NCBI RefSeq assembly: GCF_964204645.1 | Contig: NC_134028.1 | Span: 4,934,501 to 4,998,500, forward strand | DNA: 64,000 nucleotides | Direction of reading: 5' to 3' | Origin: Tubulanus polymorphus | Lineage: Eukaryota > Nemertea > Palaeonemertea > Tubulaniformes > Tubulanidae | In this document: positions 1 through 64,000 of the stretch, piece after piece | Layout: each line of letters opens with the position of its first letter | Numbering within the stretch: position 1 is the stretch's first letter | Translations under genes and position numbers: made by a program | The notes under the pieces: model-generated | Database searches by the model: none | What the model saw: only the letters and a program-made list of their open reading frames with translations | Told to the model about the DNA's origin: nothing

Positions 1-2170
1 TAATAATTTCTGTCTCCTTAAGTAAAAATAATTTCATATTTAAACTGGCTTTAACAACTTGTGTTCATAGGTACAAATGTTTTGCAGAAAACATCATTAG
101 TGCCACTTGTACAGGAACGTGCTAGTCGACAATCTTGCCAACCAGAGGACATTTAGAAGTTTTTTGATAGTTCACATATTTGGATTCAGTGATGATTCCC
201 GATATCGACGTCTGCTCTGTGAGCCTTTAACTACCACATGTTATTAACTAGCGACAATTAAACGAACCAAGCATTTGACTAAAATTAGAAGTTACTGCCA
301 GTTTAATATTCACAGTTCTAGTTTCGGAACTCTATAAAGATCTAAATATTACCGATAGCTTTCTATTGAGGTAGTTACGAAGATTCCTCTGTTTGAACAT
401 TCCACAATCTATTTGAATTAGTTGAATTTATCTATTCATTTAGGGTACAATTATTAAGATAGATGTTTGTCCATCAAAATGTTGTTGTTGTTATCATAAT
501 TATTATTGTAAATTAAACATGAATGATATTAATAATCATGATTATTATATTATTTATTCTTAGGCTTTAAACATAAAAATAATCGATTGTTATAAGATTT
601 ATAAGTAATTGTTATCATTATATAGCGTGTGTATAGTCAAGTCAATCTTGGTGTTTTTTCAAGATATATTTTAGGATAGAACCCGAATTAGGGAGCTTTC
701 TTTTATCTTTTTGAAGTGTTCCATTTGATTTTAGAATGTATCAAAGTGGATTCTAAGTGCAAATTTTAATGATTTTATTGAATTGTTTAAATTTCATGTA
801 GATTGAAGCTTATTTCTGTAGGGTACATCATGTATGTACACTTCCTGGGTATGGGTATCGGTTCAGAAAATCAGAGGTGTTTCCAGATCAACAGCTTGTC
901 AGGCCTGGTTTCATAGTTTGTTTAAATCTTAGACCCCTTGGGCCCATTCCATAGTCATAGCTTAATCACAACACCAGTCTGAGATCAACTTTATAGAAGC
1001 CAATCTTACAACCTAAGATCGGAGACCACTTTTGGACTTATTACGTCTTAGCTATAGAACTGTGGTCCCTGTTTTATAATTTCCGAAATTGATATGAATG
1101 AGATTTATTCTTGAGTAGCTTCATTCTTTTTAGGATATGTGTCATTTATGTATAATATATTGATAGTTTCCCTGTGTCTAACCACTGTTGAGGATGTACC
1201 CCTACTGGATGATGCATCCAAAGGTTGAGGATTTATTTGAAAACAGGCTTGTCTCCATTAGATCGATGTTTATCTAACATTCTCTATATTTCATGTATGT
1301 GAAATGTGTAAATTGAATAAGAAGATCGTGTAATTTTGTAAAGACTTTTACAGAGAATAAAATGTAAGATCGATGACTCCGTAAAATCTATTTTAGTCAG
1401 CTTTTTATTTTCGTTCGTGAGTCCTTGTGAGTCTGCACCGAAAACACGTCAGATATCTGGTCAGTTTCTAATCAATCACTAATTATGAATTCCGATGCGA
1501 TCGCCATCCATTTATTGGAATTTCATCGATCTGATGCTTGATCGAGGAAAATTCTAATAGACGGCGATTTAATGAAGTTCATAAGCCTTACCAACAATCA
1601 ATTCAGGAAAAGTTCCAATAGATGGCGATTTATTCTGTCCCGGGTTCAAACCCGCGGTCTATTGACACCGATTCTGAGCATTAGATAGGGGAAGAATAAA
1701 ACTGCCACAGGTTCGAACCCGATCTATTTTCATAGAATCAGTGTCGTGACAAACACTAAACTTAATGTGAATTTTCGATGTTAGAAAACGATTTATTGTA
1801 ATCTTAAAGTTTGAATACGTTCACCTATGTACACGTGCTGCATTTGAATTGTTTGCTTCAAACTGCGATAGCCGTAGTCAGAAACCTGACTGTGGTTTAG
1901 TTTCACGATCGGATATTTTCACAAACCACATAATATAAGCCCATCCGTATATATAAAAAGCTTACCACCAACGATTAGGGAACTAACTACGATAGCCGTG
2001 GATCCCGCAACGAGGCAGAGACAGAGAGGAAATTATATATATCATTCACAGCAAGAAACCGATGATTTTGTTTCAGAACCAAATGAAATTTATTTAGGAA
2101 GACGTTATCGCATCAATTTGAGTATTAGCTTTAATAGATACAGGAGACGCATGTATCGCATTGGAGAACA
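1..2170. other. Non-coding region upstream of the GPCR
   Basis: I see no convincing coding exon here. An AATAAA lies near 1357 and could end the transcript of a gene outside the window, so positions 1-1380 may be 3' UTR. A degenerate copy of a short inverted-repeat element lies at about 940-1070 and another repeat at about 1880-1972 (separate entries). Around 1540-1640 a short phrase of the type TTCTAATAGACGGCGATTTA occurs twice with small changes. TATA-like sequence (TATATATAAAAAG) lies around 1949-1961, about 210 bases before the GPCR start codon. Confidence 0.5.
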
Positions 2171-3196
2171 ATGAAAGCGAATGAAACAGATCCTGTGCCG
2201 ATTTGTTGCGGTAAATTCTGTGACGGTTCAGATACGATCTTATCTTACGGTACGATAATGACATTAACGCGTGGGATGCTTTATTCAATCGGTGTCATCT
2301 CTAATTGTCTCGCATTCATTGTTCTTCGATTGATGAAACTAAAAGGTAGCAGTATTCTATATCTGGAGATGCTCTCTGTAGCTGACACTGTAAACTGTTT
2401 AACCGGTTTGTTCGGACGCGAGCTGATGGTCGCTTCGAGCTCGTTGGAATTTATTCGTTATAATCACATTTACCAAGAGTATTACCGTCATATCTATATT
2501 TACGTAGACACTATCTTCCAGATGACCACGACCACCAGTCCGTGGCTACTGTTCGCTACAAGTTTAGACCGCTACGTAGCTATCAGATTCCCTCTGTCTG
2601 CTAGGAATGTTTGCACGATTCAAAATGCATTTCGTATTTCCGTTGCGACTTGGATTCTAACTTTTCTTTTCGATGTGCCGACAATTTGGGATCTGGAAAC
2701 GTTCGTAAAAATGCCCAATCATTCATGTAGTTATATTTCCAAAAGGAAACTCCTGCTTCAGAATAAACAATATGCAATTTATTACGATTTTGTGTTCGGT
2801 AAAGTTGTGTTGAAGTTTATTCCGGGTTTGATTGTGTTTGGCTGTAATATACACATGATGATGTTGGTTCGTGTGGCAGCTCGTCTGCGACACAAACTTC
2901 AACAAATCGATGTCAAAGATGAAGATTCGACAAATAGCAAACAAGGAAGACAAATAACTTTGACAATATTAGCTTTAAATATTACATTTATGGTTGAATA
3001 CGGGATGGCTTTGATAAATACAATTTTACCGGCGATTCTACCCGAGGGAGTAGAATATCGATCGTATCATTCGGGTCAATTGTTACACGCTATCAATTCT
3101 ATGATTAATTTATTCGTTTATTTAGGAATTCGAAAAGGTTTTGGAGAAACTCTAGTTTGGCTTTTGAGTTGTCATCGTTTAGGAAAGCGAGCGTAA
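2171..3196 (+). CDS. Orphan class A G-protein-coupled receptor, peptide-receptor-like
   Basis: Intronless 341-residue seven-transmembrane protein. TM1 is at about residues 35-57, TM2 at about 63-85, and TM3 ends with LDRYVAIRFP, the DRY motif and the start of the second intracellular loop. TM7 carries NLFVY in place of the usual NPxxY, followed by a basic helix-8-like segment (GIRKGF). The normal CWxP motif of TM6 is not recognisable. I find no cysteine at the usual extracellular end of TM3, although Cys residues occur in the N-terminal tail and in extracellular loop 2 (NHSCSY). The overall look is of the large invertebrate FMRFamide/myosuppressin-like orphan group, so a plasma-membrane receptor for a neuropeptide is likely but the ligand cannot be read from the sequence. 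The ATG at 2171 is the first in a long open frame and gives a normal-length extracellular tail. Confidence 0.85.
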   Translation: MKANETDPVPICCGKFCDGSDTILSYGTIMTLTRGMLYSIGVISNCLAFIVLRLMKLKGSSILYLEMLSVADTVNCLTGLFGRELMVASSSLEFIRYNHIYQEYYRHIYIYVDTIFQMTTTTSPWLLFATSLDRYVAIRFPLSARNVCTIQNAFRISVATWILTFLFDVPTIWDLETFVKMPNHSCSYISKRKLLLQNKQYAIYYDFVFGKVVLKFIPGLIVFGCNIHMMMLVRVAARLRHKLQQIDVKDEDSTNSKQGRQITLTILALNITFMVEYGMALINTILPAILPEGVEYRSYHSGQLLHAINSMINLFVYLGIRKGFGETLVWLLSCHRLGKRA

Positions 3197-3583
3197 CAGA
3201 TAGACGATGAGCTGATGAAAGGGAGGGCCGCGGAGGTCACAATTACAAAAGTCCATTAAAAGAACTTATTTGGGAGTAGGGTCATCAAACCTGAGACACT
3301 CTTGGTCCCACTTTTCAGCATCTAGAGACCACTCTTCTGAATAGGCGTCAATATAACCGCCGGATTCAAACCCGGGACATCTCTATTTATCCCCACGTAC
3401 AGCAACTTAAGGACATTAATTATATATTCCAATAGATGGCGCTTGTAAAATTTGGTTCATAGCAAATCTTGTAATCGTCAATTTCCAGAAATTTGATAGT
3501 TCAGCTATATTCAAATAGATGGCGAACATATCGTTACGAGACTCGGATCACCTCAGTATCAGAAAATCAGGTTCGAAACTTTG
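3197..3583. other. GPCR 3' flank
   Basis: Probable 3' UTR and spacer. I see no gene. Phrases resembling CCAATAGATGGCG recur here (about 3428 and 3515) and also near 1612, suggesting degraded copies of one dispersed repeat. Confidence 0.4.
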
Positions 3584-4409
3584 CAGGGGCGGATCCAGGG
3601 GGATGGGTAGACAGTATAAGAAGGAAATTTAAGGGCACTTTTCTGATCTTAGGGCACACCCAGTATCCAGGTCAATGCGAGCGCCGAAGGCGCGAATTCC
3701 TTAGAGGGGGGTCTGGTCAAAATATAAAATATGGTACCATTTAAAGGCTTTTAGAGGGCTTCTAGAGGCTAGCAGAGCAATCCAGAATAAACGAATTCGA
3801 GACAAGATTTCAACACATGCGGATAAAAAATGAAGCTGGCGAACCCATGAAAGAATGGTTGTCGCCAACTTCGCCTAGTGCCCCTATAATCTTTAAAAGT
3901 GCCCCTTAACAATTATACAGAATACGGCTAAGTGCCTCTTCATTGTTAACAATCGGCAAAAATTGCCTCGTCTTCACATTTTTCCTTATGTCGTGTGCCA
4001 TCTTCCAACCAAAAGTGCCCCTAAAATTTTAAAAATTAGGCAAAAAAGTGCCCTTTTCTTCAACATTTTCCGCGTATAGTGCCCTCTTCTAAAGTACGAG
4101 TGCCCCTTTAGCCCTCCCTGAAAAGGCAAGGAAGGACAAGGTGCCCTCATCTAAAGCATGAGTGCCCCTTGTAAAAGGAAAGTGCCCTTTTTAATTTATC
4201 ATGATTAAAGGCTTTACAAATATGATTATCTCTCCTCACTTTCTTGGCAGCAGTATATACCGATTAATTTTATAATTATGACCGGATTACGGACACGGAA
4301 TTAGCGGTTGCTGAAATAATGCCGTCAAAAATATTGCCGGTGAAATTTCGAAGGGCACTTAAAAATTCTAGACCGTATTGGGCAATAATACGGTCTGGAT
4401 CCGCCCCTG
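3584..4409. mobile_element. Non-autonomous hAT-like DNA transposon
   Basis: An 826-bp unit is bounded by a perfect inverted repeat: GCAGGGGCGGATCCAG at the left (from 3583) and its reverse complement at the right (to 4410). CAGGGGCGGATCCAG-type ends are characteristic of some animal hAT elements. Inside, the motif GTGCCC (or GGGCAC) recurs about a dozen times, mostly between 3870 and 4195, as expected for subterminal transposase-binding repeats. There is no transposase reading frame. The flanks show only a weak CTTTG/CTTTA match rather than a clean 8-bp duplication, so the insertion is old or the exact boundary is uncertain. Confidence 0.7.
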
Positions 4410-4684
4410 CTTTAGGACACCCCGACTATCCTCTAGTCAGCATCAGGATTACTCTTGGTCTAGTATTTAGCTGTTCTTCCCCAAACAAGTAACGGAACTC
4501 ATGCATTGTCTGCTATTCAGACTAAACTCCTCAGTTTGGATCAGATATCCTCATAGCCATGTCATATCCACAATAAAAAATACTTAAACAATGCATTGCT
4601 TTATACAAATTCATCTAAACATTTAATGACATCATCTTCAATATTTCACAAATCTACAAAATTAGAATTTGGTTTTAAAGAACG

Positions 4685-5569
4685 TCAACTTGTAGATAAA
4701 TTAGAATCTTGAACAACGTAATTAAAATCAGTTTGTCTAATGGAGATTTTCAGAACCGGTGCAGTCGTCACTTCTTTACCCATTTTTTCTAAATCTCTTA
4801 AAATCATTTTTTCCATAAGAGGCGGGAATTTAGTCGTTGAAGGCGCAATTCTCTTATCTCTCACCGGGGCATCATTTTTCTTAATCTGTTCTTCCTCGTG
4901 TTTCGCGACTAGACGCCAGTCCGGTTTGTAACCGGAGCAGATTTTCTTCACGCCCATCGGAACGCCTCGAAATGTGAAATCCATCATCGCGTAACCGGAA
5001 CGCCGGGTCTAAAATAGAAATACCACAGAGCAGGGTTAGTCTGAATACCAGACAATGTACGAGTTCCTCTAGCGTGAATACCATACGTCTACCAAGGTTC
5101 CCCTACACAGTTACCTCGGTAGTAAGCTTTTATAATCAGATGGACTTAAACCAAGATCAGGGATGACAATGGCCAAAACACAGTTGAAATAAGTAACACC
5201 TTGGACTTGGTTAGTAAAAATATCAGATCGTGAAACTAAATCACACACCGCATCAATGACTGACTTGGGTTATACCCTCTCAATAATATTGTTTTGCAAC
5301 GCTAATAGATTAAAGGACTTGGTCTGTCAGTGATTTTTTTCAGCTGTGGCAATTTAAACTTTATAAGATCCTAATCTTACATTATCAGACATCTTGGGAA
5401 CGACGTCTTTGACTATGTAATAACTCGGTTCCGAGTATTTGAAGTGAGTCGATTCTCTAATGACCATTCTACCAACTCCGAACCCTTTCAGTTGACACAG
5501 AATTTCAAACAACGTTTTTCCGTAATAATCTCGAGCGCTTCTTCCGATATATTTAATTGGTGTCGACAT
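4685..5569 (-). CDS. MRPS34: Mitochondrial small ribosomal subunit protein mS34
   Basis: Two coding exons on the minus strand, 5381-5569 and 4685-5008, joined in phase 0 with donor GTAAGA and acceptor TTTTAG, give a 170-residue protein. The N-terminus (MSTPIKYIGRSARDYYGKTL) and the motif GFGVGRMVIR match the insect and other invertebrate form of mS34. The downstream block DWRLVAKHEEE matches the DWRLVPKHEEE block of vertebrate MRPS34. The human protein is longer mainly by an N-terminal extension, so this length is normal for an invertebrate. It is a structural component of the mitochondrial 28S subunit. An ATTAAA polyadenylation signal lies at about 4622-4627 on this strand. The gene is divergently arranged with the gene at 6041, about 470 bases away. 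Confidence 0.9.
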
Positions 5570-6040
5570 TTTCCACCTATGAAATGTATATTCCTCGAAA
5601 AAATCAAGATTTAATCTAAAAATTTTTAGGAAGTCGTGATCAATGCGCAACGACCTTGAGATCCACCAGTGAATTATTGACAATCCAACAAAAAATATAG
5701 CTTATTAATATTCAAAACGAGTCAAAAGATTAGAACATTAAGACAGAAGAGGGACATGACATAAAAGGCGCTTTTAATGAGTTTAGTCGAGTATATTCGG
5801 TTTAGTTCCAGCATTTGCCACACATTTTTACGATGGCAGCACCTTCGTAAAATGAAGGGTTGCTCCGAGAGATCAGCGAACCTAAACCTCAAGGTCGCAG
5901 CGTGTATGTTTTGACTTTTGACAGTTGGTGCTGGAGATGATGAAATCTTGTGAAATATCTTTATAAAATACTGATGACATGACATGACATACGGTGGATC
6001 CGTTTTTCTGAGATTGAAGAGATAGATACAAAATTGCAGC
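5570..6040. promoter_or_regulatory. Divergent intergenic region between mRpS34 and the 6041 gene
   Basis: A 471-base gap separates two start codons that point away from each other, so it should hold both promoters. I see no TATA box. A GATGGCAGCACC element at about 5832 resembles the GGTGGCAG core found near other promoters in this window. The open frames seen here look accidental. Confidence 0.5.
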
Positions 6041-7830
6041 ATGAAATTAAATTTGGAAAAACTTGTGAAAAAAGTAGGTTATTGATTGGTTATTTATGCA
6101 TCAATCTCAATTCTTTTTGCTTCTGTTTTCAACGGTATCAGAATGAGTAGAGACGGGCCAATATCACTGTAACGATGTCATGAAACTTTAAATTGCAGGT
6201 TATTTTTGAAGAGTTGAACAGACTGGATGCATTCTTAACTGAAGATGATGTGAAAGCTCTTCTGCTTGAAGACGGTGCAAATCGACCAGCTCGAACTTCA
6301 ATCGTAGGATACCCACCGTGTCCATTCTATAAAGAATTATCCAGAGCTCTTGAAAGATGGCTGGAAGAGAAGTATGATTAGCAGCCTGTTATCAGAGTTA
6401 TGACATCAGAGCACAACCTCTTTCTTATCTATTCTATCTTTGTTCTAGAGTTTGCCCAGTTTCTGATTTACCAAGCTACCCATTATTGGATGAACAGCAC
6501 TATATTTCTGAAAGGTTAATAACACATCTAGCGATGGACTCTCAGCTTCGAGAAGCCCGTATGATTTAGTAATTCTATTGAATCCTCTTCATTTTCTCGT
6601 TTATAGAGAAGCTAAATTTCGTGAGGTTCAATATCTATTGGAAGGATTATCGACTCTTTGGAATCACTGGAACGAAGAGGAAAAGCAATATCGATTGAGA
6701 ACAATATTCCAGGTAATCGCCCTCCTCACGCCACTTTACCAACTGCTCCCTGCTTGGTACCCTCCTGAATTAACTCGATATTTTCAGGTTATTGGTAGAA
6801 GGGGTTTACTCGATTTACTCGGTTTGCGTAAAACTGTCGGGAGTCAAGATCTATTTCCACCATCACGAAAACTATTAGAGGATACGTTCAATGCTTTACA
6901 CAGGTTTCGATTCAATTCTGTACAAAGTTATATTCTTCAAAACACCTCAACATTGAGATATAGCCATTTTTTTCATCAATGAAAATAAAAAGATTTTTCT
7001 CTTACTTTCATTCGACGAATATCTGAATTTTGTAGTGAGAAGGCGCAGTTAACAGTTGGAGCTAGAGCCCTGGCTAAACATGGTCATCGAGATCAGTCAT
7101 CGAGCTGGTGGGGAATTTCTTCTGGTTGTAAGTACCGGTAACTACATAGTCATTTCACCGGAGTTATCTAAGCGTGCATTAAAGGGAGCCAAATTATTTT
7201 TCTCATTCAGCTGAAGTAACTAAGAATGAACACGCAAATTCTGTGATGACAAAGATATTTGATGGGGCTACATGGATCAACATACATCAACTACCGGTAA
7301 ATAAACTAGAACTAATGATTAAAGCTTACTGAAATACAGTAGAACCCGCTTAATTCGAATCATTTGGGACCAACAAAATTCATCCAGTTAGGTTACAGGA
7401 AATCCGGATTAAAAGTAATTTTCTTGTATATTAATGAACAAATGAACTACAAATATTGTCCAAATAAGACCAAAATCCAAATTAAGGGCAGTTGACTGTA
7501 TGAACATTCTGTTAATTGTAGTTCTTCTTGCTTTACAGCAACAAATAAACATCATTGAAGTTCGACATGCTGATGGTAAGTTCAGTCCTACAGTTGGACT
7601 CTAAAATATTTCCATCATTATAAACGATCAGATTTTCTGGTGCCCTTAAGTTCATCGTAAGGAGGTTCTCCACAGTATACAGTTGCTCTCTTCATTGATA
7701 ATTCTACTATAAATCAATGGTTTGTCTGTTTTCAGGATATGGTGCAAGATGGTCGTTCGATGGTAAATCATTCCGGGGTTTTCTAGAGCCGCAGATGGAA
7801 GGAGGTCATGAAGTCGGTTGGAGGCATTGA
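6041..7830 (+). CDS. Conserved-looking protein of unknown function, nine exons
   Basis: I assembled nine coding exons with consistent phases: 6041-6073, 6199-6371, 6449-6558, 6609-6712, 6788-6903, 7036-7127, 7211-7296, 7539-7575 and 7736-7830. Together they encode 281 residues ending in GWRH. All introns are short and use GT-AG; the donor after 6903 (GTTTCG) and the acceptor before 6609 are the weakest. The N-terminal half is helical and charged (FREVQYLLEGLSTLWNHW). The C-terminal 100 residues hold the most motif-like blocks: SSSWWGISSGSEVTKNEHAN, TWINIHQLP, GYGARWSFDGKSFRGFLEP and GGHEVGWRH. No signal peptide or membrane segment is visible. I cannot assign a family with confidence. AATAAA follows at 7890. 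The intron at 7297-7538 carries a short inverted-repeat transposon (7335-7500). Confidence 0.75.
7335..7500. mobile_element. Tc1/mariner-pogo-like MITE in an intron
   Basis: The unit starts TACAGTAGAACCCGCTTAAT and ends with AGTTGACTGTA, so it is bounded by TACAGT/ACTGTA with the TA dinucleotides expected from Tc1/mariner-type target duplication. It is about 166 bp, has no coding capacity, and lies inside the intron before the exon at 7539. Confidence 0.5.
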
Positions 7831-10800
7831 TGAGATGAATTACACGCCACGCATCGCTTACAGCTCACATTACTCTAGTCGTTTTTCACAATAAAATTCA
7901 ATCATATTTCACCGTTAGCTATAAATATTCGTTTCATATTCTATATAAGAAATATAATTAAAATAATTTAGAATAATAAATTTTTTTGTTGTATTTTTCT
8001 CTGATTTTTGCTTTAAAAGGCTATTTGGGTTGGTGGAGGAACTCGGGATAGAAGAAAAAAGGTACTGAAGACGACAATTCATTCAAGACTTAAGAAAAAG
8101 ACAGCAAACAAAAACTCAAAAAGCATATTTCAGTGTTAAACTGTTACGTTATTCAATTTATTTAAGTGAACATTGCAATACAATAAATGTATTTTGTATA
8201 TTTGGAGCTAGATATTTCTACAAGTAAGATCTATGCAGTTGATTCTTGAAATCTTGACACGATAAATCATTTCTATTTCAGTCTTATTTTCTAAAACTAA
8301 TTTAGATGAAACTAGAATTCATTACATTCTTCAGTCTTTAGCCTCGACCCGGAGGTTGATCAGTACTCTAGTGTAGAGGTTATTCATGCGATGTCACAGG
8401 ACATCGAATTGACCGTCAAATACAAGTGGCTTACTGAAGTAATATCAATATCATAACTGACGGACATTATGACATACATGTGAACAGTGTCTGACGTCCA
8501 TGCATAACCTCCATACACGTGTCATACAACAAGTTTTTCAACATTAAAAATTACATAATAAAATATAATTTGAAAGCGTTCCACAAGACACTTATGTGTA
8601 CATCAGTTTATATTAATACTAGCCTATTTACACATTACAGCAATTCATAACTTACTCAATATATACACATATATATATATATATCTTCAGAGGTAAAAAT
8701 AAAACATTTATATAAAACGTATATTCTATGTCTAGGGCGGGGTTTGAGTGGGAAAATATTAACCACATTCACTTCTAGATCTATTCCTACAAGCATAAAA
8801 CCAGTATCAAACCTTAGAATACAACACACAGGTACTCACTCGCCACAGCTTAGACTAAACCAAGATGAGGCAAGCAATGACGGCGAGTATTCAAAGGTAA
8901 TAAATGAAAATGTGAAGAAGTGCTCAGGACTTATTCAAAAAAAAAAACATTCATTTATTGTGTGGTTGACATTCCCTGAATATACATGTAGCATGTTCTA
9001 TGAAAACTGTTATTTTCGGTGTATAAGAAATTTCACAATCCCTGTTTAAAAGACAATGATCAATGCTTGCGGGATTGAAACTTGTTTGACCCGGCTAATT
9101 ATTTCACTCGACGCACCCTTTTTATCTTAAATCATTACAGTCATTCATTGTGATTGAAATATTTAAAAAGAAAATAATATGTGAAATAATGAATTTGTTA
9201 TATTGCAGCACAGTTTTGAAAAGGTGATAAAAAACTATTCTAAAAGTATGAAGGGTTTCACGGTGAAATAGAAAACCGTGAAAAATAATACAAACAGTTA
9301 AAACTGAGATACATAAAATACGCAAGAAATGAAAACCATTTTATGATCATAAATAAATGCCTTGTGCCTGCTTAATTATAGTAAAATCATTGGTCATTAA
9401 TTCAGAAAGTTTTGCATTGAACTGAAGTGGTTGATTTCTTGTAAGAACACGTTGACATATCAAGTCGATAGTTATAGAATTAGAGTCTAACTGTCTGTGG
9501 GAACTTTACTGTTTGTGGAAGGTTGATTAACACAATTGGTCTTACAACAGTTTTACATATTGTCCTATAGAATTACATGATTGACTATCAAAGGTATTTC
9601 ACCTAATGTTTATTTGTATTTCCAGGTAACAACACTCAATGCTTGCAATAAAGCAACATTGGGGTTTTCGTCACAGATTATTGTGAATGGAAATACCTGA
9701 TTGGTTTAACAAATCTGAACAATCATAATTGAATAGGCGCAATACATGGTTTGATATCAATAACTAATCCTAGTTTTTCTTCAGAAAACAAGACCGAACG
9801 AGGTTAATCATCAACCACTGGATCATACACCAGACAGTTATTCTCACACAGCGCTTGATAATCATTTTTATTGCGTAAATAGGCAAATCAAATACTTGAT
9901 GGTTTCTATCAAAATACCGTCAATACCAATTAACCTCATAAATACTGTTCGAGATACTAAACCACAGGCAGGAAACATTTAGCCTTATTTTCAGCCATTT
10001 AGCCGTTCATCAGTGCAGCAAATTATTAGCAGCGAAAATATTTCATCAACAAGTGCCTCATACATCAGACAACTCCCATATATCACCCATTTCAACTATT
10101 ATTATTTTTAACCTATTGCTTGCGCCAACACTATAAATCATAACGACACATTCCTTCATTCAAAAGCAAAAATAAGTAAATTTCTATCACTTTCACCTCA
10201 AAGGTCCCAAAAAAGTATAATTGCATAAAATTGATTAATAACACTGAGGAATGATGTCAAAATAAATTCTGTATATACATAATATTCTTCTATTATTCAT
10301 CCTCCTTTGGTTTTGAAGCAAGACCAAAGGAGAAGGTAATTATTTCCTGTGGAACCCTTCCGTCTGACTAATGTAAGTTCCTTTCTAAGAACTGACAATC
10401 ACCAGTTAAGGAAGGAGTCTCTGAAGGAAATCTGCGCCATACGTAGAAAGCGCAGAATCGAAAGATTTACGATTGCCAGTAAAAAATGACATGCATACCA
10501 ATCAATTCAGGGTCTCAGTTTCAGTATATATATACTACTGGTAGAATCAATAGAAAATCATTAACCAGTCAGCAACATAATACAGTCTCGGTACGAGCGG
10601 GCCGGTCTAACGCAGTTATTATCAAAAGGGTTGCAAAATAATCTAGCACGTAGCAGTTAAAGGATAACATCTCTCACAGTCAGGATTAAATAGATAAGAT
10701 CTAAACAGTCCGAAGAGCTCGGACAGAGAAACCCAGTGAACGATAGAAGAAGTTAGGGCAGTAACAGCAGTCAACCTGAGTCTTAAACATGATCGTAATA

Positions 10801-11682
10801 CAAAACAAATTCATCCTATTTGAATGTCGATATAATAACAATTTACATCTTTATAAACCAAATATTGGTTACTAACAACTGAACAAACAATCTGCATTAT
10901 TGACACATGCATTGACTGAACTCGAGAAACACCCGATTCCAAATGAATCAATTCACCGTCAAAATGATCCCTTCCGATTATTTCTGATCTCAGTTCAACT
11001 GATACGAAGTGACGTGAAATTGAAACCGATGAAATATTCATCTAGATAGAATTCAACGGATCGGATTCAAGCATCTGTTTGAAACGGAGCTGTAGAACTG
11101 CGTGACACAGTAGTATACAATGTGTCCATGATTTTAGAATTAGTCGCTCATTTTATCGACTACTGAATACATGAAACCAGTTCTAATCTTTCGGACCGAT
11201 TCCATATTCAAAACGTTCAATGACGTTCATCGCAATAAATACAGAAATATTCAGTCAATGAGTTTCACATTCATAAAGTTTGATTTATGACTTCGGATAG
11301 TGATTCATATCACTGTGTGTTTCTAGGTGACGTAATGCTAACATTGATTCGAAGATTTTCTTCAAAAAAACTATCGCAGGAAGAACACTAGCAATATTAT
11401 AACTATCATCTTCAACTGAAAATAAGAACCGAACAATGAACGTGACTATCGAGATAACTCTCAGGGTTCTGACTTCCAAATCGAAACTGATATTCAGGAT
11501 CAAAGACCACAGTTCTCGACTAGAATTTATATCTAGCGTGGAAACATCGAAAATGAACATAACTTTTAGAATGAAACTAAGCTGGAACTGTGGAACCGGA
11601 TCCCGATTGTCAACGATCACAGCTAAAAGGCGCTATACATCAATGCTCGATGAAATAAAAGGTTCCTATTTTCACGAATCGT
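7831..11682. other. Long non-coding region between convergent genes
   Basis: This region holds the 3' end of the 6041 gene (AATAAA at 7890) and probably a long 3' UTR of the minus-strand ARL4 gene. I found no coding exon. Visible structure: an imperfect inverted-repeat unit at about 8375-8512 (GAGGTTAT at both ends); a (TA)n run at about 8664-8684; and a perfect 10-bp hairpin at 10302-10332 (CTCCTTTGGT paired with ACCAAAGGAG around an 11-base loop). The short open frames in it show no family resemblance. Confidence 0.5.
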
Positions 11683-12282
11683 TTATTTTCGTTTCGTTGT
11701 TTTACCGTGTTTCATCGCTTTACGCCTTTTCAATATCATATTATAAAAAACTTCCATCGCTTCGTTTAAGCCTTCGCCGTTGATCGCGCACGTCGGCATA
11801 ATCTGCCATAAATGCCCGGGACCGAGTTCGTGTAACGCCATTATTTTCTCCATCTCGTGCGGTTCCTGCGCGCCCGGCAGATCCTGTTTGTTAGCCATGA
11901 TAATCACCGGTACCGACGCGTTGTCCGGGATACGGATCGTTTTGATTAGTTCGAGACGAGCTTCCTCCATACGTTCGACGTCGACGCTATCAACGACGAA
12001 CACGATACCGTCCGCCGACCGCGTATACGACCTCCATAACGGACGTAGTTTATCCTGACCGCCGACGTCCCAAACCATGAAATTAACGCCCTTCGCTTTA
12101 CCGCTTTGTCCTTTCACTTTTTCGCAGTTAAATCCGATTGTAGGAACGGTGTTCGTATACTGGTCGAACTTCATACGATATAAAACAGTGGATTTTCCGG
12201 CTGAATCTAATCCGAGCATGACTACGCGTACCGGGTGACCGCCTGTTAGGCTTTCTAATAATGAACTAGCTCCCGATCCCAT
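11683..12282 (-). CDS. ARL4: ADP-ribosylation factor-like protein 4 (ARL4-type small GTPase)
   Basis: Single coding exon, 199 residues. I place the start at the second in-frame ATG (12282) because it gives Met-Gly-Ser-Gly-Ala-Ser-Ser, a classical N-myristoylation signal; the upstream ATG at 12291 would block this. GTPase motifs are in order: GLDSAGKST (P-loop), switch I threonine in NTVPTIGFN, WDVGGQDKLRPLW (switch II), NKQD and TCAINGEG. The YTR..DGIVFVVDSVDVERMEEA block is typical of ARL4. The C-terminus is strongly basic (LKRRKAMKHGKTTKRK), as in ARL4 proteins, where it serves membrane and nuclear targeting. ARL4 proteins recruit cytohesins to the plasma membrane and so link to ARF6 and actin. 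A 5' UTR splice acceptor is plausible at about 12441. The gene is divergent from DCUN1D3. Confidence 0.92.
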   Translation of the reverse strand: MGSGASSLLESLTGGHPVRVVMLGLDSAGKSTVLYRMKFDQYTNTVPTIGFNCEKVKGQSGKAKGVNFMVWDVGGQDKLRPLWRSYTRSADGIVFVVDSVDVERMEEARLELIKTIRIPDNASVPVIIMANKQDLPGAQEPHEMEKIMALHELGPGHLWQIMPTCAINGEGLNEAMEVFYNMILKRRKAMKHGKTTKRK

Positions 12283-14484
12283 ACTCAACACACACTCATC
12301 ACAACTCTATTCCCATCATTAATCATTCATATTCCGGGCAATTATCCGTTATTTCTACATGCGTTCGTTTTTTTCTGGTGATGAATTCTTGTTTATCGAC
12401 GCAGTTCCATCTACCTCGGTCTAGACCATCCGGCTGGAACCTGTATCAAATAAAACATCAATTTCAAATGAATTTCAAGCTGTTTTTAAAAAAAGCAAAC
12501 ATTAAACACTGGATACACAAAGCTAAACGATCGACGCAATAGCAATTAATGAATATCGGTAACGTCAGACAATGAGAAAAAAACCCAGCTGATCAATTTC
12601 CCAATAAAATCTAATCTAACATTTAACATATGCCTACCCTACGACTAGGTCACAATCTCATTAGGTAAAACTTTGTTTGAAGTCATGAAGTCAGTAGCTG
12701 AAGAAGTAGTATTTAAGCCTCTACAGTAGCGTAGAGCACAATGCTATTATATCCTCTCTCGCTCAGAACAATTAATAATGTACCAGATTTCTTGGATTCA
12801 AATTACAGGTTTCTAATTATGTGACTGCAGGGGTCAACCGTAATTTAGGTAATGCGATAATACTAGACTTTGATCCACAACGCAATGATTGCTGGGTCAG
12901 TGAGGAGTGAGGGCTGATTGTCCTCATAAAAACAGCCCAACCCAGTCAGTCAGTATGACACAGTACAGACAGGCGTACACTGCCAGTTGCCGTTTATCTG
13001 AATCATGAGTCAAGAAGATACACTTAATATAATATCATCCGTCGTGTAATATGAATCTATGAGAAAATCCCACAATAAATCAAGGACTTTTCAGCTTTGG
13101 CTGAATTTATCGTGGAATGCTCATAAAAACTATCCTCGTCATATAGAAACAAATAGAAATATTTCTGCATCATTTTTAACAACGGTCGTCGGTGCCTTTC
13201 ATTCACATTGATAATTATAAGAGGGGCTAAACGTTATCTAAAAAACCAACAGCAAATGAAACTATTGCTTGCTTTATGTCAATCATTGATAACAACGATA
13301 TCAAATATGAAGACAGAGAATTGAATAAAATAGATTAAATTTAAATTTAATTATTGTATTGTACAGTTTTGTGTAGTGCCAACCACTTGTTCTAGGCTCT
13401 ACGAATACGAGTTTTTAACTATTTACAGAACAGAATTTGTGATTGGATTTCGATACTCACTACCGCACATTCACAGTCAGACCAGTCACATCTTTATCCT
13501 TTACTTATTCCAACAACGTGATATGTGCTAGCACAAGAAATAGTCACTGAGAAAAAATATCACAATCGTTTCCTGGTTTATAACTAGCCCTGGCACGTGA
13601 GTTCAATACAAATTCAATCAATTTATTTCTACCGTCAAAAACGGCAAGTGAGTTACAAATTCAAATTGAGATTTTATTTATTTCAAAAAATCATGTACCA
13701 CGTATCAGACCGGTTTTTTCATTCAGAATAAGCCAATCTATTCATGTTTTAATTCGGTGGAATAAACCTTAACCGATACCAGGCCGTTGTAGTTGAATAT
13801 TTAGTTTGTCCATCGCCCCGAAGGTGGCAGCAGCTGACGGTGTGCTGAATATTTGACAGGACGTCACTTCCGAGCAGGGCATTCGTCCATTTTTCCGAGG
13901 AAAAAGTCGATGATTGTTCTGGGAATATATATGAAAATTAGCGACGGAATAGAATAAAGAGAAGCTTGAGTCGAATCTATAGCGGGAGAAGTGGAATGGT
14001 TAGTGAGATTATTCATTTTAATCGATTAAATCACGTTAGAATAGGCGTTAAAATTACCGTCTCCAGTTCGAGTTTCCATCATCAATCAACCAGTCACCGA
14101 CACACTGGTGTCTTCCTGGTCCATTCTATGAGTCATTTATCATCACTGTATTTTGTTGAAGGATTTCATTAGGTGCATGACCTGGCTTTACCTGTGTTGT
14201 GGTGAATGATATTTTGGCAGAAGTATACTGTGAGGGACAGGGTGAGAGTAGAAGGATGAATGATTAGGCCTTTTGAGGGGAGATGAGGGATAAAGAAGAA
14301 TGATGGGATGAATGATACTGGATGATGATGAGATGGGTGTGGATGTGAGACTGAAACGTTTCAAAATCTAGACAGAGGGATTGTAAAAAAGTGCACCTTG
14401 ACTTTTCTAATATTGAGTTTTATACATTGTGTTGTAGGTGGTGTGTTGTTGAAGCAAGAAAGATTTGTCGGACGTCGGGTACAA
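12283..14484. promoter_or_regulatory. Divergent region between ARL4 and DCUN1D3
   Basis: This region probably contains 5' UTR exons and introns of both genes. A likely 3' splice site for the ARL4 5' UTR lies near 12441 on the minus strand, and one for DCUN1D3 ends at 14437 on the plus strand. The candidate promoter core is at about 13780-13960, where a CTCF-like site occurs (separate entry). I see no protein-coding exon. Confidence 0.5.
13817..13830 (+). promoter_or_regulatory. CTCF-like site in the ARL4/DCUN1D3 divergent region
   Basis: The sequence CCCGAAGGTGGCAG keeps the AGGTGGCAG core of the bilaterian CTCF consensus (CCAnnAGGTGGCAG). It lies between two divergent genes. Identification rests on motif resemblance only. 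Confidence 0.4.
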
Positions 14485-15465
14485 ATGGGCAAGTGTTTTT
14501 CTTGTGAGGAGCAAAATCGAAGCAGTGTCCAGAATGGTCAAACACGGACCGTCAGCGGCTCCTCTCGGCAGCCTTCACGTTCATCTGTAGGATTACCGGT
14601 GACCGTTATCAGAAAACCTGGAACCTACGAAACTAAAGTTCAAATACCGCCAACCGATCCGAATTATACGACTTTTACTACCGTTACCACGACAACGACG
14701 GCTACGACTGTCGAAACCGATCGTAAATCGGCGTCGACGGCGAGCGTCATGTTCGGGCAGTATCCGAAATTGCCGATCCGTAAACTGAGCGGAGGTGAGT
14801 CGAAACGATTCTCTTTGCCGAACGAAAATAGAATCAACGCTTTATACGAACAATATAAAGAACCGGACGAGGAGTTCATCCTCGCGGAGGGCATCGAGAG
14901 ATTCTGTCGGGACCTAGACGTGAAACCGGACGAGTTTCGAGTTCTGGTGCTCGCCTGGAAGTTCCAGGCGGAGACGATGTGTCGATTCACGCGCGGCGAA
15001 TTCGTCAATGGTTTCAAAACTCTTAAAGTCGATTCGATCAAAGGAATTCAGTCCAAATTCCCCGAGATGTTGCAGGAAGTGAAAAATAAAGACGCGTTTA
15101 AGGAGTTTTATCGTTGGACGTTTAAATTCGGTCTCGATGCCGACGTCGGTCAGCGGACTTTACCGGTGGATATCGCGAAGGCGCTCTGGCACTTAGTGTT
15201 CATTAACGACGAATTACCGATTCTAAAACGCTGGCTCAATTTCCTCGACGACCATCCGGGGATACGCGGCATATCGAAGGACACGTGGGACATGTTTTTA
15301 AATTTCGTGGAAGTTGTCGGTGACGATCTGAGCACGTACGACGACACCGAGGCGTGGCCGAGTTTATTCGACGATTTCGTCGAGTACGAAAATGACCGCG
15401 AAAACCAGAACTTCGAACCGAATAAACAGAATTTGGATTTGTACCGAGATGAGGAAACGTGTTAG
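14485..15465 (+). CDS. DCUN1D3: DCN1-like protein 3 (cullin neddylation co-E3)
   Basis: Single coding exon of 326 residues (human DCUN1D3 is 304). I chose the ATG at 14485 because it opens Met-Gly-Lys-Cys, the myristoylation/palmitoylation signal that places this paralogue at the plasma membrane; the in-frame ATG at 14398 lies upstream of a 3' splice site ending at 14437 and is probably intronic. Residues 1-130 are low-complexity and Ser/Thr-rich. The PONY/DCN1 domain follows from about residue 145, with ILAEGIERFCRDLDVKP, VLAWKFQAETMCRFTRGEF, the YRWTFKFGLD block, and WPSLFDDFVEY near the end, the potentiating-neddylation surface. It should bind cullins and UBE2M/UBE2F to control NEDD8 transfer. 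AATAAA follows at 15711. Confidence 0.92.
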   Translation: MGKCFSCEEQNRSSVQNGQTRTVSGSSRQPSRSSVGLPVTVIRKPGTYETKVQIPPTDPNYTTFTTVTTTTTATTVETDRKSASTASVMFGQYPKLPIRKLSGGESKRFSLPNENRINALYEQYKEPDEEFILAEGIERFCRDLDVKPDEFRVLVLAWKFQAETMCRFTRGEFVNGFKTLKVDSIKGIQSKFPEMLQEVKNKDAFKEFYRWTFKFGLDADVGQRTLPVDIAKALWHLVFINDELPILKRWLNFLDDHPGIRGISKDTWDMFLNFVEVVGDDLSTYDDTEAWPSLFDDFVEYENDRENQNFEPNKQNLDLYRDEETC

Positions 15466-15772
15466 AGAACGCCGCGACGAGTAAACCTTCCACACCTCCT
15501 ACTCCCCCTAACTCGCGATAAACTCGCTCGACTGGTGGCTGAATATCGGTAGTTGCGAGTGAGTTCAATGAAATCTGAGGGAAATAGGAATCACATATCT
15601 GACTACCATTAATTACTATTTGAGAATAGTTACTACTCTTTTTAGAGCTCAGTTACGTCCAGAGTTATCATGATACTCTCAAAAACGGAATGATTTCTCA
15701 TTCATTTACTAATAAACTACTATTTTCGATGGCTAATTGTGGTGTAAAAACTACAACAAAGATAGGTAGTCA

Positions 15773-15890
15773 GGATCCAGTTCCACAGTTGTGAGTTAGA
15801 GTTAACTCTCCATAAGATAAGTTCATTTTCAATGAGTTACTGGTAACTCGCGAGTTAAACCTTTACCCACGTCTGCGGAACTCGATCCGG
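15773..15890. mobile_element. Short inverted-repeat element (CCAGTTCCACAG type)
   Basis: About 118 bp. It starts GGATCCAGTTCCACAG and ends with an imperfect reverse complement (CTGCGGAACTCGATCC). It is non-coding and resembles shorter units at 51148-51205. Confidence 0.4.
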
Positions 15891-16747
15891 GTGTGCAGAA
15901 TATGCAGTGAAACTTGCTTTTTGGTCTAGTTATCCAAATGACGACTAACACATGGTAAATAGAATAAGAACCACACATTGATGTTAAAATAACAGAAAGG
16001 ACTTGTGATGAATGATTATCCGATGATCACTTGAAGCGAGTTTGACTGTAATTTCATTCATTTTCCCTTTAAGTGAATAGTCCGATGAGTTGGCCATGTC
16101 CGAGTTAGGCGAGGTTTACTGTACGACAAAATATCCATCTGAAATTTTCGTTTGAAATCATGATTTTTTTCTACGGATTTCAATCATTTTTGTGATCTTT
16201 ACGTTTCGAAATTCTAACAATCGTACCGGGTACGTGAAAATGAATTGTGAAATTTGATGGTTGTGCCCTAGTCGAAAATACGTGCCTATTGAACATACGA
16301 CAGATAGCATACGTGTTCTATGGAAGAATATATCTGGTATGGATGATCAAATCGTTTCAGCTTGTTCAAAATAAAAACAACCTTGCATTTTCAAACAAGA
16401 ATATGGGTTTAGCAATATATTGCTGTGTATGTGTTATTATTATAGAATTATATGATTATTATCCTTGTCATTACAGTATCTATCATTATATGCCAAATGG
16501 CCTATGCACATTCCATGAATGATCAGACAGAATCTATTTTTTGAGTCGTGTGAATGCATTGTTTCTATACGAGGATGGTGAAATTTCTTGCCAGCAGCAG
16601 TAGTTTTAATATATTTCAATAATTCTTTTGTGAGTAGTAATTGTGTGAGGAAATGTGTGAGAGATTCAGTGGAACCTCGTTATAATATGAACTTCAGGGT
16701 GCAGTTTAACAAAAAGGAATTAGGCTAAAAATGCTTTAAAATCTTGT

Positions 16748-16864
16748 CCAGTTGCACAGTCATGGCTTAAACTTGAGATCAGTCTATAACTAGTTCTATA
16801 GCCTATCTAAAATCGTGAGACCAGTCTTTAAATATTTGAGACCACTTTTGTACTGTGCAACTGA
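16748..16864. mobile_element. MITE bounded by CAGTTGCACAGT
   Basis: About 117 bp with perfect 12-bp terminal inverted repeats: CAGTTGCACAGT at 16749-16760 and its reverse complement at 16852-16864. The interior has GAGACCAGTC and GAGACCACTTTTG phrases that recur at about 43053-43172 and 940-1070, so this is one family. Confidence 0.6.
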
Positions 16865-18703
16865 GCCCTGGAGCTTACTGTAGTAAGACCCAACCCTGTT
16901 AGGACTTAAAATCAAGTCCCTCAAATCATTGAAACCTGTAGGATTGTAGTTCAAACAGTTTTGATCAATAACTAGGATATTCTCATCTTTGAATATATTT
17001 TCTATTGAATGAAACGGATATAATAATCCTGGTGATGATAGTTCGCTGTAGTTTGGAATTATCCCGATTTGAAATAATGAATACACCGTTTATGATAACA
17101 GGCAGTGTGGTAATACGTTCATTTCTCAGAAACAATGTATTTGTAAATAGAACAGTGCGGTCCTCAATGTAAATATTGCAGACAGAACTCCTTCACACAA
17201 CTCTTTTTGCGTTCGGTGAATTGATTTAATCAGTTCTCCTTACCGCGCGATATCACTCCGACGAGATCTTTTTAAAAAAAAAGGTATATCTTTCTGGAAA
17301 GTTAAATTCCGTTCCACTGAGAAAGTGATGACATCACCGCGATTACCATGGCAACATTGATCAATAACCATTTATCGAGTTAACGAAATAAAATCGCTTG
17401 TATTTTATCCAAGCTGATGTCATAGGTGGAATAAAGGAGGCAGCCATTGTCTCTTGATGGTTTGTAAATTATTGATTAGATATCGTTAATTGTTTCGTTA
17501 CTCATTATTTCAGTTATTGAATAATTTTTAACGCATGTAATGCTGAATATTAATGAACCTTCATTGATTGATTGATAATTATAATTTTAATTGCGTAAAC
17601 GTTAGTTATATTCGCTGTAAACTATAATTAGCTTCAGACGTTTGAAGTTCAATCGAGCACATTTTCATTTTGCTGATTTTCTCCTCATTTCTTACTGTCT
17701 TTCTCAAATAAATCTTGTATGGATATAAATGAACAATGCAGACGCGATGTCAATTAGCAGGAATGTTTTTTACTCTGGATTATGCTTGTACTGTACGCGT
17801 ATATTTTGAAATTAGATTCGAAGTCTGGTATTTGATTTCGACTTGTGCGGCATGTTAGAAGATTTATCTTCAAGCGTTACATTGAAACCAGGCCCTAGAA
17901 TCTTGAGATATAAATCTTACGGTTATTACAACGCTGAATATATTCTTAATATCGCCATACAATCCAGACATACATTGAGTGTATGATGTCTGTATCTCCG
18001 GCTGCTTAGAGTTAGAGTAGCTTCTATTGATTTTCACTATTATAAATATGGCGTAATTTTACCCAAGCGAGGCAGGAGCATGTCATAAAATAAAATGAGC
18101 AAGTAATAGATATTTGATGAATGTCCGGGCTACGACGATTCGCGAGGGGGATGTTTCTACGACGCGCTGTGACTCGCGTGATTGATGTTTCATACGTCTG
18201 CCCATCTGTCTCTCCCCGGATCAATAATACACTCGGTATTATGTATGATTCTATGAAAATAATCATAAATTTCGTAAGGATTATTTGGTTAACATCTTGT
18301 AGATGATTTGTAAAGCCCAGATCGCGCTGGTGTCACCTTTATCGTCAATAAGACGTTTTAAGGGATTAGCTATTCTCGGTTTCATCGATGAAATATTCGC
18401 ATAGTCAGAATTACTTACATATCAAATCAAATTATAATGATTTATAGCTGAACGGGACGAGTAGATTCCTGATTTAAACTACTTCAGCTGTGTTCGGCAT
18501 AATAACCACGAACGAATGAGCCATTCTTGACGACAATGTAACGTGAAGGATTTAACTTCAATCTTAGTCGGAGTTATTCTGAATCCATTGTGGAGCTTTT
18601 ACTTAGCAAGCATTTTGGTGGAATGATTTTGTCGAAAATTGATTTGACGACTCCTCAGTTGTTCTCGTATAAATAGCGTTGTATGAAAAGTGGTCATACA
18701 AAT

Positions 18704-18704
<1 letters not shown>

Positions 18705-18737
<33 letters not shown>
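18705..18737. repeat. (ATT)n microsatellite
   Basis: About eleven uninterrupted ATT units in an otherwise unstructured intergenic stretch. Confidence 0.9.
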
Positions 18738-18739
<2 letters not shown>

Positions 18740-20365
18740 CGTATTGGATGTTTATATTTTTCTGAAGGAAAAAAATGTGTTCAGTTGTTTTAATTAGTTA
18801 ATTGATAATGAATTAATGTTAATTGTTTTATATCTTTATTCCTGCGAACTACCTTAATAATAATGATGATATTGATCATCATGATTAACAAACAAAAAAA
18901 ATTAACTAGGAACGACAATGTCACGACCAATGATTACGATATTATAATATTCACCGAGGCAACTTTTAACTATCAAAATACTGCTGGTAAAATTCTGTGT
19001 ATTGTATAGATAAACTGATCTGCCATTATTTAGTTGAGATGTGTACGATGATAATTTTCTATCAATCTAGTCAACTACAAAGAGACAATGATAAATGACA
19101 AAATCTTAGTTTTAGATGTATTTAACTATGACACGCTAGAAGAGTAACTATTGATCAAACACTCTTGAGGCCGTGTTGTTACGATAATATTGAAAATCCC
19201 ACAAGAAGAATTTTAAAAAGTAGATTCCGAAATGTTTCCTAGTTCATTCTTAATGTGGGATTTTGTATTAACGCAATAAAGATGAGGCTAGTTCTAGTTT
19301 TAGAAATCAGTCTGGAGATGTGAGCGTATTTGGAAGTGCCCGGTAAAGTTTTGGTAAATGTAGACAGCACTGTCGGGTGTGGTCACTGTTATAACCACAC
19401 CTATAATAGTGTAGACACTCATGTGTGGTTGACCTATTCCTCCTAGTCTAATGATGAATGATATTCTAATTACGAAATAATGAGTTGATTTGATCGAACA
19501 GCAAGTTTGCAGTCTCTGATTCAACTATAACTGTCTAATTTATCAGTTTCCATATTTCATAATTGATAAAATGGGGGAGGGGAGGGTAAGCAGGGGCTGC
19601 CTTGCTGTACAGATTGAATAAACCATGTACCTTTTGCTTCTGTGTCGACTGCATTGTAGATTTACTGTTGTCAGAGAATAAATTATTCAAATATTTGGAA
19701 TCGAGTTTTGTTCTGTTGTTGATTTGGTCGGATGATCTCTCTCTCTCTCTTGGTAGCACTATTTTAGTGAGTAGCACCCATGATAGACATCGTAATTGCT
19801 CAAGATTTGTGATCTTTATCTCGATCTTGATCCATCACACAACAGATGAACCCTGTACACAAACTCTTTGTCTTTGTGAAAGGCAAGCATAAATCCGAGC
19901 CTTAATTTTTCTAGAGAGTAGCACTAGTTAGACTTGCTACAAACGACCTAAGGATGAAGAATGCTGGATGATGTCTGGATGACCGCTAAACAATAAAATA
20001 CACCTTCAAATGCATCGAAAGGAATACGAATTGACTTATTCTCATCATAAAGATTTTATTGTTTGACTTAGTATCAATAACAACAGAAATGACGGATACA
20101 TTTTAGAAAAATTTGAGAACTAGAGAGACATATAACAAGATACTTTCAAACACTCTTGAGACGCCGAGTATAAACTGAATACATGTACATACAATTAGAA
20201 TTATCCGTATGAGGGATTTCGGTTGCATAGAACTGAATGAAAAGAACTGAGCAAAATACATCACAGTAATCAATGACTTCCCGAGGAAATCATCAAACAA
20301 AAACAAGATATATGAAGAACGATTTATCAGTAAAAACAAATTCTATGAACTTAAGAGCTTTTAAA

Positions 20366-20455
20366 CTATCCAATAGATGGTACGGTTGGTTACATCTATC
20401 CAATCCATGGTACGGTAGGTATAAACTATCCAATACATGATAAAGTTGGTTTAAA
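20366..20455. repeat. 30-bp tandem repeat, three copies
   Basis: Units begin CTATCCAATAGATGG, CTATCCAATCCATGG and CTATCCAATACATGA at 20366, 20396 and 20426. They lie in the 3' flank of the LRRC14-like gene. Confidence 0.7.
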
Positions 20456-20586
20456 GAATTTAACTAGCCTAATAATAAATGCATTGATTGAAAATACAAT
20501 AAATGACTAATAATAAATCTATTAGTATACAGCGGAACAATGCTAAATAAGGATTAATTCGATGAGGTTGAACTTCAGAATTTCGA

Positions 20587-23290
20587 TTATGTAACGACAA
20601 CTTCCATTTTTGATGCCATCTCTTGAACGATGGCATCCATTCGTCCGCAGAACATTAACATGCCGGTATCTTCATCGTAGTTCATATTAAACACATCCGC
20701 ATTGTTGGCACTTACGTAGATTTCCGGACAAGATAATTTCAAAACTTGTAGATCGGAAGTTTTAGCGAACGCTCGCACGGCCTCGGTCACCGTCGGATCG
20801 GTGAAACGATTATGATTCACGTTGAGGAATCGAAGTTCGTCGAGACTCGAAGCCAGCGAAACCAACGTCAATAAATCGACGTCGTTCAACTTACAATCTT
20901 CGATCTCCAGTATTTTCAGCGATGATTTGCAGGCGACGAGTAAATTTCGAACGGCGCGATTACAATCGGAGAAATGATTCTCGCTGAGATCGAGTTCGAC
21001 GAGCGCCGTCGCGTGACGAGACCGCGCTAAGTACTCGAGGTCTTCGCTCGTCAGACGGCATCCGTTGAGGCACAAATGTTGAAGCGGCATCGCGACATTT
21101 TCTAGAAGTAGAAACAGACTATTTCGCACCCAACAATTACTCAAATCTAGTCGTCGGATGAATTTCATTTGTTTGAGGACGTTTCGTACAGCGTCGCATG
21201 CCGCGCGATTGTGAATTAACACGAGACCGTTACACGATATATCGAGTTCGGTGACGTTATGACATTGTTGTAATACCGGCGCCAGGGTTACCATACTATC
21301 ACTGGTTAATGAGTTATACTGTAATCTCAATGACAACAATCGCTGAAAAAGAGGAAATACATTGAGATGTAATTTTCCATCCAGTTCCATCACAATTCTA
21401 GGACTAGGCTTGTGACAGTTAAAACATTGGATATCAACTTTTAATCAGGAGTGGAACTCAACCGAGTTTTGTGGCACTGGATCCATGTAGGTGAAATGAG
21501 ATAGTCACCCAGTTCAACAGACCAGTTATCGTTTGACTTTTAAAGTAAACAAATTGAAATTGAACTTGTTCAATTCTAGAGTTACATTTAACCAAGAAAT
21601 GTTGTTGGAACTGCGAGGATGTTTCTAGATGAGCTCAGATTCAATACAGACAAACTCAAGCGAGAACTACAAACCAGTTCCTGTAGCCTGATACAATATA
21701 TCTATCATATACCTCTTTATCAACTTCAGTAAGAACTTGTCCTATAACACCCTCGCCGAGACAAGTTAAATCCAGTTTATTCACTTCAATACGCAGTGTA
21801 CAGTTATCGGATACTTGAGCCGCTTTGATTAGTTCCAATGCTAGTTGTTTTGTGCGCACAAACGCATCTAATCTTACAACATCTATGAGAAAACAAGAAA
21901 AATACATAAATAAAGACAGTTCGGACCAGAGAGACAAAGCATAGATACAGGGGCGGGTCCGAAGACATACTTTCATAGAGCTCTGTAGGTACAAAGCCAA
22001 ATCAGGAGTCTAGAAAATTCTAGAAATTATTTCAAATGCAACTTCCAGGTGAGTAATATTTTAGTGATATCTAAAAGAAAATTTGCCCCGAAGAAAGTTG
22101 CTTTAGTTTTTCAAAAAGGTGCAGGTGAATGTGCGATGGGAGCACACGTGGAATCGACCGTGATATTGCAGAAACTTACATTGTTCATCGGGAAATGTTT
22201 CATCGACTGTATAATTCGCCTGTGGAAGGTGAGGTATTTGTTCTCTGCATTCGTTGTACAATTTGATTATTTCTCTTTGTCGATTTTCATTGAATACGAG
22301 TAAACAGTGAGAACATAAATAATGAGTGATCACATCCGCTGAAAATATTCAATATTCCTCCATAGAGTTAGACAACTATACAGTCAAGAAATAAAATCAA
22401 AAAATATTAGCGAAAAATAGAGTATATATGTTTCCTTGACCCAGTATTCCTGAAGATAATTAGGATAAAGTCAATATGTCAAATAAACTACTAGCTCAAG
22501 GAAACTTTTTGGACTCTTTCATATTCTTAGGCTGAAAACAATTGATACCTTGTTTCTCCGCTCTGCTGAGCTTGAAAGTTTACCCGGCCGGCGGCCTATC
22601 TACCCTATACATTACTTTTTTTAAAAATCGTGATCAATTTTACAATAACAGACCCGGCCGCTTTAGAAATGAACTGTATACAAATTTTATCATATTTTAC
22701 AAAAAAGACCCGGCCGCTGGGGAGAAACATGGTATCATTTTTGTTTAGCCTTATAATGACATTTTATATTTTTGTTTGAACACATATAAAGAGTTTAATC
22801 TATGTAACAGTAAGGAAATAAATGTAAAACTAAACTGACCGACTGGAAATCCTGACAAATCCATAAACTTCAATTTCGAAGGAGATCTTTTCTTTCGACA
22901 GTCTAAGAAGTTCGTCACTAGAGTCGTTGTATATTTGAGACCGCGGCGTACTTTCTTAATCTTGAGATCACAGTCGTGCAGTATGAGTAGATTGTCGTCT
23001 ATTACAGGCGCGATATTCTTCAGTATCAGTTTCTGCCACGGCCATTTATGAATGAGAACGGCGACCGAGGCATCTCTCTCGTAGAGCAACGCCGCTTGCA
23101 TCAGATTTATAAACAATTCTGTGGGTATGAAATCCAAGCAAGCGTGCGTCACAGAAGATGATTCGACTATTTTAGCTGCAGCGATGTCGACTAATGGAGC
23201 TATAGGTTTGTCTAGAGATAAGTTTATATCATCAGCCAGTTTCAGCGGATAACACGCCCCCTTACAGTTAAACATAAATGATTTATCCAT
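20587..23290 (-). CDS. LRRC14-like: Leucine-rich repeat protein of the LRRC14/PRAME family
   Basis: Four minus-strand exons, 22840-23290, 22180-22338, 21713-21882 and 20587-21342, join with consistent phases (1, 1, 0) through donors GTCAGT, GTAAGT and GTATAT. They encode 511 residues; human LRRC14 is 493 and LRRC14B 514. The N-terminal part has the family pattern: IPTELFINLMQAAL, then LIHKWPWQKLIL, then LKFMDLSGFP. The C-terminal 250 residues are leucine-rich repeats such as LLSLRLQYNSLTSDSM, LDISCNGL, LDLSNCWV, LDLSENHFSD and LEIEDCKL. Vertebrate LRRC14 binds IKK-beta and dampens NF-kB signalling, and PRAME-family proteins act as cullin-2 substrate receptors. Either role here is inference. 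The gene is divergent from ATPAF2. Confidence 0.85.
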
Positions 23291-23401
23291 AGTTGTTTCT
23301 GCTTCAACTGGAATGAGATATCATCATTAAAGAAATTGTTTAATCGCTATCAGAGTAATGCTTCAGGTTACCTAATATCAAAAAACTTCAGCGTCAGGGG
23401 T

Positions 23402-23520
23402 CAGTTGCTCAAAAGTTGATTTTTAGTTAACTAGTGGATAATTTAGTGGTTATCAAAAGTTCATTGTTACTAACGTATTAAATATCCGCCAGTTATCTTT
23501 AACCAACTTTTGAGCAACTG
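23402..23520. mobile_element. MITE bounded by CAGTTGCTCAAAAGTTG
   Basis: A 119-bp unit with perfect 17-bp terminal inverted repeats, CAGTTGCTCAAAAGTTG at 23402-23418 and its reverse complement at 23504-23520. A second copy lies at about 36875-36993 and shares the interior (TTCATTGT, CCAGTTATCTTTAACCAA). Confidence 0.75.
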
Positions 23521-24055
23521 GCCAATCATTTTCTTATTTCCTTTGACCTCTTTTTTCTAATCCTTAACCGAGACTTCACTCAATTTTGTCAGTCCCATTT
23601 TAACTGAGGTGAGGTTTACTGTACCCTCAATTTCTGGTTAGAAACTTAAGAGAACTTCATCTAGGCCTAAAAGTTGTAGGTGCTTACCTCGTCTAGATAT
23701 GAATAGGATTGAAATCAAATTTCAACTATTGAGTGCTTTTATGAAGATTTGTGAATAGATCGATTCTAACTAAATGGATTCATATGATTTTCAAAAATAT
23801 CTTTCCACTGTAAGCCACACTTAATACGGCCAATAAGCAATGGATTTTCAGAGAAAGTATATTTGTTAAGATTTCTCTATAAATAGTTCACTGAGGTCAC
23901 TGGCGCTAAAAATACTTTTTCACAATTTTAGACAAACTAGTTATTGGCAATTGATCCATGCCTTGCGGCTTTGGGTCAACTTAAGTACAGGTCTTCCATA
24001 ATCAGAATCGATCGAACAATGATTCCAAACCTCTTGAAGGTTTAAAATTTCACAC

Positions 24056-24205
24056 AGGGGCTCGTAGGCCTATCAAAGATGTGGTTGCTGTAAAAACGAT
24101 AATCTGTTTACTAATCCAGAGTCTGAACTGATGAAATAATAGTATAGATTAACAGATAACCTTGTAACAAATTTTTCAGCAACCAATACTCTGATACGAG
24201 CCCCT
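24056..24205. mobile_element. MITE bounded by AGGGGCTCGTA
   Basis: A 150-bp unit with perfect 11-bp terminal inverted repeats, extended imperfectly inward (TGGTTGCTG against CAGCAACCA). It has no coding content. It is the only copy of this family that I recognise in the window. Confidence 0.6.
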
Positions 24206-24452
24206 ACGAATAACTGTAGTCAAGGGTGTTCCAGCCTAAAAATATTTTGGGCCATATTATTTGACATTTCTTTTTAATTTTTAGGCAATTTTCATAAACA
24301 ACTTTTTATCTGCTTCATTTCACATTCTGCGTCGTGAGAAAAATAACCACAATTTCATGCAATATTTAGCAGTTCTAAATTAACTCAGAAAACAACAATA
24401 CTCACCTCATTGCATTGGGAAAAAGGAATTTTTTTCATCAGCACCCTTCAAT

Positions 24453-24526
24453 TTACATTAATTGAATTGATTCAAGATGGCGGCGCCCATTACATTAATT
24501 GAATTGATTCAAGATGGCGGCGCCCA
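24453..24526 (+). repeat. Perfect 37-bp tandem duplication across the ATPAF2 start codon
   Basis: Two identical 37-bp copies, 24453-24489 and 24490-24526, each contain GATTCAAGATGGCGGCGCCC. Because 37 is not a multiple of three, the first ATG (24477) is out of frame with the second (24514). The second opens the ATPAF2 protein. Confidence 0.95.
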
Positions 24527-26866
24527 TGAAAATATTTCGAAGCGCTTTGAGTTTAAAAACTTCACTTTTGCGCCGGAATGGTCTCAGTTTATTGAGAAAT
24601 ACAGCCAGATTCGAATCTACAGCAGAGAACAGTATGTAAATGACGTATCTGTTATAATCGTCTGATGTTTGATTGATCAGAAAACCGTGACATTTCAGTC
24701 CAAACAGACTTCAGACTTAATTTCAAGACAAATTAAAATCAAACTTTATTGTACTGAGTTATATATTTCACTTTTTTTACAGAAGAAGCTTCTATTCATA
24801 AACTACAAAGAGAATTAGATAAAGAGATATTTACACATACTAAAACAGGTAGCCTTTTAAAACATTACCAAAATACTAAAACCAAAACTTTTAATTTAGT
24901 ATTTTCTGTCGTGACGAATTTTGTGTGTTTGTTTATTTCTAGATATCAATCGTTTCTATAAAACTGCGTCAATAGTTAAAGTGGATGGAACCGGTATGTA
25001 TGACAAGCATTGATCTTAATCTATAAACCTCAAGCCTAAATCATCATCTGTGAAGGATGTCATAGGGCCGTGAGAGTCAGTGGTGTTCACTCATTGCTGT
25101 AGCTAGGATTCAGTGTTGTTTGGAAAAAGACAGAGATTGGTTGATTTAATTCATTCATAAGCAGATAAATATGATATATCAACTCATTGATTAGCTGATG
25201 GATTTTATACTCTTTCATGAGATTAATTGGCGTAAAAAATGATTGGAAATAGTATGATACAATTTATTTGAGTTGTTTTTTCTCTGGCAGCTGATTCATA
25301 TGAAATACTCCTCGATCACAGAAAACTGAAAACACCGGGACGGAATGTATTCGTTGTACCGAACAGAGCACTGGCGCACGCTGTGGAAGTGGAATGGATG
25401 TCGCAAGAGAAAAAAATAGAGCGTCATACGATGCACCTGGTAACTACTGTCAAATTTATTGTCACTTTCAATTTTCAGTTCCAATTTGCATTTTCAAGTT
25501 ATCTATATTTTTAGTCCTCATTTGTATTTCTGATTCAATTATTTCACTATAAGTTTAAGTTGTCATTTGAATAAGTCATCAACATAATGATCATCACAAC
25601 TACCGTACAAAGACTTAATTGTAGCTAATTTTATATTTCAATTTTAGTTTAAATCTTTAACCCTTTCTTTTCACAGACACATTTGTGTAATATGGCAATT
25701 GATAACCCGACTAAACGAACTAAAGAAACAGTAGTTGATGGAATTCTCAGTTATCTAGAAACTGATACTTTATGGTAAATAAATTCAATCTTCAATAGAC
25801 CGTAATTTTAATGATTTCACAGTTAGACCGTAATTTTAATGATTTCACAGTTAAAGGGTTAATACCATGTTTCATCCACAGTTATCGAATTGATGAACCG
25901 GAGGAGCTGAAACAATATCAAGACAAATATTGGAACCCGATCATTGAATGGGCAGAAAAGAGGTGATTATTGAAACTTATATGAACTGTAGCTGTAACTG
26001 TGTTAATGAATTATGTAAATATGATGTCAAACTGTCATGAACATCATTTTGATTATGTTTGTTTGAAACAGGTATGATGTCAAACTGCCGTGTACATCGG
26101 GATTCTCAATGACGGAATTACCGGAAGAAACAAAACGTTTATTTCGTCAGCATTTACTCTCACACACAGAATGGTCATTAGTTGGTGAGTTCTGTTCAGA
26201 TTTCTTTTGTCTTGGATTAAAAGTTAACCAATGTTTTCTAACGATTATGTGTTTTTTCAATCATTTTAGGTTACCAGTATTCAACTGAAGCGTTGAAGTC
26301 GTTTGTCTTGTCTTTAGCTCTGATGGATAAACACATCTCAGTAGAAGATGCCGTTAAATTAGCTCGATTAGAGACCGTCTATCAGGTAAAACAACCTGAC
26401 ACTGCTGAAATATCACCTTTAACTTTCAATCTTTCTCAACTCTCACTCTGCAGTGCCACCTCATCACAACGTTCTGGGGACTAGAACATCTGTTTGTTAT
26501 AACCAATAGTTCATTATATCCAGTATGAAATTATCAAAATTGTCCTATTTGAAATGAAATTCTGTGGTTATAATGTGGTTCCACTGTACATGAGACTCTA
26601 CTCAGTCCTCTCTTCTTGTCAGATTTACCGCTACTATTTGTCTTAGAAGATTCTTCATTTGCAAGAAGGAATTTATCTCTTAATTAACTTTAATTTATCT
26701 GTGATTCATTTGTTTGTTTGTACGATAGACTGATAAATGGGGAAGTGTTGAATGGTATCACGATGTTGAAGTTGCTGAATTACAATCGAAAGCGTCTGCT
26801 GCTGCTGTATTCACACATTTGTGCAATGAAACGACATATACAAAAACGAAAGGACAAAATAATTGA
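24514..26866 (+). CDS. ATPAF2: ATP synthase mitochondrial F1 complex assembly factor 2 (ATP12)
   Basis: Nine exons with matching phases: 24514-24631, 24783-24848, 24943-24993, 25291-25439, 25677-25774, 25882-25962, 26072-26184, 26270-26385 and 26729-26866. They encode 309 residues (human ATPAF2 is 289). The N-terminus (MAAPMKIFRSALSLKTSLLR) is basic and lacks acids, as in a mitochondrial targeting peptide. Family blocks follow: NRFYKTASIV, LDHRKLKTPG, ALAHAVEVEW, MHLTHLCN, ILSYLETDTLC, WNPIIEWAEKRYDV, and SKASAAAVFTHLCNETT at the end. ATP12 is the matrix chaperone that binds the F1 alpha subunit before hexamer assembly. AATAAA is at 26901. I used the downstream ATG because only it is in frame. 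The intron at 25775-25881 contains a 28-bp duplication. Confidence 0.92.
25798..25853. repeat. 28-bp tandem duplication in an ATPAF2 intron
   Basis: Two adjacent copies of a unit beginning GACCGTAATTTTAATGAT, lying between the exons that end at 25774 and start at 25882. Confidence 0.8.
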
Positions 26867-27681
26867 AATATTTTTCCTCTGTTTTGCCGTCTGTAGTAGT
26901 AATAAAAAAAGTGATTTTTCAGAAACAATTAGAGTTTATTCAATGTATTCAGTGAATTCTCTAATGTTTTTCACAACCAAGGACGCAGCATTAGGTCACA
27001 GGTATTGATTTCTTCTGAATGTAATACTCAGTTCAGTCAGCCTAGATCCGACCAGGCGATGCCCTAAAACATGTATCATTGTTGTACATCAGCTTGTGCC
27101 TGACACTGATTTATCGTGCCATAGGTTCGAACTCGCCATCCCCCATCTGAGTCTACGCTCCTCCCTTTTTATTGGAGTTTGGTACAATGGTATCCAAGAC
27201 AATTATGCCACATAAAATTTATTTATAAATTTTGTTACAGATGCCAACCGTGGCAAGCGAGTGATAAGTTAGTTCACATATTCACCGCTAACGATAAATA
27301 AAGGGGCAGCACATGACGGGCAGAATGTGCCTTATAGATCAGTTCTAACTGTGGCACGCGACCATATGCGATATGTGGCTTTCCACATTTATTGGCTGTC
27401 CCTGGTTTGTGACAGCTAATTGTTTACTTTTTCAGTTGCTGCAATTATTTCTATTTTTTTATAAATATACAATTTGGTAAGTCGTATCTGGTATCACACG
27501 GGAGTCCAGCCATCTATCACAGTCCTTTATCTGTCAAAAGGTAATACCGCCGGGTATGTTTAAAATGTTACTGCCTCCTTTTTTGGTATTCCTAATTTTA
27601 CTTTCGTTTCACAACGCATTCCCAAATAATATATAATTCTTTGTTTCTGTCTCTATATATTTCAGGTGAGAGATCGAAGCG
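26867..27681. other. Spacer between ATPAF2 and MFSD13A
   Basis: ATPAF2 3' end, then the MFSD13A 5' region with a 3' splice site ending at 27665 that suggests an upstream non-coding exon. Around 27133 a GGTTCGAACTC phrase resembles a tRNA B box, but no matching A box or cloverleaf is visible. GGGGCAGCACATGACGGG at about 27303 resembles a motif at 35861. Confidence 0.4.
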
Positions 27682-29786
27682 ATGGTGTTTAAACTGATCA
27701 TGCACGGTAATTCTCTAGCGTACGCGACGACGAGTCTCGGAGCTACGATGATGAATTCAATATTCATGTTTTATTACGTGAATATATTCCTCAACTATTA
27801 CCACATAAATAACGCGTGGTTTCAAACGTCTCAGATTCTGTTCATGATCTGGAACGCGGTTAATGATCCGATGTTCGCGTATTTTCAAGACCGCGCTACG
27901 TTCTCGTTTACGAAGACGCGTCAGAAAGCGATCCTCAGCGGCGCGTTGTTGTTCGCGATATCGTTCCTGTTGCCGTGGTTCCCGTGGACCTCGGAGTCGG
28001 AGTCTTGGGTAACGGGAATTCATTTGATCGTTTCGTTGTTTTTTTACGACGCGGTTTTCACGTTCGTGCTCCTCGCTCATTGTTGTTTATTTACGGAGAT
28101 GTCCCTCGACCACGGCGACCGTCTGCGATTGATTCACTATTCGCAGGTCGCCGCTATGTTCGGATCGTTTAGCGTTTTTATTTGCGAAATCGTGTCGGAT
28201 AATTTGAAGAATCTGGCGGCGTTTCGCGTGGCATGCGTTGTGATCGCGGTTCTCTCCTGGCTATGTATCAGATACACAGGCATCAAAGCTAAAACTAAGT
28301 ACAACCTGGCAGCGGCGAATGAACTGATCGACAAACAATCGAACACTGTGACTGAATCTAATCAGTATTCATACTGGCGTCTCACTCTACAGATTATTAC
28401 CGAGAAGAATTTCATTGCGTTCGTTACCATTAACTTTCTCTCAGAATTCCATAAAACTTACCTTAGTAATTTTTCAGCGATCATCTGTAATAATCTGATT
28501 CCCGATTCAGAAATCTCATCCTTCATTCGTAGCTGTTTGTATGGTGCTTTTAATTTTGGCCCGATGGTGAGTATTGTGGAGGGGTTAACTGGGGGTTTAT
28601 AGGGTAGTGTAACTCGCATGGAACAATAGATAACAGTCTGCTGAATTCAGTTTCTAGGTTCTTCAATTCCTTTATTTCATTACAGAATCAAAAGGATGTC
28701 AATTTTTATTATTGGACACTTGTTTCTTCAGTTGCTGGTTATTTTCGGCGGAAGATTCGTGGCTAAATTCGGCTCGTACCGAGTCATACGAGGAAATTTC
28801 ATATCAAAGATCTTTACAGGACTAACGATGTACTTCATCGGATCCAAATATCCACTTGTATTTGCCGTATTTCTGTTAATTGATACGTGAGTTATAGGTC
28901 GAGTTTGGGTGCAGTTTCATAAAAAAGTTTCAGCTTAAAGTTCAAATTGTTGTTTGCTTGTCTTCATGTTAGTAACCGATGGCAATTAAAACAGTAATTT
29001 GAGTTAACCAACCCTTAGATTGTTTATAGAACGGTTTAGTTAGTACCATGTATTTGTTATTTGTTTTCCAGCTGTTACACGTTTGCAGCGTTCACGCTGT
29101 ATAATATCTCAGTATCTGATATTATTGATCGCGATAAAGAACTATATAATCGTCCGTGAGTATCTGAAAAATTGTAGATTGAAAAATGAATGAAACAGAG
29201 AATTATTGTGTATTGGATTTGGGCAAAACATAGACTATGTATGCATGGCATTGGGATCTGAAATTCCCTGACTTAAGATGAAAGAACCCCGATTCCCTGA
29301 AATCCATACACTGAATATTGAATCCTAGATTCCCTGATATCCCGATCAACAGTTCTTATCGGTTAACAGTTAATATATTCAGGCGGAACAAGTTGATTGA
29401 GTAAATATCTGAGTAGGTAATAAAACTTAGGAGTCAAACTGGAACCAGACGACGCGAGTTTCCATGAATGATTCTCTTTCTATTTCAGGCATCCGATATC
29501 ATCGATGGTTTTCGGTACGAATGCTTTGATCGTGAAACCGGCGATATCGTTATCACCGATGTTCGCTATGTCGGTGTTCAATTCATACGGATACGATAAA
29601 CTACGCAACGGAACGTTAAAGAACGTCGATGAACGCAACAGTTTAATGAACGTGATGTTTACGATATCGTGTTTGTTACCGGTTGTCGTCGGTGTCGTTC
29701 AATTGATCGCCTGGTCCTTTTACGACATACGTAATAGTCACGAACTCATTCCAAAACATGTGGAAGGAGAAAATGACGAAATTTAA
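27682..29786 (+). CDS. MFSD13A: TMEM180-like major facilitator superfamily protein
   Basis: Four coding exons: 27682-28566, 28651-28886, 29072-29155 and 29489-29786, giving 500 residues (human MFSD13A is 517). The first exon holds most of the N-terminal half, with FYYVNIFLNYYHIN, WNAVNDPMFAYFQDR (the cytoplasmic loop 2-3 motif of this family), FYDAVFTFVLLAHCC and HGDRLRLIHYSQ. Later blocks are GSYRVIRGNF, SVSDIIDRDKELYNRP and LIVKPAISLSPMFA. About ten to twelve membrane helices are apparent. The 5' splice site after 28566 is strong (GTGAGT). The start of exon 2 is uncertain: the strongest acceptor (ending 28685) breaks the frame, while a weaker one ending at 28650 keeps it, so I used the latter. 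The transport substrate is not established for the family. Confidence 0.82.
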
Positions 29787-30548
29787 GAGAATTCATGATA
29801 TTTCAGTTACATGGGGCGGATCTAGGGATCCTGGCCTTCTCAGCTTTCAAATGTTAAGAGATCTCCACTTGTGGCTGCTTTATCAGAGAAATTCCCTCAA
29901 TAATAATAATTATTATTATTATAATAATGACATATTTCTTATATACTGTGCTCCGTATACATTTCAGTGCGGTATACAAATATAAAATGCGGAAATTAAA
30001 ACCAATAGAAATATTGCCTGAAGAGAAATGTTTTAACTTAGTTTTAAAGTAAATCAGTACAGGATCTAATTCTAAAAGGTAAAGCATTCCTTTTCATTTG
30101 GACCCCATAGATCCGTCCCCGAGTAATAGTATCTAGGCTGTTAATACATGTTTGATTGTTCTCACTCAGTATTCTCAGGATCAGGGTTATTTCTAATTGG
30201 CAATTCTTCTTGGCAATTGACAGTTGTATCTAGTGAACCATCTTTTTAGAATCAAATGCTATTCTATACTGGCCGAGATAGCTACTGGTTTAACTGTTAA
30301 TGTTTAAACCCTGCATGTCTCTAACATTTTTGTTTGTCATTTTGAATAGTTTGGACTTTTAATACATGTATTGCTAAAATGGTGAAGGAAATTTTACAGC
30401 TACCCTATATCTTATGTGCCATAATCCTTTTTCATTCCTTTTAGTTCTGTTCTCATTAGACATGTTTAACGATGTTTGTTATCATGGAAATAAATTGATA
30501 GGCCTATTTGTAGTACAGGTCTTAACTATATATATTTAAACTCAGTAA
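29787..30548. other. MFSD13A 3' flank
   Basis: Probable 3' UTR; an AATAAA occurs at 30489. An (AAT)n/(ATT)n run lies at about 29899-29927. The ends GGGGCGGATCTAGGGATCC at about 29814 and CCATAGATCCGTCCCC near 30103-30118 resemble the ends of the hAT-like element at 3584 and may mark a small relative of about 310 bp. Confidence 0.4.
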
Positions 30549-30725
30549 ATGTCTAAATGGTTTTTTTGTGGAATCTTGAGGAAATTTAGACAATTGGTGG
30601 CTTCATACAGTAGAATAGCTTCAGATCTAACGGGGCGAATACATTCTCTGCGAGGAATGCGAGTTCCGGAGCAGCCGGAGCAGGAATCGGAGGAGTTAGG
30701 AGGGCCAAATATCGACTCTGGGTAA
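30549..30725 (+). CDS. Possible small protein, 58 residues
   Basis: An open frame starts MSKWFFCGILRKFRQLVASY and ends ELGGPNIDSG. The region is noticeably richer in G and C than its surroundings from 30630 to 30710, which is the only hint of coding selection. It has a hydrophobic/basic N-terminus and an acidic, proline-containing C-terminus. I do not recognise the family. It could be a single-exon small gene, an exon of an unrecognised transcript or chance. Confidence 0.25.
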   Translation: MSKWFFCGILRKFRQLVASYSRIASDLTGRIHSLRGMRVPEQPEQESEELGGPNIDSG

Positions 30726-31189
30726 ACACAGTCTACTGGTTCGATTCCGAAACTGTCAGCTGGTTGGTGTTCATGTCCTTCACCCCTCATCCTTGTTCAT
30801 TTTTACCGATCTTTAAACTAACAAATACATTTCTTAAAAGAAACATTTTATTACTTACTGTACTACACTCCATATTAGACAGTTATTACATAACTAAATC
30901 CGGTAGATTTTTCGGCTAACCCGATTCGTGAGCAGAATTTCTAGCATGTTTTGAGGGTTGTATGAATTATGGATGAAATCGAGAACATTTGGAACCTGTC
31001 GATAGTTCAACAAGTGCGATGAAATCCTGCCTCGGTCTGGTTAGCCTAATATTACAAGTATATATAATACATTATTTTACATTATTGTACATAAAAATTT
31101 GAAATTATCACAATTACAGCGGTTAGTATTATATAACCTAACAAAAACAAACTCTAATCATCTACTAAAAAAGACATAAACGCATCTGA

Positions 31190-31262
31190 GAGAGACAGAG
31201 AGTCATTGAGTCAGAGACATTGAGAGAGAGAGAGACATTGAGTCATTGAGAGAGAGAGATGG
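31190..31262. repeat. GA-rich tandem repeat
   Basis: Alternating GAGA runs interspersed with GTCATTGAG and ACATTGAG phrases, giving a compound simple repeat. Confidence 0.8.
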
Positions 31263-31385
31263 AGTGGAAGTAATGAAAATCCATCTCTCTCCAATATCTC
31301 CATTTATTCAACAATATTTTCTCCTAATATATGAATATCATTTCTCCTTAGGACTGTAGCATAGAGCTTGAACTAAAAACCTTGT

Positions 31386-31554
31386 CTAGGGATCATTCAT
31401 TAATTACGTACGCATGAAATTTGAATTTTTCAACCCCCTCCCCCTCTGTACGCAAAATCGGCCATTTTTTCGTATACATTAAGCATTACAGTACGCAATT
31501 GCACTGACCCCTCCCCCTCCCCTAATGCGTACGTAATAAATGAATGACCCCCTA
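31386..31554. mobile_element. MITE with about 30-bp terminal inverted repeats
   Basis: The left end reads CTAGGG then ATCATTCATTAATTACGTA, continuing CGCAT. The right end is its near-perfect reverse complement, with one or two substitutions and an extra G. Pyrimidine-rich CCCCCTCCCCCTC blocks sit just inside both ends. The unit is 169 bp and non-coding. The superfamily cannot be fixed from this copy. Confidence 0.7.
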
Positions 31555-31570
31555 GGATATCTCAGTCCAG

Positions 31571-31715
31571 TACAGTAGACCCCGCTCGAAGTCGGATCTT
31601 TAAGGACAAAATTGGTCGTCCGACTCAAGAGTCATACATCCGAATTCGATGGAATTCTTCGGTCGGATAAACATTTTAACAAAAATTCCGAGTTGAATGA
31701 ACAGCGTCTACTGTA
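31571..31715. mobile_element. Tc1/mariner-pogo-like MITE
   Basis: A 145-bp unit that begins TACAGTAGACCCCGCTCGAA and ends CGTCTACTGTA, i.e. TA target bases flanking CAGTAGAC inverted repeats. The interior is a long imperfect palindrome (GTCGGATC, TCCGACTC). It is related in its ends to the unit at 7335-7500. Confidence 0.65.
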
Positions 31716-32399
31716 CCGGTTGTTCTGTTATAATTGTAATTAGCTCATATCATTGTTGTGATTGTCAGCGTTATTGAGACATTAATTGCCACCTTAAATC
31801 CCAACCATCATTAATTATGCTGCGGTAATTAAAATAACACTTCTGTGATTTGGATCGAAACATCTTAGAACGTCATTGATACAGTATTACAGAATTTTCG
31901 CTTGTATCGTAAGGAAAACTCTTAACCATGGATAGAACTAGAGTAAGAGTTATTGAGCTTTATACCACATTTCAATTCATAAACCCAACGGAGGACGAGC
32001 TTGAAGTATTTTTTGATTGATTTTGACAAACGGCTCAAAATTCATACATTCATCAGCCTTTCAGATCCCTGTCAACTGTTTTACAATATCACGAACTTAA
32101 AAACTATCTATATATACCACAGAAACATACAAGTAAAACATGTAAATAATGCCATGTTTTCAAACCATTCTTAGTTGTTAAATCCACAATTTCTCCATAA
32201 CGTTTCACACCAACTTCTCTCTAGGACAATCCTAGATCTAACCATCGAACTATTCAGAGACCTCACTGTTACACCGCGCCACTGATTCAACAATCATGCC
32301 ACAGTCAGTGCGGATTATTCTTCAATAAAATCCAAAACTAATAACGTTGTTTGGCACAAGATGAAAGTGTGCATGTTTCAGTTATAAGCCGTGTACCGC

Positions 32400-35300
32400 C
32401 TAGCTGTTGCTCAGTTCGAATTCCATATTTTCAGGCATTTGATCCAGTATAGCGCACACATAGTCCGACACAATTATATCCGCATGCTCGTAGTATTTTA
32501 TGAATGGATGTTCCTGAGAAAGAGAAATTGACAATTTATCAAAAATCAGTTTAACATATTCATAAACATTGCTTAGGTGAGGCCTATATAGTACTAAATC
32601 CAACCAGGCTGCTCAGAACGCTTTACAGACATGCTTCCATTAATTTCTATGATTACCTCCAGCCTATATCTCTACCCCTAACCATACCATATATCAATAA
32701 TCTTTCCCTGGGAAGGTGTAATACCCAAGCTACACGGAGTACCTACTGCCTCTTTCCTGAGTGGAGACACCTCACCCAGGGACACTACGGTAATCTATAG
32801 GCTTATCTACTAGTCTACACCCTTGGAAAATTTTTCACAATAGAGAAACATGTTTTCGCCTGAACACTTACCAATAGTTTATTGTATTTCGGTCTGGTTT
32901 TCTCGTCTTTAGTTAAACACGTATTGACGAACGAAACGAAATCCCTGGAATAACCATTCTCCCGATGGTCTAATTGTGGCGCGTTTCCCTGGACAACTTG
33001 TGTCAACTGATCAAATACGCTATTCCATTTCGGATACGGAAATTTACCAGTCGCTAATTCATACTGAAAATAAATTTGACAATAATTAACCACTTGTTCC
33101 TTGTTGGGTGGAATTATCAGTTTTTAAGTTTTAACTACAAATTACTCACCAAAGTGATGCCTAAACTCCACACATCTGAGCGAACATCGTAGCCGCGACT
33201 TGAAGCTCGAGGATCGATCCTCTCCGGCTGAAAATCGCCAGAAAAACAAAACATCCATGAATATCACTAATATACGTTATAGGCTTCCGAATTTACTTGG
33301 TTCTACATGTTATACTGTAAAACCTGTATATTGGAAAGTAATGGAACTGGTGCTGATTAAGAGAGGTTTTACTTTTACTGTCCTAAATGTTTGAAAACTT
33401 ACAGCCATGTAAGGTCTACAACCGGCGTCACGCGATTTTGCAATTGAATCCACGAGCTGTCCACTAATACCGAAATCACACAGTTTGATATTGCCACTTC
33501 GATCTAATAGAATATTCGACGGTTTTACATCTGTAATCATAAACAAACATATCATTGACACCACAATTCATTATCAACTGGCACCACCAGGAATCGGATT
33601 GATAACATTCAATCTTTTCACATCCTTACAAACAGTGGCGTGGAAGTGTAGTAAATGCAGCGGCAATCTGACCCTTGCACCATACTCAGAGACAGTACTA
33701 ACCTCTGTGAATGATCTTCAATTTCTCTTTTAGATAATTTAATGCTTTTACAGTCTGAAAGAAAAAATCATGTCAATTATTCCTCATTCCTCGAAAGCAG
33801 CCAAAACCTGATTCACACATAGGCCTATTACTTACAGCAACTACAATCTTGCCTAATATTTTTTCCGGTATAGAACGCTCTAGTGTCCAATAAATGAATT
33901 TATAAAACTTGTCCAAAGATATCGACATTAACTGCATACAAATCCAGCAATCGCCCTACAAAACAAAACATAGTCACAAACATCATTTACACAGACAGTG
34001 AGTGGAGACGGGTTCTTAGATCGGGAAATCCAGAATTCACAGATTCTGCCCGATCTGTAAGAACCTGGGTGAAAGCAGTCTTTCTTCTCACTTCTTTAAA
34101 TAGAGCACCGTAGAATTGTACAATGTAAGGACAATCGCTGCTTTTCATTACTACTTCGAGATCCATCAATAACTGACTCTGTTCCCTTTCATCAACAGTG
34201 GATCGAATTCTCTGTAAATAAAATACACGTTTTAGTTCATCGAATATCTGGAAAAACCACAAACGGAGAGAAGCCACTTGTATTTGACTTGCTTTTTCCC
34301 TGACTAGTCTCTGACATGTACGTTGTTTTCGCTGATTTTCGCTTATTCACAAAAGACTGACTATTGCCTGACTTTATTAAAGAAAAGAAAATTCCCTGAC
34401 GTTTCCTTGATTTCCGGGTAAGTGGCTCAATCTTCAGTATATTCAAATTACCTTAACTGCCATTACAGTATCACTTATTGAATGTTGCATTTTATTCACA
34501 GTTCCATAGTGACCTCTACCAATTTCACCAAGGTCATCCAGGTCTTCCGATGTGAAATCGTAAACCTAGAATAAAACAGAGGTAATCAGAAGGTAATTTA
34601 GTAGGTGTTCACTCTGATAGGCGTAGGTCCGGTTTGTAGCTAGTTTAGTACCTGATCCGGTGATATTTGTAATTTCCCTGAAGCATCAATTCCATGAGAA
34701 CGAATTCTTTCACTGCAAACACAAACAAATCAAAAATCAATTGAATTTAACTGGAGGAAAATTTGATCAATTCCAACAAAATTATCTAATTTCCAATAAA
34801 GTAATAGGTGATTAACTTCAAAGCCTAGTTGTGGACACAAGTTGAGGTGTAGTTAGTTACTTATCGATGGTGGTAAGCTTATCGGATGGGCTTATACCTT
34901 AGTGGTTTGTGAAAATATCCGATCGTGAAACTAAACCACAGACAGGTTGACCTCTGACCAGTTGAGGTGATGGTACTTACATTTGAGTGGGATGTCCCAT
35001 ACTGGCTAGCGTTGGCTGATTAACTACTTGATTATTGAAGCCACCCCCGAAATTCAGCTTCAAATTTCTTCTCGCTGTGTCTGCTGTAAATCAGACATTC
35101 ACACACAAACGTTTACATATTAGTACAGTTACGAGATACCAGAATTATCATTAGAAGGTGATTGTCAGGTATAACTAAACATGGCTAGGATGGTCTAACT
35201 GCATTAGGTCAACTAATCACTCTATGGTGGTGCTACCTTGATTATTAGAAAATGTATGTAAACACTCTAGCCACTGGCACTCAGTGTTACGCCTCAGGAA

Positions 35301-35614
35301 CAGTAGTATTATTTCAATGTTTAAGAATGATTAAGAAAGAATTAAGAATGATAGAGGTAAATCAGACCACACAATTAAGTGACAACTGTAGGTGAACAGA
35401 TATAGTAAGGTTGGTAAAGCAAAAAGATTGAATTTAGAAATCTTGTCATCATCCACAGCGAGAGATCAGCGATGACACTGACAAGTCACTACTACTAACC
35501 GGGATTTCTAAATCTGCCTGAAACAGGGGGTAGGAACCCACCTTGATTCTGACTATGATTTAAAAGATTTGAGGGTCTATCAGCCGTCGGCGCCAGACCC
35601 TCATCGTCGGCCAT
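32400..35614 (-). CDS. MAP2K4: Dual-specificity MAP kinase kinase 4 (MKK4/SEK1)
   Basis: Eleven exons in consistent phase: 35500-35614, 34981-35083, 34652-34712, 34452-34565, 34092-34211, 33836-33955, 33703-33754, 33403-33530, 33150-33227, 32872-33063 and 32400-32513. They encode 398 residues; human MKK4 is 399. The docking site RRNLKLNF at about residue 45-52 matches the JNK/p38 D-site of MKK4. Kinase motifs: glycine loop [11 protein letters not shown] (106-116), catalytic lysine in MAVK (131), HRD (227-229), DFG (247-249), activation loop [10 protein letters not shown] with S257 and S261, and the MKK family [18 protein letters not shown] segment. The C-terminal DVD-like docking region ([10 protein letters not shown]) is present. 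It phosphorylates JNK and p38 in stress signalling. The start ATG (CAAGATGGCC) has a strong Kozak context. The frame stays open upstream of it for about 98 codons (see findings). Confidence 0.95.
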
Positions 35615-35836
35615 CTTGTCAATAATCCAGTCGATTTGTCGGCAAATAAACGCCTTTCCGCGGTCAAAAATAGACAACGCGTTCACCGCAAACCCGTTCA
35701 ACACAATCTTCAAACTGTCATCCGAATTTATAATCAATAACACGCCTTTCAACCACTTGTTTTCACTTGTTTTTTGGCTCGCAAACAATTTTTTGACAAA
35801 TGACTCATCAATGAAAATATGATGGGAAAACCCTTC

Positions 35837-35844
35837 TGACGTCA
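35837..35844. promoter_or_regulatory. CRE/ATF palindrome upstream of MKK4
   Basis: A perfect TGACGTCA lies 223 bases upstream of the MKK4 start codon. Such sites bind CREB/ATF or Jun-ATF dimers. Since MKK4 feeds JNK and hence Jun/ATF2, a feedback role is conceivable but is inference. Confidence 0.45.
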
Positions 35845-35856
35845 TCACCCGAGTTG

Positions 35857-35905
35857 ACAAGAGGTGGCAGCACATGACGGGATAGCATCGAAGGTGCGGT
35901 GGCAG
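35857..35905 (+). promoter_or_regulatory. Two CTCF-like GGTGGCAG elements upstream of MKK4
   Basis: AGAGGTGGCAGCACATGACGG (core at 35862-35870) and CGGTGGCAGCACATTAC (core at 35898-35905) are two similar elements 35 bases apart. The first matches the AGGTGGCAG core of the CTCF consensus. No binding data are available. Confidence 0.4.
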
Positions 35906-36793
35906 CACATTACAGTGCAGTGACTATACACACTACAAGGAATACTCCGATCGTTCAGTCTCCCTGTCTGTCCCTGTGCGGATGTTTTAACAGCGATAAT
36001 GAGACATTTGTATTTTCAGAGTAAATTAACTCTCTGTCTTTCATATCGTACTTGTAATACTAAACATCAATGCAATTTCGATTTACATTTCAGAGACAAG
36101 GAGGTACTGCCACCTGTGTCGTCACGGTCGAGGCAAAAATGTCAACAAAACTACATGTGTTTTTCAGCCGTCAGTGTCAGTACTAGTGTGAGCGACCGTG
36201 CTGACTGAAACGAGTCGAGATCAAGAGGAATTCTACTGCTGCAACTGTGTACTGTTAGTTATTTATAGAGTAGTGAGTAATTCGTGGTTTAAAAATATTC
36301 GCGAGTCGTGTGTGTGGGAAGAGCCTGCTGAAATTTATTGACAATTCATTCATTCTTCTACTACTAACTTACTTGACACTCATTGACAGCGGTGACACCA
36401 CTTAATGTCGGTCTGTCACATTTTGCATCCTCTACCTGTCAGTGTTTTGTGTTATTTTAATTGTATCTGGAACCTATGATATTTTACTATCGGGAATTCA
36501 CCGAGTTGTGCACCATTTGTATCGCCGATTTCACCAACCAACAGTGGGCCTCTGCTTTACTGGAGACTGGTTGCATTGCATTCAGGATGGGAGACTTGTG
36601 TTCAAACCATCACGATTATATTGAGGATTCTACGGTGAAAACCATAAATGATAACAGAGATGAGTTCTGCATCTTGTGATTGATGGATAACAGAATGAAC
36701 ATGCTTCTGGGAGGACTGGCTACAGCAGTCTCTGCAACAAATGCTGAATTTTTTATATTGACATCTTTCGAAAACTTGTAAAACGAAAACAAG

Positions 36794-39700
36794 ATGAAAA
36801 TCGGTGGCGAACAAACTTTGACGGTAAGGAAAGCTTTTAAATGAAAAATATTTGATAAAAGAAATCCAGGGGCTGCAGATGCTCAAAAGTTGGTTAGAGT
36901 TAACCAGTGGATAGTTGACATAGTGACAATTAATAGTTCATTGTGACTATGGTATTTATCGACCAGTTATCTTTAACCAATTTTTGAGCTACTCCCCCCC
37001 CCAATTTTCTAATCAAAAATATATTGATTCAATAGACCTGTTATAAACTTAAGAATTCTTTCATGTTTATTTTTATCTTTCTGGGAAGTAATTCTTTGAT
37101 ATAACTTTCAAATATATATGTGTGAGTATAGTCCAGTGTGTTCATGGTTGAGTTGTTGGAGGTTATTTTCAGGTCAAGTGGTCATTACGATATTCTTAAG
37201 ACGCGTGCTGTGGTCTCAAATACACTTTTATAGCTGTGACATTTATTATTTTAATCCAACGATGCATGAATCAGATTAAATGTAAAGCACAATCGAATTT
37301 TCTAATGGTTGACAAAGTTAATAACCTGTACGAATTGCAATTGTTGAAAATAAATCGTAGACACCGCGGTGATAAACCAGTTTTATAGATTGTCATTAGA
37401 TTTTTACCATTTTCGATGAATATCCGATCTCTCTGTTGTCGCTGCTATGGTAACATCGAAATAAAAGATAAAAGCACGTCATGCACATCTAAAAACAAAA
37501 AAGAAATTTTTTTAGATTTGAAATTTTTCGCCAAAAACGTCCCAGAACCATCCTTCAAGCCCTAACCCTAACATTAGCCACCAGGAACCTCTCGCATGCC
37601 AGCCCAGCGCTCTAACCACTAGGCCACCAATCTCTTGTAGGTTTGTTTGGTCAGTGTGGTGACCATTTGGCTGTGGTGACCAGTGTGGTGATTGATTGAT
37701 AAATACTCTGTTGTCCCGATCCCTAATAGTAATTTGATGGACCACATAACTAGAGACATTAATCTTATGCTGTTGCAATAATTCTTTTAGTGAACAGAGA
37801 AAGGTGCTTCATGTTTTAGGGGTTTAAACCCTGAAGAACTTCTGGAGAGCAGCAGCTGCTGAGCTTCGTGTGAAACTTGTGGTCAAATTTTGAATCTGAT
37901 GCGTCACGCTTCACTTCCCCTCATTTGATATCAGAGCTCATTCTGCATTTCTCTTATTTCTCTTTAAATGATCTATTTCTAGGTGGCTCTTCGAATTCGC
38001 CCGATGAATAACGATGAAATTATATCTGGAGCCACAAATATATCGCATAAAGTCGAAGACAATGTAAGTATGAATAGGTTACACCTACAGACAATTCAGT
38101 GTTTTAAATACACTGAAATGAATTTCATACTAAATGTGCTACTCAGAATATACTATTTAATTTCAATAGTTTATTGCGTTCCTGGAATTCCAGATGCGCT
38201 GAAGTGTGCGAACCCTGTGAAGGACTCAAATTTTATAGTTTTGATAATAGGATGGTTTTATCGTCCAGACGTCTTTGTTTCGCTATGGGTTAAATTGATT
38301 GTGTTTGGAATTAGATGATATAATACACTGTTCGTTTTCTGCAGTTATAATTATTTCCGTAATCTTCAGTACCATTCAAAACTAACAACTATTTATCGCT
38401 AATCTTCTCATAGAATTAATCATATTTATACACACTATCTCTCCAGATCCTATTTAACTTCGCTAACTCTCTATGACATTTATAAAGTTTCATTAATCTT
38501 CTTAGTATCGCGGTATTTTCTATTGATCTATGATTTGATTCGGATGCAGGGAACTGACTGATAAACTCTTTTAAATCATATCCCCCTCATCAGGTGAAAT
38601 ACGAGGGCATCAATTCTGTATATAAAACTATGGATAACAGAAGTTATTAGATTACAAAAGCTAAATTCTAAGCTAGGCTTATTACAAACCAAATGTTTAA
38701 TTCCCAACTAGTAATTTGCTCATTTAAGATAAAGGATGAGCAGTTTTGGGAATTGACTGATTAGTATAACTAGGCTGAACTCTTTTAAATCCATATAATA
38801 TCTTCATTGAGTCAGTTTTAATTAAATTGTATTCCGAATGTTTTAATCCTTTTGTTGAATTTAATTGATTTCATGTTCAGGAAATTGTGCATCTTACTCG
38901 AAATACAATCCCCCAAGCTATCAAGAATATGGTTTAAAAATGATTTGTGTACATGGTTTTGAATTAGTACACGTTTGTAAAGATGACTGAGCTCACGATT
39001 TCATTGGTCCTGCGGCGAATGTTGTGTATAAAAAATAAATTGTTGCTATGGTGACGTAACTTGTCAAGTGATGCTCGAATTCACGAAGTGTCCTCAACAG
39101 ACGTACATTTTCCAATGATCGAAACCCACGCTGCAAAATAAGCACCTCTTCATTGGTGAAGTTATGAGGATACTTCGCCAGAAAAAGCGTTTCAGAATTT
39201 TTTTTGCTGATTTCCGAGCGTCTCTCGAAATCATCTTCAACAACTATTCCCTGGCGGTGATTATGAATTATAGATCGGTCGTCAGTGGCAACGCTGAATG
39301 TTTTGTTTCGATTTTGCGACTCATTGAAATTTGAACAAAAAAATCGTCCGCTCCGGTTTAAGTGTTACACGTATAATGAGAACTTTCCTGCCTTATCGTT
39401 TTTCTATGCTTCAAAAGCCATCATTATTTCATTACATATTTTCAAAGCAAATGGCATTAAATTATGTTGAAGAATTTGCTATGCATGTTTTGAAGCATTA
39501 GAGTGGGTAGACCAACAGATCTCTACTATTGAATATTTATAGTCAAACTATCAGTATCCATCACATGATGATACCTGTCCCATGGGCCTAATTTTAGCAG
39601 TGCCCTGATACTAGAATTTTTTGTTGGGACACTAATGAAACTATCCCGATGCGATACGCGATATTTCTCATTTCACCATTGGAAAATGATTAATCTAATT

Positions 39701-42700
39701 CTTTCTTGTTGTTCTGGATAAAAAACTTGAATCAAATTCAAAAACTTTGATAAATGATAGTTGGGAATTATATCTGCACAGCAGATTTTATAACACCCAA
39801 CCTTTTCAAACATAAGTTATTAATGCAAACCAAAGACAGAGCCGAACTTCGTAAATTGTTTGTTTTATTGGTAGAATTATGTGATTTTTCACTTTTCCTT
39901 AAAGATAGCTCGCATTTAATTAGGTATCAACCTACGTCGCGTATAATGTGCATCATTTTTATGTTCTGTATATATATCACTCAAATTGTCTGAGTATTAA
40001 GACCAAGAGTTTGTCAAATAAAGTAAAATATGTAAGATACCAAACTTTGACCTTAGGATACTGAAAAAAGACGATCTCTACCCTTGATTTTGTTTTTTAA
40101 TTTAAGATTTTGGGTGTGTATCACAGTTCCTGCCTATCCCAACATGCATATCTTCATCGAGTAGTCTCTCAGTATCATGATGAATTGTTATCTCTATATA
40201 TATATATATATACTGTATGAGAAACATAAAAGCTTCTGACAATCTCATCAGCAATGTTAGCGAACAATTATATCATAAGACAATACAACATCTATAGGTT
40301 TCGATACAGTAACATCTATCGGTCTCTCTTTGTCATTGATGATTGCATTAGAAATTCATGAATTGTCAGAGCTATTCTCTACCGTATCTAACCCTGCCAA
40401 TAACCTGGCTGTGTTTTTCATACAATTTCCAGTCATATTTTAAGAATATTTCAATTACAGAAAATTATTTATAACACTCTGAGTCCGGTAAGTATCTGTC
40501 GGGGTTCGTTGAATTCATCCCGTGAATAATTATACTTTTAATCGTTATTTACAAATCGTTTTTCTGGTTTTGTTTTTGTTTTTTCGTTTGGAAATTTAAC
40601 ATTCTGAGAAGAAAATGTAAGGAAGAGTTGATCGCCATGTTGGATTAGTTCAGGTTTAGAGACTTATAGAAAATACTTCATTACAACAGGTCACTGATCT
40701 CCTGTTATAAATGAAACATCATGAAAACTTATTTCATTAAAGTACAATTGAACCCTGATATTATGGTTATGTTGGGTTCATTAAAATTCCTCGGTGATTT
40801 TGTTTCCTCTAAGATCAATTCTACATTTTGAAACCTAGAGTCAAAATAATCTCATTATCGCATATTGACTGAACACTTGTCTTCGGTTTAATTAGTTAAA
40901 TAAAGTATGTGATATTTCTCTGCTGTTATATTTAACAGGTTGTTGTTTTAATGGATCCGTTGCACGACACGGAGGATGTTTTACGAGCGAACAGAACGCG
41001 AGAAAAACAATTCGCTTTCGATTTCGCCTTCGATGGAAGATCAACGCAGGTAAATAATTACTCAAATCTCCACTGGACCCCCCCTAGTTTGGCTGAGATC
41101 TTCAAATAGTTTAGTCTAGCCCTGTAAACAGGTTTGCAGTTTTCTAATATATTAAGAATGTCTTTGCCCTTAATTTATTTCGAGTTAACAGATTGCTTAA
41201 ATTGTGGTCAGGCTTTGTGCACATTTCCCACTGAATTCTTGGTGTCTTGCTGAGGTGTCTGAGGTGTCTGAGTCCGAGACAAGATATTGTTTGCTAAAAG
41301 GCATAAAGTAATTGAAAACAAACCTATTTTATACAGATAAATTGTTATTCATTTATTTTTAGCCGACGCGCAGCGCAGGGTCAGTTCACTTTCATACTAC
41401 AATAAGGCCTTTTTTAATAACTCGGAATGCAGATTTTTTCAAGAAAAATGTGGGAGGGCGTGGGGAAAAAGGAAATTAAAAAAAATTCTTTCTAATAATA
41501 GGCGTTCTAAAATGGAAGGGAACACGGAAAGAATTGCATTAATTGAATTAATGCAGTGGGTTTTTTTTGGCAATTTTTAAAGTGCAGAAAAAATGTTCTA
41601 AAATAGATATTTACAATGAAATATCAAATATCTTTACTTTGATATTTGTGGGATACTGGAGGCCCTTGAGACCGGAAATAAACGGAGGTGTCATTATTTT
41701 GCGGAAAATCGTTTACTAAATGGCATCGCATCAGATATTACATGGCTCATATTCAAGCCTTCATTTGATGACAGATTTAACAATCTGACATTAAAAGCTT
41801 TTATGAATCTAATAACTAGTGAATGATGTTATTATTGGTGAAGGTTAATTTGTTTTTATTGCTCGAAAATATTTGATACCAATTTACCGAGTGTAATAAG
41901 TGAATTAGGCCACTGGGTTTCATCGAAGGCTTTGATCTATTAATGCGTTTTTTGCATCAATCCGTGCTATAAATATTAATAATAATATCGCTATTAATCA
42001 TATTCTTTGAACGGTTGAACGCGCACCAATTTCCTGTCGACCATTCACGCCATCAGTTTCACAAATAGAAACCGACGACCTTCCAGACCTCCCACATCGG
42101 GTGACAGCGTAGCAGCAATACTATTGATGAATATTATATCCACCCGTAATCATCATACCCTCTCTGCCTCTCCCTCTCCCTCTCCCTCTCCCTCTCCCTC
42201 TCCCTCTCCCTCCCTCTCCCTCTCCCTCTCCCTCCCTCTCCCTCTGCATTGCACAAATGGTTGAACTTTCAGAGCCGAAATTATTTTGAATTATTTGCAA
42301 TCACATTGATCTATTATTTAGGGACGGTTTTTTTCTTGAGAAATTCTCTCGCGGTGGTGAAAAACTGGTGCAAACAAGTCATTAAGATAGTGCGTGCTGA
42401 ACGCTGATATATTGAATAATTCATATTGATTGTTATCATTGAACCGTGCTGATTAACTGGGCCGACCGCTTTTTAAATTGTTACTTGTTACCGCAAACGT
42501 TATGTTTGTATGTAAGAAATTGTGGATTGGACAGAAAATGTTCTTTTTGAAGCTTAAATAGAAGTCATTGGCATTTTAATTCTATTCTCCACATACGACT
42601 AATCGCAGAGAAATGCTGAGAAGTTGAAACGCTGATTTTACAAATACATGTTTTAATGTAGATGTTTTCGATGTCGATATTTTTCGTTGAGTGTAATTTG

Positions 42701-45700
42701 ATTGAGATGAAAGTAGCTGCCTAAAGCTACCAGTCGTTAAACAATTCCTTCCGTCAATATTCAAAGAACGGGTAGTTGGAAATGAAATATTTGATTTGTG
42801 ATGGCAGTGAGCAGGTCGGGCCAGGTCTCACCGGTGGCAGCAGTTCTGTAACGTGTAACATGAATTATATAGAAAGTTTTATTTACCGCAGTTAAACACA
42901 CGTGTCTGCCATCACCGCGGCAACAGCTTTGAAAGTTTCCTCAGATCATCTGTCGTTCATTTTGATTAAAATTTCATTTCGATATTAACGCTTATCAGCG
43001 GTTAATGGTAATGATAAAATAAAGGTCAATTATTGTTCAGTTCAAAGTGGTCCCAAGTTGCACGGTCTTGGCTTAGATTGAAGACCATCTCGGCTCTAGC
43101 CAATCTAACAACAGAGGACCAGTCTTCAGATTTAGGGCCACTTTTGGGCTTAAGTCACGACTGTACAACTGGACTCCGTGTCTCGGGGCAGATCATCCTT
43201 GTCATTGAGTTTTTAGAACTGACCCTTCGGTCTTTAAAAAACCAGCTAACAAAAGTTAAGTAAAAGTAAAGTAACATCAATGGCAGTAACCTTTAGTAAA
43301 ATCAAAATTATTTATACACAATTCTTTAATCTTTAATCCAAAAGGTTATTTCTAAACCCGTTTGGTCAAAATGAAAGGTAACTGTTGATTATTTGATTGT
43401 ATTTTTGTTCTATTTTACAGGAAGAAGTTTATATTTGTACGACTAAATTCCTGATTGATAATATCATCAGTGGATATAACGCTACCGTATTCGCTTACGG
43501 TGCTACAGGTAAAATATACCAAAACTCTTTTATATACCCCGATAAACCCTACTGCCTAGAAATACACCTTTATTGCTAAAATTCAAACACAGATATCAAA
43601 AATAATTCACCCACATACCACCAACAACCCCACCACTTCTGAGGTAGAAACGACACCTTCATCGCAATCACAGATATCGAAATAGATTCACTCAAAACTC
43701 ATCTGAACATGAATTAGAATTGATTATAATGTCACGGTGTTGGTTTATCTTATGAGGGGTATAAACATTATAAAAGATTTCAGTGAATTAGATCTGACTA
43801 AAAGATTTGTCAGTACTATATAGTACTGTATAGAACTGTATAGCACTGTCTGTACTGGACTGGTATATTTTGACAGTTCGACGTGTAAATATTGAGGTTT
43901 CATATGTAAATATTGAATACCGCATATTACTCTACAAGATAAATACAATGAATTATTAGATAAAGAAATCATAATCATTAATTTATCATTTGTGATTAGA
44001 ATTTAAGATTTAAGATCAGTTGTATATTTGAGTCTATAGGAAATTTTGCGTGTAGCAGCACAGTGAATCGATTCGTTGGAATCAGCTTCATTGACATAGG
44101 AATCAATGATATACTTCTATCTACTGAAAACATGCCAGCTTTAATAGGATTACACCTTACACCTCAGAGCTCTCTCTCTCTCCCTATCTCATCTACCCGC
44201 TGAAAAAATTGACTGAAAATCCATTAACTCGACAATTAGCCTAATGAAAAAAAACACAATCTGTGTTCGTGTTGGCAAGGTGATTAATCATCCATCACTG
44301 TTTCGATCGAGATGGAAAGAAAAATATTGGATCCCTCGTAACTCGGTCACGCGGTCAAAATGACGCAAAACAAATAAACCGTCCCCTTAGAATTTCTATT
44401 GTTGAAAATCCTTGAAAATGATATTTAAAGTTAGATATTAGAAAGAAAGATATTACTTAAATATTGTCGGCTGTTTTTTTTTTTTTTCCATAATCCGTGT
44501 GAATATTATCGATGACTCTGATTGTGTTGATAATTTAACAGGCGCCGGTAAAACGTACACGATGTTAGGAACGGATGAAAACCCGGGAATCATGGTACGA
44601 GCGTTAAACGATCTTTTCCTCTCGATGGAGAAAACGAAGGATGAAAACGTTTACACAGTGAAAATGTCGTATTTAGAGGTAAATTTAATTACCGATAAAG
44701 CCTCGTATGATAAACAGGAAATAATACTTCATGAAATATGCAAGCAAAAAACCCCCAAGTCATAATAAGGAGATACATAAGGCGAAGTGGCCAATTATTG
44801 ACTCCCTCACCTCATGGATCAGTACTTTATCAATGAAGTACAGTGATATGTGATGAATCCTGCAGGTCATTTGGAATAAAATCGTTAATATTAGGTATTG
44901 ATTATTATTGACAGAGATGGCAGGGGCCAGTTTAACATAGCAAAATTGTTATGATCAGTTACTTATGGCAACCTTCTCATTTTCGATGACTTCGACAATG
45001 TGAGTTGATCGTAATGGGCTTTGAGTGGAACTGGCCCGTGGGGTTTTCTGTTCTGTGTCTCACTCAGTAGGATTTTGAAAATGGAATTTATTAATTAATG
45101 TTCTATATAAAGGTGTTGTGTATTATGCGATTGTATGTGTTGAGACTGTATATTAGCTGAACGTTCATCTATTGAATGAGACGATTATATATTGATTGTA
45201 ATTACCGGTTCGTCCGGTGCGCGACGTGTCAGTCACTATTCAAATCACTTTCCAACTGACACTCGCGGGTCATTACTGGTCAACTCTCATAGCGCCATCT
45301 ACTGTTAGTATATGGAATTACCGGGGTAGAATTTTTAACCCTCAACCCACGAATGTTTCTTTTTCTCCACCAGGCGGTTTGAGCCGATGATGACGCTAGT
45401 GACTGGCGGTTAAAACTACTTAGCCTCAATGTTTTAAAATTTCGATTTTTTTTTTCGTACAGATTTATAATGAAATGATTCGTGATTTGATAAATCCATC
45501 GTCAGGATTTCTGGAGCTGCGTGAAGATCATAAAGGTGTTCAGATAAATGGTTTATCAGAAATAACAGCGCACTCTACGAGTGAGGTATGATACCAAAAC
45601 TGGGTTACTCATTTCCATTTCATTCCATAGTTGTCTTATAAAATTTGAAAATTTGAAAATGAACAAATATTAATTCAAGAGCTAGATCTCACTCATAGTG

Positions 45701-48700
45701 GACCTGAATCCACAATTTTGAGAATCAGAATGACAGAGTATTTTGGTCACCGATGTGTGTGTACATCACGTTACAGGTGATGTCATTGTTAAAACGAGGA
45801 AATAAAGAGCGAACTCAAGAACCGACGGCGGCCAATCAAACGTCGTCGCGATCTCACGCCATTCTACAAGTGACCGTTAAACAGAGGAGTCGATTACCGA
45901 ACGTTCACGAGGAAGTACGAATCGGTAAACTGTATCTGATCGATCTGGCCGGATCAGAACGAGCCGCTAATACTCATAACCGCGGTAAACGTATGGTAGA
46001 AGGAGCTCACATAAACCGGTCGCTACTAGCACTGGGAAACTGTATTAATGCTTTGTGTGAGTAGAAAAATAATCCTTTATCCTAAATTCTGGATACATTT
46101 TCACAGTTATAGGTTGAAATTGCTTGATTTGAAACCTCATATTGAATATGAAAAAAAAGTGTCCCATAAGTATTGATTGACTGTTTATTCTACATATATT
46201 CATATATTGAGTTAGATTGGAATCCAGCTACACCAAAACAAGGAACAATTTCGCAGAGAACAATGAATTGCTGCATTTCCTGTTATGATAAACAGAGATG
46301 TTCAGTTAAACTGGTAACTTAAATGTCGACATATTCATTAATTTTCTGTTTTAATCTGTAGGTGAGAAAGGAGGTAAATACGTGAATTACCGCGACAGTA
46401 AACTGACTCGATTATTGAAAGATGCGTTAGGCGGTAATTGTAAAACAGTAATGATCGCTCACATCAGTCCAGCTAGTCATAACTTTGAAGAATCGCGCAA
46501 TACTCTCATGTACGCGGATAGAGCCAAAAATATCAAAACTAAAGTGAGTAAGATATATCAAATTCAAGGTCAATGGGACCACTGACCTGGGAACAGGGGG
46601 ATCACTGACCTGTTCCCGGAGCAGGGGGACCATGGACCTGAACCCAGTGCAGGGGGACCACAGACCCCGTTCTACAGTTTTTGGTTAAGTTTGACTAAGC
46701 TAAATTCGTTTCCAATGTTTTTACTTCAAATCTTAACCAGGAACTATAAAACTGAGTCCAGAGTCTAAATCTAGGAAATATTGTTAACATAATTTTGAAA
46801 GGACAAATATGTCCATGTAATACCTAGATGTCTTGATGTACCTGACATTTGAATTGTTTGATCAGAGACAATGAATTGTAGTTTTATGATGATGAATTTC
46901 AGGTGCGTAGAAATGTGACTGATGTCACGTATCACATAGCGCAGTATACTCATATTATACAAGAATTACGTCAAGAAATCAGTCGATTACGCCAAAAACT
47001 GAACGTGAAATCACCACAAAGAAATAAGATACAGTCAATACAAAGTATGTACAAGGAATATCAACTATCAAGTTATTGATAATAAACTAATGTATCTCTT
47101 GGAGACAAATCTAACTGCGGACTATGGAACTGCAGTTTCCTGTTGACTTCAACTCTGTTATCATTCCTTTACTCTATTTATCTACTGGATTCTGTTTATC
47201 GCATTCAACAATTTCTAATCGTGCAATTGTTTGTAATGATTGTAGACGAAGTGCTCGGATCAACCAGAAAACAAGGTTTGAATAATTTGAAAGAAGAACT
47301 TCTGACGACATTCAAAGATCAAATGGAATTACGGTGAGAGAGAGAGAATATAACTTGTCAAAAGCAGTTTAGAGAGAACTCATCCATCGATCATTCTAAT
47401 GATAAAATATTTTGTGCTTTCTTTTTCTTAACAGACGAAGTTTGATGGAACTTGAAAACTCAAACATGGAAATAAACCTAGAATTAACACGTGTACGGAT
47501 GATTATCAAAGAGTAAGTGTTTAGAAAACTCACAACTGTTGTCGTGTTCATCACATTTTAAGAGACATCACTGTTTTGATTTTTAGATGGGAGGCAGAAA
47601 AAGCCAGAATAAGGAGGAAAGAGTCTCACAAGGATTTGGATAATAAACAAATAGGTATATTATCAGTTTCTTAATTTGCTATAGACACTAAGATCCAATT
47701 CAGGTTCTATAGTTCTGGGTTAACAGTAAAGATGAGTTCATCCCCCATGTTTTAACTCTTCGATCTTAACTGAAAACTAAAGACCTGGATCCATTGTTTG
47801 GTTGTATTGATATGTTTATTGCTGTAGTAAGAGATCATTCAATTTTTGTCTCTTTCTACAGAGAATGAGAAGGAAAAAGAGCTTCAAGGTTTAGACGTGG
47901 ACTCCACACCGGAACCTGATGATATTCGCGTCACGAGAGAAGAAATGAAGGTTTTACTCGACGAAAAATCGCGAACTCAAAAACACAAAAACAACGTGAA
48001 AAAGGAACTCGATATTCTGAAGTCAAAGGCTGAAAAACTTGAAGAGGTGAGAAATCAGTTTGATCAATGAAACATCGATATCGGTGACCACTTCATTAGG
48101 ATCACTACAGTTAGATGCATTTGTTGATGGAGCTGTCACAACTGTTTCCATGTGTTGAATACGCATACTCCAAAGAAGTTTTCTCTACTATTGGGTGTTG
48201 AAACGTCTCATTTCTACATCATAAACAAGAAGAAAACATCTATGAAACTACAAAGTCCATGAAACTTCTCTCAAAGACAATATAATTTCTATAGAAAATG
48301 ATAATGTTTTTGATGATATTGTTGAATTGCAGACTTTGCCGTCAAAAATCACAAGCGAAGAAGAGAAAGAGATTTTAACGTTGTTGTGTAGAGTTCACGA
48401 ATTAGAAATCAGCAACACGGAAATGCAGTCGGAGGTTTTACTGCGTGAGATGGAAATACGTAAACGAGATCTGATAATAGCTCGATACGAGCAGAGGAGA
48501 AATCTCTGCGACGAAATCATTTTACAACAAAAATCTCTCATCAATGGTAATTGTTTAACTTATAAGTTTCTTTCAAACCAACTGGTGCCACTCAGGGTAA
48601 ACTCAACCCACTGTTGCCACTCATGTCAACCTCAACCTGCTGAGTGGCAGTTTCCTTAGTACCAGAAAGGAGAAAACCAGCTGAGTATCACTCAGCTTTG

Positions 48701-51700
48701 ATGTTTCTTTTCTCCCAATTAACGTGTGAGAGACCAGATAAGAACCTTTGACTAAGAAATTCAGTCTCCACCAGAGTAAGAAGCCACAAACCCTGGATTG
48801 ATGAGCAACCAGTGACCGATGGCTTAGACCGCTCAGCCACTTCGCCTGCCCATACAAATGATTCCACCTAATGCTCGGTCTTGAAACTTCTTAATGAATT
48901 TTCTTTCAGAAAATAGTCTTCCATGTCCGAAATATTTAGATGATCTGATAGAACTTTATAACCGAGATGCGGATGACAATATACTGAGTAGAGATACATC
49001 GGGTCAGAATATTACTCCTTACAAGGTGAGTAGGAACAGTTGTATCTAATTCATCAGGAATCTGACATTTTTTTCCCGGAACTATCAGGTTATTGTGCCA
49101 TGTCATAAAACTTCCAAGATTGCATTAGACTGACAGCAGTCTAAAACTAATAGTAGAAGTACAATACTGTGATGATAGGCAAAATTATTCTACTTGAAAT
49201 ATAAGAACCATTTATCCCGGAATGTTTTTCTTCATTTGATCGTGGGTTTTGTTTCTACTATAAATTCTTTAATCCAACTTACGTGGTGTTCACTCATTCG
49301 TTTAATTATTTGAATTGTCAAATGTTTAAATGTTACCCTAAATATGCATTTATTCCAGGCAATGTCAGTTGGTAATTTGCAGAGGAATCTGATGGATTTT
49401 TCAATAAACGATGAAAACTATGACGCAGATAAACTGAGCACTTTAGAAGAAGAAGAAGGTTCCGCAGTTTCACGTCACGTATCCAACAAATCTATACGAA
49501 AGTCTTCCAATGATAAACAAACAACGTTAGTACTAAAAATAACACTGAGAAATCTTTAGAAAACTGACAATCATTAGAGCAGTTATTGAGTATGGTTCTA
49601 ATGTTACTGGCATGATGTCTGCATCTTTGTCATATTTTAGAACCATCTGAGAATGATTTAGTTCTCGTCCCAAACATACTTTTCAACTTTGATTAATGGC
49701 CAAATTGCAGGAAAATCTCTGAGCCATATAATTGTTCCTCTTGATACCTAATTTTCTTAAGTTTTCTGGGGTAGACTTCCCAGGACCCCTGACCTATGCA
49801 CATGCATCTTATGAGTTCTACTTTCATGAAAATTGAAACTCCCCAAACTGAATGTCCAAAGTCAAATAGAAACCTGTAGCCTTCTCTGAAGATGAACAGA
49901 AGAATTCTACAAGACACTAGAACTACCGGCTATTTTGTTCAAATAATTGTCAGTTTAGCTTCCATCTCAGGACACTGTCTAATACAATCTTGAAAAATTT
50001 CTGATTTATGTTCCATTCATTTTCCTTCAGAGCTGACAAAGTATTTTCACATAGTCCGAAAAGTAAACATCTACGCGAGCATCATCTTGAGCAGACGCAG
50101 CAACAATGGCCAAACAAAACGAAGAGAGATTCGCAACAATCATTGATCGATTACGATAAAGAAAGCGTTTTGACTTTAAGTAGTCGTAGTAACAGTGAAG
50201 GTCAGATAGACGCTGCTGATACCAATAGATCGTCTGTCGTCAGAGTCGATGATAAAATGATTGAGACGAATACTCGTAATATCGCACGTTTAGCCGCTAG
50301 ACGGCGCACTCTACGAGTAACGGATAGCAATTTAGCGCTAACGAAGAATATGTCGTCATCGGCGCTAATAGACAGCAGCGGAGGAGAGAATTACCTGAGT
50401 CCGAGTCGTCTAGCGAATCACGACATCCGTTACGGAACATCCGTCACGAGTTTAAATCACGTGATCAGTGACGACAACGCGTCGTTAAACACAGAGAGTG
50501 CGAATATGAACTCACAGGTGGCGCTAGCGGGGTACGGAGTGAAACCAGCGCCGTCGTCTCACAGGAGATACCATGAATCAGACGATTTGAATGTTTCACG
50601 TAAAAGAAAGAATGATCTTTACGGTTCTTACCAGGTAAATATAACAGTTTATTCTTTATACATTTGTTTCAGCGAAGATACAGATTCTCAAGGATTTCAT
50701 TACTGAATCAGTCGGCCCAGTACTGCTGAATCTGCCCAGTATCAGCCTAGTCTCGGAATCAGTCCAGTTTCCACTTTATGTAATAGTTATAAATGATTTT
50801 ATTTGTAAAGCAAACGTACATGCGTAGAAGGAAACAGGCTCAACTTCGCTCGTATGCAGAGAGCAGCACCAGTTCATCTGAGGTTATTTATTTATCTGTT
50901 AGACTCATAATTTTAGATTCAATCTGATTTGTTGATATTGTGTATAGTATTTTAAACTCTCGATCTGCTTTGCTTAATTCGTCTTATTAGTATTTAGTAT
51001 GAGCTTTCAATGTATCTCTGCGTGCTTGCTTGAATAGTCAGTCAGTCAGTGCTGTCATCTGCTGGTAATTGACGGAACTAACATTTCAAATACCGACGCA
51101 TTCATTGATCCATAACTCGAGAGATTTGTTGTGCTGTGTAAATTTCTGGACCCAGTTCTACAGTTGTCGGGTTAGATATTCGATCCATACTCTGTGGAAC
51201 TGGGTTTTTAAATGTTCTCCGTCTGAGAACGTTTTGTTATTCGTAATTCATTAAAACATTTGTCGATATCTAAAAAATCTTATCGATATTTTCCTGTTTT
51301 TGCAGCTGCTTCATTATTATATTATTCCTCTATCTATCGATTTTGATTATGAATGAAATCTCTCTCCTTTTCTCTCTTTCCCCCTCTATTTCCTCTTTCC
51401 CTCCATTCTCTTCCCTTCTCACCCCTCTTACCGGTACCTCAATCCCTCTACTTTCTTTCTCTTCCCCTTCTACCCTTCATCTCCCATTCTCTTTCTCCCC
51501 CTCTAATCTCACTCCCTCTACTCTCTCCCCGTCTCTCTCCTCTTCCTCTCTCATCTCTTCCTCTCACCTCTCCACACCACAGGTATAAATACAGATATAT
51601 TGATGATGTGTTATTTTATTGATATTCAGCATATTTCACCGGTCGCTGCTGCCATGTTTCATCGACAAAAACAACATCAACGTGCATTCTCATTTGTCCG

Positions 51701-54479
51701 GGTATAAAATCTGTTCAGCTTTCAGTAATCCAACGTAGCTTACAGTAACCCAACATAGCTTACAGTAATCCAACATAGCTTACAGTAATCCTATTGTTCT
51801 CCTTGTTGTATAGTGTTACAGTTTGAATTTTTTGCTGGCCGTATTAAAAATAGCTACCCTTGTTATTTGAATATGAATTTTATTAAAATGCTTATTTGTA
51901 ATGATTGGATACCTCATCTAATCAGAACAAGAAGTTGTAGTTGTCTCGCGAAAACGGAGCCCTCAAACTCGAAGAAAATTCCGTCTTTAACATAAAGAGA
52001 TAATTGAATCATTAATTCATTGTGCAGAGTTTGGGGGAAATTTCATTAAGTTGATTAAGACAGAGAGCTGTGTGCAGACGACTATCACTGCAGTGCTGCT
52101 GCTGCTGCTGCTGCGTTTTGGGGATGTCTCGACTGCAGACTCATCAATTCACAGTCGTTCGTCATTTTCAATTGGTTCTTTATTGACGGTAGACGAATCA
52201 AATAGACGAATAAATCTACTGTCTCTAAATGATCAATCCAAACCAATTGTGCGTGAATAAAAGGACTAGATCAATATCAGAGACGAGGGCAGACGATAAT
52301 TTCATTGCTCTCGTCCTCGGTCAATCACGAGGAAATGTGCGCCGTTTTTAAATGAGTTTTCTTCTATGAGTGATAAAAATACATGTTCAATAGACCTGTG
52401 TGTATAATGAACGAACACGTCGTGTCCTGTAGCCCTACTGTACTGGTTTTACCAGGAAATCTGTCTGAAAATGACGGAACTAGACTTGTCTTTATTCATT
52501 CGATTGTCGAAAATGACCGAGTACCGTGATTATTGTCGGTGCTGGGGAATACGCCAGTCGTGTGGTTACTGGACCCTGGGAATTGTTTTTTGATTTTCTG
52601 TTATCTCTGCCCGGAGGTAAAGGCTACGCAGTCTGGGCCCCGACCTCAAGCCTCATTAGCGCGGTGGTAAATTTGATTATCATACACCACATCAACAGTT
52701 CGGGATTCTACTAAACAATTCATCATTAGGGAATATAACGTAGTTCCATTCTATCAAGCGAAAGGTGTCGTGGTTCTCTGAAACCTGATGCTATAAATTA
52801 CTGGTAGTTGATAAAGCTGTAAAACTCACATAAAACCTCTTTTTTTTACATTTATTTGTTTTTACCGGGAAACAAAATTTATAATATAAGAAATGAATAC
52901 GGGTACAATAGTCACTCCAGCATTGATGTGTAATTGCAGAATCATCAATTATAAATACTGGTTAGGTTGTTACAGCCATATTATATCAATCTTAAATCAG
53001 ATAGATTGTTGTCTGCTTTAAGTGGTTTTCTGCCGTCATTTCTCATTCGATCCATTTTTCAAGTTCTTCATTTGTGTTTCATTTGAAACTTCTATTAAAG
53101 TGTTTTTAGGGAATTATTTTGTCGATTTTGTGGTTATGATTTATTTTGATCAAACCTTCAACTGCTGGCTGCCCTAAATTGTACCCCAGTTAGAACCCAT
53201 AGTAAGCTGGATGTCGGTGTTTAAAGCGTTAAATCGAGTATGAATTCTATTTTAGTAAAACAGGGAACATGATTTATTTTAAAGCCCCGTTACGTATATT
53301 CACCAGTTTTCCCGCAATCTTGCATCAATTCTTACATCTGTTTTCGCTTTAACGTGTTATATAAGGTTTCTTGTACTTTCTGTACGAAGAAAGTCAATTA
53401 CAGTAAAAGAAACCTGAATCCTGAATCCAGTTCAACACATTCTCCATTGATTTTGATTCTAGTGTTTAAAAGTATTTAATATCCGATGTTTTAACTTTGA
53501 GAGTTAAATCTTAGCCGTGAGCAACTGGTTTGATTACTTGAGCTGAAAAAGTTTGTGATTGTCTGAACCGAGAGTTCATCATCTTATCCCAGTTTCATCA
53601 ACGATATTTGATTAGGAGTGCGTTTGTAATTTCAGCTGAGTAAAGTTCCATCTCGTCGCCACGAGAACAAACCAGCCCCGGGAAAACCGACGAAAAAGAA
53701 GCAAACGTCGGAAAATAATCGAGCGCGACAAAAATATCGAGATCCGTTACCGAAAGGTTCGTCGGTCATACGTGCCAAAAAATCTGAGTCATGAAAATGA
53801 TATTTGTAACATAATGAATGAAAGAGGAGAATAATGATAACGATGATAATGATGATGATGATTTTTGATTTCATTTTAACGTCGTCTCATGTTTCAGACG
53901 CCGCTGATCTGAAAGGATTTGAAAGAATCGATACTCCACCGAGTACGGTGTTTCAAAAAGCTCCTGAACGTGGAAACAAAGGTTTATCGTTACAGAAACA
54001 ACAGAGAGGTACAGAATTTCTTAAGTCATCTTCTCAGGGACGTAAACCCCCGGGGACAACAAACATCTTTCCCTGGAAGGCTTACGTATGCTTAGCGTGT
54101 GTATTGGTGCCATATTATTCTCTTGTCGTATATTGATAATAAGCACAGAATTTCTGCTATGAGACTTTTTAAACTTCTTTATCTTCCAGGCATTAACATA
54201 CTTAGTACTTAGTTCTCATTGTCTCATCGGTAGCATGAACCTTTTGACAAACTGGTACCATGATAATACTGTCTTGATTTTTCTTGATAGAAATAAGGTG
54301 TATAAGATTGTGTTGTTTTTCTTGTAGGTGCTAATATAATGTCTGATTCATCAGCTACGAGTACACCACAACTGACATCAGATAGCAATCATAGTCGTAG
54401 ACATTCTAGACGCCCACCACCGACAATATCACACTATCGTAAAGGTGACATCAGTGTTACTGGATACCGCGTTGGTTAA
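36794..54479 (+). CDS. KIF19: Kinesin-8 family motor KIF19
   Basis: Twenty-one exons assembled: 36794-36823, 37983-38063, 40939-41049, 43421-43508, 44542-44678, 45463-45585, 45777-46056, 46362-46543, 46903-47044, 47246-47333, 47435-47512, 47587-47654, 47862-48046, 48333-48546, 48910-49025, 49359-49525, 50031-50634, 50811-50882, 53636-53756, 53898-54008 and 54328-54479; about 1049 residues (human KIF19 is 998). The motor domain spans about 10-344: VALRIRP, P-loop GATGAGKT (101-108), NQTSSRSH (switch I), LIDLAGSE (switch II), [29 protein letters not shown] coiled-coil region follows, with [18 protein letters not shown] and [10 protein letters not shown] matching vertebrate KIF19. The tail is basic and Ser-rich. 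KIF19 depolymerises microtubules at ciliary tips and controls cilium length. The 10-residue first exon ([10 protein letters not shown]) is inferred from phase and donor. The donor at 53756 is ambiguous, and the last exon ends inside a minisatellite. A 27-nt microexon may be inserted (40461-40487). Confidence 0.9.
36875..36993. mobile_element. Second copy of the CTCAAAAGTTGG MITE, in KIF19 intron 1
   Basis: GCTCAAAAGTTGGTTA near the left end pairs with TAACCAATTTTTGAGC at the right, and the interior matches the copy at 23402-23520. It starts about 50 bases inside KIF19 intron 1. Confidence 0.65.
37535..37640 (-). repeat. tRNA-derived SINE fragment
   Basis: Read on the minus strand, GGTGGCCTAGTGGTTAGAGC is a good RNA polymerase III A box in a D-arm-like context, followed about 30 bases later by AGAGGTTCCTGG, a degenerate B box. 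There is no complete cloverleaf, so I call a SINE rather than a tRNA gene. It lies in KIF19 intron 1. Confidence 0.5.
38064..40938. other. KIF19 intron 2
   Basis: Mostly unstructured AT-rich intron. It holds a (TA)n run at about 40196-40212 and the candidate microexon at 40461-40487. I see no other gene; the open frames here are chance. Confidence 0.5.
40461..40487 (+). other. KIF19: Candidate KIF19 microexon, 27 nt
   Basis: A TTTCAATTACAG acceptor is followed by 27 nt encoding KIIYNTLSP and then the donor GTAAGT. It is in phase 0 with both flanking exons, so inclusion would insert nine residues between HKVEDN and VVVLMDP near the start of the motor domain. The human protein has no such insertion at this point. 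Confidence 0.4.
42170..42245. repeat. (CTCCCT)n microsatellite
   Basis: A hexanucleotide CTCCCT array with occasional loss of two bases, about 75 bp long, all pyrimidine on the plus strand. Confidence 0.9.
43053..43172. mobile_element. MITE related to the unit at 16748
   Basis: AGTTGCACGGTCTTGGCTTA at the left pairs with CACGACTGTACAACT at the right. The interior shares GACCAGTCTTCA and CCACTTTTG with the copies at 16748-16864 and 940-1070. It lies in KIF19 intron 3. Confidence 0.55.
46575..46670. repeat. Degenerate 28-bp tandem repeat in a KIF19 intron
   Basis: Four units begin GGGACCACTGACC, GGGATCACTGACC, GGGACCATGGACC and GGGACCACAGACC at 46575, 46598, 46626 and 46654, just downstream of the exon ending at 46543. 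Confidence 0.75.
48600..48855 (-). repeat. tRNA-derived SINE
   Basis: Read on the minus strand, the head (48855 towards 48770) contains GCGAAGTGGCTGAGCGGTCT, a Leu/Ser-tRNA-like D arm with an A box, then CCAGGGTTTGTGGCTTC, a degenerate B box. A non-tRNA body follows to about 48600. It lies in the KIF19 intron after 48546. Confidence 0.55.
51148..51205. mobile_element. Short inverted-repeat element (CCAGTTCTACAG type)
   Basis: GGACCCAGTTCTACAG at the left and CTGTGGAACTGGGTTT at the right form an imperfect inverted repeat around about 25 bases. Its ends resemble those at 15773-15890. Confidence 0.45.
51361..51585. repeat. Pyrimidine-rich low-complexity tract
   Basis: About 225 bases of CTC/TCTC/CCCTCT with few purines on the plus strand, inside a KIF19 intron. 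Confidence 0.85.
51718..51792. repeat. 20-bp tandem repeat, about four copies
   Basis: The unit GCTTACAGTAATCCAACATA repeats with one or two changes per copy. Confidence 0.85.
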
Positions 54480-54705
54480 ATATACTGGATACTGCATCAA
54501 CTGAATTTACTGGATACCGCATCGGTTAAATTTACTGGATACTATATCGGTTACATTCACTGGATATCGCGTCGGTTAATTAAACTGGATACTGTGCTGG
54601 TTAAATTTGTTGGATACTAAATCATTTATATCATACTGGATACCGTATCAGCTAGATTTCCTGGATACTGCATCGGTTGAATTTACTGGATACTGCTATT
54701 GACAT
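54459..54705. repeat. 25-bp minisatellite at the KIF19 stop codon
   Basis: About ten copies of a unit starting ACTGGATACYGCATCGGTTA, spaced 25 bases apart (26 once): starts near 54459, 54484, 54509, 54534, 54559, 54584, 54609, 54635, 54660 and 54685. The first unit is translated as the last KIF19 residues (TGYRVG) and provides its TAA stop. Confidence 0.9.
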
Positions 54706-57700
54706 ATACATGCTGCAGATTATCGATATGTTATAGAACAGGTAATAGAGTGTCTGTATTGAAGAGTCTCTAAAACTGCGTGGGAAATAGAGACCTGGTG
54801 TTTGGAGGACATGAATTCATTTATTTACCCGTTAATAGACTGTGTCTGCTCTTCTCAATGTAGACAGACTACCGAGTCGTCGTGCGCGAAAAAAATCATG
54901 CTGACGCTCGCACAACATCGGAGGATGAGTTTTAATGAGAAACCCCCTCCCGCTCCGATAGACAGACTGACAGACAGTTGATAAACATGTTTTGAAAGCA
55001 AATTCATTCATTCATTCTTTCATTCATTCGTTCATTCATGATAAAATGACATGATAGTTCAATATCATTCAGCACTGTTTTCCTTTGATCGATTGAATCT
55101 AATTTCCAGCTCTGAGCGATTGAGGGTAATTTTTCTGAATCAGTCACGTTCAGGTAAAGTTTGAATTAATGACAGTCCACGGTTGCATAAACTAAAGTTT
55201 TAACGCAAGTTTCTAACGTCCATGGTCAATTGAACGTTGCCGTGCTTGATGTATGCTCTGCTGTAACTGCCCTAGTGATAAAACCGCGGTCTAGTTACGT
55301 TTAATGACGCGTAAATAACGTCTTCTACTGAGTTTCTAGAAAAGAAAAATTACCACAATTTGTGATGATTTGTCGACAACTAAAATGATGAACGATGATT
55401 GATGAATGTTTGAAGGAAATAGCTGTTTATTATCAGTCACTAAGACGCAGCCTCTATAGACGTTTCATTAATCAATAAACTGTTATTTCGTTAAAACCAT
55501 TTGAATTCCGTCCATTTTGAAATAACCTCGTCACCACGACAACGCTGTTGACATATTTTATACGCATACTTTATTAGTGTTAATTACTGCTGTAACATGA
55601 AGGGTTTTTCTGTAGTTGTCGAGAATGGTGGAATATGGATTATTAGTAAACCGAAGTGGATGCTGTTGACATGGTGTGAAAGTGTTTTATTCTTAGTCAT
55701 CTGTCCATTAATCAATAAGACAATGGCTGCCTCCATAAACCCCCCAATTACATCAAATTTATTACACCATTTACTTTTGTCATTTGCTTAAGCTATTGAT
55801 GATTTCATTGGGAGACTGAATCAGAGGCAGCCATTTGCGATCACAAAGTCAGAGTATAGAATCAATTTAATTTCATGTCTTAAAAGGTTTAATTATCCTA
55901 AAGATTTTTGATTGATTTACACTTAATATTTTTAAACTGCTAAAATATTTCATCCAAGGCTGAGTTTCATAGATGTGCGGGCAAAATAAACATTTGAAAC
56001 ATTTGATATCTATCAGTTATTACCTTGGTGGTTGATACCCTGTCTATGAAACCGGGCCCAGATTGAGGATTTACCCCAAAGGGTAACTTTGATACCCGCT
56101 CTGTGTAACTGGGCCCTAGTCTCCTGATATTCATTGCTTCGGCTGGGTATAATAAGGTTTCGTATTTATGATATTTTGTCTTCATCCATCCGGTGAAATA
56201 TTGCCATCATCCATCACTATAAGAACAGTCTGTAAGTTGACAGGGGTTTGTGATAGTGTTTTATGTTAAGTCCACGCTGTGCTGCTCTATGTAACGATGT
56301 AATTGAGTTCGTGCTGTTCTGACCGGCTTGACTATTAAACCGTGATGAGTAACCAACAAATAGCAATATCCTCGACAAGAGAGAATACAGATTCTAAATT
56401 CAGCAGATAACCACACTGAGTTTATGTCAGTAATTTCCTCCGATATCTCCTCGTCAAATAGATGGTTAATTATCCCTTATAAAGTAAAGGGTTTTGTCGT
56501 CCAGAAACTGGATTAAAATGGGAAGCGTTCTTTTGGAATTCAATGAGAAATACTGCGAATAATTGAGATGAATCTTGATGAATATCATTAAAGAGAAACC
56601 CACGATATCAATTTATACAACTGGTATTTGAAATATTGTTGCTTAGAAATATCGTCGCTCTCAGGAATATGATTTGTAAATCGCGTTGTTTGTTGTTTGT
56701 TGAAAACTGATCTTCATTGAATTCGTAGGGGTATAAATTAGATTAGTGGTCAGTAGCAGTAATGGATCCCTGCTCGTTGAGACGAGTGTGATCTATTTAC
56801 CATCCCCTGAGAGAGCGCATCATTATATCAGCTACAAGGACATTTTTATAGCTGAGAATTGTATAAATCAAATATGTTATGTATGCATGAGATGTCGGCA
56901 AAGTTTTTCGAATCTCCTCAAGGACCGGAAATCTTTGACACATATCTTTATTGCGCCGATACGTTTTTATATACGCTGCACACGGTGAAAAAAGTGCAGT
57001 TTGCAAAAACGTGACAATACGCGACCTGATATCAGAGATACAATGTTTCAAGGAATAAAGATAACATCAGATATAGATACTGTGTGCACAGGTATTCAAG
57101 GATCGATCGTGCCTCGGGGGCTGTTTACGTTTGATTATGTTGTATTTGCAAGGATAAGAAGGGTAACTCGGCGATCAACTTTCGATCTCTTCTTCGATCG
57201 CTGTTGTTCTTCTTTTTCCACCAATGTTGAACTAACACCAGTCAGGAAAATACTTCATCTTTAGTTTTATGCAGGTTTTCGAGTTTAAATAGCTCCTCGT
57301 CAATTGCGGCCACTCAATTGTAGTGTATTTTGCAATTTGCTCCCAATTTGTGCTCGTTTTGTCCTCTGATCAAGCGCTTTATTAGAACAATTCAGGAACC
57401 ATTCAAACTCTGCCGTTCACTAACTAGCCGCATTTCTGCCATAAGGCACTGTTGCGTTGTCATGGTAACTGGACTCTTATCCGTTTTACTATATTAGGCA
57501 AAAAGCAGCGCGCGATTCCGCCGTCAGATTCCACATAATCTGAAAATAATCCTCGTCTAAAATCATAACGTCTGCTCGAACGAAATCTTCATACGCAGCT
57601 TAATTTGCTTCTAATTCATGCAATATGCATCTCATTTGCATATGATTAACATATTGATTTAGTTTAGTTATAAGTTAATGATTTTGTTGGTCAAATTATT

Positions 57701-58626
57701 AAGTTTATTCTAATTGGAAAACGTCTGATCAGCTGAGGTTTATTTGTGTCAGGCTAGTCATTGCCAAAATGATTTTTTCATTACATTCCGAAGAAAAATT
57801 TCTATTTACGAAAGCTTTTCAAGATTCAAAGGTTTTTTTTCAAAGACGGTATACATTGTATAATGTATGTCTGTGGTTGTTAGTGCCTAAGTCGATGCAT
57901 TCATGTATATATATGATATGATATCTTACTGTTGCTGGTCCGTCCACAAATGGAATCATTTTTTAATTCCAATCATTTTATGAATACTTTTAAACCAAAA
58001 ATCGAAAGTTTGAACTATGGCTGTTGATAAAATGATATTTACCGGTAATTTATTTTCAAATCAAAAATAGGGAAATAACTGCAATGTTGTATGAGCTTTA
58101 ATGTCGATAGATAGAAAAATGTACAAAATGTTTTCTGTAAAGTATTTCATAGTCTATTGTATTGATATTGTTGTTGTTATTGAAAGTGTTTTAAGATATT
58201 GTTATTGCTATTGTTTTCATGGATATAATGAGATGTTTTTGCTGATAATGTGCGTTGTAAATAATCAAAATATTCAAACTGCTTTTCTGAGTTTTTGTAT
58301 TTGTATAGAAACGTTTTACGAATAAAGATTATAAAAAATTGTGCGGTTTTATTGAACGAAAAATATGTAGAATAAAGAAAACAGTTTCTTTTTTATTAAT
58401 TTTCTCCAGTTGTTTTGGAGTCAAACTGAGGATCTGGACCAAAAGCAGCCCTAAAATATGGACTTATTTCATGTAGAGGGTTGTCACATTTGATAAAGTA
58501 CGGGATCCACTCTTAATGACTACTATCCCGATGAACTTATTTCACGAGGTGAGAGGGTGCAAGGATGACTGAACAGATTTTGAATCACCTCTGCAGGATT
58601 CGAACCTAATGCCATCAAAATGCAGG
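54706..58626. other. Intergenic region downstream of KIF19
   Basis: No gene recognised. A (CATT)n run lies at about 55003-55040. An AATAAA at about 58322 has no obvious upstream coding exon. Just before the retroelement, 58594-58610 on the minus strand reads GGTTCGAATCCTGC, a perfect tRNA-type B box, probably a SINE remnant next to the insertion site. Confidence 0.45.
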
Positions 58627-58675
58627 CACGAAAGATGATCACGGTAGGTAAAACACAATATCCGTGTTGACGCGA

Positions 58676-59146
58676 TGAGGAGAGAATCCCACAATGATAA
58701 TAAAAAGTCCGAAAATGAAACTTCGAGATAGTAGTTTATTCAACGTTTCGACTATATCCTAATAGTCATCTTCAGGAATAATGAGATACTACAGAAATTA
58801 TGAGATATATATACAATCCAGGGACAAAGAGACTTATTCAAGTAATCAGAGATGATACAAACTAAAGGAAAATTAACGTAGAAACAGTTACACGCTAAAA
58901 TAGATTAAAGGGAAGCAAACTAAGGGGTGATTATAAACAACAATAGTGAGTATAAATATAAATGAAACTTAAAGTCAGTAGTAAAAAGAAAGACAAACTA
59001 GGGGGCACTTAAATTAAAACAAAGGTGAATACAAGTTAAGTCAGAGACGAAGTTGATGAGAGAACAAATAACAAATAATCAAAGGGGAAATCAAGTGTTG
59101 AGTTTAACCAGTTTACAGAGGAATTTTGATATAAGTTTATTATGGG
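58676..59146 (-). repeat. 3' terminal arm of the Penelope-like element
   Basis: 471 bp, an inverted copy of 61237-61707 with only a few differences (for example around 58920-58935). It contains the last 56 bases of the ORF including its stop codon. A hammerhead-like core lies at 58741-58776 in the sense orientation of the element. Confidence 0.9.
58741..58776 (-). ncRNA. Hammerhead-ribozyme-like core in the 3' arm
   Basis: Read on the minus strand: CCTGAAGA, then a six-base-pair stem (GACTAT with ATAGTC) capped by TAGGAT, then GAAAC. This matches the CUGANGA - stem II - GAAA core of hammerhead ribozymes, which are known from Penelope-like elements. A three-pair stem III (GTT...AAC) can be drawn; stem I is not clear, so activity is uncertain. 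Confidence 0.45.
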
Positions 59147-61241
59147 GTGAAAAACCATTGTTAAGGTTTACAACGTTGTTCGAATTTTCAATAATTAATG
59201 CAGATTCCAAAATATGTCTTCTAGTTTTATCGCTGCAAGGGTAAACTAATTCAGCATTAGCAAAATCAAAATTGTGTGAAGTCTGAAAAACATGACTAGC
59301 AACTCCGCTTTCAGGTTTAAAGTTTTTTACATCTAATTTATGCTCTTTTATGCGTTGATTAAGATTCCGACCTGTTTCTCCTATATATACTTTGTCGCAA
59401 ACTTTACAAGGTATTTTATAAATTCCACAGTTTAGGGATTCGGTTTTCGGTTTGTTGTTAATCAATATGTTACTAAGTTTATTATTGTATTTAAAGATGA
59501 GTTGTTTATTTAGTGACCGAAGAGAAACTTTAGAATTCTCGAGGAAAGGTACATACGGTACAATGATAGGCTGTTTATCGGTAGCCAACGTAGGAGTTCT
59601 AAGGTTGTTATTTCTAAAATGCGTAGTACGAGCTTTAAGTAGAGCTTTTTTCAATAGGAAATCGGGGTAGGCAAGTTTTTTGAGAGATTGGTTAATATGG
59701 TGAATTTCATCGGGTAGAAATGAGGGGTCGCAAATTCTCAAAGCGCGAAGAAATAATCCTTGAGCTAAACCGAGTTTAATATCCGGAGAAGTAAAAGAGA
59801 AGTAATGGAGGTAGGATTCAGCGTTGGTAGGTTTCCTATAAACCGCGAATTTCAAAAAGGAACCACAGTTAAAAATCAAAACATCCAGAAAAGGTATTTT
59901 ACTATTAGATTCCCATTCATACGTAAAAGCCAGAGACGGGTAAAGGGAGTTTAAATATATAAGAAAGTTATCAACATTGAAGTCAAAGGGAACCAAAGCC
60001 TGAACATCGTCAACATATCTGAGCCAGATTTTAGGGTGAATATCAGTGTAAAGAGGCAATATTTCAGACTCAACATGTTCTAGGAATAAATTAGCTACAA
60101 TAGGACTTAGAGGATTTCCCATAGCGATACCGAATGTCTGCTCGTAAAAACAATTGTTGAATTCAAAAAAGGAGTCCGTCGTACAAATAGAGATAAGGTC
60201 GATGATACAATCCGTAGGAATGTCGAAGTTAATGTTAAGTGTTGGTAATCTGCGTTTTAAGAAATCAAGAGTAGGTCCAAGAGGAACATTGGTAAAAAGG
60301 GAAGTAACATCAAATGATATAAATTTGTCGTTGCCAGGGATAATATTCTTAATACGTTCAAGTAAGTGTTGATTATGGCGAAGGTGCGACGGAGAGAACG
60401 AACCGAGCACCGGAGATAACTGTTTCGCGAGAAATTTAGATAACCGGTATGTAGGAGAATTACAATTGGAGACTATAGGGCGCAGTGGAACATTATCTTT
60501 ATGAATTTTAGGCAATCCATAGATATATGGTAAAGAGGGAAGACGTGAATGGAACTTATTCAGAGTTTCTTTAGCGGAGGGGAAACGTTTAATAATATCC
60601 GAAAGACTTCTGTTGAAATTAGCTTGCATACGAGGAAGAGGATTCGATTTAAGTTTCTTATAAACACCAGGATTATCCAAGAGAGATTGCATTTTAACAT
60701 TATAATTATCCAGATCTAAAATCACAATCTTGCCACCTTTATCAGCCTTAGCTATTTTAATAGTCTTTAACTTCCGTAGTTCTTGGAGGGCGAGCCGAAA
60801 TCGACGAGGTAGATATTCAAAAAGGTTCCTGTTGAGTTGATCGCATATAGCCTGTAGATTCATGAATATAAAATTATAGTCCAAACTGTTCGGAGATGAT
60901 TTGCGATATTCCAATTGGGTGACAAAGTCTAAAACATGTTTATCTTGATGAGGAAGAGAAAAATTCAAACCGTAGCCGAGAAGTTGACACTGAGTAGAAG
61001 ATAACGTGGTTGAAGACAAATTTACTATGTTTTCGGTGTTGCTAAATCTAGTCCAAGGGCTGGAATCAATGAGTTTATTCAGTTGGTTGGTAAGATCCAC
61101 GGACTTTCTGTGCTGATGATATTTTCCAGAGCCTTGAACAATAGTGGAGAGCGATTTCCAGAGGAATAGGTCCGGTACGTGTGACTTCAAATAATTTTGA
61201 GATTGACGGAATTTATAGAACTGATAGTTACAGTCTCCCAT
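59091..61241 (-). CDS. Penelope-type reverse transcriptase with GIY-YIG endonuclease
   Basis: One uninterrupted 716-residue frame. RT motifs in order: KADKGGKIVILD (about 165-176), PLRPIVSNCNSPTYRLSKFL (252-271), FISFDVTSLFTNVP with catalytic Asp at about 311, GIAMGNPLSPIVANLF (371-386), YVDD (409-412, the catalytic pair) and IPFLDVLIF. The C-terminal endonuclease starts GIYKIPCKVC at 606 and continues YIGETGRNLNQRIKEHK, giving GIY...YIG with a CxxC in between, as in animal Penelope elements, plus downstream His/Cys residues. The start codon lies at the inner edge of the 5' arm and the stop inside the 3' arm. All recognisable catalytic residues are present, so it could be functional. Target-primed reverse transcription is known for the class. 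Confidence 0.95.
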   Translation of the reverse strand: MGDCNYQFYKFRQSQNYLKSHVPDLFLWKSLSTIVQGSGKYHQHRKSVDLTNQLNKLIDSSPWTRFSNTENIVNLSSTTLSSTQCQLLGYGLNFSLPHQDKHVLDFVTQLEYRKSSPNSLDYNFIFMNLQAICDQLNRNLFEYLPRRFRLALQELRKLKTIKIAKADKGGKIVILDLDNYNVKMQSLLDNPGVYKKLKSNPLPRMQANFNRSLSDIIKRFPSAKETLNKFHSRLPSLPYIYGLPKIHKDNVPLRPIVSNCNSPTYRLSKFLAKQLSPVLGSFSPSHLRHNQHLLERIKNIIPGNDKFISFDVTSLFTNVPLGPTLDFLKRRLPTLNINFDIPTDCIIDLISICTTDSFFEFNNCFYEQTFGIAMGNPLSPIVANLFLEHVESEILPLYTDIHPKIWLRYVDDVQALVPFDFNVDNFLIYLNSLYPSLAFTYEWESNSKIPFLDVLIFNCGSFLKFAVYRKPTNAESYLHYFSFTSPDIKLGLAQGLFLRALRICDPSFLPDEIHHINQSLKKLAYPDFLLKKALLKARTTHFRNNNLRTPTLATDKQPIIVPYVPFLENSKVSLRSLNKQLIFKYNNKLSNILINNKPKTESLNCGIYKIPCKVCDKVYIGETGRNLNQRIKEHKLDVKNFKPESGVASHVFQTSHNFDFANAELVYPCSDKTRRHILESALIIENSNNVVNLNNGFSPHNKLISKFLCKLVKLNT

Positions 61242-61707
61242 AATAAACTTATATCAAAATTCCTCTGTAAACTGGTTAAACTCAACACTTGATTTCCCCT
61301 TTGATTATTTGTTATTTGTTCTCTCATCAACTTCGTCTCTGACTTAACTTGTATTCACCTTTGTTTTAATTTAAGTGCCCCCTAGTTTGTCTTTCTTTTT
61401 ACTACTGACTTTAAGTTTCATTTATATTTATACTCACTATTGTTGTTTATAATTACCCTTTGGTTTGCTTCCCTTTAATCTATTTTAGCGTGTAACTGTT
61501 TCTACGTTAATTTTCCTTTAGTTTGTATCATCTCTGATTACTTGAATAAGTCTCTTTGTCCCTGGATTGTATATATATCTCATAATTTCTGTAGTATCTC
61601 ATTATTCCTGAAGATGACTATTAGGATATAGTCGAAACGTTGAATAAACTACTATCTCGAAGTTTCATTTTCGGACTTTTTATTATCATTGTGGGATTCT
61701 CTCCTCA
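61237..61707 (+). repeat. 5' terminal arm of the Penelope-like element
   Basis: Inverted counterpart of 58676-59146 and of equal length. It carries the ORF start codon at its inner end and the hammerhead-like core at 61607-61642, here antisense relative to the ORF. Confidence 0.9.
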
Positions 61708-61718
61708 CGAAAGATGAT

Positions 61719-62656
61719 TGTGAGTGATATTAAGACGGAACCACCCACGGTTGCGGCCACGCGATGCAAATCAGATTCAAACCCTTGCCCGAAGAAAGAC
61801 GCTCGTAATTCAACCTACAAAATACTTTTTATACAACGTATTTTAAGATTCTAAAATTCATAATTTTACAAATTTTATTTCGATATATTGATATAATATG
61901 TATAATATATTTTCTTTAATCGTCACCGCGCGCACAGTTGGTTTTAATTTCCACGGATCACGAGACGCTTTTCAAACTGATTGTGTACTATTAACGGGTT
62001 CATCCTCCGGAAACACCACCATCAACTTCACACAACGCGCGAGCGTCATATATAATTAAGGAATAATGAATAATACTTTGCGAAAACTTCGTTTTCGTTT
62101 GAAGAAACTAATTGTGGATGAAAATCACTGGCCACTACACCGGTACAAATTATTTAAACATAGTTTTTATTGTATTACAAGTTCGCCTCCCAATAAAGAT
62201 GTTTTTAGATATCCATCATTCTAGGCATCCGAACGTTGGTGACCAACCTGGAAATCAGAAACACATTTTAACACGCTGTAGGGACACGCACGCTGAGATC
62301 TGCAACTACGAAAAGGAAAACTTCACCAGAAGATATCCTTCACGCAAACATTCAGAATTTAAACTTCAGAAAACAGAGCGAAGGCAAAATGATAATCATG
62401 GTTACTGTTACGATTAAATGGATCTAAATTACAAAATTTAACTCTTTTATCATACAATCTAGCGTGATTCAGTATAATCAAATATCTAATAAATCTATTT
62501 AGACATTTCGCTTCTCTGATTACAATAACCTTGGACGCTTGAGTAGACAAATATTGGCGCTAATGAAGCTGTGTGCTTGAACTGTTTATCCAATTCCCGC
62601 GATGCTGTTTTAACTCGCGACAGCGCGACACTTTATAAGTGATACTCACCGAACTG
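61719..62656. other. Spacer between retroelement and metallothionein
   Basis: Probably contains the metallothionein 3' UTR; a TTTATT at about 62166 could be its minus-strand polyadenylation signal. The plus-strand open frame at 62112-62417 has no recognisable domain and I do not call it. Confidence 0.4.
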
Positions 62657-63599
62657 TTATTTACAACACGCCTTGTCGCTGCAACCACAATTCGGACCGC
62701 AGTTACATTTATCACGACTACTGCAACCGTCTGGACAATTCTTTTGCGATTCGCAGCAACAACATTTACAATCGCCTTCGCATCGACAATCTTTAGTCGT
62801 GCATCCGGCTTTCTGACAACATTCCGTCTTACAGTCGCACTTATCCTGGCAACCACAGGCACCTGAATCAATATAAGACTAGTGATGGAGGAAGCAGATT
62901 TATGACTGAAAAAGGGCTCGATATACGAGATATACGTTTCTTTTTAAGAAACTTGTGTAACACAGTCTACCCCAATATGCCATCCCCTGACAACCACCTT
63001 CCCGCCCAACGCCAGGATTTTATCAGAGAATGAAACACCGGCACCGCTACTTTGGAACTAGTCCCGGGTTTATCGGGGGTGGGGGTAAATAACCCTGGTT
63101 TATCGAGGGGGAGGAGCTGACAAGTTCAACAAGCCTTTTAGCAATTTTCAAAATACATGATGAAACACAACAGAAAGAAGCAACGCAGTTTGGTATTCGT
63201 GTTATGAGTTCGTGAGAAACACAACAGCTTGCCGCCTAATGAAAAAAAAGCCAGCAGCAGAATATTATTGGAAATTCGATTATCGATATTACGAGAGAAT
63301 ATACGACCAATTTCATTGACACGAATTTTCTTCATTTCCTCTCAACGCGAAGAGTTGAGGCCGCAAATTAAACGTGAATAGATTCATAGGAAAATGTCGA
63401 TATCAAATACAACGTACTTCATGCATACATATTGAATTATTCATTTAACGGTATACCTTTTCATGACAATTCTTAACGTTTTTGGAGAGTTGAAATTATT
63501 GAATTCTAATCACGGCATATAAGCAATAACATAACACGGTCTGCGTTATGTGTTGAAGCTGAAATCATCTTACTTACCGGTTTGTCCTTGCGAAGACAT
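62657..63599 (-). CDS. Metallothionein, two exons
   Basis: Exons 63578-63599 and 62657-62862, joined through donor GTAAGT and acceptor TTGATTCAG in phase 1, encode 75 residues starting MSSQGQTGACGCQDKCDCK and ending KACCK. Twenty-two residues are cysteine, in CxC, CC and CxxC patterns. There are no aromatic residues or histidine, as is usual for metallothioneins. A run of four cysteines (CKCCCCES) in the middle is unusual. The protein should bind about seven divalent or more monovalent metal ions through thiolates, buffering zinc/copper and detoxifying cadmium. The upstream region has a TATA box and two metal-response elements. I cannot assign the phylum-specific subclass. Confidence 0.88.
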
Positions 63600-63850
63600 T
63601 CTGTTTAATTACTTCTTTTAATTAATCCAAGTTACTGCTGTAGAACCGACGCCGAAAACTGAATCAGACGAAATGATATAATTCCGACAGTAACTGCGCT
63701 TATAAATACTGAACACTGTTTTCAGTACTGAGTGTAACAGCGAGGCGACTCGTGCGCATATCCGCGAACGCGCGGTGGCACCGAGCGCACCAACAACACT
63801 CACCGAGTTCAATCCATGCGCCGGCTCTATCTCCTCTTCGACATTAAACA
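63600..63850 (-). promoter_or_regulatory. Metallothionein promoter with TATA box and metal-response elements
   Basis: On the minus strand, TATTTATAAG (about 63700-63709) lies about 100 bases upstream of the start codon. Two matches to the MTF-1 site TGCRCNC lie farther upstream: TGCGCAC at 63752-63758 and TGCGCTC at 63783-63789. The spacing and orientation fit a metal-inducible promoter. Confidence 0.6.
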
Positions 63851-63879
63851 ACCAACCGATGATCTTTGTTAGATATTTA

Positions 63880-64000
63880 TTACAGGGAGCATTTCGAATG
63901 ATTCAGACACCAGATTTATCACGTAGACAGCCAAGGTCTGTGTGGATGAGGGTGCATTTCCCGAGAATTCCCATAAATCGAGAGCCCGGGATGATGGCAG
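63880..64000 (+). other. Open frame running off the window edge
   Basis: After TTTATTACAG the plus strand stays open to the end of the window (GAFRMIQTPDLSRRQPRSVW and onward). It might be an exon or part of a repeat. I recognise no family and cannot decide from a truncated piece. Confidence 0.15.

Follow-up and report, generated by a model that had tools for sequence, protein, structure and literature searches.

We consider it likely that dual target-primed reverse transcription best explains the head-to-head Penelope-like element (PLE) insertion at positions 58627–61718 of the window, together with the set of related copies in the same genome. The window is the whole stretch of 64,000 nucleotides of Tubulanus polymorphus DNA that was analysed (contig NC_134028.1, positions 4,934,501 to 4,998,500). 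We infer that both strands were cut with a stagger, that two cDNAs were primed, that two RNAs served as templates (or one RNA did so twice) and that a joining step followed. In our model the element protein would cut both target strands with a stagger of 11–15 nt, and each freed target 3′ end would prime a separate cDNA on the element sense RNA. Site 1 (R2857, past the tail) would be the start of one cDNA and site 2 (about R2821, short of the tail) that of the other; R denotes the family unit of 2,857 bp, which begins just past the tail and was taken from the direct-tandem copy L051. Both cDNAs would extend toward the RNA 5′ end, and their ends would be joined by microhomology, filler or blunt joining, giving two head-to-head arms with a single tail. 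In the window the tail-side cDNA would have reached 2.6 kb, halted inside the ORF, and the other 0.47 kb, their fusion making an accidental ATG. What the copies display directly is their anatomy, a one-tail rule, variable junctions, target duplications and inner ends clustered at the predicted transcription start.

The window insertion, in which the sense strand of the element is the minus strand, is composed as follows.

58627–58639, no strand: left copy of the target duplication, 13 bp, CACGAAAGATGAT (sequence read)
58640–58675, minus: 36-nt PLE tail (R2822–2857), present at this end only; it is also found at ends of the 29 fully read head-to-head insertions
58640–61236, sense on minus: tail-bearing cDNA segment R261–2857, 5′-truncated within the ORF
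58676–59146, minus: left inverted arm, comprising the pLTR 3′ region and the last ORF codons (R2351–2821)
58745–58775, minus: hammerhead-like core halves CTGAAGA...GAAA (R2722–2752) of the left arm
58805–58813, minus: TATA element of the left arm (R2684–2692), 31 bp upstream of the predicted +1 at 58782, pointing outward
59091–61241, minus: open frame of 716 codons with RT (RVT_1) and GIY-YIG domains, its apparent ATG made by the junction
61236–61237, no strand: head-to-head junction R261|R2351, blunt, a single occurrence in the genome
61237–61705, plus: tail-less cDNA segment, which is the right inverted arm, R2351 to R2819–2821
61570–61578, plus: TATA element of the right arm, 31 bp upstream of the predicted +1 at 61601, pointing outward
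61608–61638, plus: hammerhead-like core halves CTGAAGA...GAAA of the right arm
61706–61718, no strand: right copy of the target duplication, 13 bp (sequence read)

The structure that the first-pass annotation described for this insertion is partly confirmed, and most of the interpretation placed on it is wrong. The two inverted arms of 471 bp that it described were located at 58676–59146 and 61237–61707 and are 99% complementary, and its 13-bp target duplication was found at 58627–58639 and 61706–61718, the final two bases of the right arm overlapping the latter. The arms differ at three bases, which are clustered (R2568, R2573 and R2576). They had been taken as full element ends; the 471-bp arms are present, but the left end carries 36 extra bases (58640–58675). 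Nor is the copy symmetric, as had been proposed, since the tail-bearing segment measures 2,597 bp (R261–2857) against 471 bp for the tail-less segment (R2351–2821). Exact microhomology is absent from the junction, where TATGGG derives from the inverted arm alone. An assembly artefact, which the annotation had raised as a way in which its reading might fail, was rejected in view of the three arm differences, the flanking duplication and the same form at dozens of other loci. The window hairpin is a by-product of integration, and we see no sign of a function for it.

Two Pfam domains lie in the window frame, namely RVT_1 (37.2 bits against a cutoff of 29.6), with the YVDD motif present, and a C-terminal GIY-YIG (25.7 bits against a cutoff of 22.6). 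A phmmer search of the element protein against the PDB returned no relatives. In kind the element is unremarkable, an endonuclease-positive PLE; the earlier assignment to a PLE with RT and GIY-YIG domains stands. An uninterrupted frame of 716 residues had also been reported and is indeed open from 61241 to 59091 on the minus strand, but the ORF is not intact. The family ORF, read in tandem copy L051, starts at R4 and has 800 codons, of which the window frame lacks the first 86. The tandem copy has AAG GAA GAC TGT (K-E at the first two positions) in place of the window's ATG GGA GAC TGT, and its frame is open upstream. Being antisense of the 3′ region, the ATGGG of the window lies within the inverted arm. 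The sense segment begins at R261, and the apparent start codon is therefore a by-product of the junction. The start and stop codons do fall where the annotation had placed them with respect to the arms, the former as this accident and the latter only because the arm happens to extend into the ORF end. The TATA/initiator elements of both arms point outward, so that no pLTR promoter drives the window frame; for this reason, and with 86 N-terminal codons missing, a copy that had been put forward as intact and possibly active is probably a dead end.

The window copy is one among hundreds of young insertions of this element. Across the genome (267.8 Mb) a 25-nt pattern for the pLTR end matched 918 times and a tail pattern 430 times, both with at most three mismatches, which is near one tail for every two pLTR ends. 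The copies that we read are mostly 93–100% identical to R over the arms, and the longer ones 97–100%. The complete 5′ region (R1–255) occurs only about 25 times in the genome; thus 5′ truncation is the rule. Among 41 neighbouring pairs of exact pLTR ends (ends within 8 kb of each other among the first 100 exact pLTR ends listed, on contigs C1 and C2) 34 are head-to-head, six direct and one tail-to-tail, the last with 5.4 kb between its ends. Inverted arms are therefore the common form here, and they have been described in other animals (PMC3846280), so that they are not the departure from direct arms that had been supposed. Direct-armed copies, which the annotation had named as evidence that would tell against it, do exist: direct tandems of the 2,857-bp unit, belonging to the same family at 98–99% identity, coexist with the inverted-arm copies, and head-to-head is still the commonest arrangement of all. 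There are also copies that lack an inverted arm, and some of these have a duplication of 11–14 bp (C2:16595804, C5:14536254 and the direct tandem at C5:13024000).

Three loci have individual features. In the C12:8925300 region (L052) about 2.3 units stand in an unbroken direct array beside an inverted segment. At C7:7373419 (L017) the left flank, ATGGGGAATCCCCTCTCTCCTATT, is similar to the RT motif MGNPLSPI, and this copy may sit inside an older PLE. Several strand switches are found within one insertion at C2:13166314–13172370 (loci L036 and L006), where an R2003|R2526 junction is used twice, as if copying had moved back and forth.

Twenty-nine head-to-head insertions, 12 longer and 17 short, were read end to end. 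Every one has a target duplication of 11–15 bp, and every one has exactly one end with a tail of about 36 nt and one tail-less end, the latter at R2817–2826. In the 12 longer insertions the duplications are 11–14 bp (that at C5:16852367 was read by eye, being too close to the locus edge for our script), the tail end is at R2857 or a few bases off and the second end is at R2817–2825. In the 17 short insertions, which were picked from the list of pLTR ends irrespective of tail, the duplications are 12–15 bp, one with a single mismatch, and there is one tail end each. The longer set was found partly by tail-containing queries, which favours at least one tail, not exactly one. The sample is biased to copies close to the window element. 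This rule bears on self-priming, in which the end of one cDNA, or of an antisense-RNA copy, folds back and copies itself to leave a palindrome. Such a process should put a tail on both arms, and for this and the further reasons given below we regard it as unlikely.

The pLTR has a TATA element, TATATATAT, at R2684, and 31 bp downstream R2715 is the A of a TCATT initiator. This spacing is that expected for a TATA/initiator core promoter, and the two elements predict an RNA 5′ end with +1 at R2715. The inner arm ends can be set against this position. In the 17 short insertions 23 of the 34 inner ends fall at R2710–2723, most of them at R2713–2718, while those of the long insertions are scattered; the short copies were chosen by spacing, and a cluster at 176–214 bp (11 of 34 pairs) was already present in the unselected list. 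If both arms ran off at the same RNA 5′ end, two reverse transcription events would be required. A stop at an RNA structure is a less likely cause of the R2715 ends, since a reverse transcriptase travelling from the 3′ end of the RNA would run into the predicted stem before R2715. The antisense template invoked in self-priming would not be expected to end both arms at the sense transcription start.

Hammerhead-like halves, CTGAAGA/GAAA, are present in the pLTR and begin 7 nt past the predicted transcription start. An Rfam search of the element for a hammerhead ribozyme gave nothing at E ≤ 1, the fold predicted for it is not that of the ribozyme, and the folded 146-nt arm region is no more stable than shuffled sequences (z −0.51). 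The halves at R2722–2752 may represent a decayed ribozyme.

The clustered ends are also difficult for twin priming on one multi-unit RNA, in which the two target ends would prime on successive pLTRs of a tandem transcript. Tandem copies exist, and such a scheme would account for the same variants usually appearing in both arms of an insertion. In the short copies, however, the two arms each extend from the adjoining pLTR as far as the predicted RNA 5′ end, which is impossible for an RNA copied once. We therefore give this explanation little credence in general, though it could apply to some long insertions, the window copy included.

Each head-to-head insertion that we read has its own junction. 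Microhomology of at least 3 nt is present at eight of the 15 filler-free junctions in the longer set, compared with 6% expected; random pairs of positions have a mean microhomology of 0.73. The remaining longer junctions contain fillers of 2–194 nt. As sequences, the microhomology and filler joints resemble end joining of two cDNAs. The filler in the C5:16852367 region (L012, positions 355–548) is 194 bp of unrecognised sequence between head-to-head arms, and AT-rich fillers, 67 bp long in L086 and 83 bp in L095, lie between arms that both end at R2715. Near-symmetric junctions occur in three of 20 long head-to-head insertions (C5:8554740, C6:1706000 and C10:13349330, with ends no more than 15 nt apart) and, among the short copies, in L090 and L101. 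These speak for self-priming and could reflect fold-back in a minority of events, but the majority of the long junctions show an asymmetry of tens to hundreds of bases or more.

The two arms of an insertion mostly have their rare variants in common, and therefore tend to derive from the same source locus. Five are common to both arms of the C6 insertion, and R2445C and R2662A occur in both window arms and in no other sampled copy. This pattern can be set against the dual-priming model and also suits self-priming; two RNAs transcribed from a single locus could produce it, but so could one RNA used twice. Against self-priming, the arms differ in two insertions at sites that are polymorphic in the population of copies, C2:14642723 (at R2773) and C5:16852367 (at R2675). 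These differences point to two RNA templates, and are only suggestive because they comprise a single site in each of two insertions.

That a separate lineage propagates with fixed inverted arms and a transcript folded as a hairpin, as the first-pass annotation envisaged from the long arms and open frame of the window copy, is contradicted by the searched genome and hardly credible, given that the 268 Mb contain the window junction only once, none of the other head-to-head junctions read matches it, direct tandems of the same family coexist, the ORF is cut short and both pLTR promoters are directed away from it. Two further candidates were rejected: the spread of one palindromic master copy, as all 17 short junctions are different, and a MITE or TIR transposon, as arms and junctions vary and the tail is at one end. 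The short copies do look similar to TIR transposons and MITEs, being small inverted-repeat elements with target duplications; the differences are that arm lengths and junctions vary from copy to copy, only one end is tailed and the duplication varies between 11 and 15 bp. In LINE-1 twin priming, too, the second target strand primes on the element RNA, and the 5′ part is left inverted. What is inverted there comes from farther upstream in the same RNA, whereas here the 3′ end is repeated, always from a fixed site in the element.

Dual target-primed reverse transcription is thus supported by the one-tail ends, the predominance of head-to-head pairs and the clustering of inner ends, and also by junctions that vary with microhomology above random and by the two insertions with differing arms. 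Biochemical work lends further support. A 2024 study showed that in vitro a purified Anolis PLE protein cuts the two strands of the target and extends each of them, that synthesis starts at two neighbouring sites, one on either side of the tail, and that both start sites are used on both strands (PMC11167929); the text drawn on here makes no link to inverted arms. Since either site serves either strand in vitro, some additional ordering step is needed for the one-tail rule to hold strictly.

The T. polymorphus family is like the Penelope/Poseidon PLEs (Drosophila virilis Penelope and Anolis Poseidon PAc), which have a single ORF with RT then GIY-YIG, tandem pLTRs, a tail of 30–40 nt between two RT start sites and short target duplications (PMC11167929, PMC3846280). 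It differs in that their ORF ATG is upstream of the tail end and here lies 3 nt past it, and in that no hammerhead ribozyme passes Rfam here. It is also like Pen1–Pen6 of Adineta vaga, which have both inverted and direct pLTRs, head-to-head as the most frequent inverted form and TATA/Inr in the pLTR (PMC3846280). Further shared features are a tail, there of 31 bp and optionally present on one inverted pLTR, and short target duplications, there of 8–10 bp (PMC3846280). For the Adineta elements self-priming on an antisense template was suggested in 2013 and favoured by the authors (PMC3846280), whereas the young copies of this genome, which form a larger set, suggest two separate cDNAs. Our copies fit the behaviour of the Anolis protein in vitro and are hard to reconcile with self-priming.

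How PLEs acquire inverted arms and an optional tail was the prior question. The window copy is a defective insertion and itself of little weight; the value lies in the set of copies. With about 900 pLTR ends, many of them young, the genome offers a good natural data set for the dual-priming model, and the question of how inverted pLTRs arise can now be framed as a concrete two-primer model open to testing. We tentatively raise, as a serious possibility, a stronger form of the model, in which PLE integration would be an obligate two-RNA, two-primer reaction, one target end always using site 1 and the other site 2 of a sense RNA, and the many short head-to-head copies would have arisen by run-off at the RNA 5′ end. 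If this is true, PLEs would have a mode of retrotransposition distinct from LINE and R2 target-primed reverse transcription.
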